64,000 bases of DNA from Pseudomonadales bacterium. Its GTDB lineage: Bacteria; Pseudomonadota; Gammaproteobacteria; Pseudomonadales; UBA7239. The translations under genes were made by a program, and so were the position numbers. Positions 1-64,000 of the stretch are shown here, in pieces (positions within the stretch are counted from its first letter, which is position 1; each line of letters opens with the position of its first letter). The notes below the pieces were generated by a model. The model was not told the origin of the DNA, did not search any database, and saw nothing but the letters and a program-made list of their open reading frames with translations. The stretch lies in NCBI GenBank assembly GCA_028280345.1, contig JANQLY010000023.1, positions 124,001 to 188,000 on the forward strand. Reading direction: 5' to 3'.

Positions 1-942
1 AATTAGCGTTAGCTCACCTTCCTCTTCGGAACGGTGCACAGCAGTCACCAGATACGCATACTGATCACCAAATTTGGCTCTAACCCGAACCTCAAAATAT
101 TCAGAGGACACTGTCAGCTCATCTGCAGTCAATGTATTTTTTGGCAGCAATGAGAGAAATTCCTCTACCGACTCAAAGCCCTGGCGGTTTTCCACTTCGC
201 TAATCGCCGCAGTCGCCTGATCAAGATTGACTTGCTCGTGCAAGGATGCAAGTAGCTCTGCGCTCATGGTATTTACGTTGTAGCGGGTACGTGTCGGCAG
301 CGCAGTCAGGTATGGAAACAACTCATCGCGAATAATCTGATAGTCTTCCTGTTCAAGGTTCTTTAACAGGCGCAATTCACTTGGGTGTGTGATTGTCGTA
401 TTGGCAGCGCGGTAGGATGGCTCTTCTGCAAGGTAGTCCATTTCTTCAACACCTTTAATACTTTCCTCATCAAGCCAGTCCGACAGCTCTACGGATACGG
501 TTCTGCCTATATCGGAATCCACATCATAGGCCATCATCAGTCGCTGTAGTGCCTTGACCGAGTTACCATCTATTTTGTTGCCGCTTTCAAGAATATTATT
601 CAGGTTAAACTTGCTGTGTAAATCGGTGATATCAATTTCAATGTAACCACCTTCAACTTCAAATGCCTCGCGTTTTGCCGCCCAGCTTTCAAACTGATGG
701 TCGATTGCACTTTCGTCATCTTCCGCATCTTTTGCCAATAACTGTCGCGCCCACTCCTCGCCGGACAAGCACAGCATATAGGCCTGCTCCATTTCAAATA
801 CCGACGCCGAGCTTTGCAAATTGATATTTACACGCCGAATAATATCCGTGACAACAACAACGGCTACCGCAAACATAAACAGCACTGTCACCAAAGCGAC
901 ACCACGCTGTTTTGTCAGAATTGTTGTACGATATCTTTTCAC
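1..942 (-). CDS. gspK: Type II secretion minor pseudopilin GspK (3' end cut by the window edge)
   Basis: The frame opens with GTG at 942, directly after the gspJ stop at 943. The N-terminus is KQRGVALVTVLFMFAVAVVV, a pseudopilin leader followed by the hydrophobic helix. As is usual for GspK, the residue five after the cleavage glycine is not the Glu of other pseudopilins. A downstream stretch, ITDLHSKFNLNNIL, matches the conserved GspK segment after the alpha-domain. 314 codons are present without a stop, close to the full family length of roughly 310-330, so only a few residues should be missing. GspK caps the pseudopilus tip with GspI and GspJ. It is the ninth gene of the operon; gspL and gspM would be expected just outside the window. 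Confidence 0.9.
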   Translation of the reverse strand, partial: MKRYRTTILTKQRGVALVTVLFMFAVAVVVVTDIIRRVNINLQSSASVFEMEQAYMLCLSGEEWARQLLAKDAEDDESAIDHQFESWAAKREAFEVEGGYIEIDITDLHSKFNLNNILESGNKIDGNSVKALQRLMMAYDVDSDIGRTVSVELSDWLDEESIKGVEEMDYLAEEPSYRAANTTITHPSELRLLKNLEQEDYQIIRDELFPYLTALPTRTRYNVNTMSAELLASLHEQVNLDQATAAISEVENRQGFESVEEFLSLLPKNTLTADELTVSSEYFEVRVRAKFGDQYAYLVTAVHRSEEEGELTLI

Positions 943-1674
943 CTACTCATCAACCTCTTCGGGAATATCCCCCATCTGCACAAGACGCTCTATCGTTCCA
1001 AACTCTTCGGTTTCAACTGTCAGGCGAATAGCCACAGGCAGGGTTTTTAACGGCTGATTACCATCATCATCCAGACTTGCAGGCCAATAAGTATCCCACT
1101 CGTTTTCAGCACTGAGCAGCTCCACTTCGGCACGCGTTACGTGCTCAAACAATACATGTTTAAAGGGTTCAATATCGTAACCGCGATCAAGTACCGGCCA
1201 CACATAACGTACCAGATAGGGGCCGTTTTCTTCGGTCTCTTCTTCATTAACGCTGAAGCTTTCCTCATCCTCATCTTCACTTTCGACGAACTCTTCTTCA
1301 ACGATATAGGCGATACGTTGTAATTCTGAACGCTTGTCGAGCAAGGGGTTGCTAACACCGTGACGTGTAAACTCTATCAGATAGTCTTCACCCGCCTCCA
1401 ATGCCGGAAGCCGCTCACCATTTTCATCATAGATTTCCCGCGCAGCAAGCTGCTCCAGGTCTTTTTCAATCAACCGTAAGCTGCGCGCATAGTCGCGCAC
1501 ACCATCTACGTGATCGGCAATCACATCCTGAGCCTCTGCAAGACCACTCACAACCTGATAACAACCAAGTCCTAACAAGGCAAAAATGGAAATCGCTATC
1601 ACCACCTCTATCAAGGTAAAACCTGACTGTGATGCAGATTTTTTTAGTTGTTTTGACATGAGAGGAGACGACAT
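943..1674 (-). CDS. gspJ: Type II secretion minor pseudopilin GspJ
   Basis: 243 residues with a class III leader cut by the prepilin peptidase (GspO) at QSG/FTLIEVVIA, around residues 18-19, giving Phe1 and Glu5 of a mature pseudopilin. The rest is a beta-rich periplasmic domain with an acidic insert around residues 133-150. ATG at 1674 is chosen because a GGGGAG box lies about 8 nt upstream; a second ATG five codons in lacks a good box. It starts one base after the gspI stop, so translation is probably coupled. GspJ joins GspI and GspK in the quasihelical tip complex that primes pseudopilus assembly in the inner membrane. Confidence 0.92.
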   Translation of the reverse strand: MSSPLMSKQLKKSASQSGFTLIEVVIAISIFALLGLGCYQVVSGLAEAQDVIADHVDGVRDYARSLRLIEKDLEQLAAREIYDENGERLPALEAGEDYLIEFTRHGVSNPLLDKRSELQRIAYIVEEEFVESEDEDEESFSVNEEETEENGPYLVRYVWPVLDRGYDIEPFKHVLFEHVTRAEVELLSAENEWDTYWPASLDDDGNQPLKTLPVAIRLTVETEEFGTIERLVQMGDIPEEVDE

Positions 1675-1675
1675 A

Positions 1676-2077
1676 CTAGTACTCCCCGATAAAACGCGTC
1701 ATCGACAACACTGCATACTCGCGGCTGTCATCATCCGGCTCATAGATACTAACAACCACTCTACGCAGATTTTCATTGGGTGTTTCGTTGACCTGGGTAA
1801 CCACCTCCCATTCGCGAAAGCCCATTTCTACTACATCAGCAGTCTCACCCACTGGATAAAGTTTGCGATCAATCATCATTTCCGAAAAACGATTTTTTAC
1901 CAGCGTCAGCGCCAGGTACTTTTGCTCAATACGCTCTGCAGAGGTCATACTGCTGTTTATCTGGTTGTAAAGCATGACCGCCGTAATCGCAAAAATGACC
2001 AGAGCAATCAGCACCTCAAGCAAGGTAAAGCCCTGCTCCGCAGCAAATGCTTTTTGATAATTACTCTGATAATTCAA
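1676..2077 (-). CDS. gspI: Type II secretion minor pseudopilin GspI
   Basis: 133 residues, normal for GspI. The leader ends AEQG and the mature protein begins FTLLEVLIALVIFAI, with Glu5 and a long hydrophobic N-terminal helix, followed by a short beta domain. No ATG or GTG precedes the leader in this frame. The start is therefore TTG at 2077, seven bases after a GGGGTG box and inside the last codons of gspH (17-bp overlap), which implies translational coupling and probably modest expression. GspI nucleates the tip complex with GspJ and GspK. The weak start suits a subunit needed in few copies; that last point is inference. Confidence 0.92.
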   Translation of the reverse strand: MNYQSNYQKAFAAEQGFTLLEVLIALVIFAITAVMLYNQINSSMTSAERIEQKYLALTLVKNRFSEMMIDRKLYPVGETADVVEMGFREWEVVTQVNETPNENLRRVVVSIYEPDDDSREYAVLSMTRFIGEY

Positions 2078-2621
2078 GTGACACCCCGCGATAGTTTTTG
2101 CCTTTTATGCGGTAGCTAATATCATCAACATCTTCGTGACTAACCGTGAGTGTAAATTCACTTAATTGCCCATCGGGGAAAAACAGAATATCCGGTCGAA
2201 ACAGTGCTTCCTCACCATAGTCAGTAACCTCCTGCTCCTGCGCTTCTGCATCTTCGTACAGCACATCGGCATCCAGCCTTTCACCTTCTTCATTATCCCA
2301 GCTGAGTTCCAGCGACACACCTTCATCCAGCGTGCGAGACTTCAATACATTATTTTCAATCTCTGCCCATTCCATCGACTGATCATCAAACCGGTAGAAG
2401 GAATAACCATCTTCATCATTGAGCCCAACGGCGATTTCGCTATTACTGTATTCAGCAGTTTCATTCGCGATACGCAATAACTGAAACACACGGTTCGCTT
2501 CATTTTTTAATAAACGCTGCGGCTGGCCGCCGACAGAGATAACAGCCAACCCGACCATAATACCGATGATCGATACCACCACCATGATTTCAACCAGTGT
2601 AAAACCACGGTGCTTATTCAT
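2061..2621 (-). CDS. gspH: Type II secretion minor pseudopilin GspH
   Basis: 186 residues starting at ATG 2621 (MNKHRG/FTLVEIMVVVSI); an in-frame TTG nine bases upstream is a less likely start. The prepilin peptidase site G/FTLVE is clear, with Glu5 present. The soluble domain is unusually acidic between about residues 85 and 130. GspH links the tip complex to the major pseudopilin GspG shaft. The gene lies between gspG (18 bp away) and gspI (overlapping) in the standard gspG-H-I-J-K order. Confidence 0.92.
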   Translation of the reverse strand: MNKHRGFTLVEIMVVVSIIGIMVGLAVISVGGQPQRLLKNEANRVFQLLRIANETAEYSNSEIAVGLNDEDGYSFYRFDDQSMEWAEIENNVLKSRTLDEGVSLELSWDNEEGERLDADVLYEDAEAQEQEVTDYGEEALFRPDILFFPDGQLSEFTLTVSHEDVDDISYRIKGKNYRGVSLELSE

Positions 2622-2639
2622 CGGCGTCAAACCATTCCG

Positions 2640-3092
2640 CTACTTACTGATATCAGCAGCGTTCTCAGTGCCGCCTTCCTGACCATCTGCACCCATGGAG
2701 TACAGATCATAGGGCCCATCGACTCCGGGACTAATATAAACATAGGGGTTACCCCAGGGATCTTCCGGAAGCTTCGGCAAATAGCCGCCCTGCTTCCAGT
2801 TCTTCGGTTCGGGAGTACCTGTGGGTTTGGTAACGAGCGCCTCAAGCCCCTGATCCGTTGTCGGGTAGTTAAAGTTATCGAGCTTATAGAGATCCAGCGA
2901 CATGGAAATGGTGCGGATATCCGCCTGTGCCGCCGTGATACGCGCCGTATCGCTCTGACCGATAATATTCGGCGCAATCAGTGCAGTCAGCACACCGATA
3001 ATAATCACCACCACCATAATCTCGATTAGCGTAAAACCGCGCTGCGAATCACGCTGTAATTTCGGTGCCTTTCTCTGTCTCGCTGTATTCAT
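2640..3092 (-). CDS. gspG: Type II secretion major pseudopilin GspG
   Basis: 150 residues from ATG 3092; an upstream in-frame TTG at 3101 is weaker. The leader SQRG precedes mature FTLIEIMVVVIIIGVL. The C-terminal half has the family pattern YPTTDQGLEALV, then PEDPWGNPYVYISPG, and a C-terminal stretch with the Asp and carbonyl ligands that bind calcium in characterised GspG proteins. GspG polymerises into the pseudopilus that pushes substrates through the secretin. It is the most highly conserved pseudopilin and sits 11 bp downstream of gspF in the same transcript. Confidence 0.96.
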   Translation of the reverse strand: MNTARQRKAPKLQRDSQRGFTLIEIMVVVIIIGVLTALIAPNIIGQSDTARITAAQADIRTISMSLDLYKLDNFNYPTTDQGLEALVTKPTGTPEPKNWKQGGYLPKLPEDPWGNPYVYISPGVDGPYDLYSMGADGQEGGTENAADISK

Positions 3093-3103
3093 CGTCTTCA
3101 ACC

Positions 3104-4324
3104 TTAAATGACTAATTGATTTAACTGGAAGATTGGCAACAGAATTGCCAATACAATTGTAAAAACCATTCCACCCATAAACAGAATTATCAGAGGCGGA
3201 ATCAAACTTACCATTACACTGATAAAATTATTCAGATCAAGTTCCTGAGCTTTGGCCGTTTTATCGAGCATATTGTCCAACTCACCACTGGCTTCACCAC
3301 TCGCAATCATATGCAGCATCATCGGCGGAAAATACCCGGCCTGCTCCAGTGCATTTTTCAAACTCGCGCCCTCGCTCACACTTCTTGTAGCCGTAGATAC
3401 ACGTTGCTTGAGCCAATCGTTAGACAATACCTCACCGGCTATTTTCATCGCATCAACCAATGCCACGCCACTACTCGTAAGAATACTCAAGGTACTCGCA
3501 AAGCGAGCAGTATTGATCGTACGTATCAGCTTGCCTACCATCGGCACCTTGAGCAAACGTTTATGAACATTCATACGAATGGTCTCGTTGCGTAACAAGT
3601 ACATGAAAATCACGATAAATAGCGCAATTGCCAACACGGCATAGTGAGTATAGGCGGAAAAAAAGTCACTCACCGCAATTAATATAATCGTAATCGTCGG
3701 CAGTTGCTGGTTATTGTCAGCAAAAACCTCAACCACTCCAGGCACTACCGAAATCATCAAAAACACCACGATAGAAATGGATACCAGCAACAGAATTGCC
3801 GGGTAAACAAGCGCGGCCGTAATGCTGCGTTTCGTATCGTGTGAAGATTCCGTGTAATCAGCAAGACGGTTCATCACAAGGTCGAGGTGCCCGGAGTGCT
3901 CACCTGCCGACACAGTCGCACGGTAAAGTTTGGGAAATGCACGTGGAAAATCCGCCATACTATCCGCCAGTGTAAAACCTTCGAGCACCTTGGAGCGCAC
4001 TGCCATAAGAATACTCCGAATCTTTGGCTTTTCCGTTTGTTGCGACACTGCGGTCAGTATTTCTTCAAGCGGCAATCCTGCCTGTACCAGTGTTGCCATT
4101 TGTCGCGTAACGAGTGCGAGGTCACGCACCCCCATTGAGGGCCCGCCACCAAAACTGAAACCACCACCTTTTGCCGCAGCCTTCTGTGCTGCCATCTCCA
4201 CAGACAACGGCACCATGCCCTTGTCGCGCAGCATCTGCCGCACCTGACGCTGGCTATCCCCCTCCATGACGCCTTTTTTCTGACGTCCTCCGGTGTCGAG
4301 GGCTACAAAGTCAAACGCCGCCAC
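3104..4324 (-). CDS. gspF: Type II secretion inner-membrane platform protein GspF
   Basis: 406 residues, typical GspF length. Two homologous T2SSF domains (about residues 70-195 and 275-395) are separated by transmembrane segments near 170-195, 220-245 and 375-400. The motif VRDLALVTRQMATLVQAGLPL begins the first domain in the canonical manner. The start is GTG at 4324 with a GGAGG box eight bases upstream that overlaps the gspE stop region. GspF anchors the assembly platform and couples the GspE ATPase to pseudopilin extraction. Confidence 0.95.
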   Translation of the reverse strand: MAAFDFVALDTGGRQKKGVMEGDSQRQVRQMLRDKGMVPLSVEMAAQKAAAKGGGFSFGGGPSMGVRDLALVTRQMATLVQAGLPLEEILTAVSQQTEKPKIRSILMAVRSKVLEGFTLADSMADFPRAFPKLYRATVSAGEHSGHLDLVMNRLADYTESSHDTKRSITAALVYPAILLLVSISIVVFLMISVVPGVVEVFADNNQQLPTITIILIAVSDFFSAYTHYAVLAIALFIVIFMYLLRNETIRMNVHKRLLKVPMVGKLIRTINTARFASTLSILTSSGVALVDAMKIAGEVLSNDWLKQRVSTATRSVSEGASLKNALEQAGYFPPMMLHMIASGEASGELDNMLDKTAKAQELDLNNFISVMVSLIPPLIILFMGGMVFTIVLAILLPIFQLNQLVI

Positions 4325-4327
4325 GCC

Positions 4328-5902
4328 CTAGTCCTCCTGGGTGACGCGCAATACTTCTTCAACCGAAGTAATACCCTGCAAAATACGCATGCGACCATCA
4401 TCACGAATACCCGGGCCCATGCTTCTTGCATAGTGATTGAGTTCCGCCTCCGAAGCACGGTTGTGAATCAACTCACGCATCTTCTCATCAATACCAACCA
4501 CTTCGTAAATACCGGTACGACCAACATAGCCCTGGTAGTTACACTTTTCACAACCTTTGGGTTGATAGATTTTTTTGCCATCACCCGCTTCCAGTTGCAA
4601 AAACTCGCGTTCAAATTCATCTGGCTCATGCTCTTCCTTACAGTCATCACACAGCACGCGCACAAGACGCTGGGCAATCAAGCCAATAACACTGGAAGAC
4701 AGCAAGAACGGCTCAACTCCCATATCAATAAGGCGAGTTACCGAGCCAATGGCTGTATTGGTGTGCAGCGTGGACAACACAAGGTGCCCGGTCAAGCTTG
4801 CCTGCACAGCAATCTCCACCGTTTCCAGATCGCGAATCTCACCGACCATTACCACATCCGGATCCTGACGCAACATGGCGCGCAAGCCACGGGCAAATGT
4901 CATATCGGCTTTGGTGTTAACCTGGGTCTGACCAATACCTTCGAGGTTGTATTCAATCGGGTCTTCCACCGTAAGAATATTCTTGCTCGCGTTATTAATG
5001 CTCGTAAGACCGGCATAAAGTGTTGTGGTTTTACCGGAGCCGGTTGGCCCGGTTACAAGAATGATGCCGTGGGGTTTATGCAGCAATTCGGATACCAGCT
5101 CGTGGTCACGGGACTGCATACCGAGCGCCTTGAGTTCGAGACGACCGGCCTTTTTGTCGAGCAGACGCATAACCACCCGCTCGCCATTGCTTGACGGCAT
5201 GGTAGAAACACGAATATCAACTTCACGCCCCGCCACTTTTAGAGAAATACGACCATCTTGTGGAATACGCTTCTCTGCAATATCCAGCTTCGCCATAACC
5301 TTGATACGCGACACAAGCAGCGGCGCCAGTGCACGTTTCGGTTCAACGATTTCACGCAGTACACCATCGGTGCGAAAGCGTACAACAAGGCGTTTCTCAA
5401 AGGTCTCAATATGGATATCAGAAGCGTTAAGCTTGACCGCTTCGGTTAGCAAGGCATTAATCAAACGAATGATTGGTGCGTCGTCTTCCTGCTCAAGCAG
5501 GTCTTCTGTTTCCGGCACAGAATCGGCAAGACTGGCAAGATCCAGATCATCACCCAGCCCTTCCACCATTTGCATGGTTTCGTCAGAGTTACCTTCGTAG
5601 GCACTGGCCAGTGCCGCATCAAACTCCTCTGCGTCAACCCGCTGAACTTCGATCGGATTCTGCACAAAACGACGCACTTCTGAAAGAATATTCGGGGTAA
5701 CACCGTTTTTATATTTTACCTGTAACGGCAAGCTGTCACCGGCCACAACCAGCACACCAAAGCGCTTTGCAAAACTGAAGGGCAGACGTTTGACGGACAA
5801 ATCAACCATCTCCACCTCATCAACTCCCGACTCTGCACCTGTCTCAACAGGCTGCAGCTGCGGTTCGTCTGTTACTTGCTCTGGCTGAACACTCTCTTCC
5901 AT
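4328..5902 (-). CDS. gspE: Type II secretion assembly ATPase GspE
   Basis: 524 residues from ATG 5902; a longer reading from TTG 5953 would overlap gspD and lacks support. Order: N-terminal GspE-N domain that docks on GspL, then a PilT/VirB11-like ATPase. Walker A is GPTGSGKTT (about residues 285-293), followed by the Asp box LTVEDPIEY, Walker B VMVGEIRD and the His box LSTLHTN. A zinc tetracysteine module follows (CDDCKEE ... GCEKC). Cytosolic hexamer that powers pseudopilus growth. The acidic N-terminal 35 residues are variable. It lies between gspD and gspF. Confidence 0.96.
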   Translation of the reverse strand: MEESVQPEQVTDEPQLQPVETGAESGVDEVEMVDLSVKRLPFSFAKRFGVLVVAGDSLPLQVKYKNGVTPNILSEVRRFVQNPIEVQRVDAEEFDAALASAYEGNSDETMQMVEGLGDDLDLASLADSVPETEDLLEQEDDAPIIRLINALLTEAVKLNASDIHIETFEKRLVVRFRTDGVLREIVEPKRALAPLLVSRIKVMAKLDIAEKRIPQDGRISLKVAGREVDIRVSTMPSSNGERVVMRLLDKKAGRLELKALGMQSRDHELVSELLHKPHGIILVTGPTGSGKTTTLYAGLTSINNASKNILTVEDPIEYNLEGIGQTQVNTKADMTFARGLRAMLRQDPDVVMVGEIRDLETVEIAVQASLTGHLVLSTLHTNTAIGSVTRLIDMGVEPFLLSSSVIGLIAQRLVRVLCDDCKEEHEPDEFEREFLQLEAGDGKKIYQPKGCEKCNYQGYVGRTGIYEVVGIDEKMRELIHNRASEAELNHYARSMGPGIRDDGRMRILQGITSVEEVLRVTQED

Positions 5903-5918
5903 CGTACCTATCTCCGGC

Positions 5919-7913
5919 TTATTCGCCAGATGTCTCCGCTGCCTCGCCTTCAATGCCCGCTTCTTCCCCGGCTTGCACTGGCGTCACGACATTGATATTA
6001 CTTTCAAATTCGTCAATCAACGGCTTTGCTTCCTTCTCAATCGTAAAGAAGTTATTGCGTTCATTATAGATTTGCTCAAGTTCGCGCATGGAGTTGTAAC
6101 GCTCTTCTGTGACACGGCGATTGTCTTCATCGGAATAAAGAATACGCGGCTGGATAAATACCATAAGGTTTTTCTTGGTCAGCTGTTTTGATGTACCTTT
6201 AAATAGCCAGCCAAGCCCGGGAATATCACCGAGGAAAGGCACCTTGGTTTCGGTATCAAGTAATTCGTCGCGTACCAAACCACCGAGCACGAGAATTTCG
6301 TTATTTCTTACCAGTGCCGTCGTTTTAATTTCGCGCTTGTTAGTAATCAGGTCGGAAGCTCCAGCCACCGATGTCGTGTTAATACTCTCAACTTTCTGCT
6401 CGATTTCCAGCGTGAGCATATTGTTCGGGTTAATCTGGGGTTTAACCTTTAACTGAATACCAATATCTTCACGCTCGATACTGACAAAATCGTTAGTGCT
6501 GTCACGCTCGGTAATACCGGTTTTAAACGGCACGTTCTCACCGACGAGAATCTCTGCCTCTTCATTATCAAGCGCCATTATTGTCGGCTTGGACAATACA
6601 TTCGCACCATCAGTTGCCTCAACAGCATTAATCAAACCACGCAAATCACCATTGGAAAAGTAACCGAGCAACAAGCCTGGTGTCGCATTATCCCCTACCG
6701 CTGGCAAGTTACTCGAATCGTCAGCTGTTACCCCGAAAATACCCGCACCACCGACACCATCAGCCGTATCAGAAGTCTGCCAGAAAACACCAAAGTCACG
6801 CGCAACACCATCATTCACCTCCAGCAACAATGCCTCCACAAGCACCTGCTCACGGCGAATATCGAGTTTCTCAACCACACTTTTAATGGTGTTCATAATC
6901 GAAGGCGGCGCCGTGACTACCAGTGCATTATTACCTTCGTGAGCAAGAATGCTGATTTCGCTTTGCACGATCTGTTGGTCCTTACCGGTCTCAACCACCG
7001 TGCCACTGACACTTTCCAGCATTGTCGCCATTTCCTTGGCATCGGCATAATCGAGGTAGATAACGTGGGTATTACCCTCACCGGCTACGGGCTGATCAAG
7101 TCGCTCAATCAGTTTTCTCATTTGCGTGCGCACCACCGGATCACCACTCATAAGAATACTGTTGGAACGCTCATCCGCTGCAAAGTGCAAAGCCTGGGAC
7201 TGCGGTGCGCCTTCACCGCCGACAATCTTCGGCACAAGTGATGAAATCAGGTCGATAATTTCTTTTGCGCTCGCATGTTTCAATGCAATCACTTCAATAT
7301 CAATTGTGCCCGCCGTATCAATCTGCTCAACGAGCTTAAGAATCTGTTCAATGTTTTTCACCCGTGCCGCCACAATCAGAATATTGGTATTCGCATGGGG
7401 CATGATATGGGCAGTATTTGGAATCAGCGGCTTGATGATATTACTCAGTTGTGGCGCAGCAACGTTATTTACCTTGACGATGTGAATCACCAGATCGTCT
7501 TCCGCTGCACCTTCTGCATCCTCAAGCAACGGTACCGCATTGGTTTTCGCTACCTGGGAAGGAAATATTTTCAGCGCACCTTCAGTTTCCACCACTGCAA
7601 AGCCATTAACCTGTAATACCGACAGAAACGCCTCATAGGCTTCCTGTTTTGTCATCGGCTCACCGGCAATCACTGTGATCTTCTTGCTCTTGGCATTCTC
7701 ATGCACGATGATATTTTTGTCGGTAAGGTCTGCAGCCCAGCGAATCACCTGGATCAGCGGGGCATTATCAAACGAAACCGTAATCTTTTCTTGCTGGGCG
7801 GCCGCACCGGAGCCCAGGCACAACAGGGCGATAACCAGGCCACAACGCAACCCCCACTGCCAGGCACCTTTTATTTTTTGTTTGATGTTCATTGCTTCAC
7901 TCATAAATACCAT
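5919..7913 (-). CDS. gspD: Type II secretion outer-membrane secretin GspD
   Basis: 664 residues. A signal peptide has its hydrophobic core around residues 24-40, ending near GAAAQQEK; in-frame ATGs at 7904 and 7892 are alternative starts. The N0 domain begins ITVSFDNAPLIQVIRWAA, followed by N1-N3 repeats (ANTNILIVAA, RSNSILMSGD, NALVVTAPP). The secretin core holds VPFKTGI, LTLEIEQKVESI and the signature LGGLVRDEL. A C-terminal extension after residue 610 is acidic and could act as an S domain for a pilotin; that is inferred. It forms the outer-membrane pore. Confidence 0.95.
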   Translation of the reverse strand: MVFMSEAMNIKQKIKGAWQWGLRCGLVIALLCLGSGAAAQQEKITVSFDNAPLIQVIRWAADLTDKNIIVHENAKSKKITVIAGEPMTKQEAYEAFLSVLQVNGFAVVETEGALKIFPSQVAKTNAVPLLEDAEGAAEDDLVIHIVKVNNVAAPQLSNIIKPLIPNTAHIMPHANTNILIVAARVKNIEQILKLVEQIDTAGTIDIEVIALKHASAKEIIDLISSLVPKIVGGEGAPQSQALHFAADERSNSILMSGDPVVRTQMRKLIERLDQPVAGEGNTHVIYLDYADAKEMATMLESVSGTVVETGKDQQIVQSEISILAHEGNNALVVTAPPSIMNTIKSVVEKLDIRREQVLVEALLLEVNDGVARDFGVFWQTSDTADGVGGAGIFGVTADDSSNLPAVGDNATPGLLLGYFSNGDLRGLINAVEATDGANVLSKPTIMALDNEEAEILVGENVPFKTGITERDSTNDFVSIEREDIGIQLKVKPQINPNNMLTLEIEQKVESINTTSVAGASDLITNKREIKTTALVRNNEILVLGGLVRDELLDTETKVPFLGDIPGLGWLFKGTSKQLTKKNLMVFIQPRILYSDEDNRRVTEERYNSMRELEQIYNERNNFFTIEKEAKPLIDEFESNINVVTPVQAGEEAGIEGEAAETSGE

Positions 7914-7945
7914 CTGTATCCTGCCTTTTAATCCTGCAGCGAGTA

Positions 7946-8563
7946 CTACTCACTACCCTTGTTTGCCGCCGCTCTTTTCAGCCGGTCTTTAAGACTCGTA
8001 AGCTTTTTGTTATTACGCTGCTGATTATTTTCCGCATTCTCTTCTCCAGCTGCATTGCGTGCCGGGCTACGCGACTGCGACGACGCGTCGGTAGGCGCAG
8101 CATCGGGGTAACGCAATGTCTCAAGCCGCTCACCGCGCTTCAGCACCACCGAATCATCTCGCACAGCATGCAATACGACACCACCCTGCAATTTATCATT
8201 GACGTAGAAGCGTTCTATTTTGTTACCGTCCTTGATTAACGCGCTATCCACACCATCGTCACTGTTATTGATTGTACCGAGCAAGGTCAGTTTCAATTTG
8301 GTCTCGGGCAAGGTATCCGGCACTTCCACTTTTTCAACCACCGGTGCCGCCTCGGGGTTACCGAGTAAATTCCACCTTGCCATCTGTGACATTGAGCTTG
8401 GCGCCTTGCGTTGTGTGTTGCCCGTTGTACCCACAGTCCAGTCGCTCCCGGCAAGCAACTCTGCGGCTGGCACCGTGCGCAACTGATTGAGCTCATACGC
8501 CTGGTAACCCATCCCGACGAACATGAGGCCCAACAGGGCAATCGCTACAATTTTTGGCTCCAT
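7946..8563 (-). CDS. gspC: Type II secretion inner-membrane protein GspC (short form without PDZ domain)
   Basis: 205 residues. A single N-terminal transmembrane helix (about residues 5-22) is followed by a linker and the homology region (about residues 90-155: LKLTLLGTINN ... DSALIKDG ... ERLETLRYP) that contacts the GspD N0 domain. The remaining 45 residues are Arg/Asn/Glu-rich and low complexity. There is no C-terminal PDZ domain, whereas the best-known GspC proteins are about 270-300 residues long with a PDZ or coiled-coil end. First gene of the operon, 32 bp ahead of gspD. Confidence 0.9.
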   Translation of the reverse strand: MEPKIVAIALLGLMFVGMGYQAYELNQLRTVPAAELLAGSDWTVGTTGNTQRKAPSSMSQMARWNLLGNPEAAPVVEKVEVPDTLPETKLKLTLLGTINNSDDGVDSALIKDGNKIERFYVNDKLQGGVVLHAVRDDSVVLKRGERLETLRYPDAAPTDASSQSRSPARNAAGEENAENNQQRNNKKLTSLKDRLKRAAANKGSE

Positions 8564-8627
8564 GATTTCGACTGATATCTCTTCGTCTGTAGTAAATTCC
8601 GCTTATTCAAAAAGCTCGCAATAACTT

Positions 8628-8664
8628 TTAACCTTAACTTTAACCTTAATCTTAAGTCTTAACC
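8628..8664. repeat. Degenerate TTAACC-type hexamer array in the gsp leader
   Basis: Five in-phase hexamers of the form TTAANN (TTAACC, TTAACT, TTAACC, TTAATC, TTAAGT) are followed, one base out of phase, by a sixth TTAACC. The array lies in the untranslated leader of the gsp operon, about 65-100 bases ahead of gspC and downstream of the proposed -10 element. Function unknown; slippage or a binding site are possibilities. Confidence 0.75.
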
Positions 8665-8697
8665 GCATCTTATTGATTCTATTAAGAATAAATGCGC

Positions 8698-8726
8698 ATT
8701 ATATGCTGTTTTTCTGGCCTGTTTCA
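8698..8726 (-). promoter_or_regulatory. Candidate sigma-70 promoter of the gsp operon
   Basis: On the minus strand a perfect TATAAT (8698-8703) lies 17 bases after TGAAAC (8721-8726), a weak -35. It is the only near-consensus -10 seen in the 180-bp gap between tatD and gspC, which is about 135 bases from the gspC start. The long leader carries the hexamer array. Confidence 0.4.
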
Positions 8727-8743
8727 TTACTTTTCTCGTCATT

Positions 8744-9565
8744 TTATACATTTTGTCTGTTTTCCCGCTCCAGCCCCCGGAGGCGGAACAATCTGGCAAA
8801 ATTTTGTCCGGTTTGCTCACAAACCTGCTCGTAGCTCACGCCCTTGATTTCGGCAATACAGCGAGCCACTTCCACTACGTTTTTCGGCTCATTGGACTTA
8901 CCTCGATATGGCACCGGGGCAAGCCATGGGGAGTCAGTTTCCACGAGAATTCTCTCCAATGGCACCTTCTCCACAACCTCACGTAGAGTATGAGCATTTT
9001 TAAACGTAATAATTCCCGAAAAGGAGATATAAAAGTTTAAGTCCATGCCCTTTTTGGCCATCTCCCAGTCTTCCGTGAAGCAGTGCAATACCCCGGCACT
9101 GTCGAGATTGCCATATTCGCGAATCAGGCGAATGGTATCATCCCTGGCATCCCTCGTGTGGACAACCACGGGCTTGTTAAGTTTCCCCGCCACCTGCAAA
9201 TGGGTAACAAAGCTCTGCTGTTGAGCTTCTATAGCATCACTTGAGTAGTAGTAATCAAGCCCGGTTTCACCGATACCTACCACAGTTTCAGTCTGCCCGG
9301 CCTGCTCCAGCCAGCCCGCCAGCCCCTCTTCCGGGAACTCAACCGGGCCGTCGTTAAACTCCATCGGATGGATGCCTGCTGTGAGGTAGACATCACTAAT
9401 TTTTTTAGTAATATCAATAAGATAAGGGAAATTCTTAATGTCGATCCCAATACATAAAAAGCGCTCTACGCCACGCTCCCGCGCAGCATTTAGCGCGGCG
9501 CCGAGGTCATCGTTATACGGGGAGAGGTCGAGGCGATCAAGGTGGCAATGTGAGTCTGTTAACAT
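8744..9565 (-). CDS. TatD-family metal-dependent DNase
   Basis: 273 residues, family length about 260. It has the N-terminal metal site DSHCHLD, the GIGETGLDYYY segment that supplies a metal-ligand Glu, PVVVHTRDA, GVLHCFTED and the C-terminal LVETDSPWLAP with PYRGKSNEP. These define the amidohydrolase-fold TatD/YcfH group of hydrolases, which act as 3'-5' exonucleases or D-Tyr-tRNA-like hydrolases. ATG 9565. It follows a PilZ gene by 81 bp, an arrangement common in gammaproteobacteria where holB-pilZ-tatD are neighbours. YcfH versus TatD subgroup cannot be settled here. Confidence 0.93.
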   Translation of the reverse strand: MLTDSHCHLDRLDLSPYNDDLGAALNAARERGVERFLCIGIDIKNFPYLIDITKKISDVYLTAGIHPMEFNDGPVEFPEEGLAGWLEQAGQTETVVGIGETGLDYYYSSDAIEAQQQSFVTHLQVAGKLNKPVVVHTRDARDDTIRLIREYGNLDSAGVLHCFTEDWEMAKKGMDLNFYISFSGIITFKNAHTLREVVEKVPLERILVETDSPWLAPVPYRGKSNEPKNVVEVARCIAEIKGVSYEQVCEQTGQNFARLFRLRGLERENRQNV

Positions 9566-9646
9566 CCTGGTATTTTATTGTAATAACCGCTTTTTTGGCC
9601 TGCCATAGGGCCTGTCATTTATTATCCAGCGCAGCCAGCCTATAGG

Positions 9647-9994
9647 TTACATGGTGTGGGTGGGGCGATCCGACTCCAGCGAACCGGCAAGATAGGTTTC
9701 GATTTTCTGGAGCGCGGTATTATCCTGGTCGCTAAACTGAACACCGATACCCGCCGCGCGGTTACCCTGGGCGCCCATCGGCGTAATCCAGATAACCTTA
9801 CCTGCGACCGGAATTTTCTCCGGCTCTTCCATCAGGCTCAACAGCATAAATACTTCATCACCGAGCTTGTAGGATTTATTGGTGGGAATAAACAGGCCAC
9901 CGCCCTGTACAAAAGGCATATACGCTGCATACAGCACGGCTTTATCCTTGATTGTCAGGGACAAGATACCGCCGCGACCACCCATACCTTTCAT
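9647..9994 (-). CDS. PilZ-domain protein (PilZ type IV pilus biogenesis-like)
   Basis: 115 residues covering a single PilZ beta-barrel. The pattern GGLFIPTNKSYKLGDEVFMLLSL and then VAGKVIWITPMGAQGNRAAGIGVQF is that of the Pseudomonas PilZ protein next to holB and tatD. The N-terminal RxxxR and D/NxSxxG motifs needed for cyclic-di-GMP binding are not seen, which also matches PilZ proper rather than a nucleotide receptor. In related species it binds the pilus assembly ATPase PilB and regulator FimX. Cytoplasmic; ATG 9994. Confidence 0.88.
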   Translation of the reverse strand: MKGMGGRGGILSLTIKDKAVLYAAYMPFVQGGGLFIPTNKSYKLGDEVFMLLSLMEEPEKIPVAGKVIWITPMGAQGNRAAGIGVQFSDQDNTALQKIETYLAGSLESDRPTHTM

Positions 9995-10171
9995 AAAACC
10001 ACCTCTTCGGTTCCAAAAAAGTCTTTATTATCAATCACATGGAGCAAGTTTGCCGATTTGCAGTGAGATATCTGCAATACGGCACTTATGCAGCGCATAA
10101 TAAACACAAAATCAGAAAAATTCTATAAATTACTGAAAGTTATAGTATTTTTTACTACAGCAGCATCAATC

Positions 10172-10996
10172 TCAACGCGGCTTCTGTTTACGGAAACGGC
10201 GCTTGAGGTGCTGACGTTCTCGCGGCGACATCGCTTTCACCGTGGTTTTCAGACCCACCTCTTCATACAATGCCTTGACCTCCTTATCGGTCAACTCGAC
10301 CCACATGCCCTCTTTGGCGCGCGGCGGCACAAACACAGGCCCGTAGCGCACTCGCTTGAGCCGGTTTACCTTGACCCCCTGGGATTCCCAGAGACGACGC
10401 ACCTCGCGATTGCGCCCTTCCATCAGAACACAGTAGAACCACTGATTAATCGCGGTTTCATCCTTATCTCTGGTCTTGCTACGCTGAATATCGGTGAATT
10501 GCCCAAGCCCATCTTCAAGCATCACACCGCTTTTGAGACGCTCGATCATCGCGTCATCCACATTACCCATTACACGCACCGCATACTCGCGATCAATCTG
10601 GCTCGACGGGTGCATCATTTTATTGGCGAGCTCGCCGTCATTGGTGAACAGCAACAAGCCGCTGGTATTAATATCAAGACGACCAATAGCAATCCAGCGC
10701 CCCTGCTCAAGGCGCGGCAGCTTCTGAAACACCGTACGGCGCCCTTCCGGATCGGAACGGGTACAAATTTCACCAACCGGCTTGTTATAAATCAGCACAC
10801 GGGGGCGTATATCACGCAACTTGCGCTTTGCCACGGGCTTGCCGTCAACGGTCAGTTTATCTTCCGGGGAAACACGGTCACCGAGACTGGCAACCTTGCC
10901 GTTCACACTGACACGGCCCTGCTCAATCCAGCGCTCAACTTCGCGACGAGAAGCGAGACCCGCCCGCGCCAGCACTTTTTGCAATCGTTCTTTCAC
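10172..10996 (-). CDS. rluB: 23S rRNA pseudouridine(2605) synthase RluB
   Basis: 274 residues with GTG start. An N-terminal S4 RNA-binding domain (KVLARAGLASRREVERWI, residues about 5-60) is followed by the RsuA-type catalytic domain. The catalytic motif GRLDINTSGLLLFTNDG contains the active Asp. The C-terminal RRLWESQGVKVNRLKRVRYG is also family-typical. It modifies U2605 of 23S rRNA in the large subunit peptidyl transferase region. Located 37 bp after scpB in the frequently conserved scpA-scpB-rluB order. The C-terminus is Arg/Lys-rich. RluE and RluF are less likely because of the S4 domain and context. Confidence 0.92.
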   Translation of the reverse strand: MKERLQKVLARAGLASRREVERWIEQGRVSVNGKVASLGDRVSPEDKLTVDGKPVAKRKLRDIRPRVLIYNKPVGEICTRSDPEGRRTVFQKLPRLEQGRWIAIGRLDINTSGLLLFTNDGELANKMMHPSSQIDREYAVRVMGNVDDAMIERLKSGVMLEDGLGQFTDIQRSKTRDKDETAINQWFYCVLMEGRNREVRRLWESQGVKVNRLKRVRYGPVFVPPRAKEGMWVELTDKEVKALYEEVGLKTTVKAMSPRERQHLKRRFRKQKPR

Positions 10997-11032
10997 AGTA
11001 GCAGTGAGGTGGTATCAATAGAAGGTAAGGTA

Positions 11033-11941
11033 CTAGCCGCCCGGCAGTATCATCGTGACCATACTGGCATCGGCTTCATCGTTGCCATCGTCATCGTCAA
11101 AACCACTATCACCGGCTTCATCATCGTCATCCAGGTCATCATCCGAGTCATCGAAGTCATCATCTTCGCGATCAGCCTGTGCAGTCTCTGCCTCATCACC
11201 GTCGTCACTATCATCATTATCATCGTCATCAACTTCGTCGAACTGTTCATCCACTTCATCAAGCTCATCGTCGTCGTCCTGCTCGTCCCCTTCAAGTGCA
11301 TTCAGGGCAAGCTGCTCATCATCACTATCAGCCGGGTAATCCGCTTTACTATCGTCATTGGCCGGGCCGTCGAATTTGAGCTCTTCATTAATTTTGTCAA
11401 GATCGCGAATCTCGCTAAGCGAAGGTAGCTGCTCAAGGCTTTTCAAATTAAAGTAATCGAGAAACTGCTTTGTGGTGGCATACAATGCCGGGCGCCCTGG
11501 CACATCACGATGCCCTACAATGCGCACCCAGTTGCGCTCCATCAGGCTTTTAATCGTGTTGGAGCTAACTGCAACGCCGCGTACTTCCTCAATATCACCG
11601 CGGGTAATCGGCTGACGATAGGCAATCAATGCGAGGGTTTCCAGTGTCGCGCGGGTATATTTTGCCGGCTTCTCTTCCCAGAGGCGATTTACCCAGGGTG
11701 CCAGCTCCTGACGCACTTGAAAGCGCCAGCCACTGGCCACCTGCACCAGCTCATAGCCACGCTCATCGCAGTCTTCCTGCAGGGACTTGAGTGCTTCACG
11801 AATATCATCATTGCCTGGCTGTGCATCGTCCAACTCAAACAAACCGGCAATTTTGTTCACCGTCATCGGCTCGGCAGAAGCGAGCAATGCCCCTTCAACA
11901 ATACGTTTGAGTTGATCAAGTTCCATATTCTCTGCATTCAT
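11033..11941 (-). CDS. scpB: Segregation and condensation protein B with a long acidic tail
   Basis: 302 residues from ATG 11941; an upstream in-frame TTG is unlikely. The first 190 residues are the two winged-helix domains of ScpB (LKRIVEGALLASAEPMTV; LETLALIAYRQPITRGDIEEVRGV; GRPALYATTKQFLDYFNL). It bridges the SMC/MukB-like condensin as a dimer with ScpA. From about residue 205 to 295 the protein is almost wholly Asp/Glu with Ser, a tail absent from short ScpB proteins such as that of Bacillus (about 197 residues). Such tails occur in some gammaproteobacteria. It shares an operon with scpA (32 bp apart). Confidence 0.93.
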   Translation of the reverse strand: MNAENMELDQLKRIVEGALLASAEPMTVNKIAGLFELDDAQPGNDDIREALKSLQEDCDERGYELVQVASGWRFQVRQELAPWVNRLWEEKPAKYTRATLETLALIAYRQPITRGDIEEVRGVAVSSNTIKSLMERNWVRIVGHRDVPGRPALYATTKQFLDYFNLKSLEQLPSLSEIRDLDKINEELKFDGPANDDSKADYPADSDDEQLALNALEGDEQDDDDELDEVDEQFDEVDDDDNDDSDDGDEAETAQADREDDDFDDSDDDLDDDDEAGDSGFDDDDGNDEADASMVTMILPGG

Positions 11942-11973
11942 AGGGTTCTCTGGGGTTTCTATCAATCGGTTAA

Positions 11974-12846
11974 CTATTGTATACGGGCTTTAACGTGAAT
12001 CGGGCCAAACAGTTCGTTCTGCACGATCTCAACCAGCGATTCCTTGATCAATTCCATGACGGCCAGGAAAGTGACCACCACACCGAGGCGTCCTTCTTCC
12101 ACCGTAAACAGTGTCACAAACGGCACAAACTGACCGCCTTTCAAGGTTTCCAGTACATAGGACATACGCTCGCGCGTTGAGAGTTTTTCCCGTTCAACCG
12201 AGTGACTCTCAAACATTTCAGCACGATGCAATACTTCGGCAAAAGCGATCAACAGTTCACGCATTTCTACTGGCGGTTCCGGACGTTTGGTATCGCGCTC
12301 CGGTGGCACTGCAGCGGCCAACTGGAAGTCACGCCCGAGGCGTGGCAATTCATCAATATCCTCAGCAGCTCCTTTGAAGCGTTCGTATTCCTGCAAACGG
12401 CGAATCAGTTCCGCCCGCGGATCTTCTTCCTCTTCCTCGTTCTCTTCATTACGTGGTAACAATACACGGGATTTGATTTCCGCCAACATCGCAGCCATCA
12501 CAAGGTATTCCGCTGCAAGCTCAAACTTCATCGCATCCATGAGTTCAACATAAGCCATATACTGACGTGTAATATCACTCACATTGATATCAAGAATATC
12601 GAGGTTCTGCCGCTTGATGAGATACAGCAGTAAATCCAGCGGGCCTTCAAAAACTTCAAGAATCACTTCCAGTGAATCCGGCGGAATATAGAGATCCTTA
12701 GGCAATTCGGTAAGGCTCTTGCCTTGCACAATTGCAAATGGCATCTCCTCCTGTTCGGGATGCGCGGGCTGTGTCGCCGCAACTGACGACGTTGTATTTT
12801 CAGCAGCGACAGAAGGATCTGCCAGGGCGTCTTCGGTTTCACTCAT
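11974..12846 (-). CDS. scpA: Segregation and condensation protein A
   Basis: 290 residues. A low-complexity N-terminus (residues 1-45) precedes the kleisin core: LEVFEGPLDLLLYLIKRQNLDILDI, then DAMKFELAAEYLVMAAMLAEIKSRVLLP, both ScpA signatures. The C-terminal winged helix ends near LVEIVQNELFGPIHVKAR. It is the kleisin subunit that closes the SMC ring for chromosome condensation. ATG 12846. A 194-bp gap separates it from the upstream YciO gene; I see no gene there, only a short C-rich stretch. Confidence 0.93.
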   Translation of the reverse strand: MSETEDALADPSVAAENTTSSVAATQPAHPEQEEMPFAIVQGKSLTELPKDLYIPPDSLEVILEVFEGPLDLLLYLIKRQNLDILDINVSDITRQYMAYVELMDAMKFELAAEYLVMAAMLAEIKSRVLLPRNEENEEEEEDPRAELIRRLQEYERFKGAAEDIDELPRLGRDFQLAAAVPPERDTKRPEPPVEMRELLIAFAEVLHRAEMFESHSVEREKLSTRERMSYVLETLKGGQFVPFVTLFTVEEGRLGVVVTFLAVMELIKESLVEIVQNELFGPIHVKARIQ

Positions 12847-13040
12847 ATTGGGAAAAGCTTGCCTCGATATTCAGATAAGTCTCCGGGAGTGCCCCCGAAC
12901 ACTTCAAACAAAGGGCAAATTATAACTCGATTTCACCAGCTACAGACAGCTTGTACAACAACGGAATTTTTGCTTCAGCCGTAGTCCGATCACACAAGCC
13001 TGTGGATAAGTCTGCTGGCTAGCCCACTCCAACTACCACC

Positions 13041-13655
13041 TTACAAAGGAAACTCACCCGCCCCCTGGCGCAGCAGAACAGCATCACCATCCTGCATATC
13101 AATGACAGTCGTGGCCTCGAGCCCACAAAACCCGCCATCAATAATCAGATCGACCTGGTGCTCAAGCCGGTCACGTATTTCTTCCGGGTCAGTCAGCGGC
13201 AAATCATCCCCTGGTAGAATCAGAGTGCTGCTCATCAGTGGCTCCCCTAGACTTGCCAGCAAGCTGTGGGCGATCGGGTTCTCGGGCACACGCAAACCAA
13301 TAGTTTTGCGTTTTTCATTGAGTAAACGGCGCGGCACTTCCTGGGAAGCCTTGAGAATAAAAGTATAAGGTCCCGGCGTATACACCTTGAGAAAACGGTA
13401 GGTGGCGTTATCAACCCGGGCATAGGTGCCGACATCAGAAAGATCGCGACACACCAGGGTAAAGTTGTGGTGTTTGTCGAGGCGGCGCAAGGAGCGGATA
13501 CGATCTACCGCCGATTTGTTGCCGAGGTAGCAACCCAATGCATAAGCGGAATCCGTCGGATACACAACCAATCCACCACCGCGAATGATCTCCACCGCTC
13601 TGGCGATCAGACGCCCCTGAGGGTTTTCGGGATGAACGTGGAAAAATTGGCTCAT
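13041..13655 (-). CDS. YciO/Sua5-family L-threonylcarbamoyladenylate synthase-like protein
   Basis: 204 residues forming one YrdC-like domain: GGGLVVYPTDSAYALGC, then RIRSLRRLDKHHNFTLVC with the positively charged cleft, and KRKTIGLRVPENPI. It has the compact form without the C-terminal Sua5 domain and groups by pattern with YciO rather than TsaC. YciO makes threonylcarbamoyl-AMP much less efficiently than TsaC and its main role is unsettled. It often stands upstream of scpA, as here. Cytoplasmic. Confidence 0.88.
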   Translation of the reverse strand: MSQFFHVHPENPQGRLIARAVEIIRGGGLVVYPTDSAYALGCYLGNKSAVDRIRSLRRLDKHHNFTLVCRDLSDVGTYARVDNATYRFLKVYTPGPYTFILKASQEVPRRLLNEKRKTIGLRVPENPIAHSLLASLGEPLMSSTLILPGDDLPLTDPEEIRDRLEHQVDLIIDGGFCGLEATTVIDMQDGDAVLLRQGAGEFPL

Positions 13656-13804
13656 GCACTCTCCTCTTTCCAGGCAAGCCTCACTCTTTGTGACCCGCGA
13701 CAGTGACTAACGACCTTATTAAGGCGAGCGATTATGCGCGTTGTCGGTTAAAATGTCGATCCCTGATACAGAATTGAGCCGCCAGACGAACCTGCAACAC
13801 AGCA

Positions 13805-14539
13805 ATGAATAGCAATACTGATAACCCGTCTCCCGCCCCTACACCCACCCCCCCAAAAAATAATCTGCGCGATCTTTTTATCAACCTGCTCTTCAATATT
13901 ATTATTCCGACATTAATACTCACCAAACTCAGCAGCAACGAGTATCTTGGTGTGCAAACTGCCCTGATCACTGCGCTTTCATTTCCAATCGGTTATGGCC
14001 TCAAGGACCTGATCCAGCAGCGCAAGGTCAATTTTTTCTCGGTACTCGGTATTGTTAATGTCGGCCTGACCGGTGGCATTGGACTGCTGGAACTCGATCC
14101 CACCTGGCTCGCGATCAAAGAGGCAACCATTCCGGCTATTTTTGGTATCGCCACCTTACTGTCGCTGAAAACCCCTTACCCCATCGTGCGCACTTTTTTA
14201 TTTAATGACATGATATTGAATATCGAAAAAATCAATAATGCACTCGACGAGCACAATCAAAGTGCCAATTTTGATCGGGCCATGCTCAAGGCTCACTACA
14301 TTGTTGCCGGCTCATTCTTTTTATCCTCGGCATTGAACTTTATTCTTGCCCGCATCATTGTTGTCAGCCAACCCGGCACCGAGGCATTTAACGTAGAACT
14401 GGGAAAATTAACCGCCCTGAGCTATCCGGTGATCGCAATTCCCTCGACGATTGTTCTGATGTTTGCACTCTGGTACCTGTTTCACAGTATTCAAAAGCTT
14501 ACCGAGCTGGAATTGGAAGATATTGTTAAACATCAGTAA
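13805..14539 (+). CDS. VC0807-type integral membrane protein
   Basis: 244 residues. After a Pro/Thr-rich cytoplasmic start (residues 1-22) there are about six hydrophobic segments, including [46 protein letters not shown] and a C-terminal [17 protein letters not shown]. The pattern resembles the VC0807 family of uncharacterised membrane proteins (intracellular septation/YciB-like pieces). Divergent from the YciO gene with a 149-bp shared upstream region. The yciI gene follows after 10 bp, suggesting one transcript. Function unknown. Confidence 0.75.
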
Positions 14540-14549
14540 ACTGCCCACT

Positions 14550-14849
14550 ATGTACTATGCAATTATCAGTGAAGATGTCAGCGACAGTCTGGAAAAACGC
14601 AAATCTGCCAGACCCGCTCACCTGCAACGCCTTGAGGAACTCAAACAACAGGGCCGTCTGTTTGTCGCCGGCCCACACCCGGCCATCGACTGCCTTGAAC
14701 CCGGTGAAGCCGGTTTTAGCGGCAGTCTTGTCATCGCCGAGTTTGATTCACTGGCCGAGGCGCAGGCGTGGGCTGATGATGACCCCTATGTCGCTGCCGG
14801 TGTCTATCAGCAAGTGACTGTTAAACCATTCAAGCAAGTATTACCGTAA
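14550..14849 (+). CDS. yciI: YciI family protein
   Basis: 99 residues from ATG 14550. Ferredoxin-like alpha/beta fold of the YciI/muconolactone-isomerase-like group: [55 protein letters not shown] and a final [11 protein letters not shown]. The conserved His near residue 23 and Asp in DDDPY form the family's putative active site; the biochemical role is not established. It lies between the VC0807-type gene and the SH3 protein, on the same strand. Confidence 0.88.
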
Positions 14850-14920
14850 CCAGGCCGGCAAACACCGTTTAGTTGGCCTGGTCTGTACAACGACTGGAAC
14901 AAGATTGTGAGAGCAATGCC

Positions 14921-15616
14921 ATGAAGCACATCAACAACCGCAACAAAGCCCTGCCCCGTTTATCCCTGCTCGCATTGATTAGCCTTGCCCTGTTTTCAAG
15001 CCACCTGTTTGCCGAGGAACGCTATATTTCCGATGTACTATATGTACCCCTGCGCAGCGGTCAGGGTGATCAATACCGTATTATTCATCGCGGCTTACCA
15101 TCAGGTACAAAAGTCACACTACTCGAAGAAAATAGCGAGACCGGCTACAGCCTCGTCGAAATTGACAACGGCAACCAGGGCTGGATACGTAGCCGCTATC
15201 TGCTCGCCGAGCCCACCGCCCAGATGAAACTCGATCAGGTACTCGCACAGCAAACAGACAGCGGCCAGGAAGAATTGCAACAGCAACTGACAGATTTACA
15301 ACAGCAGGTTGCTAATCTCAACACACAGAATGAACAACTCACTACGGAAAAGGCCGAATTACAGGGGCAGTTTGATGCCCTGCAACAATTATCAGGCAAC
15401 GTTATCAATATTAACGAAAACAACAAACGTCTGGTGGAGAAAAACCAGTTATTGCGCGGCAAGGTGGATAGCCTTGAAGCTGCCAATGAAAAACTTAAGG
15501 ACAACAGCGATCTCAAATTATTTATTTACGGCGGCATACTGGTTTTGATTACCCTGTTAATTAACGCCTGGCTTGACGGCCTTAAACGCAAGCGCTCCTA
15601 TAACAGCTGGGGCTAG
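14921..15616 (+). CDS. SH3-domain, coiled-coil, C-terminally anchored protein (YgiM-like, TIGR04211 type)
   Basis: 231 residues from ATG 14921; an upstream GTG-type start would add 16 poorly conserved residues. Signal peptide (residues 1-30, cleavage after LFAEE region), a bacterial SH3 domain (residues 30-95: RYISDVLYVPLRSGQGDQYR ... GWIRSRYLL), a Gln-rich coiled coil (about 105-200) and one C-terminal transmembrane helix (LFIYGGILVLITLLINAWL). This is the architecture of E. coli YgiM. It is predicted periplasmic, held in the inner membrane. A role in envelope maintenance is only presumed. Confidence 0.88.
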   Translation: MKHINNRNKALPRLSLLALISLALFSSHLFAEERYISDVLYVPLRSGQGDQYRIIHRGLPSGTKVTLLEENSETGYSLVEIDNGNQGWIRSRYLLAEPTAQMKLDQVLAQQTDSGQEELQQQLTDLQQQVANLNTQNEQLTTEKAELQGQFDALQQLSGNVININENNKRLVEKNQLLRGKVDSLEAANEKLKDNSDLKLFIYGGILVLITLLINAWLDGLKRKRSYNSWG

Positions 15617-15660
15617 AATCATCTGCCAAAAACATCAAGTGACATCAAGGAAACTCAACC

Positions 15661-16362
15661 ATGCAACACCGACATTCAACATTTCACTATTTATTACTTA
15701 CCCTGCTGACTACAACGCTATTTAGCGTGAGTAGTACATTTGCCGCTGAACAACCTGCAGCTGCAAAAAATGAGCAAGCAGAAACAGAAAATAGCCAACC
15801 GCAAGTTATTATTGAAACGACACTTGGCAGCTTTACTGTACAACTGAACCCTGAAGAAGCACCCGTCTCTGTAGCCAACTTTCTCGCCTATGTCGATGAA
15901 GGTTTTTATACCAGCACCCTGTTCCACCGTGTCATCCCCGGGTTTATGGCTCAGGGGGGCGGCATGGAATCCGGCATGGTGCGCAAGGCGGCTTCACAGC
16001 CGGCAATCGAAAACGAATCCATTGGCGGGCTTAGCAATAAACGCGGCACCCTCGCGATGGCACGCACCGGTGACCCACACAGCGCCACCTCACAGTTTTT
16101 TGTTAATGTGGTTGACAATATGAATCTCGACGCACGCGGCAACAATTATGGCTATGCTGTGTTTGGCGAGGTTGTCGATGGTATGGATATCGTCGATAAA
16201 ATTGTTTCTGTACCCACTACGAGCAAAGGTATGTATCGCGATGTTCCGGTTGAAGATGTTGTGATTTTGTCGACAACACGCGTGCAATCTATGCCGGCCG
16301 CCAGCGAGGAAGACAGCGGTGCAGAAGATATGCAGCAACCCGAGACCCAGTCATCGCAATGA
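15661..16362 (+). CDS. Periplasmic cyclophilin-type peptidyl-prolyl isomerase
   Basis: 233 residues with a signal peptide (hydrophobic residues 10-28, cleavage near TFAAE). The cyclophilin domain spans about residues 48-205: VIIETTLGSFTVQLNPEEAP, LFHRVIPGFMAQGGG, GTLAMARTGDPHSATSQFFVN and YAVFGEVVDGMDIVDKI. The catalytic Arg of FHRVIPGF is present. It catalyses proline isomerisation in the periplasm, like PpiA. A 30-residue acidic tail follows the domain. Its stop overlaps the pdxJ start by four bases (ATGA), so the two are co-translated. Confidence 0.92.
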   Translation: MQHRHSTFHYLLLTLLTTTLFSVSSTFAAEQPAAAKNEQAETENSQPQVIIETTLGSFTVQLNPEEAPVSVANFLAYVDEGFYTSTLFHRVIPGFMAQGGGMESGMVRKAASQPAIENESIGGLSNKRGTLAMARTGDPHSATSQFFVNVVDNMNLDARGNNYGYAVFGEVVDGMDIVDKIVSVPTTSKGMYRDVPVEDVVILSTTRVQSMPAASEEDSGAEDMQQPETQSSQ

Positions 16363-17123
16363 TTGCCCTTAGCGTTAATCTCAATAAGATTGCGCTGATA
16401 CGCAACTCCCGCGAAGGCAACTACCCGAATGTCGTTGCCCATGCCCAAACCTGTATTGATGCGGGCGCCCACGGTATCACTGTGCACCCGCGTCCCGATC
16501 TGCGCCATATTCGCCCCGATGATGTAACCAACTTGCATCACCTGCTGGAGCAGCACCCCACAGTAGAATTCAATATAGAAGGCAACCCGTTTGCTGCAGC
16601 CAACGAGCGCTATCCCGGTTTTATCGCTCTTGTGGAACGACATCCGCCACAACAGTGCACCCTGGTACCGGATACTGAAAGCCAGCTAACCTCCGACCAC
16701 GGCTTTGACCTCAACGAGAGTGGCGCGCAACTTGAGCCACTGATAAAAAAACTCAGGGACATTGGCACCCGGGTCAGTCTGTTTATGGATCCGGATCCGC
16801 AACAAATCCGCCTCGCGGCATCTACAGGCGCAGATCGTATTGAACTCTATACTGGGCCATTTGCCGAAGCCTACGCCGACAACCCGAATATCGATACCAC
16901 CAAGCGACTTTTTGAACAACACTGCGCCGCCGCCAGATGTGCTACTGAAGAGGGGCTCGGCATCAATGCCGGACACGACCTTAATCTGGACAATCTGACA
17001 CTCTATAGACAACTGCCGGGCTTGCAGGAAGTGTCTATTGGCCACGCCCTGACGGTTGACGCTATTGCCATGGGACTTGGCAACGCAGTCAAATATTACC
17101 TGGATGTGCTGGACAACAACTGA
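16359..17123 (+). CDS. pdxJ: Pyridoxine 5'-phosphate synthase
   Basis: 254 residues, slightly longer than the usual 240-245. It joins 1-deoxyxylulose 5-phosphate and 3-amino-2-oxopropyl phosphate to make pyridoxine 5'-phosphate in vitamin B6 synthesis. Family motifs: LSVNLNKIALIRNSR, GAHGITVHPRPDLRHI, EFNIEGNP, CTLVPD, VSLFMDPDP, RIELYTGPFAEAY and GINAGHDLNLDN with the phosphate-binding EVSIGHAL. Catalytic Glu and His positions are in place. In enterobacteria pdxJ follows recO; here it sits between the cyclophilin and the transporter genes, overlapping both. Confidence 0.96.
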   Translation: MIALSVNLNKIALIRNSREGNYPNVVAHAQTCIDAGAHGITVHPRPDLRHIRPDDVTNLHHLLEQHPTVEFNIEGNPFAAANERYPGFIALVERHPPQQCTLVPDTESQLTSDHGFDLNESGAQLEPLIKKLRDIGTRVSLFMDPDPQQIRLAASTGADRIELYTGPFAEAYADNPNIDTTKRLFEQHCAAARCATEEGLGINAGHDLNLDNLTLYRQLPGLQEVSIGHALTVDAIAMGLGNAVKYYLDVLDNN

Positions 17124-18637
17124 TGGCAAGCTCTTCAAAAGCAGTTGCTGCTCTCAAGCACATCGAACATCTTGGTAATAAACTGCCCCACCCGACCACA
17201 CTGTTTATTTACCTGTGTGTCTTTGTCATTATCATTTCCGCCATTGCCCAGGCGCTCGGCTTACAGTCTGTACACCCGCAAAGTGGTGCGAGCATCAACA
17301 GCAAAAGCCTGTTAAGCGTTGATGGCCTGCATTATATTTTGACTCACACAGTAAAAAACTTTACCGACTTTGCACCACTTGGCACCGTACTCGTTGCCAT
17401 GCTCGGTATTGGCATCGCTGAAAAATCCGGTTTACTCGGTGCCGTATTACGCATGATCGTACTGCACTCCCCACAAAAACTGCTCACACTATTTGTTGTG
17501 TTTACCGGTGTGCTCTCGAGCCTTGCCGCCGATGCCGGCTACGTAGTACTGATTCCACTCGCTGCACTCCTGTTTGCCTCGGCTGGCCGCCACCCATTGG
17601 GTGGAATTGCTGCCGCATTTGCCGGCGTATCCGGGGGTTATAGTGCCAATCTGTTAATCGGCCCACTTGATGTGATTCTCTCCGGCATTAGCACCGAATC
17701 TGTACAACTCGTTGCAAACGGTGTCACTGTATCCCCACTCGGCAACTACTATTTTATTATTGCCTCCACCTTTCTCGTCACCCTTGTTGCCACACTCGTG
17801 ACCGAAAAACTGGTACTGCCCAGCCTCGAAGATGGCTCACAATCCTGGCAGGCACCACAAGAAAGCGAGACCAGCGCAGCACAGGAAAAACTTGGCCTTC
17901 GTTATGCCGCTATCGCCACCCTTGTCATCGTTGGCGCCCTACTCTATTGCACCTTGCCAGAGAATGCCGTACTGAGAAATCCGCAAACCGGCAGCCTGCT
18001 GAAATCGCCGTTTATTAGCGGCATTGTTACCATCATCGCCCTGTCTATCGCCATTATCGGCATCGCCTATGGCAAGGGCGCACAGACCTTTAAACAAAAA
18101 GACAGCGTGGTAAACGCCATGGAAGACACCATGGCCACCATGGCCGGCTATCTCGTATTAATGTTCTTTGCAGCCCAGTTTGTTAACTACTTCAACTGGA
18201 GCAACCTTGGACTTATCTTTGCCGTCAAAGGTGCCGGCTTTCTGCAACAACTGGATACCAACCCGGCTGTGCTATTAATCAGCTTTATTCTGGTAAGCGC
18301 CATGATCAACCTGTTTATCGGCAGCTCATCTGCGAAATGGTCGATTATGGGTCCCGTGTTTGTACCGATGTTATTCCTGCTTGGCATTTCGCCAGAAGCT
18401 GCACAAATGGCCTACCGCATAGGCGACAGCACCACCAACATCATCACTCCACTGATGCCCTACTTTGCGATTGTGGTAGCGTTTGCACAACGCTGGGATA
18501 AGGAGAGTGGTATTGGCACACTACTCGCGTTGATGATTCCCTATTCGATAGCATTGTTGTTTGCCTGGATGGCGTTACTTGGGATCTGGATATGGTTTGA
18601 GCTGCCGCTTGGGCCAGGGGTGTTTGCTTCTGTTTGA
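17123..18637 (+). CDS. AbgT-family transporter (p-aminobenzoyl-glutamate transporter-like)
   Basis: 504 residues, family length about 510. It begins with a cytosolic helix followed by PHPTTLFIYLCVFVIIISA. About 11-13 membrane segments follow, including the characteristic ADAGYVVLIPLAALLFASAGRHPLGG hairpin, the GVSGGYSANL re-entrant motif, and IGSSSAKWSIMGPVFVPMLF with RIGDSTTNIITPLMPYF near the C-terminus. Members import p-aminobenzoyl-glutamate or export antimetabolites such as sulfonamides using ion gradients. Start ATG shares its A with the pdxJ stop (TGATGG). Substrate here unknown. Confidence 0.93.
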   Translation: MASSSKAVAALKHIEHLGNKLPHPTTLFIYLCVFVIIISAIAQALGLQSVHPQSGASINSKSLLSVDGLHYILTHTVKNFTDFAPLGTVLVAMLGIGIAEKSGLLGAVLRMIVLHSPQKLLTLFVVFTGVLSSLAADAGYVVLIPLAALLFASAGRHPLGGIAAAFAGVSGGYSANLLIGPLDVILSGISTESVQLVANGVTVSPLGNYYFIIASTFLVTLVATLVTEKLVLPSLEDGSQSWQAPQESETSAAQEKLGLRYAAIATLVIVGALLYCTLPENAVLRNPQTGSLLKSPFISGIVTIIALSIAIIGIAYGKGAQTFKQKDSVVNAMEDTMATMAGYLVLMFFAAQFVNYFNWSNLGLIFAVKGAGFLQQLDTNPAVLLISFILVSAMINLFIGSSSAKWSIMGPVFVPMLFLLGISPEAAQMAYRIGDSTTNIITPLMPYFAIVVAFAQRWDKESGIGTLLALMIPYSIALLFAWMALLGIWIWFELPLGPGVFASV

Positions 18638-18673
18638 TTGCTCCTGACGGAGGGTTATTGGTTTCTCATAGCT

Positions 18674-18916
18674 GAGGGCTTTTCTGTTTTTTTGTTATTG
18701 CCATAACGGGGATAACAGGTTCCGCCCTGTTGGGCGGGTTACTTTTGGAAAACCCCAAAAGTAACCAAAAAGGTTTCTGCCAGATAAGCAACCCGAAGGG
18801 TTCCCTCGCTACGCAGATTTCCCACGGGGTCGGCCATATTCGCTCCTGCTCAGATGGCCTGAATTTGCGTCCTGCAAATTCCCCCCTGGAAATCCTGCTC
18901 CGCTCGGTTGCTTATA
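18674..18916. repeat. Left arm of a long inverted repeat flanking one gene
   Basis: About 243 bp that reappear, reverse-complemented and highly similar, at 19972-20236. The arm contains hairpins: CCGCCC-tgtt-GGGCGG (18722-18737), a perfect 12-bp stem GGTTACTTTTGG / CCAAAAGTAACC with a 6-nt loop (18737-18766), GGCCAT / ATGGCC, and GAATTTGC-gtcct-GCAAATTC. The inner part is bounded by ATAAGCAACC and GGTTGCTTAT. The longest runs shared with the right arm cover about 100 bp near 18800-18905. It starts 36 bases after the abgT stop. The rest of the 321-bp gap holds no gene. Confidence 0.92.
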
Positions 18917-18958
18917 TGGCGTATAAGCTACTTACATTTAGTTTCAAAAAGTAAAACA

Positions 18959-19864
18959 TTATTCGTTTCTCAATGCATCCAAGTGTTTCCTTAAAGAATA
19001 TTCCACACCTGACTTACCTCCAATCGTATTATCATAAAAAAGCAACCTAAAGCCTGAAATATCGAATGGCATTTTATCCCTCTTTTTGTCGCTAAGTAGT
19101 ATCGTAGTTTTATTAATTCCATGCGCATATCCTACTTCGTAATAGACATTGGGATTATCCGGTGTAATATCGGCAATAATTAGGGAGGAATCTCTTATTG
19201 CCTGAACAATATCCTCAATAATCAAACCTGTTGTGTACATATCATCAGCTCGAACCACTTCATAACCATACTCATCACATATGGGTGATATCACCTCTTT
19301 ATACAAGGCATTGTACTCATCTGTAAACTGCATCACCACAAACGCTTTAGGCTTTTCTGATGAAAAGCGGATATCCTTTATAATTGCCTCTTCAACCCCC
19401 TTGTATACAATTTCAACTTGCGAGCTATGTATATTCACTCTTGCTTGAGAAACTCTTACTTCGTTAACATACATTGAAAGCAAAGAACCAGTATAGTTAA
19501 TACGAATATTCAGCCACTCATTTATTGGCGGACTAATACCTGGTCCTTGCATACTTTTATCAACCCATCCGCCTTCAATACTTTCAGCAATACCATAGGC
19601 ATAATTTTTAGGGTTTAATGCCACATTAATAAACGAAGGGCCATCTGCTCCTAGATTCACTTGAACTTTATCAGAAGGGTTTTTCAACATAACGGAAAAG
19701 CGAAGCTCTCCCGCTCTAAAATATTCACTTGAGCGCACAAGCGAACCAAAACCTTTTTGATGAACCCCCATAGCCTCTTCCTCTTCAGGAGATAACGGGA
19801 TAAACTTAATCTCGCCCTTTTTTATATCTGCCTGCCCTCTAATTACCAGCCATCCTATAGACAC
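18959..19864 (-). CDS. Jelly-roll plus nucleoside-deoxyribosyltransferase/TIR-like protein, candidate defence effector
   Basis: 301 residues. GTG 19864 is preferred: a GGAGG box lies 7 nt upstream, whereas a TTG one codon earlier is too close to it. Residues about 45-168 look like a concanavalin/LamG-type jelly-roll (YFRAGELRFSVML ... NEWLNIRINYTGSLLSMYVN). Residues 172-300 form a compact alpha/beta domain: KAFVVMQF, RADDMYTTGLIIEDIV, ADITPDNPNVYYEVGYAHG and MPFDISGFRL. That pattern is shared by NDT-fold and TIR-like nucleotide-hydrolysing proteins; E243 is the likely catalytic acid. No signal peptide. Base composition is AT-rich against its neighbours. The gene is alone between two inverted repeat arms. 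The domain reading is fairly sure; a defence role is inference. Confidence 0.85.
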   Translation of the reverse strand: MSIGWLVIRGQADIKKGEIKFIPLSPEEEEAMGVHQKGFGSLVRSSEYFRAGELRFSVMLKNPSDKVQVNLGADGPSFINVALNPKNYAYGIAESIEGGWVDKSMQGPGISPPINEWLNIRINYTGSLLSMYVNEVRVSQARVNIHSSQVEIVYKGVEEAIIKDIRFSSEKPKAFVVMQFTDEYNALYKEVISPICDEYGYEVVRADDMYTTGLIIEDIVQAIRDSSLIIADITPDNPNVYYEVGYAHGINKTTILLSDKKRDKMPFDISGFRLLFYDNTIGGKSGVEYSLRKHLDALRNE

Positions 19865-19971
19865 CAATTTTCCTCCCCAAACTCAAAATCTCTAAATACT
19901 CTTAAATATATCATTCATTTATTGTCGTGGAACCTACCCCAAAAGGTAGTAACTGGCACCTTCATACTCCT

Positions 19972-20236
19972 TATAAGCAACCGAGCGAAGCAGGATTTCC
20001 AGGGGTGAATTTGCAGGACGCAAATTCAGGCCATCTGAGCAGGAGCGAATATGGCCGACCCCGTGGGAATCTGCGTAGCGAGGGAACCCTTCAGGGTTGC
20101 TTATAGGAGACAGCGTTTTTGGTTACTTTTGTCGCCACAAAAGTAACAACCCCGTCTGGCAAGACGAATGCCGCGCCCAACAGGACGGAACCTGTTACCC
20201 CCGTTATGACAATAACAAAGAAATAGAAAAGCCCTC
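19972..20236. repeat. Right arm of the long inverted repeat
   Basis: About 265 bp matching the left arm (18674-18916) in reverse complement. Near-identical blocks include the segments holding GGCCAT/ATGGCC and GAATTTGC/GCAAATTC. The middle part has diverged: here the hairpin is an 11-bp perfect stem GTTACTTTTGT / ACAAAAGTAAC with a 4-nt loop (20122-20147), and about 20 extra bases are present. The arm ends 16 bases before the stop of the dksA-like gene. The bases between the cassette gene and this arm (19865-19971) are AT-rich with no gene apparent. Confidence 0.92.
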
Positions 20237-20252
20237 CGCCAGGAGAAGAAAC

Positions 20253-20606
20253 CTACTCCACCTCCTCCTGGCAGGAAATACAAAACCGTGCCTCTGGTTT
20301 TATTTCCAACCTCGCAAAAGGAATCTCCTCATCACACGCTTCGCAGTAGCCATAATCATCTTTCTCCATGCCCGCCAGCGCGGCAATAATTTCCCGCAAG
20401 GATTTCTCGTATGCCGAGCGATTCGCTATCGCCATTTGCTGTTGCTGCAAGGCATCACCACGGGAAACACGCCCTACTTTGGTTTGATCGAGCTCAACGG
20501 TTGCCGCTCGTTCCACCGAGTCACTGAGCAGTTGCTCAAGCTCTGTTTTCTTTGACATCAGGGTTTCGCGGAGTTGTTTTTGCTGTTGTTCGTTGAGGTG
20601 TTCCAT
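20253..20606 (-). CDS. TraR/DksA-family zinc-finger protein (YbiI-like)
   Basis: 117 residues. An N-terminal helical hairpin (residues 1-75) includes ELDQTKVGRVSRGDALQQQQ, the pattern seen in short DksA paralogues such as YbiI. It is followed by a four-cysteine zinc finger, CEACDEEIPFARLEIKPEA with a second CISC pair. DksA proteins bind the RNA polymerase secondary channel. This form lacks the longer coiled coil of true DksA (about 150 residues), so ppGpp-dependent activity is uncertain. ATG 20606, with its promoter shared divergently with the methyltransferase gene at 20704. Confidence 0.88.
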   Translation of the reverse strand: MEHLNEQQQKQLRETLMSKKTELEQLLSDSVERAATVELDQTKVGRVSRGDALQQQQMAIANRSAYEKSLREIIAALAGMEKDDYGYCEACDEEIPFARLEIKPEARFCISCQEEVE

Positions 20607-20703
20607 ATCTACTTAACTATAAGCGCTTAATTTAAAACTATAATTTTTCCGGAAAGCTGCTTATTATACGCGCAATTATGTAAGCAGAGACAACGAAAGG
20701 CGA

Positions 20704-21471
20704 ATGAGCGACACCCCGCCCGATTTTGACAAGTTATTGACGATTTATGGTCGCAAACCGGTGCTTGAGGCATTGGAAGATAACAGTCTTGATATTTTCA
20801 AGCTGCATCTGGCCAGCAGTAATAAAAGTGCTGACATTATTAAACAGATCACTACTCTTGCCAAACAACGCAATATCGACATTGCAATGCATAGCAAGCT
20901 GGAGCTATCGCGCATTTCCAAAAACAGCCGTCAGGATCAAGGTGTGGCTCTTGATGTGGTCATGCCGAATTTCCTTAAGCCGAAACAGTTACTCAATCAT
21001 TCAGGAGGCTCACAATCCGGCATTTCAGTAATGGCGATTGATGGTGTGACTAACCCGCAAAATCTGGGCATGATTATTCGTTCGGTATGCGCAAGCCCGA
21101 TGACCTATCTACTGATCCCAAAGAAAGGCTGCGCGAAGCTTGATTCGCTGGTGATCAAAGCCAGTGCGGGTACTTTGTTCAAGGCAAGTATTGTGCGTTG
21201 TAATAATCTTGCAGAGACTCTACAACAACTACGCAACGATGGTTTTCGTGTGGTAACACTGTCTGCCGATGGCGAACAGTCGATATTTAATTATCAAAAA
21301 CAAGGCAATACAGTTTTTATTGTGGGCAGTGAAAGTGAAGGCATTAGTGCGGCTTGTGAAAAACTCGCGGACACTTCGGTTTATATTCCAATGAATAATA
21401 ATGTAGAGTCGCTGAATGCTGCAGTCAGTGCAGCCTTGCTTGCGTTTATTAGCGGTCAGCCTGCCAACTAA
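20704..21471 (+). CDS. TrmH/SpoU-family RNA 2'-O-methyltransferase
   Basis: 255 residues. An N-terminal substrate-binding domain (residues 8-90: YGRKPVLEALEDN, a typical L30e-like start) is joined to a SPOUT methyltransferase domain (about 105-255). The latter has motif 1 IDGVTNPQNLGMIIRS, motif 2 FIVGSESEGIS and motif 3 VYIPMNNNVESLNAAVSAAL, which form the trefoil knot binding S-adenosylmethionine. It methylates a ribose 2'-OH in rRNA or tRNA. It is RlmB-like in layout but diverged, so the target base is unknown. Convergent with the neighbouring signalling operon, separated by 2 bp. Confidence 0.92.
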   Translation: MSDTPPDFDKLLTIYGRKPVLEALEDNSLDIFKLHLASSNKSADIIKQITTLAKQRNIDIAMHSKLELSRISKNSRQDQGVALDVVMPNFLKPKQLLNHSGGSQSGISVMAIDGVTNPQNLGMIIRSVCASPMTYLLIPKKGCAKLDSLVIKASAGTLFKASIVRCNNLAETLQQLRNDGFRVVTLSADGEQSIFNYQKQGNTVFIVGSESEGISAACEKLADTSVYIPMNNNVESLNAAVSAALLAFISGQPAN

Positions 21472-21473
21472 AA

Positions 21474-23180
21474 CTAAACCATAAAGCCATCAACAACCGC
21501 TGGCACGAAGTCTCCCACTGGCAGCGGTTTGGCAAACAGGAATCCCTGGTAGATATCACAGCCTTCACTACTGAGAAAATCGAGTACTGCACGATTCTCT
21601 ACCCCTTCTGCAATCACATGCATACCAAGGTTATGCGCAAGACCAATAATAGTTTTCGCAATCACGGCATCGTTTTCGTTATTGTCCAGATTCAATACAA
21701 ACGATTTATCAATTTTCAGATAATCTATTGGAAAAGTACTCAAATAGCTAAGTGATGAATAACCGGTACCGAAATCATCAATCGACAATTGCACACCGCG
21801 TTCTTTCAAAGCAGCAAGTGCCTCAATACTGCTTTCGGTATCGTCCATCAAGGTGCCTTCGGTCAATTCCAGATCAAGCAGGTGCGGCGGAATACCGGTT
21901 TCCTTGATAACACGATCTACGGTATCTACAAGCTCACCCTTGAACTGGTAGGTGGAGATATTGACTGCCAATACGGAATCCTGAGGAATTTTACCGTCAG
22001 CCATCCACTGACACCAGGTATTACACGCTGTCATCAACACCCACTCACCCACCGGAATAATTAATCCGGTCTCTTCAAGCAGGTCAATAAACTCTACCGG
22101 AGGCACCAGACCAAGGGTACCATGATGCCAACGCAATAAAACTTCGGCGCCGCGCAAGCTCTTGTCCGGTTTAATCTGTGGCTGGAAATACAACTCCAGC
22201 TCATCAAGCTCTATCGCCTTGTATAAACTCAGTTCGAGATAGCGACGATGCTCTGCAGCATCATCCATATCCGACGTGTATTCCTGGTAGTTATTGCGCC
22301 CACCATTTTTCGCCTGATACATGGCCGTACCGGCATTTTTGATCAAATCGTCTGCGGACCAACCCACACTGTCGCTAAATGAAATGCCAACACTCGCTCC
22401 GATATAGATATCGTGGCCATCAAACTGAAAGGGTTTCGATAACAGTTTTATTACCATCTCGGCAACCACACAGGCCTCGGCGGTATCGTAAATGTTTTCG
22501 ATCACCATAATAAATTCGTCACCATCGTAACGCGAGATAATGTCATCGTAACGCGCACAGCGGCGTAATCTTGCTGCCACTTCCTGCAACACCTTGTCAC
22601 CCATATCCGTGCCATAGGTGTCGTTGGTTACTTTGAAACGATCAAGATCTATATATAAAACCGCCACCATATAACCTCGGCCATCGGTACGCATCAGCGC
22701 CGCAGACAAAGAGTCAATCAGCTGCTTGCGATTAACAAGATTGGTCAGCGAATCATGCACACTGAGGTGACTCAGTGCTTTTTCCGCTTCCTGTCTGGCG
22801 CGACGGGTTTCTGCATCACGTAATTCCCGCTCAATAGCTGGCGCCAGACGCGCAAGATTGTCTTTCATAATATAATCGTGGGCACCAGACTTCATCGCCT
22901 CTACCGCTGCATTCTCACCAATCATGCCAGAGACAATAATCACCGGCACATCCTTGCCACTTTGTTTAACAAGGTTTAGTGCTTCAACAGAGGAAAAGCC
23001 GTGCATATTATGATCAGTAATAACAATGTCCCACACCTGATTGTGTAACGCACGCTCCATATCCGCTTCCGTTTCAACCCGTTCATAACTGGGTTGATAA
23101 CCGGCTTTTTTCAGTTCGCGCATAATCAGCACAGTGTCGTTTTCTGAATCTTCGGCTATAAGTATATTAAGTTCTGACAT
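21474..23180 (-). CDS. Response regulator with GGDEF and EAL domains
   Basis: 568 residues: REC (1-120, phospho-acceptor D56 in VITDHNM, conserved Lys in IMKDNLA), GGDEF (about 137-300) and EAL (about 312-560). The GGDEF signature is DGDEF (219-223), with the first Gly replaced. The EAL signature is EVL (346-348), keeping the essential Glu; downstream motifs DLELTEGTLM, IDDFGTGYSSLSYL and DYLKIDKSFV are intact. The protein may therefore degrade cyclic-di-GMP, with an altered or regulatory cyclase site. Third gene of a kinase/receiver operon, 14 bp after the preceding receiver gene. Confidence 0.93.
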   Translation of the reverse strand: MSELNILIAEDSENDTVLIMRELKKAGYQPSYERVETEADMERALHNQVWDIVITDHNMHGFSSVEALNLVKQSGKDVPVIIVSGMIGENAAVEAMKSGAHDYIMKDNLARLAPAIERELRDAETRRARQEAEKALSHLSVHDSLTNLVNRKQLIDSLSAALMRTDGRGYMVAVLYIDLDRFKVTNDTYGTDMGDKVLQEVAARLRRCARYDDIISRYDGDEFIMVIENIYDTAEACVVAEMVIKLLSKPFQFDGHDIYIGASVGISFSDSVGWSADDLIKNAGTAMYQAKNGGRNNYQEYTSDMDDAAEHRRYLELSLYKAIELDELELYFQPQIKPDKSLRGAEVLLRWHHGTLGLVPPVEFIDLLEETGLIIPVGEWVLMTACNTWCQWMADGKIPQDSVLAVNISTYQFKGELVDTVDRVIKETGIPPHLLDLELTEGTLMDDTESSIEALAALKERGVQLSIDDFGTGYSSLSYLSTFPIDYLKIDKSFVLNLDNNENDAVIAKTIIGLAHNLGMHVIAEGVENRAVLDFLSSEGCDIYQGFLFAKPLPVGDFVPAVVDGFMV

Positions 23181-23194
23181 AGACTAACCCATAT

Positions 23195-23659
23195 TTAATT
23201 ATAGTTTTCCAAATCGGTACGAGATGGCGCTTTATTTAACGCCCCCCAATAACTACCAAGCAGTTTCATCATTTGCGCAAATTCTTCAAAGCTGACCGGC
23301 TTCTGCATATAGCTGTTCGCTCCCAGATTATATCCAGCCACCATATCACTCTCGCGTTTTGATGATGACATCAGCACAACAGGCTGGAAGCGCGTACGCT
23401 CATCACCACGAATATGCATTAACACATCGAGCCCGCTCATTTTTGGCAGTTTGATATCAAGCAAGGTGACAACCGGTTGCTGCGTCATATCGCGACCTTC
23501 ATAGCGTCCTTCGCGAAACAGAAATTCCAACGCCTCCGGGCCATCGCTAACCACAATCACTTCATCGATATCAGGATGGTTGCGAAAGGCACGCCGAGCC
23601 AGCGCCACATCATCGGCGTTGTCTTCAACCAGCAGTACACAGTTATAGGTCTCGTGCAT
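23195..23659 (-). CDS. Single-domain response regulator (Rcp1-like)
   Basis: 154 residues, one CheY-like receiver. Acidic pocket LLVEDNADDV, phospho-acceptor D68 in LLDIKLPKMSG, Ser/Thr switch in VLMSSS and Lys in SYMQKPVSFEEF. The IKLPKMSGLDVL version and the N-terminal acidic pair are typical of Rcp1-type regulators that partner bacteriophytochrome-like kinases. It has no output domain, so it probably relays phosphate from the adjacent kinase, perhaps to the REC-GGDEF-EAL protein. Located 24 bp after the kinase gene. Confidence 0.93.
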   Translation of the reverse strand: MHETYNCVLLVEDNADDVALARRAFRNHPDIDEVIVVSDGPEALEFLFREGRYEGRDMTQQPVVTLLDIKLPKMSGLDVLMHIRGDERTRFQPVVLMSSSKRESDMVAGYNLGANSYMQKPVSFEEFAQMMKLLGSYWGALNKAPSRTDLENYN

Positions 23660-23683
23660 TGTTCGCCTGTTTATCCTGTTACT

Positions 23684-25186
23684 TTAAACTTGTTCACGCT
23701 CATCATCGGTTTTATACATGCCGAGAGTAAAATAAAATACCGCACCAGAGCCCGGTATACCTTCTGCCCAGATTTCACCACCATGACGATGCACAATGCG
23801 TGCAACCGTGGCAAGCCCGATACCCAACCCTTCAAAATCATCAGGGCCGTGCAAGCGCTGAAACGGGGCAAATAATTTATCAACATATTTCATATCAAAA
23901 CCAACACCATTGTCGCGCACAAAAAACACCTGCTCCCCGTTGCGCTCGACCATACCGAGCTCTACACGCGGCTGTATGGTATTAGCACTATATTTCCACG
24001 CATTACTGATGAGGTTCTGCAAGGCAATGAACAGTAAAGCCCTGTCACCAAAACAGACCAGGTTTTTCGGACAAACAAATTCATATTTTTTCTCTGAATA
24101 CTGCTCATGCAAACCATCCACCACTTCATTGCCGATCTCCACAAGATCAACGGCACGAAAATGCACCTCCTGACGAGAAACCCGGGACAGGTATAACAGA
24201 CTGTCAATCAGTTTACCCATGCGCTGACTCGCCGAACGCATACGTCCGAGGTAATCCTTACCGGTTTCATCAAGCTGCTCACCACAATCCTCAAGCAAAG
24301 CCGCGCCAAAACCATCGATTGAGCGCAGCGGTGAGCGCAGGTCGTGAGAAACAGAATAAGTAAACGCTTCAAGTTCACGGTTAATATTTTTTAGCTCTGC
24401 GGTGCGCGCTTCAACTTCATCTTGTAGATTTTCCTTGGCTTCAAGCAAGGCGCGATTTTGCTCTTCAATCGTATCAAGCATGGTATTAAACGCATTGACG
24501 AGACGTCCAATTTCATCTTCCCGATCAAGCTGCGTGCGAATCGAGTAATCTTTGTTCGTGGTAATTTTATCGGCCATATCAATCAGCGATAACAGTGGCA
24601 CGGAGATAATTGCCTGTATTTTGCTTGACAGAATAACCGCAATAAAACTTGCTAGCAGCAAGATCATCAACATCACAACAGAAAAAACCTTAAAGCGTTT
24701 ATTCAGCACACCAAGATCTACGCGAATATGTAACTCACCGATTTTCTGCGACTCTTCCCACATAACCGGCTGCAACAGATCGAGATGCTGTGAGGTAAAA
24801 CGGGAAATAAACGGTTGATTACTCAAACATTCCACCCCCTCAAGCTCCTGACCAGTCTGTTCAATGGGCTGCGCATGCTGACGTGAATACATTGCCACAA
24901 CATCACCATATTCGTCGGTAATGCAGGAAGAAATAACGGAGGCATTAGCGCCGAGGCTATCGAGATTTTGCCTGACTTGATAAGGATCCTTGTAGGCAAC
25001 AGCGGTTGCACTGCGGCTCGCAACAATACGCGCAAGAACGGTAAATTCATGCACCATATTTTTTTTATAAGCGCTGCGGTCATAAACAACAAAGGCGGTA
25101 CAGGCAATCCACAAACTGACAAAGCTGATCACAAAAATGATCACCGTCAGCTGGTGTTTGATCGGCATATCCTTAAAAGCACGCAT
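23684..25186 (-). CDS. Membrane sensor histidine kinase with a CHASE8-like sensor
   Basis: 500 residues. Transmembrane helices at about 13-35 and 168-188 enclose a periplasmic sensor (about 38-165, CHASE8-like: ARIVASRSATAVAYKD). Then a HAMP linker (190-243), coiled coil, HisKA with H281 in YSVSHDLRSPLRSIDGF, and HATPase_c with N-box NLISNAWKYS (391-400), G1 DNGVGF (425-430) and G2 GLGIGLA (453-459). All catalytic parts are present. The H box is of the HWE-less Cph1 type, which fits the Rcp1-like regulator downstream. Signal unknown. Confidence 0.93.
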   Translation of the reverse strand: MRAFKDMPIKHQLTVIIFVISFVSLWIACTAFVVYDRSAYKKNMVHEFTVLARIVASRSATAVAYKDPYQVRQNLDSLGANASVISSCITDEYGDVVAMYSRQHAQPIEQTGQELEGVECLSNQPFISRFTSQHLDLLQPVMWEESQKIGELHIRVDLGVLNKRFKVFSVVMLMILLLASFIAVILSSKIQAIISVPLLSLIDMADKITTNKDYSIRTQLDREDEIGRLVNAFNTMLDTIEEQNRALLEAKENLQDEVEARTAELKNINRELEAFTYSVSHDLRSPLRSIDGFGAALLEDCGEQLDETGKDYLGRMRSASQRMGKLIDSLLYLSRVSRQEVHFRAVDLVEIGNEVVDGLHEQYSEKKYEFVCPKNLVCFGDRALLFIALQNLISNAWKYSANTIQPRVELGMVERNGEQVFFVRDNGVGFDMKYVDKLFAPFQRLHGPDDFEGLGIGLATVARIVHRHGGEIWAEGIPGSGAVFYFTLGMYKTDDEREQV

Positions 25187-25219
25187 TGCGCTTTTACTCC
25201 GACAGCCCGGCCTATGGCA

Positions 25220-25645
25220 TCAGGATGCCATTAACCCCTGCTCGCGAACCCACTCACAACGCACATGCATATCTGTGCTATCGGGTTCGTGGCAACCGGA
25301 CATGGTTTCCCAATAGAAGGAGTGCACACCGGACAATTCTGTCTCAAGATGCACAACAACGGAGTCCCAGTACATTTTTTTCAACAACTCCTCGAACTTT
25401 GTCATCCAGCTGTTCCACTCGTACTCCACGGCCTTGTAGGAAGCGCCAAAGTGCATCACCTCGGTCTGGTAATTACCCTGACCTGGCACCACAGACGGGA
25501 CATTGAACATTTCCTGACACAGAAATGGCCAGGCATCGGCGCGCGGCAGGGAAAGCATGGCTTCACGATTAATGCGGCGGCGCTCAAGGCTGACATGGGC
25601 CGCGCCATCTTTAATACACCCGTAAACAATTGATTCCTGATCCAT
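25220..25645 (-). CDS. Unrecognised conserved-looking protein at the head of the kinase operon
   Basis: 141 residues, not recognised. No signal peptide or membrane helix. It is Trp-rich in its second half (EYEWNSWMTKFEELLKKMYWD) and has scattered Cys residues near positions 9, 43, 117 and 128, without a clear zinc motif. The mixed alpha/beta character suggests a small globular cytosolic protein. It ends 33 bp before the histidine kinase, on the same strand, so it may be co-transcribed with the signalling genes. The 164-bp gap upstream of it holds nothing evident. Confidence 0.7.
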   Translation of the reverse strand: MDQESIVYGCIKDGAAHVSLERRRINREAMLSLPRADAWPFLCQEMFNVPSVVPGQGNYQTEVMHFGASYKAVEYEWNSWMTKFEELLKKMYWDSVVVHLETELSGVHSFYWETMSGCHEPDSTDMHVRCEWVREQGLMAS

Positions 25646-25809
25646 ACAAACTGCCTGTTAAATCGCCTGACTACAGCGGCAAAACCCCGCCAAAAACAGC
25701 TAAGTCATTGATATATAAGCCCATATTGAGCTAAAAACTCAACTTTATGCCCACATACTACAATTAATTGCTGCAAATATATACCGGATTTTGCCTGCGC
25801 CAGGGACGC

Positions 25810-26697
25810 TCAGGGGCAGCCGAGAAAACTGCACAGGGATCGTGCCAACGCCGCCAGGTCCCCTTCCATATGGAAGTGGTGTCCACCTGAAAACAGCTCA
25901 GTCTCAATGTCGGGAGAAACCTCTTGCAAGCGCTGCTTGATATTTTCTATACGATGCCCCATCGCTTCATCCCCCATATACAATCTGACCGGACATTCAA
26001 GTCGGTCAATAAAACTGCTGGCCTGGACCGGGGTCAGCATCATCGGCGATGGCATCAACAGGCGGTCATCGGTACGCCACCGCAACCCGCCTGTGACTTC
26101 GCGACTGTTGCGCTCAACCAGTAGTCGGGCCGTATCTTCCTTGACACCAAAACCGCCACGCAAACGGGTTTTAATCATCGTATCTATTGATGAAGCTAGC
26201 GATGGTTCGCGTCCGCGCCGCTGCATAAAGGTCTGAATATAACTGGAAAATTGTTCCGCAGCCTGGTCCTCTTGTGCTGTTAACGGCCATAAGCCTTCAA
26301 GCAACGCGAGTTTTTCAATACGGTCAGGAGCTACCGCAGCAACCAGACTTGCCACAATGGCACCGCGCGAATGACCAAGCAGGGAAAACCGCGGCCAGTT
26401 CATCGCATCAGCTAACAAAAGAATTTCTTTGACATCGTCCCAGATGTGGTAGCTCGCATCGGGAGAACGGTGATCACTGTGACCGTGACCAGCCATATCA
26501 AGTGCCAGTAATTGAAGGTTATTGAGATGGGGGCCAAGAGGCCTGAAACTGTGACAGTTATCGAGCCAGCCATGCAAGGCAATCACAGGTGGTTGATCAG
26601 ACTGCCCCCATAACTCGGCGGCAAGGCGATTGCCTTCTACTTCTATTGCAAGAGCCTGTGGTTCTATTTTTTGTGATGAAGATGAATCAGTGCTCAT
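25810..26697 (-). CDS. Alpha/beta hydrolase
   Basis: 295 residues from ATG 26697, which overlaps the sixA stop by 11 bp; a longer frame reading back into sixA is spurious. The fold shows in ALHGWLDNCHSF (oxyanion HG), LDMAGHGHSDH and the nucleophile elbow LLGHSRGAIVA with S110. The acid Asp is probably in the RLYMGDEAMG segment and the catalytic His in FSGGHHFHMEG. Probably a cytosolic esterase or related hydrolase. Proteins with this HGWLDN start resemble the serine hydrolase-like family found beside sixA in pseudomonads. Substrate unknown. Confidence 0.9.
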   Translation of the reverse strand: MSTDSSSSQKIEPQALAIEVEGNRLAAELWGQSDQPPVIALHGWLDNCHSFRPLGPHLNNLQLLALDMAGHGHSDHRSPDASYHIWDDVKEILLLADAMNWPRFSLLGHSRGAIVASLVAAVAPDRIEKLALLEGLWPLTAQEDQAAEQFSSYIQTFMQRRGREPSLASSIDTMIKTRLRGGFGVKEDTARLLVERNSREVTGGLRWRTDDRLLMPSPMMLTPVQASSFIDRLECPVRLYMGDEAMGHRIENIKQRLQEVSPDIETELFSGGHHFHMEGDLAALARSLCSFLGCP

Positions 26698-27151
26698 GCC
26701 ACAACAGTTCAGCCAGCCCCGCTGCCACAAGCTCTGTTTCCATGGCCACCAGATTGGCGGTCCCCATACTGATATAGCCCCGTTCAATGCCACACAAGGC
26801 TTCCACAAATGCACTCGACAATGGCTGGTGGCTGCACAGAGCTACCGAGTGTTCATTTTTAAAATCCATGGCGGCAAGACCATCAATAGCCGTTTGTGGC
26901 GCAGCATCCGGTACCAGCCAGTCCACCTGAATCAGCTCATCCTCATAGCCAATCGTTTTTGCCATCAGGTCTGCTGTTTGCCGTGCTCGCAAATAGGGGC
27001 TGGTGAGAATGCGGGTTAAACCCTGCAGTTCATTACGACGCTTTTCAACATTTGCACACACTTTGTCGACGCCGGCATCAGTGAGCGTACGATCCATGTC
27101 GCTATTGCCCTGCCAACCTGCCTCGCCGTGGCGCATTAAAAAAACTTTCAC
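26687..27151 (-). CDS. sixA: Phosphohistidine phosphatase SixA
   Basis: 154 residues, a histidine-phosphatase (phosphoglycerate mutase-fold) domain. MRHGEAGW contains the nucleophilic His8 and the RHG signature. DRTLTDAG, ILTSPYLRARQTADLM and a second His in ALCSHQPLSSAFVEAL complete the active site. SixA removes phosphate from His of phosphotransfer proteins such as ArcB or NPr. Length fits the family (about 155-160). Shares an overlap with the downstream hydrolase and sits 56 bp after gpsA. Confidence 0.93.
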   Translation of the reverse strand: MKVFLMRHGEAGWQGNSDMDRTLTDAGVDKVCANVEKRRNELQGLTRILTSPYLRARQTADLMAKTIGYEDELIQVDWLVPDAAPQTAIDGLAAMDFKNEHSVALCSHQPLSSAFVEALCGIERGYISMGTANLVAMETELVAAGLAELLWHEH

Positions 27152-27207
27152 CCTGTTTTTACCTTTGGTCCTGACCTGTCATTTACGCTGTTAACAGCCT
27201 GACTATA

Positions 27208-28239
27208 TCAGGATATAACAAATTCCACATCAGCATTGGACTCTCCCCCCATTAGCGCTTCGACCTGCTCATCAATGGTAGATCCATTGAACAAAATTTC
27301 ATACAGGCTGTTTGCCAGTGGCATATAGATATTATTCTCTTCGGCGCGCTGCTTCACCAGTTTCAGAGTATTCACACCTTCCGCCACTTGCCCGACAGTT
27401 TCTACTGCTTCTTCCAGCGATACTCCTTTACCAATTTCCATACCAATACGGTAGTTACGGCTCAACGGAGAGCTACAGGTCACAATCAGATCTCCTACCC
27501 CCGAAAGGCCGATAAATGTCATCGGGTTGGCACCCATGCTGACAGCAAAGCGACTCATCTCGGCAAGGCTACGCGTCATAATCATACTGACAGTGTTTTG
27601 CCCGAGACCCATTGAAGCCGCCATGCCGGAAATAATCGCATAGATATTTTTTAACACACCACCAAGTTCAACACCGTAGACATCGTTATTTTCATAAACC
27701 CGGAAATACGAACAGCGCAATGCCTGTTCTACACGTTCACAAACGCGCTGATCTTCACTGGCTACCACTGTACCGGTTAGCTGCTTTTCAGAAATTTCCC
27801 GCGCAAGGTTTGGCCCACTGATAACACCACAGGGATGCTCAGGCAGTACATCAGTGATCACCTGACTCATCAGTTTAAAACTGCCGACTTCAATCCCCTT
27901 GCTGGTACTGACAATCAATGCACCGGACTCAAGCAACGGCTTGGCCTGATTCAAAACATCACGGAAGGACTTGCTCGGCACCGATACCAGCACCAGCTCA
28001 CTGCCTTGCAAAGCCTGTTGCAAATCCGCAGTGATGGTTAAATTATCGTGCAGCGTATAACCAGGGAAGTAGGCGGTGTTTTCCCGGCTACGGGAAACTT
28101 CTGCTGCACGCGCGCTGTCGCGCATCCAGAGTACGGCTTCACTGGCATTCTCCGCCAGCAGATTGGCAAGCACCGTACCGAAACTGCCCCCGCCCAGTAC
28201 TACAGCCCGGGTAATGGGTTTTGTTGCTCCTGATGCCAT
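27208..28239 (-). CDS. gpsA: Glycerol-3-phosphate dehydrogenase [NAD(P)+]
   Basis: 343 residues. Rossmann motif VLGGGSFGTVLANLLA at the N-terminus, where most family members have GxGxxG/A. Substrate and catalytic segments VISGPNLAREI, YGVELGGVLKNIYAI (catalytic Lys) and GLSGVGDLIVTCSS are present. It reduces dihydroxyacetone phosphate to sn-glycerol 3-phosphate for phospholipid synthesis in the cytosol. ATG 28239. The spacing to sixA suggests a shared transcript. A minus-strand TATAAT (28317-28322) lies about 80 bases upstream. Confidence 0.96.
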   Translation of the reverse strand: MASGATKPITRAVVLGGGSFGTVLANLLAENASEAVLWMRDSARAAEVSRSRENTAYFPGYTLHDNLTITADLQQALQGSELVLVSVPSKSFRDVLNQAKPLLESGALIVSTSKGIEVGSFKLMSQVITDVLPEHPCGVISGPNLAREISEKQLTGTVVASEDQRVCERVEQALRCSYFRVYENNDVYGVELGGVLKNIYAIISGMAASMGLGQNTVSMIMTRSLAEMSRFAVSMGANPMTFIGLSGVGDLIVTCSSPLSRNYRIGMEIGKGVSLEEAVETVGQVAEGVNTLKLVKQRAEENNIYMPLANSLYEILFNGSTIDEQVEALMGGESNADVEFVIS

Positions 28240-28362
28240 AGCAGCCCCCCTGCAATATTATCTGTATGCGCATAAACAAACACATCTGCCACCCTGTTTA
28301 TCTTCAGGGTGTGCCGATTATAGGACGTCAGTGTTGGTGATGTAACCCGCACATCTCAGTTT

Positions 28363-30300
28363 TCACAGGGCTGATAACTCCAGCAACAAACGATTGAGGC
28401 GCTGCACATAACTGGCGGGATCTTCAAGCGTGCCACCCGCCGCCAGGTTTGCCTGATCGAGTAATACGCGGGACAGATCTGCAAAGCGATCTTCGTCCGG
28501 TTCCTGATCAAGACGTTTCACCAGCGGGTGCTCCGGATTCAATTCAAAGACTGGTTTGCTGTCGGGCAAGCTTTGGCCCGCCGCTTCCATAATGCGACGC
28601 ATCTGCGCACCCATATCCTGCTCACCCACGACCAGACAAGCCGGCGAATCCGTTAAACGATGGGTAATGCGTACATCTTCTACATCGTTATCCAGTTTTT
28701 CTTTAACGCGTTCGACAAGGCCTTCAAATTCCTTCGCCACCTCTTCCTGGGCTTGTTTCTCATCATCATCGAGATCACCAAGATCCAGCGCACCGCGCCC
28801 AACATCCTCAAACGGTTTCTCGTCAAACATCATCAGGTTATTCATCAACCAGTCATCAACGCGGTCGTGTAACAGCAGCACCTCGATGCCTTTTTTGCGA
28901 AACACTTCCAGATGCGGGCTGTTGGCTGCAGTAGTGTAATTCTCCGCTACCACATAGTAGATTTTTTCCTGACCATCTTTCATCCGCGAAATATAGTCTT
29001 CCAGTGACTGAGTCTGATCATCTTCGCCAGTATGCGTGGAAGAAAAGCGCAGCAACCTGGCAATTTTATCCTTATTGGAAAAATCTTCTGCCGGCCCTTC
29101 CTTAAGCACCTGGCCAAACTCCTTCCAGAATGTTGCATACTGTTCCGGCTCTTTTTTCGCAAGCTTTTCCAACATATCCAGCACACGTTTGGTCAGCGCA
29201 CTGCGCATGGAATCTACCGCCGGATCCTGCTGCAGAATCTCACGGGAAACATTCAGTGAAATATCATTGGAATCTACCACACCTTTGACAAAGCGTAGAT
29301 AGAGCGGCAGAAATTGTTCCGCCTCATCCATAATAAACGTGCGCTGCACATACAACTTGAGTCCGCGAATTCCATCGCGATTCCACATATCAAACGGTGC
29401 CCGCGCTGGCAGATAGAGCAGGCTGGTGTATTCCAGCTTGCCTTCCACCTTGTTATGGCTCCAGCTCAGTGGGTCGTCAAAGTCATGGGAGACATGTTTG
29501 TAAAATTCTTGATACTCTTCGTCCGAAACCTCACTGCGTGAACGTGTCCAGAGTGCGGTTGCATCGTTGATTTTTTCAAACTCCGGTGTTTTTTCTTCCG
29601 ACTCTTCTTCACTGCCAGCAGCATCATTATCTTCACCCGCTGCGGGTAACTCCTGCTTTAGCATCTCTACCGGAATCGCAATATGATCCGAGTATTTTTT
29701 AATCACCGTACGCAGGCGCCATTCATCGGCAAACTCTGCTTCATCAGTTTTAAGATGCAACACTATTCGGGTGCCACGATCTGCTTTTTCAACGTTTTCA
29801 ATCAAAAACTCCGATTCACCGGCAGACTCCCAACGCACACCTTCTTCAGCGCCCACACCAGCCTTGCGCGTAAACACTTCAACCTTTTCAGCAACAATAA
29901 ACGCCGAATAAAAACCTACACCAAACTGACCGATCAGGTGGGAGTCCTTCTGCTGATCACCCGTCAGTTTCTGCAGGAATTCAGCGGTACCAGATTTCGC
30001 AATAGTGCCGAGATTTTCAACCACCTCGTCGCGACTCATACCAATTCCGTTATCACTGATTGTAATCGTATTGCTATCCTTGTCTGCCTCGACACGTACA
30101 CGCAACTCGGCATCACCTTCGAACAGAGCATCATTAGCGAGCGCCTCAAAGCGCAGTTTGTCTGCTGCATCGGCGGCATTGGAAATCAGCTCGCGTATGA
30201 AGATTTCTTTATTACTATATAAAGAGTGAATCATCAGATGCAGCAATTGTTTGGCTTCCGTCTGGAAGCCGAGGGTTTCAGCTTGGGTTTCTACAGTCAT
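28363..30300 (-). CDS. htpG: Molecular chaperone HtpG (Hsp90)
   Basis: 645 residues from ATG 30300 ([20 protein letters not shown]); the longer frame upstream runs through the promoter and is rejected. The ATPase domain has [40 protein letters not shown] and [12 protein letters not shown]. The middle domain has the catalytic-loop Arg region [10 protein letters not shown] and NVSREILQ. The C-terminal dimerisation domain begins after about residue 520. An acidic insert around residues 235-250 is slightly long. Cytosolic ATP-dependent chaperone. A consensus heat-shock promoter sits directly upstream. Confidence 0.97.
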
Positions 30301-30330
30301 AACACCATCCATCAAAGGTTTATTGCCCGA

Positions 30331-30358
30331 ATATGGGGCTAATCCAGTGAATTTCAAG
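30331..30358 (-). promoter_or_regulatory. Sigma-32 (RpoH) heat-shock promoter of htpG
   Basis: Read on the minus strand: CTTGAAA (30352-30358), a 13-base spacer, then CCCCATAT (30331-30338). Both boxes match the RpoH consensus, CTTGAAA and CCCCATnT, and the -10 box is about 30 bases from the htpG start codon. The spacing and context are those expected for htpG in proteobacteria. Confidence 0.88.
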
Positions 30359-30411
30359 CAAAAAAAATGTGATTAGGCTAAAATGCCGCCGTCCCGGTCG
30401 TGCATTCCCTA

Positions 30412-31200
30412 ATGAGACAGCAACTGTTCAAATTTTCCACTGCCCTGACTGCCTTGCTGCTGGGCTGTCTCCTCTGCGCTGCATCCTCTTTCGCCCAGCC
30501 CCAGGGCAAGAGACAACTGGTAATCGCCGCCCATGAATGGCCCCCCTATGCCTCGCGAGACAGCATGTACTTTGGCATGGTGCCGCGTATCATTTCAGAG
30601 GCCCTGCACTCCCAAGGTTACGACGTAAAATACCGCTTTATGCACTGGTCCGATGCACTCGATGGCATTATTACCGAAGAGTTCGATGGCGCCATTATCT
30701 GGGTGATGGAAGATTTAAACCATCCGGCATTTCTTATCAGCGACCCGATTGTCCACTATCGCTCGGCACTGTATTACCGCAAGTCATTGCCACGCCCTAC
30801 CAGCTCCGACGACCTGCTCGGCTTCCGCATGGGGCTTAACTCTCACTATGTCTACGACCAGGACAGCTACGAGTTACTCAAGGACAATCTGATTTTGCCA
30901 ATCGAAGGTCACTCCGATTTGACCAATTTCCAGTATTTGATCGAGGGCCGCATCGATTACTTTCTGACACCACTGCTCACGAGCAAACCTCTGCTGCGCA
31001 ACAATTTCCCCAAAGAGCAGCAACAGCAACTTGACTACAGCACGAGTATCTTCAAATTTCCGCCAACTCACCTGATTGTCAACCGCTACCGTGACGGCAG
31101 CGACGAGATCATGAATCAATTTAACGCCAGCTTGAAACGCATGGAAAATAACGGCACCATTGACCGCTATATTCGCGACTTTCGTTTCAGCAAGTATTAA
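30412..31200 (+). CDS. Periplasmic solute-binding protein (SBP_bac_3-like)
   Basis: 262 residues from ATG 30412; an in-frame GTG at 30400 is the alternative. Signal peptide (hydrophobic residues 10-30, cleavage after SSFAQ). The mature part has the type II periplasmic-binding fold: QLVIAAHEWPPYAS, GMVPRIISEALHSQGYDVKY, FDGAIIW, and a C-terminal NGTIDRYIRDFRF. Proteins like this bind amino acids or other polar solutes; no transporter genes lie next to it, so it may be an orphan receptor. Divergent from htpG; purB follows after 38 bp. Confidence 0.85.
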   Translation: MRQQLFKFSTALTALLLGCLLCAASSFAQPQGKRQLVIAAHEWPPYASRDSMYFGMVPRIISEALHSQGYDVKYRFMHWSDALDGIITEEFDGAIIWVMEDLNHPAFLISDPIVHYRSALYYRKSLPRPTSSDDLLGFRMGLNSHYVYDQDSYELLKDNLILPIEGHSDLTNFQYLIEGRIDYFLTPLLTSKPLLRNNFPKEQQQQLDYSTSIFKFPPTHLIVNRYRDGSDEIMNQFNASLKRMENNGTIDRYIRDFRFSKY

Positions 31201-31232
31201 GCTTCTTTTTATTAAAGTACCAATATCCCTGA

Positions 31233-32612
<1,380 letters not shown>

Positions 32613-32622
32613 TCAACCCGTG

Positions 32623-33780
32623 ATGCCAGGCGAACTTGATCTCGACATTTTTTTCGCCGACTACTGGCAACAGCGCCCGCTTTATATTCCTCAGTTCCTC
32701 CCGAACTGTGACAAACTGATCGAAGCCGAAGAGCTCGCCGGACTCGCCTGTGAGGAAGAGATAGAATCTCGTCTCGTGTTCAGCGACGAAAACTGGCGAT
32801 TACAACACGGCCCATTTCAGGAAAGCGACTTTTTGCAACTGCCTGCACGTGGCTGGAGCCTGTTGGTACAAAGCGTGAATCATCAGGTACCGGAGATTCA
32901 CGCGCTCTATGATTATTTTCGCTTTCTACCGCAGTGGCGCTTTGACGACATTATGGCGAGCTATACCCCTGGCGGCGGTTGCAGTGGCCCTCACTTTGAT
33001 TACTACGATGTATTTATTCTACAAGCTACTGGACAGCGCGAGTGGCAACTCGGCGAACACTGTGGTCCACACAGCACTCTGCGCCATGATTGCGATCTGT
33101 GCTTACTGGAGAATTTCAGCGCGACTGAAACGTATATTTTGCAACCCGGTGACTTGCTTTATATTCCACAACAACTCGCCCATTGGGGCAAAGGCGACGC
33201 GGAAAGCCTTAGTTACTCCATCGGCTTTCGCAGTCCGAGCGATGCGGAGTTACTCGCCGTGATTAGCGACCATATTGGCAATGAGCTTGGCGAACATCAG
33301 CGCTTGCAGGAAAATGGCCCGCAACCCACAACGGCCAATGGCGCCATTGATGCAGCCACCCTTGCACAGTTGCGTACACGACTACACACCTTGATAGATG
33401 ACTGTGACCTCAACACCGTGTTTGGCGAATACGTCAGTAGTCTCGCTCATCCGGAAGGCCTGCCTGAACTGGATGACGACTTAAAAATCAACGACCGTAT
33501 TGAACTACAAGCACTGCTTGATGATCTACAAACACAGCAGCAGCCACTACTGAAAGATGAAAGCGCACGGCTACTTTATCTCGCAGAGAGTGACGGAAAT
33601 ACCCGCCTGTTTTGCAATGGCCAACGCTGTGAACCCACCGTTACTGCGGCATTGGCACAATTGCTCTGCGATCATCATGCCGTGAGCCCGTCACAATTAC
33701 AGCCTTTTTTGCTTGATTCCGGAGCTGTTGAGCTATTAATCTGGTTGCTCAACCACGGTATTTTCTATTGGCATGAGTGA
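32623..33780 (+). CDS. roxA: Ribosomal protein uL16 3-hydroxylase RoxA (YcfD)
   Basis: 385 residues from ATG 32623; a GTG immediately before it would add one residue. It is a JmjC/cupin 2-oxoglutarate-dependent oxygenase: ligands H124 and D126 in GPHFDYYDVF and H187 in QQLAHWGKGD. FWQ-like N-terminal DYWQQRPLYIPQF is the usual YcfD opening, and SYSIGFRSPS follows the barrel. A winged-helix C-terminal domain (about residues 270-385) mediates dimerisation. It hydroxylates an Arg in ribosomal protein uL16 (L16). In the purB operon; overlaps the GNAT gene by 8 bp. Confidence 0.93.
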   Translation: MPGELDLDIFFADYWQQRPLYIPQFLPNCDKLIEAEELAGLACEEEIESRLVFSDENWRLQHGPFQESDFLQLPARGWSLLVQSVNHQVPEIHALYDYFRFLPQWRFDDIMASYTPGGGCSGPHFDYYDVFILQATGQREWQLGEHCGPHSTLRHDCDLCLLENFSATETYILQPGDLLYIPQQLAHWGKGDAESLSYSIGFRSPSDAELLAVISDHIGNELGEHQRLQENGPQPTTANGAIDAATLAQLRTRLHTLIDDCDLNTVFGEYVSSLAHPEGLPELDDDLKINDRIELQALLDDLQTQQQPLLKDESARLLYLAESDGNTRLFCNGQRCEPTVTAALAQLLCDHHAVSPSQLQPFLLDSGAVELLIWLLNHGIFYWHE

Positions 33781-34726
33781 GACTGACGACGGACTCGATT
33801 TTAACCCGGTACGCTCCATGATCGCCGACTGGCAAACGGAAGGCTTGATTCTGCGTGACATTCGCACAACGGTTTTTATCGAAGAACAGAAAGTACCGGC
33901 CGAACTCGAGTGGGATGAAGAAGACAGTACCTCTGTACATTTTCTTGCCTTCGTCGATAACGAGCCGGTAGCCTGCGCCCGGCTCACGCCGGACGGGCAA
34001 CTCGGCCGCATGGCTGTATTGAAACCCCACCGCCGCAACGGTGTTGGCAGTGCACTAATGCGCTTTATCCTGCTTGAATCACCGAAGCTTGGTTTTTCCA
34101 GCTTATTCCTGCACGCACAAACTGAAGCCATACCGTTTTATAAAAACTTCGAGTTTCAGACAGAGGGTGACATTTTTGTCGAAGCAAATATCGACCACCA
34201 GAGAATGGGACGTATGCTGCCACCGGATCGCAGCCATATCGCTTCCGGCAGTGATATTATTCGCCTTGAGTCTATGGAAGCGTTTCGCGAACAATCGCTG
34301 TTACTCGCTGAAAATGCACGGCACAAGCTTGCGATTTTTAGCGACCACCTTGACCCCGCACTCTACAACCACGAGGATTTTACAAGCGCCGTTCTTACAC
34401 TGACCAAGCGCAGTCGCTTTAACAAAGTACGTATACTTGTACGCGAAACCAAACCCCTGCTCGACTGCGGCCACCGCCTGTTACGCCTTTACCAACGCAG
34501 TAACGGTCAGATTGATATTCGCAAACTCACGATCAACCCGAATCAAAACATCCACGAATTTTTACTTAGTGATGACTGCGGTATCGTGCATCGACAGGAT
34601 GAAAAATATTATCGTGGCATTAGCTATCTTGAACACCGTGGCCGCGTCAAACAGGAACTGGAAGCCTTTGATGAAATGTGGAACAGAGCTGCTACCGATC
34701 CTGAACTGAAACGGCTAACGGTATAG
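33773..34726 (+). CDS. GNAT N-acetyltransferase fused to a DUF7931-like domain
   Basis: 317 residues. Residues 20-150 are a GNAT domain of the ElaA/YjcF-like kind: IRTTVFIEEQKVPAELEWDE, then the acetyl-CoA loop LKPHRRNGVGSALMRFIL and IPFYKNFEFQ. Residues 165-312 form a second domain (EQSLLLAENARHKLAIFSDH ... FLLSDDCGIVHRQDEKYYRGI) like the region annotated DUF7931 in gammaproteobacterial GNAT fusions; its function is unknown. It resembles a phospholipase D-like half in layout, with a solitary HR-rich segment. Starts within the last codons of roxA, so translation is coupled. Confidence 0.82.
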   Translation: MSETDDGLDFNPVRSMIADWQTEGLILRDIRTTVFIEEQKVPAELEWDEEDSTSVHFLAFVDNEPVACARLTPDGQLGRMAVLKPHRRNGVGSALMRFILLESPKLGFSSLFLHAQTEAIPFYKNFEFQTEGDIFVEANIDHQRMGRMLPPDRSHIASGSDIIRLESMEAFREQSLLLAENARHKLAIFSDHLDPALYNHEDFTSAVLTLTKRSRFNKVRILVRETKPLLDCGHRLLRLYQRSNGQIDIRKLTINPNQNIHEFLLSDDCGIVHRQDEKYYRGISYLEHRGRVKQELEAFDEMWNRAATDPELKRLTV

Positions 34727-34736
34727 GTATAGCGCC

Positions 34737-35642
34737 ATGCCTGAGACACTGCTCTTTTACCCTGTTTACCTTGCGCAAAAAACTGCTTATCTCTTTTTAT
34801 CTGCCGTCTTGTGTTGTGTCTGCCTCATACACAACACTCACGCAAATAATCGCGAGGCCTATGTGATTGAACTGCAACACCAGTTACCACAAACCATGAT
34901 CCCAACCCTGAAACCTCTACTTCGCAAAGGTGACGGCATCACCGGCTTTCAAAATGAAATCATTGTCACCACAGACCCGGCAACCTATAAGCAAGTACAC
35001 ACCCTTGCAACACAACTGGATCGACCGTTACGCAATCTGCTCATCAACGTAAAGAACAATAGCAGTGGCGATAGCAACGATGCCGAAGCCGGCTTTAGCG
35101 GCGGCATCAAAACCGGACAAGTCATCATTCATACCGGCGAGCCCATAGAAAGGAAAGATGGCCTGACCATCCGCCATGAAGACCTTGCCTTCCAGGCAAA
35201 CAGCACTACCCGTACAACCACTTCACAATCGACGCAGCAGATACGCGCAGTGGAAGGTCTGCCCGCATTTATTTATACAGGACAGTCCCGGTCAGTCAAA
35301 AACTACGATCAGTGGGGCAATCCCACCAGTGAATTTATCGATGCCAACCGCGGCTTTTATGTCACAGCACGCATTACCGGAGAACGGGTGCTGCTGGAGA
35401 TCAGTATCGAAAATGATCAGTTTGATGACAACGCCTTTGACAGCGAACTGGCGAATTTGCGCAACCCGGTCATCAATACAGAAAGACTCAGCACTACCGT
35501 GAGTGGCCGGATCGGCGAGTGGATATCCCTCGGTGGTATCAGTGTAGAAACGGACGAAAACGGCAGAACCTATGTAAAAAAATCTACAGCAAGTGGCGGA
35601 AATCTCGGTGATTATGCGATAAAAATTACCGCACTTTATTAA
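34737..35642 (+). CDS. Secretin-N-domain-like exported protein
   Basis: 301 residues. Signal peptide (hydrophobic residues 15-35, ending near NTHANNRE). Residues 40-105 look like a secretin N1/NolW fold: EAYVIELQHQLPQTMIPTLK, NEIIVTTDPATYKQVHTLA, then a short beta strand. Residues 185-301 are beta-rich and end SLGGISVETDEN ... DYAIKITALY, like the outer strands of secretins but too short to form a pore. Periplasmic or outer-membrane associated. It follows the GNAT fusion by 10 bp and ends the purB operon. It could be a secretin accessory protein; function unknown. Confidence 0.72.
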   Translation: MPETLLFYPVYLAQKTAYLFLSAVLCCVCLIHNTHANNREAYVIELQHQLPQTMIPTLKPLLRKGDGITGFQNEIIVTTDPATYKQVHTLATQLDRPLRNLLINVKNNSSGDSNDAEAGFSGGIKTGQVIIHTGEPIERKDGLTIRHEDLAFQANSTTRTTTSQSTQQIRAVEGLPAFIYTGQSRSVKNYDQWGNPTSEFIDANRGFYVTARITGERVLLEISIENDQFDDNAFDSELANLRNPVINTERLSTTVSGRIGEWISLGGISVETDENGRTYVKKSTASGGNLGDYAIKITALY

Positions 35643-35743
35643 CAGGTACGCGTTTTACCCGGTTTTAAAGGCGTAACGGCCAATTTCACCCGGTAGTTTT
35701 TTTACAGTGTATTTTTTTTACAAATCCCTCATTTAAAAACAAT

Positions 35744-35772
35744 TTGACTTTCCCCTGCCAGATAAGCATGAT
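35744..35772 (+). promoter_or_regulatory. Candidate aceA promoter
   Basis: TTGACT (35744-35749) and CATGAT (35767-35772) are separated by 17 bases. The -35 matches the sigma-70 consensus at five of six positions and the -10 at four. It is the best pair seen in the 346-bp gap before aceA, about 215 bases from the start codon. Apart from this pair and the inverted repeat at 35861, I see no gene in the gap. Confidence 0.35.
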
Positions 35773-35860
35773 GCGCGCGTCCTGTGAGGCCAGCACCAAT
35801 AAATACGCTGTATATAGCGGCAATATTGGCTGAGCATTAACACTACCCTGCTTTTGCCCA

Positions 35861-35888
35861 ATCGTGCTGATCCAAAAGATCACACGAT
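35861..35888. promoter_or_regulatory. Inverted repeat in the aceA leader
   Basis: ATCGTGCTGATC (35861-35872) and GATCACACGAT (35878-35888) are inverted copies with one unpaired base, separated by CAAAA. It lies about 100 bases upstream of the aceA ATG. It could be an operator for a dimeric regulator of the glyoxylate shunt or an RNA hairpin; the sequence does not say which. Confidence 0.5.
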
Positions 35889-35988
35889 CCTGACCTCCAC
35901 CAGACTAAGGCCTGCGAATTGCGATTCAGACAGGCTTTCGGTTGCCCTGAGGGGCGGGAATAACTACTCATACTGTCGAGGTTCATCT

Positions 35989-37314
35989 ATGTCTCAATAC
36001 AATCGTGCTGAAGAAATCGCTCGTCTCGAAAAAGACTGGGCAGAAAACCCACGCTGGAAAGGTGTCAAACGCGGCTATAGCGCTGAAGACGTCGTTCGTC
36101 TGCGCGGCTCCCTGAAAGTTGAAAACACGCTGGCCAAACAAGGCGCTGAAAAGCTCTGGCAACTGGTCAACGGCGACGCCAAAAAAGGTTATGTTAACTG
36201 TCTTGGCGCACTGACTGGTGGTCAGGCCATGCAACAGGTTAAAGCCGGTATCGAAGCAATCTACCTGTCTGGCTGGCAGGTTGCAGCGGATAACAACACA
36301 TCCATGACCATGTACCCCGACCAATCTCTGTACGCCGTCAACTCGGTTCCGACTGTCGTACAGCGCATCAACAATGCATTCCGTCGCGCGGATCAAATTC
36401 AGTGGCAAAAAGACATTAATGAAGGTGACGAAGGTTACGTTGACTACTTTGCCCCGATCGTCGCTGATGCTGAAGCCGGTTTCGGCGGCGTACTTAACGC
36501 TTACGAACTGATGAAAGGCATGATTGAAGCAGGCGCCGCAGGCGTGCACTTCGAAGACCAGCTCGCTTCCGTGAAAAAATGCGGTCACATGGGTGGCAAG
36601 GTCCTGGTTCCCACCAGCGAAGCCGTACAAAAGCTGGTTGCCGCACGCCTCGCTGCTGACGTTGCCGACGTACCGACTATCGTACTGGCACGTACCGATG
36701 CCAACGCTGCCGACCTGCTCACTTCTGATTGCGACGAACGCGACAAGGCATTCTGTACTGGCGAGCGCACTGCAGAAGGTTTCTACCGCACTAAAGCCGG
36801 TATTGACCAGGCAATTGATCGTGGCCTTTCCTATGCACCTTATGCCGATCTACTGTGGTGTGAAACTGCCACTCCGGATCTTGACGAAGCGAAGAAATTT
36901 GCCGACGCAATTCGCAAGGAATACCCGGATCAACTGCTCGCCTACAACTGCTCTCCGTCTTTCAACTGGAAGAAAAACCTCGACGATGCGACTATCGCGA
37001 AATTCCAGCAGGAGTTGAGCAACATGGGCTACAAGTATCAGTTCATCACTCTCGCAGGTATTCACAACATGTGGTACAACATGTTCGATCTCGCGCACAA
37101 CTACGCGCAAGGTGAAGGCATGAAGCACTACGTAGAAATGGTTCAGGAGCCGGAATTCGCAGCAGCCAAACGCGGCTACTCTTTCGTTGCTCACCAACAG
37201 GAAGTGGGTACCGGTTACTTCGACGATATGACTACCGTGATTCAGGGTGGCCAGTCTTCTGTAACTGCACTGACCGGTTCTACCGAAGAAGAGCAATTCA
37301 GCACGGGTTCATAA
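35989..37314 (+). CDS. aceA: Isocitrate lyase
   Basis: 441 residues from ATG 35989 with GAGG nine bases before; an upstream in-frame extension lacks conservation. It splits isocitrate into glyoxylate and succinate in the glyoxylate shunt, allowing growth on acetate and fatty acids. The catalytic motif is [13 protein letters not shown] with the active Cys. [10 protein letters not shown]-type substrate segment ([12 protein letters not shown]), [10 protein letters not shown] and the C-terminal [16 protein letters not shown] are also family-specific. Malate synthase is not nearby. A strong terminator follows. Confidence 0.97.
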
Positions 37315-37333
37315 ACCACTACTGCATTGCTGC

Positions 37334-37363
37334 AAAAAAGGCCACTTTCGAGTGGCCTTTTTT
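37334..37363 (+). terminator. Rho-independent terminator of aceA
   Basis: A perfect 13-bp stem, AAAAAAGGCCACT against AGTGGCCTTTTTT, with the very stable TTCG tetraloop, starting 19 bases after the aceA stop. The U-run is part of the right stem. Confidence 0.93.
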
Positions 37364-37455
37364 ATGCCCTTTTCCCAACCAGGAGTTTCACATAGAACTG
37401 GATTTGTTTACACTTTGCTGCATCTGAATATGATGCGCAGGAAAGGATTACGGCA

Positions 37456-37833
37456 ATGCCAATAGAGAATATATGGATGGATCGACGCACCGTACACCAA
37501 AAATATACGGGCACTGTAACGATCGAGCAGCTTTATGAAAACACTGTTCATCTTCAAGGTCACCCTGACGCTGATGATATTCGCTATATCATCAGTGACT
37601 GGCTGGACGTAGAGCATATCGATATTGATCCGGAAGAAATTCAGAAACTCGCTGCTATTAATACCGGAGCCGCCATCACCAATCCGAATATTGAAATCGC
37701 TTATGTAATGAACGATGAAAGTGCTCAGGCACTTGCACAGTTATTCCATCTTGATATTCAGGCTGGCGAATGGCAGGTAACTTTTTTCAACAGTGTTGCT
37801 GAAGCCGAACAGGCCATAAAAAAGCAATCCTGA
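37456..37833 (+). CDS. Unrecognised small acidic protein
   Basis: 125 residues with no signal or membrane helix. Mixed alpha/beta pattern: VTIEQLYENTVHLQGHPDAD, RYIISDWLDVEHIDI, NIEIAYVMNDESAQALAQLF and WQVTFFNSVAEAEQAI. The alternation of strand and helix resembles STAS/SpoIIAA-like proteins that respond to partners, but I cannot assign it. An AGGA box lies 9 bases before ATG 37456. It stands 16 bp ahead of the phosphopantetheinyl transferase gene, on the same strand. Confidence 0.72.
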   Translation: MPIENIWMDRRTVHQKYTGTVTIEQLYENTVHLQGHPDADDIRYIISDWLDVEHIDIDPEEIQKLAAINTGAAITNPNIEIAYVMNDESAQALAQLFHLDIQAGEWQVTFFNSVAEAEQAIKKQS

Positions 37834-37849
37834 CAATTGACAACACGGC

Positions 37850-38554
37850 ATGAGAGAACTTTCACCATCTTCTATTCTTTGCTGGACAGACTGCAAGCAC
37901 TACCACTCCAACGCTATGCCTTCACAACGACTTGAGTCTCGTCTTGGCAAACAACTACTAACTTCTGCATTGGAAACGTTTTATCAGCTAGAGCCACACC
38001 AATTAATACTAAAACGTACCGCTAACGGCAAACCTTTTCTAAAATACCATCCCGATATTGCCTGTAGCATTACCCACAGCCACGGCCGCGTCGCCAGCGT
38101 CCAGGGACCTGTCGCCGCACTCGGCATCGATATGGAGTACATGCAGCGTTCCAATAATGTTGACGCAGTAGCGAAGCGCTATTTTCACCCACAGGAAGTT
38201 GCCGCGCTGCAAGACAACACATTATCTACTGCACAACGCAAATTACATTTCTTTTGTCTTTGGACTCTGAAGGAAGCCACCATCAAGGCTCTGGGCAAAA
38301 CCGTTAACAGTGCCACCCTCTGCAATATCGCGTTTTCACTCAATGGATCACAAATTAATCCGCTATTCACGCTACCGGCCAACCGGCGCTGGTCTTTTTT
38401 GACACTGCAACTTGATGACGACTATGTTGTTAGTCTGGTCACAGCACAGCGCTGCTATCTGCCCCGGTCTTTAGCCACACGACAGTTTTTCACTGAGGAC
38501 TGTCGGCGTTTTGGTGCCAGACCGCTACAAGCATTGTTTTATGGCAGCCAATAA
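37850..38554 (+). CDS. 4'-phosphopantetheinyl transferase (Sfp/AcpT-like)
   Basis: 234 residues. It moves the phosphopantetheine arm of coenzyme A onto acyl- or peptidyl-carrier proteins. Family signatures: ITHSHGRVASV, the metal-binding LGIDMEYM (Asp and Glu) and FCLWTLKEATIKALGK with the WxxKEA motif. Residues LKRTANGKPFL match the N-terminal conserved part. Two-domain Sfp-type length. No polyketide or non-ribosomal peptide cluster is visible in the window; the target may be a fatty acid or secondary metabolite carrier elsewhere. Confidence 0.92.
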   Translation: MRELSPSSILCWTDCKHYHSNAMPSQRLESRLGKQLLTSALETFYQLEPHQLILKRTANGKPFLKYHPDIACSITHSHGRVASVQGPVAALGIDMEYMQRSNNVDAVAKRYFHPQEVAALQDNTLSTAQRKLHFFCLWTLKEATIKALGKTVNSATLCNIAFSLNGSQINPLFTLPANRRWSFLTLQLDDDYVVSLVTAQRCYLPRSLATRQFFTEDCRRFGARPLQALFYGSQ

Positions 38555-38585
38555 AAAAGGCAGGTGATTAACACCCGCCTTTTTT
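38553..38585. terminator. Bidirectional terminator between the PPTase and MaoC genes
   Basis: AAAAAAGGCAGGTG pairs with CACCCGCCTTTTTT (one mismatch) around an ATTAA loop. Both strands have an A-run before and a T-run after the stem, so it can stop the convergent PPTase and MaoC transcripts. Confidence 0.9.
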
Positions 38586-38605
38586 ACTGAACCCAATTTA
38601 TCAGC

Positions 38606-39073
38606 TTACATATACATAAACATCAGCTCATAAACCACAGCCGGGCGATCCTGACCCACCACATTGATGTGGTTTTCCAGAGTCACACAGGTTTGTCCTT
38701 TCGGCGTTGTTTCAACCGACTTCACACGAGCACGGGTATGTAACTTGCTACCCACCGGTACCGCACCGGTAAAACGCAACTTGTTGGAACCGTAGTTAAG
38801 CATGTTGTTAAAGCCTGTCACTTCCCAATTCTGCTCAGTACGCATTTTCGGTAACAGGACAAGAGTCAGAAAACCATGGGCAATGGTAGTACCAAATGGG
38901 CTGGATTCCTTGCACTGCTCCGGATCAGTGTGCATCCAGTAATTATCGCCGGTCATTTCTGCGAATTGATTGATCAACTCCTGGGTCACCTCAATCTCCT
39001 CGCTCCAGGGGCCGAATTCCTCAGAAACCAGCTCCTGCATGCCGTCGACGTCGTTGAATTGATACTGCTTCAT
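38606..39073 (-). CDS. MaoC-family dehydratase/hydratase
   Basis: 155 residues, single hotdog domain. The hydratase-2 signature is present: FAEMTGDNYWMHTDPEQC with the catalytic Asp and His, then GTTIAHGFLTLVLLPKM. This is the NodN/MaoC form acting on enoyl-CoA thioesters. ATG 39073. Convergent with the PPTase, divergent from the thiolase gene with a 240-bp shared control region. Likely works on an acyl-CoA intermediate processed by the thiolase and SDR next door. Confidence 0.93.
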   Translation of the reverse strand: MKQYQFNDVDGMQELVSEEFGPWSEEIEVTQELINQFAEMTGDNYWMHTDPEQCKESSPFGTTIAHGFLTLVLLPKMRTEQNWEVTGFNNMLNYGSNKLRFTGAVPVGSKLHTRARVKSVETTPKGQTCVTLENHINVVGQDRPAVVYELMFMYM

Positions 39074-39092
39074 GGTAGGTAATCTCCTAAGT

Positions 39093-39104
39093 AATCACGT
39101 GATT
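39093..39104. promoter_or_regulatory. Perfect palindrome upstream of maoC
   Basis: AATCACGTGATT, 12 bases, perfectly symmetric, 20 bases upstream of the MaoC start codon in the divergent MaoC/thiolase region. A TetR-type repressor site is plausible for acyl-CoA genes, but no regulator gene is adjacent and a chance palindrome cannot be excluded. Confidence 0.35.
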
Positions 39105-39226
39105 GGCATACGCCTAAAATAGCGGTCGGCTATGGTAATCGCCCCTCCTGTCTTTGTATAGGGTATTAGTCTGCCATAGGTCCGGCTCCTGATTTTACGT
39201 TAGATTCAGGGGTAATTTGCCAATAG

Positions 39227-40486
<1,260 letters not shown>

Positions 40487-40488
40487 TT

Positions 40489-40612
40489 TTTGTAGCTATT
40501 GCACTTGGAGGTTCTTTGTCAAAAACCGTTTCGCAATGCTCAGGTATTTACTATACATTCCGCTTGCTCAACGGCTTTTTCCTCGAACCTCCTGCGCTCA
40601 TAACGCTACAAC
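40489..40612. repeat. Imperfect long palindrome between the thiolase and SDR genes
   Basis: Two ~41-base arms share TTGTAGC, GGAGGTTC and AAAAA.CCGTT in inverted order, with a core rich in GCTC repeats (40531-40570). The arms run 40489-40529 and 40571-40612. The layout is that of an interspersed palindromic element of the REP/ERIC type. It begins only three bases after the thiolase stop and could also end transcription or process RNA. No second copy was found in the window. Confidence 0.7.
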
Positions 40613-40673
40613 TTACTGCCAGCTTCATATTTAGACAAATTTAAAGTTTTTAATTTATTAGAGAGGTTTTATT

Positions 40674-41582
40674 ATGGGAGATCTAACCGATAAAGTTGCG
40701 ATCATTACCGGTGCCGGCCGTGGCCTCGGTCGCGAAGAAGCACTGCAACTGGCTTCCCAGGGTGCAAAGATTGTCATTAACGACATCAACCTGCCTGATG
40801 CTGAAGAAGCAGCCAACGCTACCGTTGAAGAAATCAAAGCCGCTGGCGGCGATGCGATCGCAGTATTCGGTGACTGTGCCGATACTGCAGATTCTGAAAA
40901 ACTGTTCCAGACTGCGATCGATACTTATGGCGATGTAAACATTATGGTTAACAACGCAGGCTTCTGTCGTGACAAAACCATTTTTGGTATGAGCGACGAA
41001 GAATTCGATTCGGTTGTTCGCGTGCATTTGCGCGGTCACTTCGTCAACATGCGTAACGCTACAAAATACTGGCGTGAAAAAGCCAAAACCGGTGAGCAGG
41101 TTTACGCTCGCCTGATCAGCACGTCTTCTGAAGCGATGCTGTTTTGCTCCCCTGGCCAGCCGAACTACGCCGCCGCCAAAGCCGGTATTACTGCCATGAC
41201 GCTCGGCACTGCGCAACTGATGATCAAATACGGCATTACCTGCAACGTGATTATGCCGCGAGCGCGTACTGATATGACCAACCAGGGTCCGACCGCAGCC
41301 ATGTTCCAGGCACCGGAAGAAGGTTTTGATCTGTGGAACCCGGAAAATGTTGCGCCACTTGTGGGCTACCTGAGTTCACCGGAAGCAGCCAATATTTCCG
41401 GTGAAGTGTTTGTTGTCTGGGGTGGCCGTGTCAATATCGTACAACGCCCGACACTGGACAAGTTTTACGATAACCCGGAAGGTGGCAAGTGGAGTCTTGA
41501 AAGTTTGCACAACAGCCTCGGCGATTACTTTAACGATGATCACACACCGGTTGTTGACGGCTTCTCTGTTCCACCGCAGTAA
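40674..41582 (+). CDS. Short-chain dehydrogenase/reductase (hydroxyacyl-CoA dehydrogenase-like)
   Basis: 302 residues. Classical SDR: cofactor loop ITGAGRGLG (11-19), NNAG (93-96), catalytic Ser in LISTSS (147-152), Y165 and K169 in NYAAAKAG. D37/I38 in INDIN suggest NAD preference. The C-terminal extension after residue 245 (about 55 residues) is longer than plain SDRs and like the domain following the SDR part of multifunctional enzyme type 2 proteins. Probable 3-hydroxyacyl-CoA dehydrogenase acting before the thiolase. A terminator closes the transcript. Confidence 0.9.
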   Translation: MGDLTDKVAIITGAGRGLGREEALQLASQGAKIVINDINLPDAEEAANATVEEIKAAGGDAIAVFGDCADTADSEKLFQTAIDTYGDVNIMVNNAGFCRDKTIFGMSDEEFDSVVRVHLRGHFVNMRNATKYWREKAKTGEQVYARLISTSSEAMLFCSPGQPNYAAAKAGITAMTLGTAQLMIKYGITCNVIMPRARTDMTNQGPTAAMFQAPEEGFDLWNPENVAPLVGYLSSPEAANISGEVFVVWGGRVNIVQRPTLDKFYDNPEGGKWSLESLHNSLGDYFNDDHTPVVDGFSVPPQ

Positions 41583-41616
41583 TAGCCAATAGAAAAAGCA
41601 TGCATTCAATTGCATT

Positions 41617-41642
41617 AAAAGGGTGCTACGGCACCCTTTTTT
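41617..41642 (+). terminator. Rho-independent terminator after the SDR gene
   Basis: AAAAGGGTGC-TACG-GCACCCTTTTTT: a 10-bp stem with a 4-base loop and a T-run, 34 bases after the SDR stop. Confidence 0.92.
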
Positions 41643-41691
41643 ATTGCTGACCGTTTATTTGGAACAACTTTTGTAAGCGAGTGTAATAACC

Positions 41692-42378
41692 ATGAGCTCA
41701 GATAGAAACCGTGAAGCCTTGCCGATAAACTCCATGACCGATGGCGACTCCCATCGTGTCGCCGACGCCTTGCGCCAGCTTAATCACACACTGGTTGCAA
41801 AGAATATTCCCAACGACAAAGTCAGGCAGTTTGCCGAGCAACTCGAAGCACTCGCCACAGAATTTGCTGCGCTTACAGACGAGGAACGACCGCGGGATTT
41901 TGGTCAAATTGAGAGTGATGAAGAAAGCGCTGCGGGTACCGGCTATGAATACGGTGCGGGCAACGCCCTGTCCTATCGTCCGGTGAGCGGCAAGTGCAAT
42001 ACTCTCGCACCTCCGGTTAAATACTTCAAAGGTGATGATGGCTTATCCGCAGAAGTAACATTTGGTCCAGCCTACGAAGGCCCACCCGGACTCGTACACG
42101 GCGGTTATATTGCTGCCTGTATGGATGAAGTATTCGGTATCGCAATGACTCATTCCGGCCTTGATGTACCGTGTATGACCGGCACACTGAAAGTTATCTA
42201 CCGCGCTCCGGTTCCTCTTAATCAGACGCTTACGTATAAAGCCTGGCTAAAAGAGGAAGAAGGTCGCAAGGTTTTTATGCAGTGTGTGCTCACCGATCCA
42301 CAGGGCAATATGCTTTGCGAAGGTGAAACGATATTTTTAAAAATTGATCCCGACCTGTACGCTTCGTTCAGCGGCTAG
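41692..42378 (+). CDS. PaaI-type hotdog thioesterase
   Basis: 228 residues. An N-terminal helical part (residues 1-85) unlike the core precedes a hotdog domain (about 85-220). The core has VTFGPAYEGPPGLVHGGYIAACMDEVFGIA, in which the Gly-rich HGG loop and Asp/Glu are the thioesterase active site, and TGTLKVIYRAPVPLNQTLTYK. It hydrolyses acyl-CoA thioesters and probably relieves CoA build-up for the neighbouring beta-oxidation-like genes. ATG 41692. Confidence 0.9.
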   Translation: MSSDRNREALPINSMTDGDSHRVADALRQLNHTLVAKNIPNDKVRQFAEQLEALATEFAALTDEERPRDFGQIESDEESAAGTGYEYGAGNALSYRPVSGKCNTLAPPVKYFKGDDGLSAEVTFGPAYEGPPGLVHGGYIAACMDEVFGIAMTHSGLDVPCMTGTLKVIYRAPVPLNQTLTYKAWLKEEEGRKVFMQCVLTDPQGNMLCEGETIFLKIDPDLYASFSG

Positions 42379-42417
42379 AGCTAAGCCATTACGTGCCCGA
42401 TAATGTAGACGAATAAT

Positions 42418-44640
42418 CTAGCTCAGTGGTGACTTTACCAGGCTAAACGTTTCGCAAAGCAACTCCTCCCTGCGAGATGAACTGCCCACCATCACCGTAT
42501 ACTTTCCTATATCGTTAACCCAGGCTTTCTGTTCGCTGTCATAACGCTGTAAATCTTCGGCACTGATTTCAAACGACAGTACTGTATCCTCACCAGCTTC
42601 AAGACTCACTTTGCGAAATCCGCGCAGTAATTTTTCCGGACGCTCAATACCATTACTTTGCACTACCTCGTCAAAACCAATATAAAGCTGTACAACTTCA
42701 CTGCCAGCACGTTCACCACTATTTTTTAGTTGCACACCAACCGTAAGCACATCACCTACAGCGATTTCATCGCCATCAATACTGAGCATCATATAATCGA
42801 ACTGTGTATAACCAAGCCCATGACCAAACGCATACGCTGGCTCCACTGCTGTTTTATCCAAATGGGTATAGCCATGGTAATAACCGTAATCAATAGACTC
42901 GGCAAAGGCACTAAACGGCACCAGATCATCCGCCTTGTGTGGCACACTAAATGGCAAACGTCCGGAAGGGTTCACGTCACCGAACAGAATACGTGCAAAT
43001 GCATTTCCCCCTTCCATACCCGGATACCAAGCCATCAGAATCGCCTCGACATTCGTATCCCACTCCGAAGTGACAATCGCGCTGCCACCGATCATCGCTA
43101 CTATCGTGTTTGGACTGACCTCGGCAGTTTGCCGAATCAGCACTTCCTCTGTCTCGTGCAGGGACAGGCTACTGCGGTCACCACCAATCGCGACTTTTTG
43201 CTTACCCTGTCCCGGTGGCTTTTGATTGGACGCGAGGTTTTCTCCCTCATCGTCATGCCGATAACCTACAACTAACAAGGTAATGTCGGCATCCATGGCC
43301 ACTCGGTTTGCCTCAGCAACATTTTTCCCATCGTGAAAAATAATACGCGTCCCGCTGGCCTGGTCTTCTACATAGCGTTGTAAACCAGCCAATAACGTCA
43401 CGACCTCCGGCGGTGAAACACGGCTACTACCGTGATCCCCAAGATTTTCAACCACAGCCAGTTCCCCGATGAATGCGATGGTTTGCTCCCGGGTTACATC
43501 CAGCGGCAGCAGCTGCTCATTTTTTAATAACACCATACTTTGCTCAGCCACTTCACGCGCCAGATGTCGATGTTCATCACACGCCAACAAATGCTCACTG
43601 TAATCCTGCGGATCGGTACGCGAGATAAAATCCAGCTTGGTACGCAAAACACGCCGGGTATTGCGCTCAATCAACGCTTCATCCACCTCACCCTGCTTTA
43701 GTGCACTGTGCAGCTTTCCACCCAGGTATTTGTTATAGGGCATCTCGACATCCATACCGGCAACAACCGGTTTAACCGGATGGCGCACCCCCCATAACCA
43801 ATCAGAGGTGACAAAACCTTCAAACCCCCACTGCTCACGCAGCACATCATTTAGTAGATATTCGCTGTGACCGCAGTATTCTCCATTCAACTGGTTATAG
43901 GCACTCATAATTGAAGCTACACCGGCATCAACACATCTTTTAAAATGTGGAAAATAAACTTCCTGCAAAGTTCGTTCATCAACTTTCACATCAATATAAA
44001 AACGCGAATTTTCAATACTATTTACAGCAAAGTGTTTGGCGCAGGCCATCACATTGTGTTGCTGAACCGCCTGCAACAACGCCACACCAAACTCACCCAT
44101 TAAATGAGGATCTTCTCCGTAACACTCCTGGGCACGCCCCCAGGCCGGATGGCGCAACAAATTAATACACAGGCCACCAAAATAATTCGCCCCCGAAGCA
44201 CGCACTTCCTTGCCAATCGCATCACCAACCCGGCGTTCCAATGCCACATCCCAGCTCGCTGCTCTGGCCATTGCGACAGGAAAGCACGTCGCCTGGCCTA
44301 TCACGACACCGCGCGGGCCATCGGAAAATGAAAATGGCGGAATCTGCAAGCGGGAATTTCGACCGGCATAGGTATTCGGAAAGCGACCCAGCAATAGCAC
44401 ATTGATGCCGAGCCGAACCAAAAACAGCGCCCCGCCATCACCAGACAACTGCGCCACTTTTTCTTTCAAGGTCATCTGGCTTAACAGCTCATCTGCCCAG
44501 CTATCAGGTGTACCCTCACCGTTTTGACGCCTTTTTAACCAAGGCCAGGCATCGGCATCTATCGGGTATTTGGGCCAATGGCAGGTATAGACATAGAGAG
44601 CGAGTAGTAGTGCAAGTAACGCAATCAGTAGCCAGACCAT
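42418..44640 (-). CDS. Glycoside hydrolase family 3 beta-glucosidase-like enzyme, membrane-anchored
   Basis: 740 residues. A single N-terminal helix (residues 2-20) looks like an uncleaved anchor. GH3 N-domain (about 50-320) with nucleophile D280 in FVTSDWLWG; GH3 C-domain (about 375-590) with WYPGMEGG and the AIVTSEWDTNVEAIL segment. A fibronectin-III-like C-terminal domain (about 640-720) holds GSEVVQLYIGF and EKLLRGFRKVSLEAGE. It is expected to release beta-linked glucose or related sugars, periplasmic side. Not near sugar transporters. ATG 44640. Confidence 0.93.
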   Translation of the reverse strand: MVWLLIALLALLLALYVYTCHWPKYPIDADAWPWLKRRQNGEGTPDSWADELLSQMTLKEKVAQLSGDGGALFLVRLGINVLLLGRFPNTYAGRNSRLQIPPFSFSDGPRGVVIGQATCFPVAMARAASWDVALERRVGDAIGKEVRASGANYFGGLCINLLRHPAWGRAQECYGEDPHLMGEFGVALLQAVQQHNVMACAKHFAVNSIENSRFYIDVKVDERTLQEVYFPHFKRCVDAGVASIMSAYNQLNGEYCGHSEYLLNDVLREQWGFEGFVTSDWLWGVRHPVKPVVAGMDVEMPYNKYLGGKLHSALKQGEVDEALIERNTRRVLRTKLDFISRTDPQDYSEHLLACDEHRHLAREVAEQSMVLLKNEQLLPLDVTREQTIAFIGELAVVENLGDHGSSRVSPPEVVTLLAGLQRYVEDQASGTRIIFHDGKNVAEANRVAMDADITLLVVGYRHDDEGENLASNQKPPGQGKQKVAIGGDRSSLSLHETEEVLIRQTAEVSPNTIVAMIGGSAIVTSEWDTNVEAILMAWYPGMEGGNAFARILFGDVNPSGRLPFSVPHKADDLVPFSAFAESIDYGYYHGYTHLDKTAVEPAYAFGHGLGYTQFDYMMLSIDGDEIAVGDVLTVGVQLKNSGERAGSEVVQLYIGFDEVVQSNGIERPEKLLRGFRKVSLEAGEDTVLSFEISAEDLQRYDSEQKAWVNDIGKYTVMVGSSSRREELLCETFSLVKSPLS

Positions 44641-44830
44641 GTTTTATTTCCCCACTCACTATTATATGCAGTATTCTGCTCAAGACCTGCCCGAGGCCTG
44701 CTTTAAACCCGGATCACTACTGGCGGTACATTGTACTCGCCATAGAAAAACAGTTAACATACCGAAGTTCTCTGCAACAGACAATCCGCCTTCCATATAT
44801 CACCATGAATAATTACTACGAATAATTGCT

Positions 44831-45406
44831 ATGAATAACATCGTAAATAACGCTTTTCGCTGTATTGCATCCGGACTAATGCTTATCGCTGTTAGCGCCT
44901 GCACTGTAGGGATGGGTTCCGCGCCACAGAATGCAGATGAGTTTCGCGCTGCGGTTGAAGAAGGTATGTCACGCTTTGAAAAAACCACCTACATTGTACA
45001 AGAGGACTTTTCAGCGGTTTATAACACACTCGAAGCTGACGTCACCCGTTGCCTCAATGCAAGGAAAGAGATTTCTGTACGCGACCGCTACGGTTCCTCG
45101 AGTGAGTACACACAGTACACAGCTAACATAGAAAAAACCTCTGGCAGCACCGGGATAATTACTGTACAGCATGATGAACGGGAAGGCAGTGGCCCGAAGA
45201 TGCCAACCGACGGCTATTATGAACTACTTGTGGATATTCAGGCCGAATCCGACGGGCGCACACGTCTGGTCTTTTATGCTCCGACCCGCGGCTATGACGA
45301 CATCATCCACACTGTGGTTCACTGGGCCAAAGACGAAAATGACGCCTGCCCGGGCATTGGCCGCGATGATGCCATCACAATCTACAATGATGGCAGCACA
45401 CCCTGA
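44831..45406 (+). CDS. Unrecognised lipoprotein
   Basis: 191 residues. Signal II-type start: MNNIVNNAFRCIASGLMLIAV ends at a lipobox VSAC with Cys24. The mature protein has alternating strands and helices, RVRDRY-like charged segments, and two further Cys (in VTRCLNA and DACPGIG) that could form a disulfide. Not recognised. It lies in the 190-bp-flanked space between GH3 (divergent) and the amidotransferase gene, on the plus strand. Confidence 0.78.
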   Translation: MNNIVNNAFRCIASGLMLIAVSACTVGMGSAPQNADEFRAAVEEGMSRFEKTTYIVQEDFSAVYNTLEADVTRCLNARKEISVRDRYGSSSEYTQYTANIEKTSGSTGIITVQHDEREGSGPKMPTDGYYELLVDIQAESDGRTRLVFYAPTRGYDDIIHTVVHWAKDENDACPGIGRDDAITIYNDGSTP

Positions 45407-45464
45407 TAACTATTGCTCGCACCAAAGATAGCTACGCTATACGAAATGACGATGTAGAATAACC

Positions 45465-46163
45465 ATGCGAATCCACTATTTGCAACACGCCTCATTTGAA
45501 GGCATCAACAGCCTCAGACCCTGGATCGACGCCCAGGGCCACAGCCTTACGGGCACCGAATTGTTTAGTGGCGAAACACTACCGGAACTCGACAGTTTCG
45601 ACTGGCTAATCATTATGGGCGGCCCAATGAGCGTTCACGACGAGACTAAACATCCCTGGCTTATTCCTGAAAAAGCCTTTATTCGAGCGGCAATTGAAAC
45701 TGGGAAAATCGTACTTGGTATCTGCCTTGGTGCCCAGCTAATTGCCAACGTACTCGGTGCCGATGTGCGCAAGAACGCACACCGGGAAATCGGCTGGTTC
45801 CCGATTCAACGCGATCCGGCTATCGACAATACAGAATTAGCCACCATTTTTCCGCAAACCCTCGACGTATTTCACTGGCACGGTGACACTTTTGATATTC
45901 CCGAAGGCTCCCTGCCGATTGCCTCCAGTGAAGCCTGCGCCAATCAGGGCTTTATTCTTGGCAATCGCGTAATCGGCCTGCAATGTCACCCTGAAGCCAC
46001 ACCGGAATTTGCCGAACATCTGCTGAAGAACTGCCGCGACGAACTGGATGGCACGCGCTATGTACAGAACGACAAGGAAATTCTTGCCCCTGTAGCGCAA
46101 TTCAAAGCTGCCAACCTGGTCATGCAAGCACTGCTTGATTACCTTTCCCGAGTCTCTGGATAG
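45465..46163 (+). CDS. Class I glutamine amidotransferase-like protein (GMP synthase-type)
   Basis: 232 residues, a solitary GATase domain. MGGPMSVHDE-containing N-terminal part, nucleophile C87 in LGICLGAQLIAN, and the His/Glu pair H175 and E177 in GLQCHPEATPEF complete the triad. Stand-alone proteins of this group (YfeJ-like) hydrolyse glutamine or act on gamma-glutamyl compounds; the acceptor is unknown. ATG 45465. Not paired with a synthase domain gene here. Confidence 0.88.
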   Translation: MRIHYLQHASFEGINSLRPWIDAQGHSLTGTELFSGETLPELDSFDWLIIMGGPMSVHDETKHPWLIPEKAFIRAAIETGKIVLGICLGAQLIANVLGADVRKNAHREIGWFPIQRDPAIDNTELATIFPQTLDVFHWHGDTFDIPEGSLPIASSEACANQGFILGNRVIGLQCHPEATPEFAEHLLKNCRDELDGTRYVQNDKEILAPVAQFKAANLVMQALLDYLSRVSG

Positions 46164-46285
46164 CACCTGTTTTTTAAAAGAGCTATCCCTGAAAAACCTC
46201 GAACAGCATGACTTCGCTCAACATATACTACTTCAAATAATGTAGGCTTCTTCGCCTTGTTTTTTCACTGATTCGGTACCTGAAA

Positions 46286-47137
46286 ATGTACAAGCAACTG
46301 ACCAAAATCACCTCTCGCCCCGACCTGTTTGAGCACTGCAATGCCTCAGCACTGTGGACCGACAAGCACCGCGCGCAGCACATGCTCGCCTATCACCTGA
46401 ATGAAGCCATTGATGTTTCCTCACGCAATATGGACTTTATCGATCGCTCTGCTACCTGGCTTGGCAAAACCTTTGACCTCGCCTCTGGCAAACGTCTGTG
46501 TGATTTTGGCTGTGGCCCCGGGCTCTACACCTCACGTCTGGCACAAACAGGAGCACAGGTCACCGGAATTGATTTTTCAGAAAATTCTATTGCGTATGCC
46601 AGGCAACAAGCACGGGATCAGAAACAGGATATTGAGTATATTCACAGCAACTACCTCAACTTTCACAGCACAGAGAAATTCGATCTGATCACTCTGATCA
46701 TGTGTGATTACTGCGCATTAAACCCGCAACAACGCTCACAGCTGCTCAACACAATCGTTCACTCACTCAAGGACGATGGCCATTTGGTTTTCGATGTCTA
46801 TTCCCTGTCAGCTTTTGCAGAGAAACAGGAGACTTGTAGCCTCGAACACAATCAGCTGAATCATTTCTGGAGCGACAAAGAGTATTTTTGCTTTCTCAAT
46901 ACTTACCGCTATGAAGCAGAACATGTCATGCTCGATCAGTACACCATTATCGATGAAAATGATCATTTTGAAACTGTGTATAACTGGCTACAGTATTTTA
47001 GTCCGGAAAACATCCGCACAGAACTCAGGCACGCAGGCCTGGAAATAACCGATATGTATGCCAACGTCGCTGGTGATACCTTTTCGGATACGGATACGGA
47101 ATTTGCCATCGTCGCGCGCCCGACCAAAAAAGCCTGA
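46286..47137 (+). CDS. Class I SAM-dependent methyltransferase
   Basis: 283 residues. Motif I LCDFGCGPGLYTSRLA (residues about 70-85) binds S-adenosylmethionine, with IDFSENSIAYARQQA carrying the acidic loop. Motif II ITLIMCDYCALNP and motif III LKDDGHLVFDVYS follow. N-terminal FEHCNASALWTDKH resembles small-molecule methyltransferases of the type 11/25 group. Substrate not predictable. ATG 46286; nearby genes give no clear pathway. Confidence 0.88.
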   Translation: MYKQLTKITSRPDLFEHCNASALWTDKHRAQHMLAYHLNEAIDVSSRNMDFIDRSATWLGKTFDLASGKRLCDFGCGPGLYTSRLAQTGAQVTGIDFSENSIAYARQQARDQKQDIEYIHSNYLNFHSTEKFDLITLIMCDYCALNPQQRSQLLNTIVHSLKDDGHLVFDVYSLSAFAEKQETCSLEHNQLNHFWSDKEYFCFLNTYRYEAEHVMLDQYTIIDENDHFETVYNWLQYFSPENIRTELRHAGLEITDMYANVAGDTFSDTDTEFAIVARPTKKA

Positions 47138-47232
47138 CAAAGACACGGCTGAACGCCATTGCGGAAATATCATTCGTGACAGCTACCGGACAGAGCGGGC
47201 ATAATAGCCACGGTTACTAGCCCGGAGTGTTT

Positions 47233-48660
47233 ATGCCATTTATTGTGGATTCCCTGTTACGGTTGTGCAGATTCACTGCTTTTATTTTGCCATGGATCAT
47301 TAGTCTACCCCTGATAGCAGATAACAATATTACCCAGATACCGATTATCGACGCACCGAAGGGAACTGTCGGTGCAGGTTTTGGCATTCGTGCCGGCGGC
47401 AGCCCTTACGAAGGTATTGAGAATATTTCCAGTATCTGGAATGAAAACAACACCGACCTTGTACCCCTGTATTTGTATGAAGGTAAGTACCTTTATTCAC
47501 ACGGCACCTCGGCAGGCCTGCATATGATCGATCGGGAACACTTCAGTTTTGACCTTGTTGCACGCTATCGCTTTGATCGCCTCGAAACCGATAGCAGTAA
47601 CCTTTACTTTGGCATGGAAGACCGGGAACAAACTGTTGATGGCGGCCTGGCATTTGCTATAAACGGTAATTGGGGTGAAGTGTCAGCAAGCGCTGTCTCG
47701 GACATGCTCGATACCCACAATGGCGAGGAATACGATCTCACTTATCGCTATACCTGGGCGACGCAAAAATGGAAATTTTCCCCATTTATCAGCTATGTCT
47801 ATCAGGATGAAGACCTTGTTAATTATTACTACGGTGTTGAGGACGATGAAGCTGCTCCAGGTCGCCCTGCTTATACACCTGGTGATGCCCACTTCCTGCG
47901 CGCAGGCCTTAACACCTCGTACCACTGGTCAAAGCGCATGCGCATATTTGCCAATTTCGCTGTGGAAGGTCTCGACGACCCGGTACGAGACAGCCCGCTA
48001 GTTGATGAAGAACAACTGACTTCTGCTTTTCTTGGCTTTGCCTATTTCTTTGGCAGCACACTGGATAATACGCCCGACGTTCCCAATGAAGAACGCCAGA
48101 GAGAATGGTCATGGCGGGTTAACTACGGCTATACCGCCGAAGAAACCTTTCACAAAGTGCACCGCGGCTATTTCCAGCGCAATGACACAGTCGATACCAA
48201 CCTCGCGGGCCTGACCGTCAGTACCCTGCTTCAGGATGGTAGCAAGGTAGATTACTGGGGACGCTTTTCCCTCAATCGGCGTCTTGAGAACGACTACCAG
48301 GATGATTTCTGGGAATACGTGGCCTATGTGATGGCTATGGGCACCGGCTATTCTCCCTGGACCGAAAAAGAGCTGTTTCGCTATGGCTTCGGATTTGGTT
48401 TTTCCTATGCCGAAGAGATACCGATAGTAGAACAGATCAAGCAAGCCGAGCGCGAAAATAACACCTCTCATTTTCTTAACTACCTTGAAGCCCAGATAGA
48501 TTTTCCACTGCGCAATCTATTTGATGCCAAAGCGGTTCACAACTGCTATACAGGCCTTACCCTCGTTCATCGCTCCGGCATCTTTGGCAGTTCCGATTTG
48601 CTTGGCAATGTCTCGGGTGGCTCCGATGTGCTGACTGTTCACCTGGAGTGCAAACGATGA
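47233..48660 (+). CDS. OmpV/MipA-like outer-membrane barrel with an extra C-terminal barrel-like part
   Basis: 475 residues from ATG 47233 (GGAG seven bases before; a GTG six bases upstream is the alternative). Signal peptide ends near PLIADNN. Residues 35-270 follow the MipA/OmpV pattern with the beta-strand alternation and YYYGVEDDE loop. Residues 285-475 are again barrel-like and end in LTLVHRSGIFGSS ... LTVHLECKR, whose H-x-S-G-I arrangement recalls lipid A deacylase PagL. The double size is about twice that of MipA/OmpV proteins (about 250-270). The stop overlaps the SYLF gene. Fusion and deacylase ideas are inference. Confidence 0.72.
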   Translation: MPFIVDSLLRLCRFTAFILPWIISLPLIADNNITQIPIIDAPKGTVGAGFGIRAGGSPYEGIENISSIWNENNTDLVPLYLYEGKYLYSHGTSAGLHMIDREHFSFDLVARYRFDRLETDSSNLYFGMEDREQTVDGGLAFAINGNWGEVSASAVSDMLDTHNGEEYDLTYRYTWATQKWKFSPFISYVYQDEDLVNYYYGVEDDEAAPGRPAYTPGDAHFLRAGLNTSYHWSKRMRIFANFAVEGLDDPVRDSPLVDEEQLTSAFLGFAYFFGSTLDNTPDVPNEERQREWSWRVNYGYTAEETFHKVHRGYFQRNDTVDTNLAGLTVSTLLQDGSKVDYWGRFSLNRRLENDYQDDFWEYVAYVMAMGTGYSPWTEKELFRYGFGFGFSYAEEIPIVEQIKQAERENNTSHFLNYLEAQIDFPLRNLFDAKAVHNCYTGLTLVHRSGIFGSSDLLGNVSGGSDVLTVHLECKR

Positions 48661-49253
48661 AACCGATAAAACATATCTTCTCAGGGCTTCTGGTTTGCCT
48701 GTGCATATCTGGCCTAAACAGCTGTGCTTTTAAGCCCGTACCGGAAAATAAGGTCAGCGCAAAATCTGTGGAAAGTGCAAGGGAAGCTGCTGCCGCATTT
48801 GCCGCCGATGAGCGCCTGCAACCATTTTTTGACGAAGCCATCGCCTATGCCGTCTATCCTATGGCATTTCGCGCCGGCACCGGTTTCGGCGGTGCCTATG
48901 GCTCCGGCTGGCTATTTCGCACCGGCAGTAACAATGCAGTCGAGTTGCCGGAGGGTAAAACCGTAATGTGGCAACTGTTCGCCGGACCCAATCTCGGCTT
49001 TCAGTTTGACCGTCAGATCCTGTTTTTCAAAACCGAGGATGCACTCAAGCGTTTTCAAAAAGGTACCTTTGAGTTCGCCGGACAGGCCAATGCTGCCGCC
49101 ATTGTCTGGGGAGCTGCGGCAACACCTTCATTTAACAGCGAAGTCGCCCTGTTTACACAAATTCACGGCGGCTTGCTACTTGAAGCCAGTGTCGGCGCTC
49201 ATCGCTATGACTTTGCACCGATTATTCGCGATAATGCCCCGCAGACAGAATAA
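48657..49253 (+). CDS. SYLF (YSC84-like) domain lipoprotein
   Basis: 198 residues. Lipobox LNSC near residue 24, so probably a lipoprotein. SYLF/lipid-binding domain over about residues 45-190: IAYAVYPMAFRAGTGFGGAYG, GKTVMWQLFAGPNLGFQFDR, TPSFNSEVALFTQIHGGLLL. SYLF domains bind phosphoinositides in eukaryotes; bacterial members are of unknown role in the envelope. Its ATG overlaps the stop of the OmpV-like gene (ATGA), so the two should be made together. Confidence 0.87.
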   Translation: MKPIKHIFSGLLVCLCISGLNSCAFKPVPENKVSAKSVESAREAAAAFAADERLQPFFDEAIAYAVYPMAFRAGTGFGGAYGSGWLFRTGSNNAVELPEGKTVMWQLFAGPNLGFQFDRQILFFKTEDALKRFQKGTFEFAGQANAAAIVWGAAATPSFNSEVALFTQIHGGLLLEASVGAHRYDFAPIIRDNAPQTE

Positions 49254-49311
49254 AGTTACCCCATCTGTCTGGCAAAAATAAAACAACAGCTGACAAGGTA
49301 GAAAAAGCGCG

Positions 49312-50763
49312 ATGATTATCTTTCCAATAGAACACAAGCTGGACTGGAAAAAGCCGCCGATTGCAACTATCACCCTGATTGTTATTAACCTGCTGGTATT
49401 TGTGTTGTATCAATCGGGAGACGATGAAAAATTCGAACAGGCACTGGATTACTATTATGAAAACAACCTGTTCGAGGAAGAACAGGCGCTGTATTTACAA
49501 TTTATTCGCGACCGCAAGCCGGAGATTTATGATCACTATCGCGGCGAATTGCCCGAACAACTCTATTTTGAGCTGCTCACCATAACCGCCTCTGATCTTA
49601 ATCTCGACCCTTGGCTGCGTGAATACTGGCAACAGAACCCACCATCTGTAGACACCGAGCAACAACGCGCAACATGGATAGAACAGCGCGAGGAATTTGA
49701 ACGCTTACGCGGCGAAATCAGCTCGATTGAACTCGGTTTCATACCGAAGGATTTTTCAGTCGTCACGATGTTTACACATATTTTTATGCACGGCAGTTGG
49801 GGGCACCTGCTCGGCAATATGCTGTTTTTATTTCTTTTCGGTTTCTGCCTTGAAAATGCTATTGGCCGCCGCGCCTTTATCGGCCTCTATTTGTTAAGCG
49901 GCCTTGCAGCAGCAGGCCTGTTCGCGGCAATTAAAATCGCCAATGGTGCGGGTTATATACCTCTGGTAGGCGCATCCGGTGCCATATCTGGAGAAATGGG
50001 CATGTATCTCGCGCTGTTTGGCACAAAGAAAATCAATTTTCTGTATTTCTTTGGTTTTGTGTTCGGCCACTGGCGCGCCTCAGCGATTCTTGTCTTTCCG
50101 ATCTGGGTCGGCAAGGAACTCGTGGAATGGCTGACTACCGACAGCAATGTCGCCTATGGAGCCCATATTGGCGGATTACTTAGCGGCTATCTCACAGTCT
50201 TTCTGTTAAAGCGCAATGTGCTGAATGTCGACGAAGACTATCTCGACAATATTGATGAAGGTGCCGAACAAAAACAACAATTGGCAAAAATTCAGAAGCT
50301 GGTTTCGGAAATGCAGATTGATCGCGCAAAAAAATACTGCCAAAGCATTCTCAACGAAGAACCGGAGCGGCTTGACATAATTGAAAAGTATTTTGAAATT
50401 CTGCGCATTACACCTGAAGACAGCGAATTTCACCGTATTGCGCTGAGTGCCTTCAAGCTCGCCCAAAAACCCGACATCCCACTGCCCCGTATTACCAGGT
50501 TGTTTGATGACTACCTACAAATCAGCAGCACCCCACGCGCACTTTCAGGCCCGGTGTGTTTGATGTTATGTCTACGTTTTATTAATGCCAGAGATCTTGA
50601 ACGTGCCGGCTTATTGATGGACAGGTTACTCGACAGTAATTTTAAACATGCCAAAATGTCACAAGCCTTGTCTGCACTCGCCATTCTGCTCAATAAAAAC
50701 GGCAAACAGAAGCGCGCCGCACATTACCAGCAAATATTAAATAGCGAATATTCCGGACAATAA
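49312..50763 (+). CDS. Rhomboid-family intramembrane serine protease with TPR-like tail
   Basis: 483 residues. First helix at 18-33, then a soluble insert (about 35-140), the rhomboid core (about 150-300) with HxxxN in GHLLGNMLF (H165, N169), catalytic S222 in GASGAISG and H285 in AHIGGLLSG. A C-terminal domain (305-483) has TPR-like helical repeats (ILNEEPERLDIIEKYFEILR; NARDLERAGLLMDRLL). Rhomboids cut transmembrane segments of partner proteins. ATG 49312. Convergent with the zinc-finger gene, six bases apart. Confidence 0.92.
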   Translation: MIIFPIEHKLDWKKPPIATITLIVINLLVFVLYQSGDDEKFEQALDYYYENNLFEEEQALYLQFIRDRKPEIYDHYRGELPEQLYFELLTITASDLNLDPWLREYWQQNPPSVDTEQQRATWIEQREEFERLRGEISSIELGFIPKDFSVVTMFTHIFMHGSWGHLLGNMLFLFLFGFCLENAIGRRAFIGLYLLSGLAAAGLFAAIKIANGAGYIPLVGASGAISGEMGMYLALFGTKKINFLYFFGFVFGHWRASAILVFPIWVGKELVEWLTTDSNVAYGAHIGGLLSGYLTVFLLKRNVLNVDEDYLDNIDEGAEQKQQLAKIQKLVSEMQIDRAKKYCQSILNEEPERLDIIEKYFEILRITPEDSEFHRIALSAFKLAQKPDIPLPRITRLFDDYLQISSTPRALSGPVCLMLCLRFINARDLERAGLLMDRLLDSNFKHAKMSQALSALAILLNKNGKQKRAAHYQQILNSEYSGQ

Positions 50764-50769
50764 ACCGAG

Positions 50770-52278
50770 CTACAGCTTGAACTCTATCGGCTTATCGCGC
50801 TCATCGATACCATCATCCTCCGGAGCTACCTCTCCATCACGCGGCACATCCCCACCCTCTGAAGGCGAGGCTGAAGGTGACGAGGTAGCCGCAGCTGACT
50901 GTTTTTTTGTCGCTTCCTGTGCTCGCAGTTTTTTTACAAAAGCGGTTAACTGTGCAGCCTTTGCATCATCATTCAGACCTTCAGAGAAAGCCCTGGCACA
51001 AATCGTATAAGCCTCGGCGATAGATTTCGATTTGGGAAAACGCTTATGAAAACCATTAAGCAGAATAATGCACTGCATGTATTTAGTCTGTTGAAATAAC
51101 AGTTTAGCTACCTCAAGTGACGCAAGCGCAGTATCAAGCTGAAATTTCTTTTCCTTTGACTGTGCATCCAGATACACCGTAACCGCCTTGCCTGCAAAGC
51201 CCTGTTTAACGAGGGACTCACAGTAAAAATTTGTGTGATTGACTAGCGATTTTCTGTCGTCGAGAATCATAAACAACTTGTGCAAGCGATCGTTGTACTC
51301 CATATCGTTGCGATATTTGTCCGAGCCCTCAAGTAGTAACTTGCGCGCCTCTTCGTAGCGCCCCTCATGAAAATAGATATTACTTGTCGCAAGCAATTGC
51401 TGGCGCTCAAACTCATCATCATCAAGATAAAACTCGTCATCGTCCATCACCACACTGAAACCGAGCACCGCCTGTTTCTCATAGATGACATAGCCCATCA
51501 TCGCGTAGGTCACGAGAGAGAAATAGCTAAACATCAGGAACAGCAACGGCAAAACAATCCCTACAGGCAAACTTTCACCGACTAGCGAAAGAATCAGTCC
51601 CGGCCCCGATGAAACCGTAAATACACCGAGCAACAAGGCGAGGTAACTTGCGCCAATCTTGAGAATAATCACGGTTAGATACAACGGATTGATTGCCTTA
51701 CCCAACTCATTGGTTTGCGCAAGCGTCATAATACTCGCGGGCATCATCAGGTTCAGCAAAAACGCCACAACAGCAGCAAAAGCTGGATGCACCTGCCCGG
51801 CAAGATACACCATAAAACCAAATGCGACGAAGATTCCTACCTGCTTTAAAAATATATATTCACCACTCTGGGCACCGAGGTCTCCAAGGGGTGGCGCGAT
51901 ACTGTCACCAGCACCGTAGTACTGAACCACTTTAAGACCATAGCGTATAAAACCGACAATCAAAAACAGAGACAAAAACAGAGTGAGCAGGCCGGCCGTC
52001 ATAAACCAGCCAGCGAGGGTCATCAGGCCGATAACCATCAGGGTATCTTTTTGAAACGGGTAGGCAAAAAAGCGGTGAGGAACACTCCAAAATGGTTCAG
52101 CAGTATTACTCGCTCCGAGAAACTCCAGCCCATAATTACACATCGGACATTTAGGTTTGCCGCGGTAGTTGTCTACAGAGCCGGGAATACAAGTGCGACA
52201 ATAAGCTATATCACAGTGAGAGCAATTCCAGCTTGAAGGTTCTTCAGGATGATACTTACAGGTTTTATTATCGCCCAT
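50770..52278 (-). CDS. B-box-like zinc finger, multi-pass membrane, TPR-like protein
   Basis: 502 residues. A B-box/zinc-ribbon start uses CxxH...CxxC...CxxC...CxxC in CKYHPEEPSSWNCSHC, CRTCIPG and CPMC (about 7-49). Six or so hydrophobic segments follow (about 78-280, including LMVIGLMTLAGWFMTAGLLT), then helical repeats resembling TPRs (about 300-440) and a Ser/Pro/Ala-rich low-complexity tail. The layout suits a membrane scaffold. Not assigned to a named family. Convergent with the rhomboid gene, whose C-terminal part is also repeat-like. Confidence 0.75.
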   Translation of the reverse strand: MGDNKTCKYHPEEPSSWNCSHCDIAYCRTCIPGSVDNYRGKPKCPMCNYGLEFLGASNTAEPFWSVPHRFFAYPFQKDTLMVIGLMTLAGWFMTAGLLTLFLSLFLIVGFIRYGLKVVQYYGAGDSIAPPLGDLGAQSGEYIFLKQVGIFVAFGFMVYLAGQVHPAFAAVVAFLLNLMMPASIMTLAQTNELGKAINPLYLTVIILKIGASYLALLLGVFTVSSGPGLILSLVGESLPVGIVLPLLFLMFSYFSLVTYAMMGYVIYEKQAVLGFSVVMDDDEFYLDDDEFERQQLLATSNIYFHEGRYEEARKLLLEGSDKYRNDMEYNDRLHKLFMILDDRKSLVNHTNFYCESLVKQGFAGKAVTVYLDAQSKEKKFQLDTALASLEVAKLLFQQTKYMQCIILLNGFHKRFPKSKSIAEAYTICARAFSEGLNDDAKAAQLTAFVKKLRAQEATKKQSAAATSSPSASPSEGGDVPRDGEVAPEDDGIDERDKPIEFKL

Positions 52279-52427
52279 TCTCTTTCCGTTTTTTTGTTCC
52301 CATCGTCAGACGCGATCGCCCATATCTATAGCCTATACCTCTCAGCGCCTACCCCCCTGACAAGTACACAACCCCACGACCATAAATAAACATACTACAC
52401 TGCGCCCAGGGCTTCCCGCAAACCGAT

Positions 52428-53174
52428 CTATTTCACCTGATTGATACGATATTTAAGGCGGCGCAAAGCAATACGTGCATCATCTGCCGCCCGGCGCCGC
52501 AAGGCGCGCCGCAGCTGTACACCTTGTGTCGTCTGCTTTGAAAATACAGCAACATGGTTTTGAAACCCCGGCAAGGTCAAACACAGGATACTCTTGAAAC
52601 GCCGGGCAATAGCGGTTTGTTGCAGCGCAGCACACTCCCTAAAGCTGCGACTGCTGTGAAAGTTCATTACCAGTAAACCATCGCGGCGCAAACACTTGAG
52701 CAAGGCAGCAAACCACACGCCGTTGGCAGCTACCGCCCGATCCGGCTCGCCGTCCTGCTCAAAAAACAGGTCATCAATAATCAGATCAAACGGCTCGCCG
52801 CGGTAGCTTTTAACAAACGCCACTGCATCCCCTGTCACAATCTCTACATTGCTGCGCCGCACTCCAAAAAAACGACGCATCACCCGAATATGAATCGGAT
52901 CAAGTTCCACACCGAGGGTAAAATCGGGCGCAACCAGCTCCTCAAGTTGTTGCAATACAGCACCGGCTCCAACGCCAAGCACCAGCACCCGGGCAAGTGG
53001 CCGCTCAAATAACAGGGCGGGCAAGGCGAGTAAATCCCAGACACTGCCGCTCAGAACATGCTGTGAATTGTACTGACTGTGGAATACACCATCGGTGTAA
53101 AGTCGCAAGCTGTTACCCGCCTGTCGCACTTCATAGTGTTTACCCCCCTTGCGGGTTTGCCAGATAACTGCCAT
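52428..53174 (-). CDS. Spermidine synthase-like methyltransferase-fold protein
   Basis: 248 residues. GVGAGAVLQQLEELVAPDFTLGVELDPIHI is the spermidine-synthase-type SAM-binding motif I-II; DLIIDDLFFEQDGEPDRAV supplies the active-site Asp pair. Amine-binding residues are not certain, and the chain is shorter than speE (about 285-300), so it may be a related methyltransferase of unknown substrate. A leading QTRKGGKHYEVRQAGNSLRL hairpin is present. Its start region faces the TauE/SafE gene; divergent. Confidence 0.75.
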   Translation of the reverse strand: MAVIWQTRKGGKHYEVRQAGNSLRLYTDGVFHSQYNSQHVLSGSVWDLLALPALLFERPLARVLVLGVGAGAVLQQLEELVAPDFTLGVELDPIHIRVMRRFFGVRRSNVEIVTGDAVAFVKSYRGEPFDLIIDDLFFEQDGEPDRAVAANGVWFAALLKCLRRDGLLVMNFHSSRSFRECAALQQTAIARRFKSILCLTLPGFQNHVAVFSKQTTQGVQLRRALRRRAADDARIALRRLKYRINQVK

Positions 53175-53223
53175 CGCAACTTCTTTAATCTATTCATCAA
53201 AATCAGGTGCTATTATCGCACGA

Positions 53224-53955
53224 ATGATTTTTCTCGCTTTAGTTGTTCTCGGTGCTATCGCCTGGTTTTTCAGCACTCTTGTGGCTGGTGGTGCCGCCAC
53301 TCTGCTGCTACCAATACTCGGCGTTTTGATCGGTGCCCAACTCGTTGCGCCCGTTATTACTGTGGCGAGTATTATTGCCAACCCGGGACGCGCATGGATG
53401 TTTCGTGAGCACATCCACTGGCCGCTATTGCGTTTCTGGCTGCCAGGCACCCTGATCGGTGCCGTACTTGGGGGCTGGTGGTTTAGCCTGATGTCGGCGC
53501 AATGGCTCCAGGTGCTGCTCGGTCTGTTTTTGATTTCAACGCTGTTTCAATATCGTTTTGGGCAATCGAGACGCTCCTTTATCATGCGCGCAGACTGGTT
53601 TTTTCCTCTGGGGCTTGTGGTAGCTACCCTGTCGGGGCTGGTCGGTGCTACCGGGCCAGTCTACAACCCGTTTCTACTCAATTATGGCCTCGAAAAAGAA
53701 CAGCTTGTAGCGACAAAAGCCATTAACAGCCTGTTGATGCAGATCTTCAAATTACTCGCCTACGGGGCTTTCGGGGCACTGACCCTGCAGGCACTGGAGC
53801 TCGGCATTGCCGTGGGCGTGGGCGCGCTGTTCGGCGTGCTGGCGGCGCGCCGCCACCTCGCGGCGATGGACGTAGCCGTGTTTCGCCGGCTGCTCTACTG
53901 GTTCATGCCTGCAAGCGGTATCCTGTTGATTATTAAGGCATTTATTCCCGCCTAG
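53224..53955 (+). CDS. TauE/SafE-family sulfite-type anion exporter
   Basis: 243 residues from ATG 53224; an upstream in-frame ATG at 53149 overlaps the neighbouring gene and is unlikely. About eight transmembrane segments, including IFLALVVLGAIAWFFSTLVA and LPILGVLIGAQLVAPVITVA, with the internal duplication GGWWFSLMSAQW / LSGLVGATGPVYNPFLL of TauE/SafE proteins. Such permeases move sulfite, sulfoacetate or related organosulfur anions outward. No sulfur genes are adjacent, so the substrate is open. Confidence 0.87.
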   Translation: MIFLALVVLGAIAWFFSTLVAGGAATLLLPILGVLIGAQLVAPVITVASIIANPGRAWMFREHIHWPLLRFWLPGTLIGAVLGGWWFSLMSAQWLQVLLGLFLISTLFQYRFGQSRRSFIMRADWFFPLGLVVATLSGLVGATGPVYNPFLLNYGLEKEQLVATKAINSLLMQIFKLLAYGAFGALTLQALELGIAVGVGALFGVLAARRHLAAMDVAVFRRLLYWFMPASGILLIIKAFIPA

Positions 53956-54064
53956 CGCGCGGGAAAGGCGTATTGACGTACCCCGCAAGCACACTGATAA
54001 TGCCCTCCTCAAATTTTTTAACCCTTTCCATTAATCAATGATCTTTTAACCTTCAGGAGTAGTT

Positions 54065-55192
54065 ATGCAAACTGAATTTTGTAAAAAAGTGGGCATCGAC
54101 CTGCCGATTTTCGCCTTTACCCACTGCCGCGACGTCGTTGTAGCAGTATCCAAGGCGGGCGGCATCGGTGTACTCGGCGCGGTGGGCTTTTCCCCGGAAA
54201 AACTGCGTGAGGAACTGGACTGGATTGACGAGCATATCGGCGATCATATCTACGGCGTAGACATCGTTATCCCGCAGAAATACGAAGGCATGGGCGAGAT
54301 GGACCCGGAAAAGCTCGAAGCCATGCTCATGGACATGGTGCCCCAGGAGCATCACGACTTTGCCGCCGGACTGCTCGCTGATCACGGCGTACCGGAGTGG
54401 CCGGACAAGGACGACGAAATGGGCCTGCTCGGCTGGAATGAGGCCATTGCCACCCTGCTTGTAGACGAAGCGCTGAAACGCCCGCAATGCCGCCTTATCG
54501 CCAATGCTCTCGGCACCCCACCCGCTGACATTATCAAGCGCGTGCAAGACTCAGGCCGCCTGATCGGCGCACTTTGCGGCAAGGTTAAACAGGCCAAACA
54601 GCACCGCGAAGCGGGTCTCGACTTTATTATCGCCCAAGGCACCGAAGGTGGTGGCCACACCGGTGAAGTTGGCTCCATGGTACTGTGGCCGCAAATTATC
54701 GACGCTGTTGGCGACACCCCGGTGCTCGCCGCTGGCGGTATCGGCACCGGCCGTTCCATCCTCGCTGCGCTGTCCATGGGTGCTGCAGGCACCTGGAGCG
54801 GTTCGCTGTGGCTGGCTGTAGAAGAAGCCGAAGCGGAACCTGCGCAGAAACAGTCCTACTTCGACGCCACCGAAGAAGACACCGTGCGCTCCCGCTCCTG
54901 GACTGGCAAACCATGCCGTATGCTCAAGAACGAGTGGACTGAAGCCTGGGCCACCGAAGGCAACCCGGAACCCCTCGGTATGCCGCTGCAAGGCCTTGTA
55001 ACTGCGGATGCGATCCGCCGTACCCACACCTATGCTGCGGTTGGCGATTGCCAAAAAGTGGCATTTAATCCGGTGGGCCAGGTAGTGGGCCAGATCAACG
55101 AAGTTGAATCCTGCCGCAACCTGATTAATCGCTTGCTCAATGAATATCTCGAAGCACTTGAGCATGTGAATGGGTTAATGCCGGAAGAGTAA
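54065..55192 (+). CDS. Nitronate monooxygenase (2-nitropropane dioxygenase) family
   Basis: 375 residues, TIM-barrel flavoprotein. CAGGAG box six bases before ATG 54065. FMN-binding features: VVAVSKAGGIGVLGAVG, the AQGTEGGGHTGEVGSMVLWP loop with catalytic His, and PVLAAGGIGTGRSILAALSMGA near the phosphate site. It oxidises alkyl nitronates; many relatives are instead flavin-dependent oxidoreductases for other substrates. Some close family members occur in acyl-CoA or steroid-degradation operons, matching the nearby thiolase set only loosely. Strong terminator downstream. Confidence 0.92.
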   Translation: MQTEFCKKVGIDLPIFAFTHCRDVVVAVSKAGGIGVLGAVGFSPEKLREELDWIDEHIGDHIYGVDIVIPQKYEGMGEMDPEKLEAMLMDMVPQEHHDFAAGLLADHGVPEWPDKDDEMGLLGWNEAIATLLVDEALKRPQCRLIANALGTPPADIIKRVQDSGRLIGALCGKVKQAKQHREAGLDFIIAQGTEGGGHTGEVGSMVLWPQIIDAVGDTPVLAAGGIGTGRSILAALSMGAAGTWSGSLWLAVEEAEAEPAQKQSYFDATEEDTVRSRSWTGKPCRMLKNEWTEAWATEGNPEPLGMPLQGLVTADAIRRTHTYAAVGDCQKVAFNPVGQVVGQINEVESCRNLINRLLNEYLEALEHVNGLMPEE

Positions 55193-55211
55193 GTTTTACA
55201 GTTGCTCTGAT

Positions 55212-55241
55212 AAAAAAGGCGCTCGGTTGAGCGCCTTTTTT
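55212..55241 (+). terminator. Rho-independent terminator of the nitronate monooxygenase gene
   Basis: GGCGCTC-GGTT-GAGCGCC, a perfect 7-bp stem extended by A/T runs on either side, 20 bases after the stop. The A-run on its left makes it usable for the opposite strand too. Confidence 0.93.
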
Positions 55242-55266
55242 ATTTGACTCTATAATTTAATAGCAA

Positions 55267-55620
55267 TTAATCCTCCAGGATGACTACTTTTCTTACTATT
55301 TCTTTTTCTGCTATTTCTTTTAACCTGGAAGCCTGCACTCGCCCAATGATCGTATTTGCTGATCTCAAAAAGTTAAACCTTGCTCCCTCCATATTCAACA
55401 ACTCATGAATTTGCAGTTCATCTTTGGGTGCGGAGCGTTCAACTTGAACCACTCTCTTCTTACTACCAATGGACCTTAAAGCGTCCTGATCATTTTGGTT
55501 AATTTCAACCTGCGCAAATTCACCATTTAAATCAATAGAAACCCGCAGCATTTTATTGCCACGGGCACTATTAACTTTCTCTAAATCAATATTGCTAAAC
55601 TTACTATCCACACTAATCAA
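55267..55620 (-). CDS. Small I9-propeptide-like protein overlapping the subtilase gene
   Basis: 117 residues. The start is probably TTG 55620 (AGG five bases upstream), overlapping the protease stop by 8 bp, so translation is coupled. The C-terminal segment NTIIGRVQASRLKEIAEKEI then VRKVVILED has the strand-helix-strand order of the second half of an inhibitor I9 propeptide, ending where I9 domains end. The first half (RVSIDLNGEFAQVEI) is beta-rich. No signal peptide. It could be a trans-acting chaperone or inhibitor of the protease. The resemblance is by eye and moderate. AT-rich like its partner. Confidence 0.72.
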   Translation of the reverse strand: MISVDSKFSNIDLEKVNSARGNKMLRVSIDLNGEFAQVEINQNDQDALRSIGSKKRVVQVERSAPKDELQIHELLNMEGARFNFLRSANTIIGRVQASRLKEIAEKEIVRKVVILED

Positions 55621-57190
55621 TATAGCCTAATTCCCGGGCATAACCCATAGCTCGCAGCACATTCAACCGCCCGACACCAAAACGATGATCTTGCCCAGCC
55701 TCTCCTACATCCTCCACTGAACCATTCAAAAGATCTTGTAGCAAATATGCGCGCTCATTAGCGGGCACCGTATCACGAATATTTGTACCACTTAAAAGCA
55801 AAGCAAGCGCCCCTGCAACATGAGGAGTCGCCATAGAGCTACCATTGTATGCCTCATATTTACCTCGTGGTATTGACGATAAAACCCCCACACCAGGTGC
55901 AGATATATCTGGTTTTGAATACACCAAAGGTAAGTATTTTTTATTAATATACTGAGATGAATCAATATATTGTGTTCTACCACCTGAAAAACCAGCCACT
56001 CGATCCAGAGGATCTGTTGCCCCAACCGTATATGAAAAATAGTCATTACCCGGAGAGCCACTAGTCTGACTACCATCATTACCAATAGCAACCACAACCG
56101 GTATACCAAGCTGATTAGCCGAAATTACCATACGCGTATATACATCAAGTACCCGGGGGTCAAAACTTAACGAGCCCAATGACATTGATATGATGTCCGC
56201 GCCATTATCAATAGCCCACTGCATTCCTGCTAAAATTTGAAAGTCGCTACCTTGCCCTCTGGGCAAAACTGTTCCAGCCATTAAAGTTGCTTCCGGTGCA
56301 ACTCCAATCCACTGCCCGGAAGCATTTCCCCCGGCAATCGTTCCAGCACAATGGGTACCATGTGTATGTGTATCTCTCGGTGCTCTATAGATAGCATTAC
56401 CATCTCTATCAAATTCCACATAATATCTGTCATCAAAACTATCAATCAGATCAGGGTGGGAAGCATCAATCCCCGTATCCAACACAGCGACTTTAACGCC
56501 TTCTCCTCTAACATCATATGCCCCCCACACACTCATTGCCCCTATTGCTTCAACCCCCCATGCAGAAGTCTTGTTATCTGTGACCGATGAAGGCAATCGG
56601 CTTACATCCATTTTTGCTATCGGTGGCAAGTTAATATTGCGATTAGGGAACACATTCGCAATAGCAATACCAGACATCTCATCCACTAAACTATGAAGAT
56701 CATCCCGATGGATGTCCATTGCAACGGTCTTCGCAGCCCACAATTCATGGTACGCCTTTTCAGGAAAAACCTTACTATTTTTCCAGCGATTATCAATTGC
56801 TCCTTTGATATGAGAATCAGACACAAAGCGCTTTAAATTTTTTAACGAATCTGATTTAGCCTCTCTAGCCGCTTTAGGACTAACTCTCATATTGACCGCC
56901 ATCTGTGAGATACTATTGGAGTTACTAATATTTTTCTGTCTATCTCTTCTGGAAAGCCTGCGAATTCTCCTCAATTCCGTACAACTAGGTGGCAACATAT
57001 CCCTTGGACTACCCAAAATAGTTCTATTATGTAAATTTTTTGCAGCAGCTTCGTACAACTCAATTCCACTATCATCATCATCTGCCAACTGAATCAATAC
57101 TTGCTGATTCCTGTTACTATTTTCATCCAGTATTTGCTCTATTTGCCTGTTGATAGATTTGCTTTTTTTACCAACAACTCTGACAACCAT
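55613..57190 (-). CDS. Subtilisin-like serine protease (S8), apparently cytosolic
   Basis: 525 residues. Triad D238 (VAVLDTGIDASHPDL), H277 (HTHGTHCAG) and S452 (NGSSMATPHVAGA), oxyanion N371 (VVVAIGNDGS). The first 230 residues carry no signal peptide; residues 153-185 (AAKTVAMDIHRDDLHSLVDE, then ANVFPNR) resemble the end of an I9-type prodomain. A GGGAG box eight bases before ATG 57190. AT-rich compared with neighbours. Fused directly (8-bp overlap) to the small gene downstream. Proteolytic, substrate unknown. An internal or phage-defence role is conceivable but not shown. Confidence 0.88.
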   Translation of the reverse strand: MVVRVVGKKSKSINRQIEQILDENSNRNQQVLIQLADDDDSGIELYEAAAKNLHNRTILGSPRDMLPPSCTELRRIRRLSRRDRQKNISNSNSISQMAVNMRVSPKAAREAKSDSLKNLKRFVSDSHIKGAIDNRWKNSKVFPEKAYHELWAAKTVAMDIHRDDLHSLVDEMSGIAIANVFPNRNINLPPIAKMDVSRLPSSVTDNKTSAWGVEAIGAMSVWGAYDVRGEGVKVAVLDTGIDASHPDLIDSFDDRYYVEFDRDGNAIYRAPRDTHTHGTHCAGTIAGGNASGQWIGVAPEATLMAGTVLPRGQGSDFQILAGMQWAIDNGADIISMSLGSLSFDPRVLDVYTRMVISANQLGIPVVVAIGNDGSQTSGSPGNDYFSYTVGATDPLDRVAGFSGGRTQYIDSSQYINKKYLPLVYSKPDISAPGVGVLSSIPRGKYEAYNGSSMATPHVAGALALLLSGTNIRDTVPANERAYLLQDLLNGSVEDVGEAGQDHRFGVGRLNVLRAMGYARELGYID

Positions 57191-57285
57191 ATTAAATCTC
57201 CCTTTAAATTATTAATCTTAATGAAAACACCTCTTTCTCAATCGAGAAGGGTTTTAAATATATCATCGAAACCGATATAAGAAAG

Positions 57286-57301
57286 CTACCCGGACGGGTA
57301 G
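57286..57301. terminator. Hairpin between the subtilase and GNAT genes
   Basis: CTACCCG-GA-CGGGTAG, a 7-bp perfect stem, with TTTTG on the plus strand and CTTTCTT after it on the minus strand. It lies 35 bases past the GNAT stop, where a minus-strand terminator would be expected. The T-tract is weak. Confidence 0.5.
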
Positions 57302-57336
57302 TTTTGAGTATTATCAATCAAGTAGCGAGAGTACAA

Positions 57337-57936
57337 TCATCGCTTCATAAACCAAACCGTCGGACCACCGTCCGGCAAGGTTTCTTCATCCACTACCTTA
57401 AACCCATAACGTTCATATAAAACATTATTTTTCACATTGCTGGATTCCAGATAAGCCGGCATATCCTGCTTATCGCAAACCTCCAAACCAGCTTTTAACA
57501 AAGCAGAACCGATGCCCCTACCCTGATTGTTATAAGCCGCACCAATAGCATGCAAATAGAAATGGGGCTCACTCGCATACTGCTCATGGTATTTTGCAAA
57601 CATCTGATCAACCAGCATACCCCGCTTCATACTTGCCGGACCGGAGGCCAATAGCATCTTCCATATCAACACCAGCACACGCCAGTGAAACGGTGCCTTA
57701 TGAGCAACACCAGGCGGTAACCACATCGCCGCACCGGTACCCTCATCATTAAGATAAACATGGCCGTGTTTTTTATACAGTGCTTCAGCCTCAGCCCGAA
57801 ACATTGTGCTGTAAATCTTCGGCTGGCCGCAGATCCAGTCCATCACCGGGTCGTCGGTAAATGCACTGCCTAAAATATCACACACCTGCCCCATTTCATC
57901 AGGTGTTGCGACACGAATAGTCCGGGCTTTATCCAT
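57337..57936 (-). CDS. GNAT-family N-acetyltransferase
   Basis: 199 residues. One acetyltransferase domain: TRVATPDEMGQVCDILGSAF-like opening (IRVATPDEMGQVCDIL), then the acetyl-CoA pyrophosphate loop NQGRGIGSALLKAGLEVC and a C-terminal NVLYERYGFKVVDEETLP. Aminoglycoside- or peptide-type targets are both possible. It ends the phospho-signalling gene string, eight bases after the kinase stop, so it may be co-transcribed and could acetylate a component of that pathway; that link is inferred. Confidence 0.88.
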   Translation of the reverse strand: MDKARTIRVATPDEMGQVCDILGSAFTDDPVMDWICGQPKIYSTMFRAEAEALYKKHGHVYLNDEGTGAAMWLPPGVAHKAPFHWRVLVLIWKMLLASGPASMKRGMLVDQMFAKYHEQYASEPHFYLHAIGAAYNNQGRGIGSALLKAGLEVCDKQDMPAYLESSNVKNNVLYERYGFKVVDEETLPDGGPTVWFMKR

Positions 57937-57944
57937 CAGAATAA

Positions 57945-59168
57945 TCAGGTCGTTTTAATTGTAAAGTTTTTGCTGTTGCCACTTTTATAATCGGTAAACT
58001 TGACCTGCACCGGTATTTTTTTCAGAAACTTTAATGGACCACCGGTTTTAATCAGCTTACGCAGAGCGCTGCGCACTTTGGTTTCACTCTCTCCGTCAAT
58101 GGTAATATCAAACAGTACACTTTCGCAGGAACCTTTGCGCTCACGGTGCCAGTCGATCAGCTTGTCAGTAGCCGTATTAAACGGCACTGTAAAGCGGTTA
58201 TAGTCTTCACTAACGGTGCGAACCACATACTGATACTTGTTCGAAAACAAACCGGATTTGGTCTTGCGCTCGTTGAACCACGCGCCCTGTTTGAGAGCCT
58301 GTTTGGGCTCCGGCGCTTTCTTTTTCACTTCATCTTTTAGACCGCCACGGGTAACTTTAGTGCCACTCACAAACTCACCGGTTTCACGCAGTTGCCTTGC
58401 TGCATTCATCACCTGCTCGCAGGTTTGAAAACGCTGGTCGATATTTTTCGCCAGCATTTTTTCAAGAAAATGCTGGGCTTTGGCAAGCTTGCCAGTGAGA
58501 CGCGGAATCGGCTCTTTAAGATGTTTCATCGCCAGAGCCATATAGTCCTCTGATTCGTAGGGCACCTGGCGCATCAGCATTTCGTAAAACATAATACCGA
58601 GCGCATAGATATCACTGCGCCCATCAAGGTCGCGACCCTGAATCTGCTCCGGGCTCATGTATTTGGGTGTACCAAGTACCGCGCCGGCAACTGTCATACC
58701 ATCGCTTGCATCCTGGCGACGCGCAATACCGAAATCCATGAGTACTGCGGAATGGTCATCGCGAAACATAATATTTTCCGGTTTTACATCGCGATGAATA
58801 ATGCCTTTACTATGGGCGTAATTCAGGGCATCGGCTACCTGCTCGATAATCACCAGCGCCTCTTCAAGTTCCAGCCCCGCCTTGGCCAAACCATCAAGCG
58901 TCCCCCCCGGCAGGTACTCCATACTCATATAGTAGTAACCTTCGAGGCTACCGAAATCATAAACGGGAATAATATGGCGATGACTCAATTGCGCAACGGT
59001 TTTTGCCTCACGTAAAAAACGCGCGGCGAACTCTTCGTCGGCTATGGTTTTCGGTTCAAGGATTTTTACTGCAACCTTGCGATCAAAGGCTTCCTGGACG
59101 CCAAGGTAGACTGCGGCCATACCCCCCTGCCCGACTTTGCGCTCCAGTTTGTGACCCGGTAATTTCAT
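57945..59168 (-). CDS. Ser/Thr protein kinase, PknB-like, with a C-terminal domain of unknown type
   Basis: 407 residues. Kinase core residues 1-260: Gly loop VGQGGMAAVYLG, K35 in VAVKILEP, HRDVKPEN with D127, DFG (145-147) and APE-type GTPKYMSPEQI. Eukaryotic-like (Hanks) kinase. Residues 320-407 form a small domain (FTVPFNTATDKLIDWHRERK ... VKFTDYKSGNSKNF) not recognised. No membrane helix. Its start overlaps by four bases the small membrane protein gene upstream. In many bacteria such kinases act with FHA and PP2C partners, all encoded here. Confidence 0.93.
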   Translation of the reverse strand: MKLPGHKLERKVGQGGMAAVYLGVQEAFDRKVAVKILEPKTIADEEFAARFLREAKTVAQLSHRHIIPVYDFGSLEGYYYMSMEYLPGGTLDGLAKAGLELEEALVIIEQVADALNYAHSKGIIHRDVKPENIMFRDDHSAVLMDFGIARRQDASDGMTVAGAVLGTPKYMSPEQIQGRDLDGRSDIYALGIMFYEMLMRQVPYESEDYMALAMKHLKEPIPRLTGKLAKAQHFLEKMLAKNIDQRFQTCEQVMNAARQLRETGEFVSGTKVTRGGLKDEVKKKAPEPKQALKQGAWFNERKTKSGLFSNKYQYVVRTVSEDYNRFTVPFNTATDKLIDWHRERKGSCESVLFDITIDGESETKVRSALRKLIKTGGPLKFLKKIPVQVKFTDYKSGNSKNFTIKTT

Positions 59169-59410
59169 TGATTCAAGGCCATCTTGCTTGTGGTTGCCCC
59201 TTGCTGTGGTTCCTGCAGTTCTTTGTAGCTATGCAGCTTCAACAGATAAAGCCAAAAGCCTAATATAGCGGAAAATATCCCCAAACAACATAAGCGAATT
59301 AATATCTCTGTACTGAGCGTACATGCCGGGCTTTGTACCAGACCTGGCGTTAAGGTATTTCCGGAAAACATAGCTGGAAAACATAGCCAAGCCTGCCGCC
59401 AAAGCGACAA
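59165..59410 (-). CDS. Small single-helix membrane protein coupled to the kinase gene
   Basis: 81 residues from TTG 59410; ATG 59371 (MFSGNTLTPG) is an alternative giving 68. One transmembrane helix, ILIRLCCLGIFSAILGFWLY, with a Lys/His flank, then a polar Gln/Glu tail. The stop overlaps the kinase start as ATGA, the usual sign of coupling, and the coding frame fills most of a 266-bp gap. No family recognised. If real, it could tether or modulate the soluble kinase. Confidence 0.45.
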   Translation of the reverse strand: MSLWRQAWLCFPAMFSGNTLTPGLVQSPACTLSTEILIRLCCLGIFSAILGFWLYLLKLHSYKELQEPQQGATTSKMALNQ

Positions 59411-59434
59411 ACTATTAAACTGTTTGAAAATTAA

Positions 59435-59800
59435 TCAGGAGCGCGAGGAGCCTTCAAGAATCTGGGCCGTTTTATCGAGCTGCGGCTCGTCCTCGTCAAT
59501 AAATTTGAAGTTGTTCCAGGCGATCCGCACCAGATCACCACTGCCAAGTTTGCGCTCGTCTTCAACCTTGATGTCGTTGATAAAGGTACCGTTCGTGCTG
59601 CCGAGGTCTTTAATCACAAACTCGTAATAGCCTTCGAAATACTCGTTTTCACGCGCCTCAATCACCGCGTGGTTACCGCTCACAGAAATATCATCAATTG
59701 CGATATCACAATCCGGGTGACGCCCAATACTGTGGGTTTGTTTATCAAGGGGAAACTTATTGACCACGACCCCATCAACCAGTTGTGCCAGAATTGCCAT
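59435..59800 (-). CDS. FHA-domain protein
   Basis: 121 residues, one forkhead-associated domain that binds phosphothreonine peptides. Key residues: GRHPDCDIAIDD (Arg), SVSGNHAVIE (Ser and His), IKDLGSTNGTFINDIKVED (Asn-Gly). An N-terminal LVDGVVVNKFPLDKQTH strand pair begins the fold. It should read threonines phosphorylated by one of the flanking kinases. Gap of 160 bp to the PP2C gene upstream contains only a short tandem repeat. Confidence 0.93.
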   Translation of the reverse strand: MAILAQLVDGVVVNKFPLDKQTHSIGRHPDCDIAIDDISVSGNHAVIEARENEYFEGYYEFVIKDLGSTNGTFINDIKVEDERKLGSGDLVRIAWNNFKFIDEDEPQLDKTAQILEGSSRS

Positions 59801-59827
59801 ATTATTGCTCGACCTCTTTTGACGCTT

Positions 59828-59858
59828 TATCGATCTATCGATTATCTACCTATCGATT
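59828..59858. repeat. Three TATCGAT(C/T) repeats
   Basis: TATCGATC and TATCGATT lie head to tail at 59828-59843; a third TATCGATT is at 59851-59858 after ATCTACC. They stand in the gap between the FHA and PP2C genes, just upstream of the FHA start. Function unknown; ATCGAT palindromes may be a binding site. Confidence 0.7.
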
Positions 59859-59960
59859 GCCTGTTGACTGCTATCTACTACGTACCGCCGAAAAGGCCAT
59901 TGTATCGACTGTACCGGAGCAAGAAAAGGTACTTTTACCTCTACAATCTGATCCAGAGCA

Positions 59961-60695
59961 CTAGTGGCCGACAACCTCGACTACTATAACAGTGACATTA
60001 TCGGTTACCTTGTGGGCGAGACTTTGCTCCACCAGCAGTTCAACACAGTCTTCCACACTGTTAAATTCATTACTGACAATTTCGCTGATCTGCTCAAAAC
60101 TCAGGGTATTGGTCAGCCCGTCAGAGCATAATAACAGGCGATCACCACTGTAAACCGGTTGGGCCATATAGGTAAATTCGACAATTTCCTGGGCCGCCCC
60201 CAGGGAGTTGGTGAGCAGATTGCGAAACGGGCTATTGTCAATTTCGTCTTCTGTAATCGCCCCACCATCCAGCATTTGCTGTACAACAGAGTGATCACGA
60301 GTCACCTGATTGAACTCTCCACCCTGTAGCAAATACGCGCGTGAATCACCCGCATAGCAGATATGGGCGACGCTCTCCTCAAAATACGCGGCGACTAACG
60401 TTGTGCCCATTTTCGCCAGCTGTTCACTGTCTTTGGAACGCTGGCGTATCGCACAGTGGGCCACATTGCCCGCACCACTCATCGCATATTGTGGCGGATC
60501 AGCATCCAGGCGACGCGGTAGCTCATCAAGAAAGCAGGTCACCGCAAGATCGCTTGCCACTTCGCCACCATTGTGCCCACCCATGCCATCTGCAACGACG
60601 GTAATCAATCCACTTTCCGTACGAATGATGCCGTAGGCATCCTCGTTATTTTTACGCAGACAACCAATGTCGGTTTTACCCGCTACTTTATGCAC
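59961..60695 (-). CDS. PP2C-family Ser/Thr protein phosphatase
   Basis: 244 residues, Stp/PrpC type. Metal and phosphate-binding motifs: DIGCLRKNNEDAYG (Arg/Asp), VVADGMGGHNGGEVAS (Asp-Gly), CYAGDSRAYL, LLLCSDGLTN and DNVTVIVVE. Dephosphorylates Ser/Thr sites made by Hanks kinases and needs Mn or Mg. Start ATG 60695, 26 bp after the CHASE2 kinase stop, so they should share a transcript. Confidence 0.95.
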   Translation of the reverse strand: MHKVAGKTDIGCLRKNNEDAYGIIRTESGLITVVADGMGGHNGGEVASDLAVTCFLDELPRRLDADPPQYAMSGAGNVAHCAIRQRSKDSEQLAKMGTTLVAAYFEESVAHICYAGDSRAYLLQGGEFNQVTRDHSVVQQMLDGGAITEDEIDNSPFRNLLTNSLGAAQEIVEFTYMAQPVYSGDRLLLCSDGLTNTLSFEQISEIVSNEFNSVEDCVELLVEQSLAHKVTDNVTVIVVEVVGH

Positions 60696-60721
60696 ATTTC
60701 CCCCCTGTTCAGACCTGTCAA

Positions 60722-63163
60722 TTACAGGCCTTTGTCGAGCTGTTTATGTAACACTTCGGCAAATTGATAAGCTGACTCGAAGCGCTTGTCCGGTTTTTTA
60801 TGCAACGCCTTGCTAATGATACGCTGCGCACTCGCCGGCAAATCCGGATTAATTTCTGCCACACTCGGATATTTGCTGTGAATAATCTCATAGGTAAGAC
60901 TTGCCAACGTATCACCCTTGAACGGCAGTTGACCACACAGCAACTGATAAAATGTCACACCGAGACTGAAAATATCTGTCTGACCATTGACCTTTTCACC
61001 TTTGAGTTGTTCCGGCGACATATACAATGGGCTACCAATAATATCACCAGTACGCGTACTCGAATTATCGGCAATACGTGCAATGCCGAAGTCCGCCACC
61101 TTGACCTCTTGCTTTTCAGGGTCATACATAATATTGCTCGGCTTGATATCGCGATGGATGATATTTTGCTCGTGGGCATAACCCAATGCATTGGCTACTT
61201 CTGCCACGAGCCAGTAAACTTCTTCCACATCGAGTAATTCACCCGGTTTGGTATAGGCACTGAGCGGCTCACCGTTGACATAGTCCATCGCAATAAAAGC
61301 GAGATCCGGTTCCTCACCTACATCGTAGACGGTGACAATATTCGGGTGATTGAGACGGCCCGCCGCTTCCGCTTCGCGGAAAAAACGCGCTTTTACTTCA
61401 TCTATTTCACTTGGCGGGAACTGGGCATAGCTCAGTGTCTTGATCGCCACCTGACGTGAGATTTTCGGATCGTGGCCGAGATAAACAATACCCATTGCAC
61501 CGCGACCCAATTCGCAATCAATTTCATAACGGCCAAGTACCGGTTTTGTATCAGAGCCCTGATTAAGCACCATCGTTTGTACGGCGGTCGCCTCCAGGCT
61601 ATTACTATTTTGTTGTTGTGCTTCCTGAAGTTTTTTCGCACGCTTTGCTGCATCGCGAAAATTGCGTTTACGCCGGGCAAGATCCGCATAGATTTCTGCA
61701 GCGCGTTGAAACTGTCGCTTGCGTTCCATACCCGCCGCAATTTCATAGGTGAGATCAAGTACCGGCTTGTGTGGCTGGCAACGCTTTAACACTTTGAGTG
61801 CTTCATCCCAGTCAGATTGTTTGTAAAGGGACTTCGCCAGACGCAAGGCATACAGATCTGACTCTTTTTTCAGCACATTGACGTATTGCCGCTGCATCTG
61901 CCACAGCAGCATAAACAATTGCCCTGCAAGTAAATAGGTCAGCAGTAACCCCGAAGGTAACCAAAGCCATTGCGTAACCTGCAAACCGGCCTGCACCACC
62001 ACAATCGCAGAAGCAATAAAGGCAGTAACCAGCAAACCGAGATTCACTCTCAACAGTGGCAATAGCACGAGCAGATAGACGGCGAGTAACAACAGGACTC
62101 CCTTCTCCACCCAGACGTACCAGTACGGTATTGTGTACCAGGCTTTATCCTGCAAACTTTGCAAGGTCAGCGCCGCATTATTTGCAGCAACACTATCCTT
62201 GACGCCGATCACGACGGTTTTTTCATGCAGTGACTTCAGCGCCCCACTCTTGTTCAAATCACTCAGGGGCAAGCGCACAATCTCCGGCGCAATACCTGTT
62301 GCTACGGAGTAAACGGGATAGATACGGCCATCAGGAGAAACCGGCAGTGATTCATCGCCGAGCAAAATAGCTTCGCGACGCAACCAAGCCAGTTGCTTCA
62401 TGCCCTGCTGTTTTGCAAGTACCTGGACCACGGCATCGGCAAACACATCATCTCCCACCTGCCACAGCAGTGGATAGTCAGACATGACATTGGCAGGCGC
62501 ATAAAGGGGTGCCGCAAACACCTTGGATTCGTAGCGAAACTGCGCTAGCGATGGAGTAGCAAATGACAGATGCCCGGGTAACCAGTCGAGGTAGTCCTGA
62601 CGAGCCGAATCCTGCACTGGCAAGCGCTGGGCTTCGCGTAGATAACGCACCGAACCATCGTCGCTGCTTCCAGCTGATACGCCCAACACGAGAGCGCCAT
62701 CCAGTATCATGGCGAGAAAGCCATCGTAGCGGCGCTCCAGCGCTTTGAGCTCAGACCACAATCCAGCCTTTTTAATTTGCTCACTAACACCGGGATTATC
62801 ACCGAGGCGACGCACCGCAAAGTCTGCTGCATAATTATCTACATAGGGTACTTCCGGCACAACGAGCAGAACGCCTTTGGTGTAAGTACTTTTTAACTGT
62901 TCGAGAAGCTTCGATAGTGCGAGCGCACCGGATGAATCGTTGAGCAAGCGTTCCATTTCACGCGCGGGCACTTCAATCTGAACGATCTGTCCGGTAACTG
63001 GTGGCTTCGGTGTCAGGCGAGCGCCGACTTGAAACAGCCAATGATTCGCAGTATGCAGATAACTGGATGAAAGTGGACCGGCGAGCAACACCAGCGTTAC
63101 CAAAACAAACAACGTCCGCAAGGTAAACAGGCTGGATAATACTTTAAGTGCTGTGTTTAGCAT
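60722..63163 (-). CDS. CHASE2-type membrane Ser/Thr protein kinase
   Basis: 813 residues. An N-terminal helix (about 12-32), a periplasmic CHASE2-like sensor (about 40-345), three membrane helices (about 353-422), a TPR-like linker (about 430-515: DWDEALKVLKRCQP, FQRAAEIYADLARR) and a C-terminal Hanks kinase (546-810). Gly loop GRGAMGIVYLG, K575 in VAIKTL, HRDIKPSN with D672, DFG 691-693. Unusually, the kinase is C-terminal to the sensor. It likely senses an extracytoplasmic signal and starts the FHA/PP2C cascade encoded just downstream. Confidence 0.93.
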   Translation of the reverse strand: MLNTALKVLSSLFTLRTLFVLVTLVLLAGPLSSSYLHTANHWLFQVGARLTPKPPVTGQIVQIEVPAREMERLLNDSSGALALSKLLEQLKSTYTKGVLLVVPEVPYVDNYAADFAVRRLGDNPGVSEQIKKAGLWSELKALERRYDGFLAMILDGALVLGVSAGSSDDGSVRYLREAQRLPVQDSARQDYLDWLPGHLSFATPSLAQFRYESKVFAAPLYAPANVMSDYPLLWQVGDDVFADAVVQVLAKQQGMKQLAWLRREAILLGDESLPVSPDGRIYPVYSVATGIAPEIVRLPLSDLNKSGALKSLHEKTVVIGVKDSVAANNAALTLQSLQDKAWYTIPYWYVWVEKGVLLLLAVYLLVLLPLLRVNLGLLVTAFIASAIVVVQAGLQVTQWLWLPSGLLLTYLLAGQLFMLLWQMQRQYVNVLKKESDLYALRLAKSLYKQSDWDEALKVLKRCQPHKPVLDLTYEIAAGMERKRQFQRAAEIYADLARRKRNFRDAAKRAKKLQEAQQQNSNSLEATAVQTMVLNQGSDTKPVLGRYEIDCELGRGAMGIVYLGHDPKISRQVAIKTLSYAQFPPSEIDEVKARFFREAEAAGRLNHPNIVTVYDVGEEPDLAFIAMDYVNGEPLSAYTKPGELLDVEEVYWLVAEVANALGYAHEQNIIHRDIKPSNIMYDPEKQEVKVADFGIARIADNSSTRTGDIIGSPLYMSPEQLKGEKVNGQTDIFSLGVTFYQLLCGQLPFKGDTLASLTYEIIHSKYPSVAEINPDLPASAQRIISKALHKKPDKRFESAYQFAEVLHKQLDKGL

Positions 63164-63274
63164 CCCCTGTCTTTATTACATTCACCTGTTCGATTCGTAA
63201 TGTCAGCACAGCAACCTCTTCTTGCTGCACCACCCCCAAAAATAGCAACCGGGCATTAAGCCCGGCTGTAATAA

Positions 63275-64000
63275 CTATTGTGCAACACCAGGCCGTGAAA
63301 TATCTGCCTGATCAGACAGCAGTACATTCACTGAGGCGAAGTCACTGCTTGCCGCATCCGACTCAAGTCTCTGCTGCATTCGATCAAGCTGCTCTTCGTT
63401 TACCACAACCTCTTCCTGGCGTTGCGCCATACTCAGCAATACCACAGCAAGATCGCCGGATAACAATGGCACTTCATCAATAACCAATCGCTTTTCAATA
63501 TCTTCCGAATGAATCGCAGGCTTCGCCATGGTAAAGACATAGTTAAGGATCTCACGTTCCCCAACCGCATCACCACGCTCAATTTCAGACACTTCTTCCC
63601 AGCTGTAGCCCGCTTCCTCGGCAATTATTTGCAAGGCTTCCTCATTGTAGACGCGTTGCTTAATTGACTGCGCCATCTGCTTCAGCTGCTCACCGGCTTT
63701 TTCACGTTTCAATCGTTCAGTAATCGGCGCCGTCATTTCTTCCAACGACTTAATTTCCGGCGTTTTGTGCTCAAGCAATCGCAATACCACGGCATGTCCT
63801 TCATTAACTTCAATCACTTCGCTAGTTGTACCCGCCAGTGTATCTTCGCTGAACAGGGTGTCATTCACCTCCCTGTTACGCAGCACACCGGCCGCTGTCG
63901 CGCGGCTCACAAGACCTGATTGCTTTACACTAATCGTTACATCGGCATCACTGAGCGCTTCGGCAACACTGCTCAGCTCACCGGCACCATAGCTTTGGTC
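63275..64000 (-). CDS. ppiD: Periplasmic chaperone PpiD (SurA_N/PPIase) C-terminal part, start outside window
   Basis: An open frame runs from the right edge to the stop at 63275 (241 codons seen). Residues such as FSEDTLAGTTSEVIEVNEGHA and HKTPEIKSLEEMTAPITERL followed by KAGEQLKQMA match the part of PpiD after its parvulin domain. The final residues, Gln- and Ser-rich, are variable. PpiD is anchored in the inner membrane and helps outer-membrane proteins fold. An internal GTG at 63910 is not the start. The kinase follows 111 bp downstream with no recognisable gene between. Confidence 0.85.
   Translation of the reverse strand, partial: DQSYGAGELSSVAEALSDADVTISVKQSGLVSRATAAGVLRNREVNDTLFSEDTLAGTTSEVIEVNEGHAVVLRLLEHKTPEIKSLEEMTAPITERLKREKAGEQLKQMAQSIKQRVYNEEALQIIAEEAGYSWEEVSEIERGDAVGEREILNYVFTMAKPAIHSEDIEKRLVIDEVPLLSGDLAVVLLSMAQRQEEVVVNEEQLDRMQQRLESDAASSDFASVNVLLSDQADISRPGVAQ

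Follow-up and report, generated by a model that had tools for sequence, protein, structure and literature searches.

How does a single gene, poorer in GC than its surroundings, come to lie between two long inverted repeats in the gap between two convergent genes, with no transposase in sight? The window, the 64,000-nucleotide stretch of Pseudomonadales DNA that we analysed, poses this question where an abgT gene and a dksA/traR-like gene converge on such a cassette (Table 1). The original prediction was that the cassette is a passively mobilised or recombination-prone cargo slot. We conclude, with a probability of about 0.6, that the window shows one case of a recurrent gene slot that has no recombinase of its own, in which facing structured repeats of about 200 bp (the arms) enclose either a short spacer or cargo, and in which cargo is presumably exchanged through the arms.

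The arms match each other in inverted orientation at 81.3% identity over 289 columns (E 8e-77, in a single alignment from a 17-kb stretch), and the inverted repeat that they form comprises pieces of 106, 74 and 31 nt that are 96%, 89% and 94% complementary, respectively. Both this alignment and the ORF list agree with the claim that long inverted arms bracket one gene between convergent abgT and dksA-like genes. The arms exist as predicted but are slightly longer than the 243 and 265 bp first reported, and the spare bases therefore number 25 between the abgT stop and the left arm and 5 between the right arm and the dksA-like stop, rather than 36 and 16. The inter-arm space holds one gene-size ORF. 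Its low GC content had also been noticed correctly: in 500-base windows the fraction is 0.37-0.41 in the cargo gene, compared with 0.48-0.55 in abgT and 0.42-0.52 on the dksA-like side. We rejected a composite transposon because, as first noted, the ORF list shows no transposase within the cassette, and none is coded by the arms. The longest ORFs over the arms are 59-74 aa, with the exception of one of 152 aa that extends beyond the right arm.

Table 1. Features of the cassette and its neighbours, in coordinates of the window
Feature	Position	Strand	Basis
Left flanking gene, AbgT-family transporter	17123..18637	+	Pfam PF03806, E 1.2e-189
Left arm: outer segment, P1, multibranched core	18663..18924	+	Inverted repeat; model R2, 182 bits at 18724-18925
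Hairpin P1 of left arm, GTTACTTTTG..CAAAAGTAAC type	18737..18766	.	12-nt perfect inverted repeat, 6-nt loop
Cargo gene, 302 aa: N-terminal jelly-roll, putative C-terminal NDT/TIR-like domain	18959..19867	-	ORF; PADLOC; Pfam; structure model and fold search
Right arm, inverted copy of left arm	19964..20247	-	Inverted repeat; model R2, 177 bits
Hairpin P1 of right arm	20122..20147	.	Read from sequence; arm fold
Right flanking gene, dksA/traR-like zinc-finger protein	20253..20606	-	Pfam PF01258, E 2.9e-13

Each arm of the window is composed of an outer segment, the hairpin P1 (GTTACTTTTG..CAAAAGTAAC) and a multibranched core. The outermost segment is common to the two window arms only, and other copies align from nearer P1. 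Within the genome the two window arms are reciprocal best matches (0.86, versus at most 0.78 to other arms).

Strong covariation strongly supports maintenance of the arm fold. As single-stranded DNA, the window arms fold far better than shuffled sequences (z -6.9 and -5.0). Across 71 arms, in an alignment that was fitted to the tested structure and so is biased toward it, 91.2% of cells fall in standard pairs, 50 of 50 pairs contain compensatory changes and there are 844 double changes versus 227; the controls nevertheless stay far below, at 62.0% when shuffled and 42-51% when slid. In its two adjacent hairpins the arm core resembles the TwoAYGGAY RNA (RF01731, clan CL00106), and some homologous arms score above the threshold of that family, which is 43. 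These are the arms of L137 (55.2 and 48.3 bits) and L121 (47.5 and 47.1 bits), four matches in 2 of the 15 loci tested, all on the strand read outward from the spacer. The right arm of C8, in the same genome as the window, scores 42.9, and the window arms have no match to RF01731 at E<=1 over positions 18000-21000. Both window arms, and 35 of the 71 arms overall, present GGA outward in both core hairpin loops. The available part of one report classes TwoAYGGAY as probably RNA and probably not cis-regulatory (PMC2864571), and that of another proposes CsrA binding (PMC4333381). The elements described here add the hairpin P1, form facing pairs and enclose genes, none of which is described for TwoAYGGAY in the available parts of these two sources (PMC2864571, PMC4333381).

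The arms are not unique to this locus. BLAST of the left arm against its own genome gave 9 matches, including itself and the right arm. Two covariance models, R1 built from 8 arm copies and R2 from 32 arms, both with short calibration, gave 21 matches at E<=1, several of them fragments, and 15 matches at E<=0.01, respectively. In larger surveys, for which 6-9 candidates were scored per genome and the window's own genome was counted, R1 matched 33 of 274 genomes of the class and R2 matched 84 of 390 genomes of the order. By BLAST, the window arm was present in 2 of 37 genomes, namely its own and a further one in which the match was short, and absent from the 3 genomes of the same family, all from other genera. 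A plasmid or phage source of the arms was rejected, as the left arm had no match in a plasmid collection and one doublet searched against phages had none. Plasmid records were matched by two other doublets (13 and 14 records, respectively), but in most cases the match covered 46-68 bp at P1; a Variovorax plasmid record carries an arm pair.

Six places on the fusobacterial Ilyobacter polytropus plasmid pILYOP01 (L213) match a P1-like hairpin of a betaproteobacterial-looking doublet. Genome G148 contains about 10 further matches of 100-150 bp that cover the core of one arm only (e.g., C10:135510, C11:39386 and C12:220077); these look like a second, shorter dispersed element, either derived from the arms or parent to them. 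In the genome of the window (C7, L108 6961-8273), a DM13-domain gene has a strong arm on one side and what may be a second arm on the other. Because this second arm (6961-7024) was recognised by R1 (E 0.0027) and not by R2, it is uncertain whether this is a second filled slot in the same genome.

Arms tend to face each other. We took every R1 match at E<=0.01 in 93 loci (132 matches after removal of 6 overlapping rows); neighbouring arms at most 3 kb apart formed 39 pairs; in 36 of these the arms are oriented toward each other, in 2 they are direct and in 1 they point outward. The spacer is at most 232 bp in 29 of the 36 facing pairs. Loci scored only with R2 stand outside this count and include exceptions: direct pairs at L228 and L230, same-direction pairs at L270 and L293, and an alternating array at L226. 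Thus, the facing rule is strong but not absolute. The array (L226 2790-4141, in G440) has five consecutive arms of alternating orientation between two convergent genes. Its three minus-strand arms are 94-98% identical, and it reads as a doublet array without cargo in which outward neighbours are present. At L230 (2819-3443, in G480), two direct arm copies about 200 bp apart are 99% identical, the product of a recent tandem duplication.

Doublets also recur within genomes. G148 has 10 further full-length doublets that are 86-93% identical to one query doublet; they pair two different arm types, and arms of the same type are mostly more than 0.9 alike across loci. Doublets are common to G148 and its congener G264 at three sites, two of which also have both flanks in common and the third one flank, so some doublets are old. 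At one shared site the spacer is 347 bp in G148 versus 42 bp in G264. Arms that are far apart are more alike than arms that are close: the median likeness is 0.87 for the 13 pairs with spacers of at least 500 bp, one of which (L180) lacks a clear cargo ORF, and 0.77 for the 37 pairs with spacers below 300 bp (p 1.8e-4, with L258, L266-L268 and L272 left out). The higher likeness of arms around cargo speaks for exchange through the arms, but it could instead reflect loss of near-perfect palindromes with short spacers. Against such exchange, the arms of a cassette are not each other's best match in G070 and G161.

Filled slots are found in other genomes. Seventeen cassettes in 12 genomes enclose ORFs of at least 110 aa and have both arms found by covariance model; the regions were chosen for arms already seen, and the share of filled slots is therefore no rate. 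They are the window, L125 and L205 (both in G070), L128, L137, L147, L181, L210, L222 and L225, together with L223, L224, L266, L267 and L268 in G396, L258 in G369 and L272 in G421. L206 and L270 were left out of this count, their two model matches pointing the same way, as were L130, L208, L269 and L271, where the model found only one arm. The cargo varies. For example, it is a staphylococcal-nuclease-like protein in L137, an MNT-type nucleotidyltransferase and a C-terminal portion of PD-Lambda-1, a defence protein, in L128, a HEPN protein in L222, a DUF6731 protein in L225, a GIY-YIG protein in L268 and an alpha/beta hydrolase in L272. When 25 cargo proteins were compared with one another (some from loci outside the 17, a few small ORFs being left out), a single pair was similar at E<1e-3, over 47 residues. 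Two cassettes of one genome, L223 and L224, have right arms that are 96% identical and different cargo. Pfam gave no match for many of the cargo proteins, and PADLOC gave none for most of those scanned, so a defence role for the class is only hinted at. By the ORF lists, the flanking genes converge at 11 of the 17 cassettes, do not converge at 4 (L128, L181, L266 and L268) and cannot be judged at 2 (L137 and L147). From their translations, inspected by eye, we take many of the flanking genes to be waaA, gcvP, cutC, rlmKL, ygiQ, hisA, mdh, argH, gltA and a porin gene.

The most informative comparison is at a site between rlmKL-like and ygiQ-like genes in all 10 genomes examined from the family of G396, another family of the order. 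In G464, G484 and G504, where the model gives no arm match, 3-11 bp separate the two stop codons. In G396 and G369, which belong to one genus, the flanks and arms align at 81-87% and the interior alone differs, with a 200-aa ORF in the former and a 148-aa ORF in the latter. A conserved stretch extends nearly up to the beginning of each ORF; at other loci of these two genomes, a similar one lies next to an arm. In G339, G443, G421 and G524 the site holds other genes and no arms were found by the model, from which it follows that genes also enter without arms. Only one flank was recovered in G544.

A similar exchange is seen at another site, beside a conserved neighbour gene: G396 (L268) has a 276-aa GIY-YIG protein and G369 (L271) a 200-aa HEPN protein. 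This exchange does not span both arms: the conserved gene intervenes, and in L271 a single arm was found by the model. These two exchanges are among nine arm-bearing sites that BLAST paired between 15 loci of G396 and 14 of G369. Four others have no cargo in either genome (L277 was called cargo-free from a 194-bp gap). L266/L269 shows a more complex difference, at L284/L283 G396 has an additional gene of 443 aa next to the one arm recognised there, and L275/L270 has an arginase-family gene common to both genomes with further DNA in G396. About 190 bp between the left arm and the start of unlike cargo genes is conserved at L223, L258, L267 and L271; this stretch may serve as a promoter or as a site of exchange. 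On inspection by eye, a dif-like site in the G396 leader was unconvincing and was dropped.

The expectation that the slot might hold different genes, or none, in other strains is supported for arm pairs elsewhere in the order and beyond the window's own family: arm pairs with differing cargo occur in other genomes, and the empty and exchanged orthologous sites are those of another family of the order. Our data support the cargo-slot idea for the class of facing arm pairs, and its strongest evidence comes from that other family.

The cargo of the window is a protein with a lectin fold and an NDT/TIR-like domain, possibly a defence effector. Residues 149-301 match a PADLOC TIR effector (4.2e-19), and the C-terminal domain reaches 24.2 bits against Pfam PF05014 (Nuc_deoxyrib_tr), under the cut-off of 28.8. 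An AlphaFold model (mean pLDDT 81, pTM 0.59) predicts an N-terminal jelly-roll and a C-terminal alpha/beta domain. The best PDB match of the jelly-roll is the carbohydrate-binding module CBM66, in a fold search whose 50 listed matches all concern the N-terminal domain. Relatives with 38-50% identity were found in Vibrio, a Campylobacterales MAG, Chryseobacterium, Thiosymbion and a Bacillota MAG, and no arms were seen around them in the 10 loci inspected, which have unlike surroundings. The distribution of the gene is scattered, and it may act in defence.

Two structured repeats of about 200 bp thus face each other between flanking genes, with an interior that is either a short spacer or one or a few cargo genes. 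We propose that the arms act as homology handles: through homologous recombination, DNA arriving with a similar pair of arms would exchange the interior for its own. The arm hairpins might also end transcription from the flanking genes, in which case a newly arrived gene would do little harm; the excess of terminator-like sites in the region (6, compared with 1.9 +- 1.6 in shuffles) fits this. In the genome of the window, the slot holds an NDT/TIR-like gene that may act in defence. Against this, the empty sites lack arms altogether, so arms and cargo may arrive together, an outcome not expected from recombination between resident arms by itself.

Two other explanations deserve consideration. 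The arm pair could be a non-autonomous transposable element of the MITE or mobile-insertion-cassette kind that depends on a transposase acting in trans from elsewhere and carries the gene as passenger. Doublets have spread as units, given the 10 further copies in G148 and the recurrence of the same two arm types together at different sites, and cassette and arms are missing together at the empty rlmKL site. However, inspection by eye of 9 aligned G148 doublets revealed no target-site duplication, and a search of the window's own genome for the Y1 family gave no parent element for the arms, the sole Y1 transposase found being flanked by another repeat. In addition, the exchange at the rlmKL site leaves flanks and arms in place. 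We consider movement in trans unlikely. Of the original prediction, the slot is supported for the class of arm pairs, and passive mobilisation stays hypothetical, with no target-site duplication evident in those doublets and no helper identified.

Alternatively, the arms could be mere 3'-end elements of the flanking genes, either terminators or RNA elements. The gene would then be one that simply inserted at a harmless and insulated place, and its arrival would not involve the arms. The arms do lie near stop codons, with P1 nearest, and single arms also occur. The cassette region contains 6 terminator-like sites, 4 of them inside the arms, compared with 1.9 +- 1.6 in shuffles. Genes without arms enter the rlmKL site as well, and the intergenic repeats of P. 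fluorescens have a tail-to-tail bias, according to the available part of the report (PMC2718517). Against this, the exchange between G396 and G369 at the rlmKL site does not reach beyond the arms, conservation next to the left arm continues at several loci nearly as far as the beginning of different cargos, and 12 genomes have facing pairs that enclose unlike genes. We judge it improbable that the arms play no part, and we favor a slot whose interior would be exchanged through them.

Such a slot shares features with several known systems. MITEs and mobile insertion cassettes have inverted ends and a passenger gene and lack a transposase, as does the cassette described here; the difference is that here the ends are structured arms of about 200 bp and the interior is exchanged at a fixed site. 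REPINs, associated with RAYTs, are paired, inverted, structured repeats that lie between genes and spread within a genome. The arms are likewise paired, inverted, structured and intergenic, but they are about 10 times longer and have cargo genes inside. RAYT-driven REPINs were rejected, as the one Y1 transposase found in the window's own genome has a different inverted repeat at its ends. This gene, which encodes a 286-aa RAYT-like protein (L052, G000:C2, about 141022), adjoins a tRNA-like sequence and is flanked by inverted AAAATAGATCCGTCCCC-type repeats, and direct repeats of 100 bp with 98% identity are separated by 1.9 kb; the locus looks like a small separate island. Integron cassettes have folded, direct attC-type sites and exchangeable genes in an array served by the IntI integrase. 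As folded sites beside exchangeable genes the arms recall that arrangement, and so does the stretch that G396 and G369 conserve immediately upstream of cargos that differ. In contrast, the sites here are inverted rather than direct and form a single slot rather than an array, and no integrase is among the ORFs listed beside the cassettes. We found no published description of this arrangement in a search of titles and abstract openings, with most subscription journals and preprints outside its range.

A broader possibility, which we entertain tentatively and at somewhat less than even odds, is that these slots form a gene-capture platform that is widespread in Gammaproteobacteria and can do without an integrase of its own. 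Facing, RNA-like folded repeats at the ends of core genes would there allow accessory genes (nuclease, HEPN, TIR-like) to be swapped through the arms, and in some lineages the swapped gene would immediately follow a fixed leader. If slots of this kind are general, they would explain solitary accessory or defence-like genes that lie between core genes without a visible mobile element, and arm pairs would provide a simple handle for finding such genes. The TwoAYGGAY family, which has no proven role in the available parts of the reports on it (PMC2864571, PMC4333381), would then gain a testable biological setting.

Follow-up and report, generated by a model that had tools for sequence, protein, structure and literature searches.

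A leaderless subtilase and an adjacent prodomain-like gene as a candidate two-part regulatory module in a Pseudomonadales bacterium

Analysis of a 64,000-nucleotide stretch of DNA from a Pseudomonadales bacterium (the whole stretch is called the window below) revealed a gene pair on the minus strand, encoding a subtilase and a small prodomain-like protein. We give about even chances to the reading that the two products constitute one regulatory module, in which a subtilase zymogen of the cytosol is paired with a tailless, prodomain-like regulator encoded by its own gene. The S8 subtilase (55613..57190, minus strand, 525 aa, triad D238/H277/S452 intact, no signal peptide) was assigned by its ORF, its Pfam match and an alignment of homologues, and the small trans protein (55267..55620, minus strand, 117 aa from a TTG start) by its ORF, a structural model and a family profile. 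Both ORFs were recovered where an earlier reading of the DNA letters (the sequence-only reading) had placed them. The overlap of 8 bp described in that reading is present with the TTG start, while a GTG three codons further on (55609-55611) gives a protein of 114 aa and a gap of 1 nt to the protease gene, so that the overlap is uncertain.

In single-sequence searches, the small protein alone had no match in Pfam, NCBIfam, PADLOC or the PDB sequences, and the profile of its family gave only chance-level matches to PDB sequences. Matches to DUF6374 and RSRP in Pfam stayed below the cut-off and were taken as chance. A profile made from six distant homologues, with the window copy left out, placed the small ORF first among the 793 ORFs of the window (E = 0.0021; next ORF 3.3), which argues that it is more than a chance reading frame. 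A 15-bp hairpin without mismatches, bordered on either side by T/A tracts (55210..55243, no strand assigned), is a likely two-way terminator between an NMO gene and the pair, and a terminator-like hairpin (57286..57301, minus strand) separates the pair from the GNAT and kinase genes on the other flank. Since hairpins flank both sides, the pair is probably a transcription unit of its own.

With a GC content of 42.1%, compared with 49.1% in the window, the pair is within the lowest 0.6% of 1.9-kb stretches, in line with its earlier description as AT-rich. Its location between unrelated genes was likewise confirmed, with NMO on one flank and, on the opposite one, GNAT and the kinase/FHA/PP2C genes; synteny in relatives indicated that the kinase/FHA/PP2C cluster has no relation to the pair. 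This cluster (57945-63163) comprises two Ser/Thr kinases, an FHA protein and a PP2C phosphatase, and the kinase at 60722-63163 has a long N-terminal region ahead of its kinase domain. Neither a tRNA nor flanking direct repeats that would mark the edge of an island were found around the pair. For an empty-site comparison, the contig of the nearest relative stops just past NMO, and synteny with the GNAT and kinase neighbours is lacking elsewhere.

The catalytic domain of the protease (residues 229-507; 55670..56506, minus strand) matches Peptidase S8 (PF00082) with 178 bits against a cut-off of 21.8. D238, H277 and S452 are conserved in all seven homologues, and the oxyanion residue N371 is intact. 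Hydrophobicity analysis of both proteins from the window and from Piscinibacter showed no hydrophobic core in the first 45 residues, thus no start resembling a signal peptide, and this agrees with the cytosolic location that had been proposed for the protease.

N-terminal to the catalytic domain, a prodomain-like unit in cis was delimited by AlphaFold2 secondary structure (residues 26-189; 56624..57115, minus strand). The model places a first strand at 28-35, follows it with an extended helical insertion over about residues 41-136, and ends in a strand-strand-helix-strand segment (147-182). The segment resembling the end of a prodomain which had been noticed near residues 153-185 is present in this model (strand 155-161, helix 162-171, strand 177-182) as part of the larger cis unit. 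In a structure search of the PDB, the whole protease model matched unautoprocessed pro-subtilisin E first, and the POIA1-subtilisin complex 1v5i was among the matches listed; the catalytic half of the model is poorly predicted. By sequence, the cis unit matched I9 at noise level, even with the insertion removed, and the evidence for its predicted identity as a prodomain therefore comes from the model and from the relation to the trans family. To this extent, the model supports the second prodomain-like unit, in cis, of the sequence-only reading.

Directly after the last strand of the cis unit, a motif NRxΦxΦP (residues 183-189, NRNINLP; 56624..56644, minus strand) was identified from the homologue alignment in seven out of seven proteases, with P189 invariant. 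In intracellular subtilisins, a LIPY/F motif crosses the active site and places Pro at P1', by which the bond is put out of reach (PMC6220982). By analogy, NRxΦxΦP is proposed as a candidate uncleavable active-site plug, with its Pro at P1'.

Within the trans protein, residues 24-115 (55276..55551, minus strand) make up an I9-like core of the order beta-alpha-beta-beta-alpha-beta. The AlphaFold2 model, built from six sequences with the Piscinibacter copy left out, is of moderate confidence (mean pLDDT 65, core 72-83) and predicts strands at residues 24-31, 80-85, 90-96 and 109-115 and helices at 65-75 and 97-104; the last three elements (90-96, 97-104, 109-115) correspond to the terminal strand-helix-strand that had been suspected from the sequence. 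When this model was searched with Foldseek against 350,542 PDB chains, the top matches were 8c4z_A (prob 0.97, E 0.02) and 3afg (0.93, 0.90), with 3edy, a sedolisin precursor, in fifth place. All three are subtilase or sedolisin prodomains, and because the match list is specific to prodomains, the small protein is read as having a prodomain fold despite modest E-values of 0.02 and above. The predicted fold, with its full six-element order, thus favours the I9-type assignment made previously. Stand-alone single I9-type domains, such as POIA1, yeast IB2 and Arabidopsis SPI-1, inhibit subtilases in trans; these proteins are eukaryotic and are not known to be genetically linked to their protease.

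At the sequence level, the small protein of the window did not match Inhibitor I9 (PF05922), and none of the seven small proteins reached the Pfam cut-off; the Piscinibacter copy scored 14.1 bits against a cut-off of 21.2 (E = 0.077). In profile comparisons, none of 150 column shuffles scored as high as the trans family did against genuine I9 domains, nor did any of 150 against the protease N-terminus. Since the C-terminal halves of the trans family and the cis unit match at E = 3.8e-4 (0 of 100 shuffles), the cis and trans units probably share ancestry, as judged from these profiles.

The expectation that the C-terminal tail of the small protein would sit in the active site was not borne out. 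The trans unit of the window has no tail and ends in ...VVILED, and the candidate plug sits in the cis unit. Four of the seven trans units (window, G521, G493 and G528) stop at most 2-3 residues away from NR/ED, where the last strand ends, and those of G426, G440 and Piscinibacter have short tails with no common motif. The lack of a tail weakens the reading of the small protein as an inhibitor. Inhibition by a tailless unit could still occur, because the propeptide tail of Plasmodium SUB1 is reported to enhance inhibition without being essential for it (PMC6993865). These findings bear directly on the main rival explanation, in which the small protein would act in trans as a foldase, or folding chaperone, serving only as a template on which the catalytic domain folds, a function that subtilisin propeptides can have, and inhibition would be left to the cis unit with its long insertion and proline plug. 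A trans unit that keeps the fold and loses the tail would suit a foldase, as would a small gene fixed beside the protease at all loci, and bacterial subtilase propeptides are described as both chaperone and inhibitor (PMC10580911). However, the protease already carries a prodomain-like unit in cis, and the fold alone cannot tell a chaperone from an inhibitor; we regard the foldase explanation as unlikely.

Relatives of the pair were found outside the order of the window. A plasmid of Piscinibacter gummiphilus (NZ_CP136337.1) encodes a protease which is 47-50% identical by tblastn; directly behind it lies a prodomain-like ORF of 130 aa (L006:2581-2973), absent from the gene table of the record. 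A phylum-wide profile search added five more protease homologues, in the genomes G521, G426, G493, G440 and G528, each followed by an ORF of 113-123 aa belonging to the small-protein family; the G493 protease has lost its N-terminus at a contig end. The pair is therefore adjacent at seven of seven loci, covering all full-length homologues found. Among 48 genomes from the class of G521, which is distant from that of the window, the protease and small-protein profiles matched the same five, with the genes adjacent and no orphan of either; as the profiles were built partly from those five genomes, this shows the absence of orphans and is not an independent discovery. Co-occurrence of the two genes, which the sequence-only reading requires, is strict. 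Over the same pairs of homologues, the small protein is 11-20% identical and the catalytic domain of the protease 52-56%, and judged by these identities the small protein is evolving far faster. At the G426 locus, the gap between protease and small gene is longer than at the others. The stretch between these two genes (L018:11028-11236) gives the translations RRRESRE and LDSRLRGND and resembles a dispersed repeat.

The occurrence of the pair is patchy. Within the order of the window, it was present in one of 392 genomes, the window's own, and no copy was found in the other 391; a sample of 369 genomes taken across the class, one of them that of the window, gave no further copy. No relatives were found on viral contigs. 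Matches to S8 on phages and other plasmids were generic subtilases and not relatives of the pair, and none of the four annotated regions viewed around other plasmid S8 genes had a small prodomain-sized gene behind the protease; a fifth such region carries no annotation.

In some relatives the pair is linked to a NACHT NTPase. At the G440 locus, a NACHT protein of 1,128 residues (Pfam 29.9 bits, cut-off 26.7) ends about 40 bp before the protease gene, and at the contig ends in G426 and G521 the sequence directly upstream of the protease encodes the last 140-150 residues of a NACHT protein. In G521 (L017:1-870), these NACHT C-terminal pieces are in two different reading frames, reflecting either a split gene or an assembly error. 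A NACHT NTPase or its C-terminal part is accordingly located directly upstream at three of the six loci with resolvable upstream sequence; G493 was left out of this count as its contig ends too early. No NACHT gene is found upstream of the pair in the window, in Piscinibacter or in G528, and the small partner gene occurs whether or not a NACHT gene accompanies the protease. A related NACHT protein in G554 is situated at the end of a contig, with nothing readable behind it. The NACHT proteins encoded at L020:5927-9313 and L087:1406-4885 have a C-terminal region of about 150 residues in common. This region, which belongs to no Pfam family, is also what is encoded ahead of the protease in G426 and G521, and it is a candidate protease-coupling domain. 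Bacterial NACHT/STAND conflict systems combine an NTPase sensor with a peptidase component, thought to be off until triggered (PMC7159879). The NACHT genes upstream in relatives provide new support for the idea of a lock plus a trigger.

This linkage also weighs against a secretion switch of the PopC/PopD type, in which the partner would retain a leaderless subtilase until a starvation signal removed that partner, after which the protease would be exported and cut a surface protein. The layout is alike, since PopC is a leaderless subtilase whose N-terminal part has no recognisable domains, and PopD forms a complex with PopC and blocks its secretion (PMC6434023); protease size, calculated from length, is similar as well. 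The NACHT genes of the relatives point instead to a role in conflict, no secretion or target gene adjoins the pair, and a PopC/PopD-like switch is judged improbable. The least credible explanation, and a very doubtful one, is that the protease is a common intracellular subtilisin serving protein turnover and the small protein a diverged accessory: although the best PDB sequence match of the protease is a Bacillus intracellular serine protease and the Pro-containing plug motif resembles LIPY/F, the pair is missing from nearly all relatives and has an atypical GC content, intracellular subtilisins lack a prodomain and carry a short N-terminal extension in that position, and IPI, the reported partner inhibitor of Isp1, has an Ig-like fold (PMC3901451).

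For the module of zymogen and prodomain-like regulator, the analysis documents the genes, the fold models, the motif, the co-occurrence and the NACHT linkage in relatives, and from these we infer inhibition in trans, release, toxicity and a defence role. By analogy with intracellular subtilisins, NRxΦxΦP of the cis unit would lie across the active site, and Pro at P1' would stop self-cleavage. The small protein would most likely dock in trans on the helix-capping surface of the catalytic domain, a position proposed because it has the fold of the cis unit and a homologous C-terminal half. Docked in this way, it would hold the protease inside the cell in a folded, inactive state until a trigger frees the protease. 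In relatives, the trigger would probably be the adjacent NACHT NTPase, making the protease a defence or cell-suicide effector; no trigger gene is encoded near the pair in the window. A full conflict module of zymogen-plus-antitoxin design, with two prodomain-like units of common origin, an uncleavable plug in cis and a removable lock in trans that NACHT releases in some lineages, is a tentative proposal with somewhat less than even chances.

No description of this combination of a protease with a prodomain-like gene was found in the literature. The nearest structural counterpart is SUB1-ProM of Plasmodium, a stand-alone, separately encoded protein of prodomain fold beside subtilase genes, which also has a shortened tail and was also found by structure and not by sequence (PMC6993865). 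Unlike the pair, SUB1-ProM comes from a eukaryote, carries a signal peptide and works within the parasitophorous vacuole, and its inhibition has been measured (PMC6993865), whereas the window pair is bacterial and cytosolic, with a putative inhibitor, and several of its relatives are linked to NACHT genes. A close functional parallel, likened here by description, may be the PopC/PopD system of Myxococcus xanthus, where a partner retains a leaderless subtilase whose N-terminus is uncharacterised; PopC, however, is exported and cuts p25 (PMC6434023). The protease shares with intracellular subtilisins the cytosolic S8 domain, the absence of a signal peptide and, as a candidate, a hydrophobic-Pro plug with Pro at P1' (PMC6220982). 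It differs from them in having a prodomain-like N-terminus of about 190 residues, with NRxΦxΦP in place of a short LIPY/F extension, and a trans copy. The NACHT-linked relatives resemble NACHT/STAND conflict systems in combining an NTPase sensor with a peptidase, but the available part of PMC7159879 describes mainly trypsin- and caspase-like peptidases, subtilisin once and no prodomain-like partner, and the window copy has no NTPase.

If the proposed arrangement is true, a two-part lock would let bacteria harbour a destructive protease within the cytosol, and the pair would offer a compact, testable link from NACHT-type sensors to subtilase effectors. Small prodomain-like partners escape annotation, as illustrated by the unannotated Piscinibacter copy and by the I9 scores of the family, and more such pairs may hide beside orphan intracellular subtilases.
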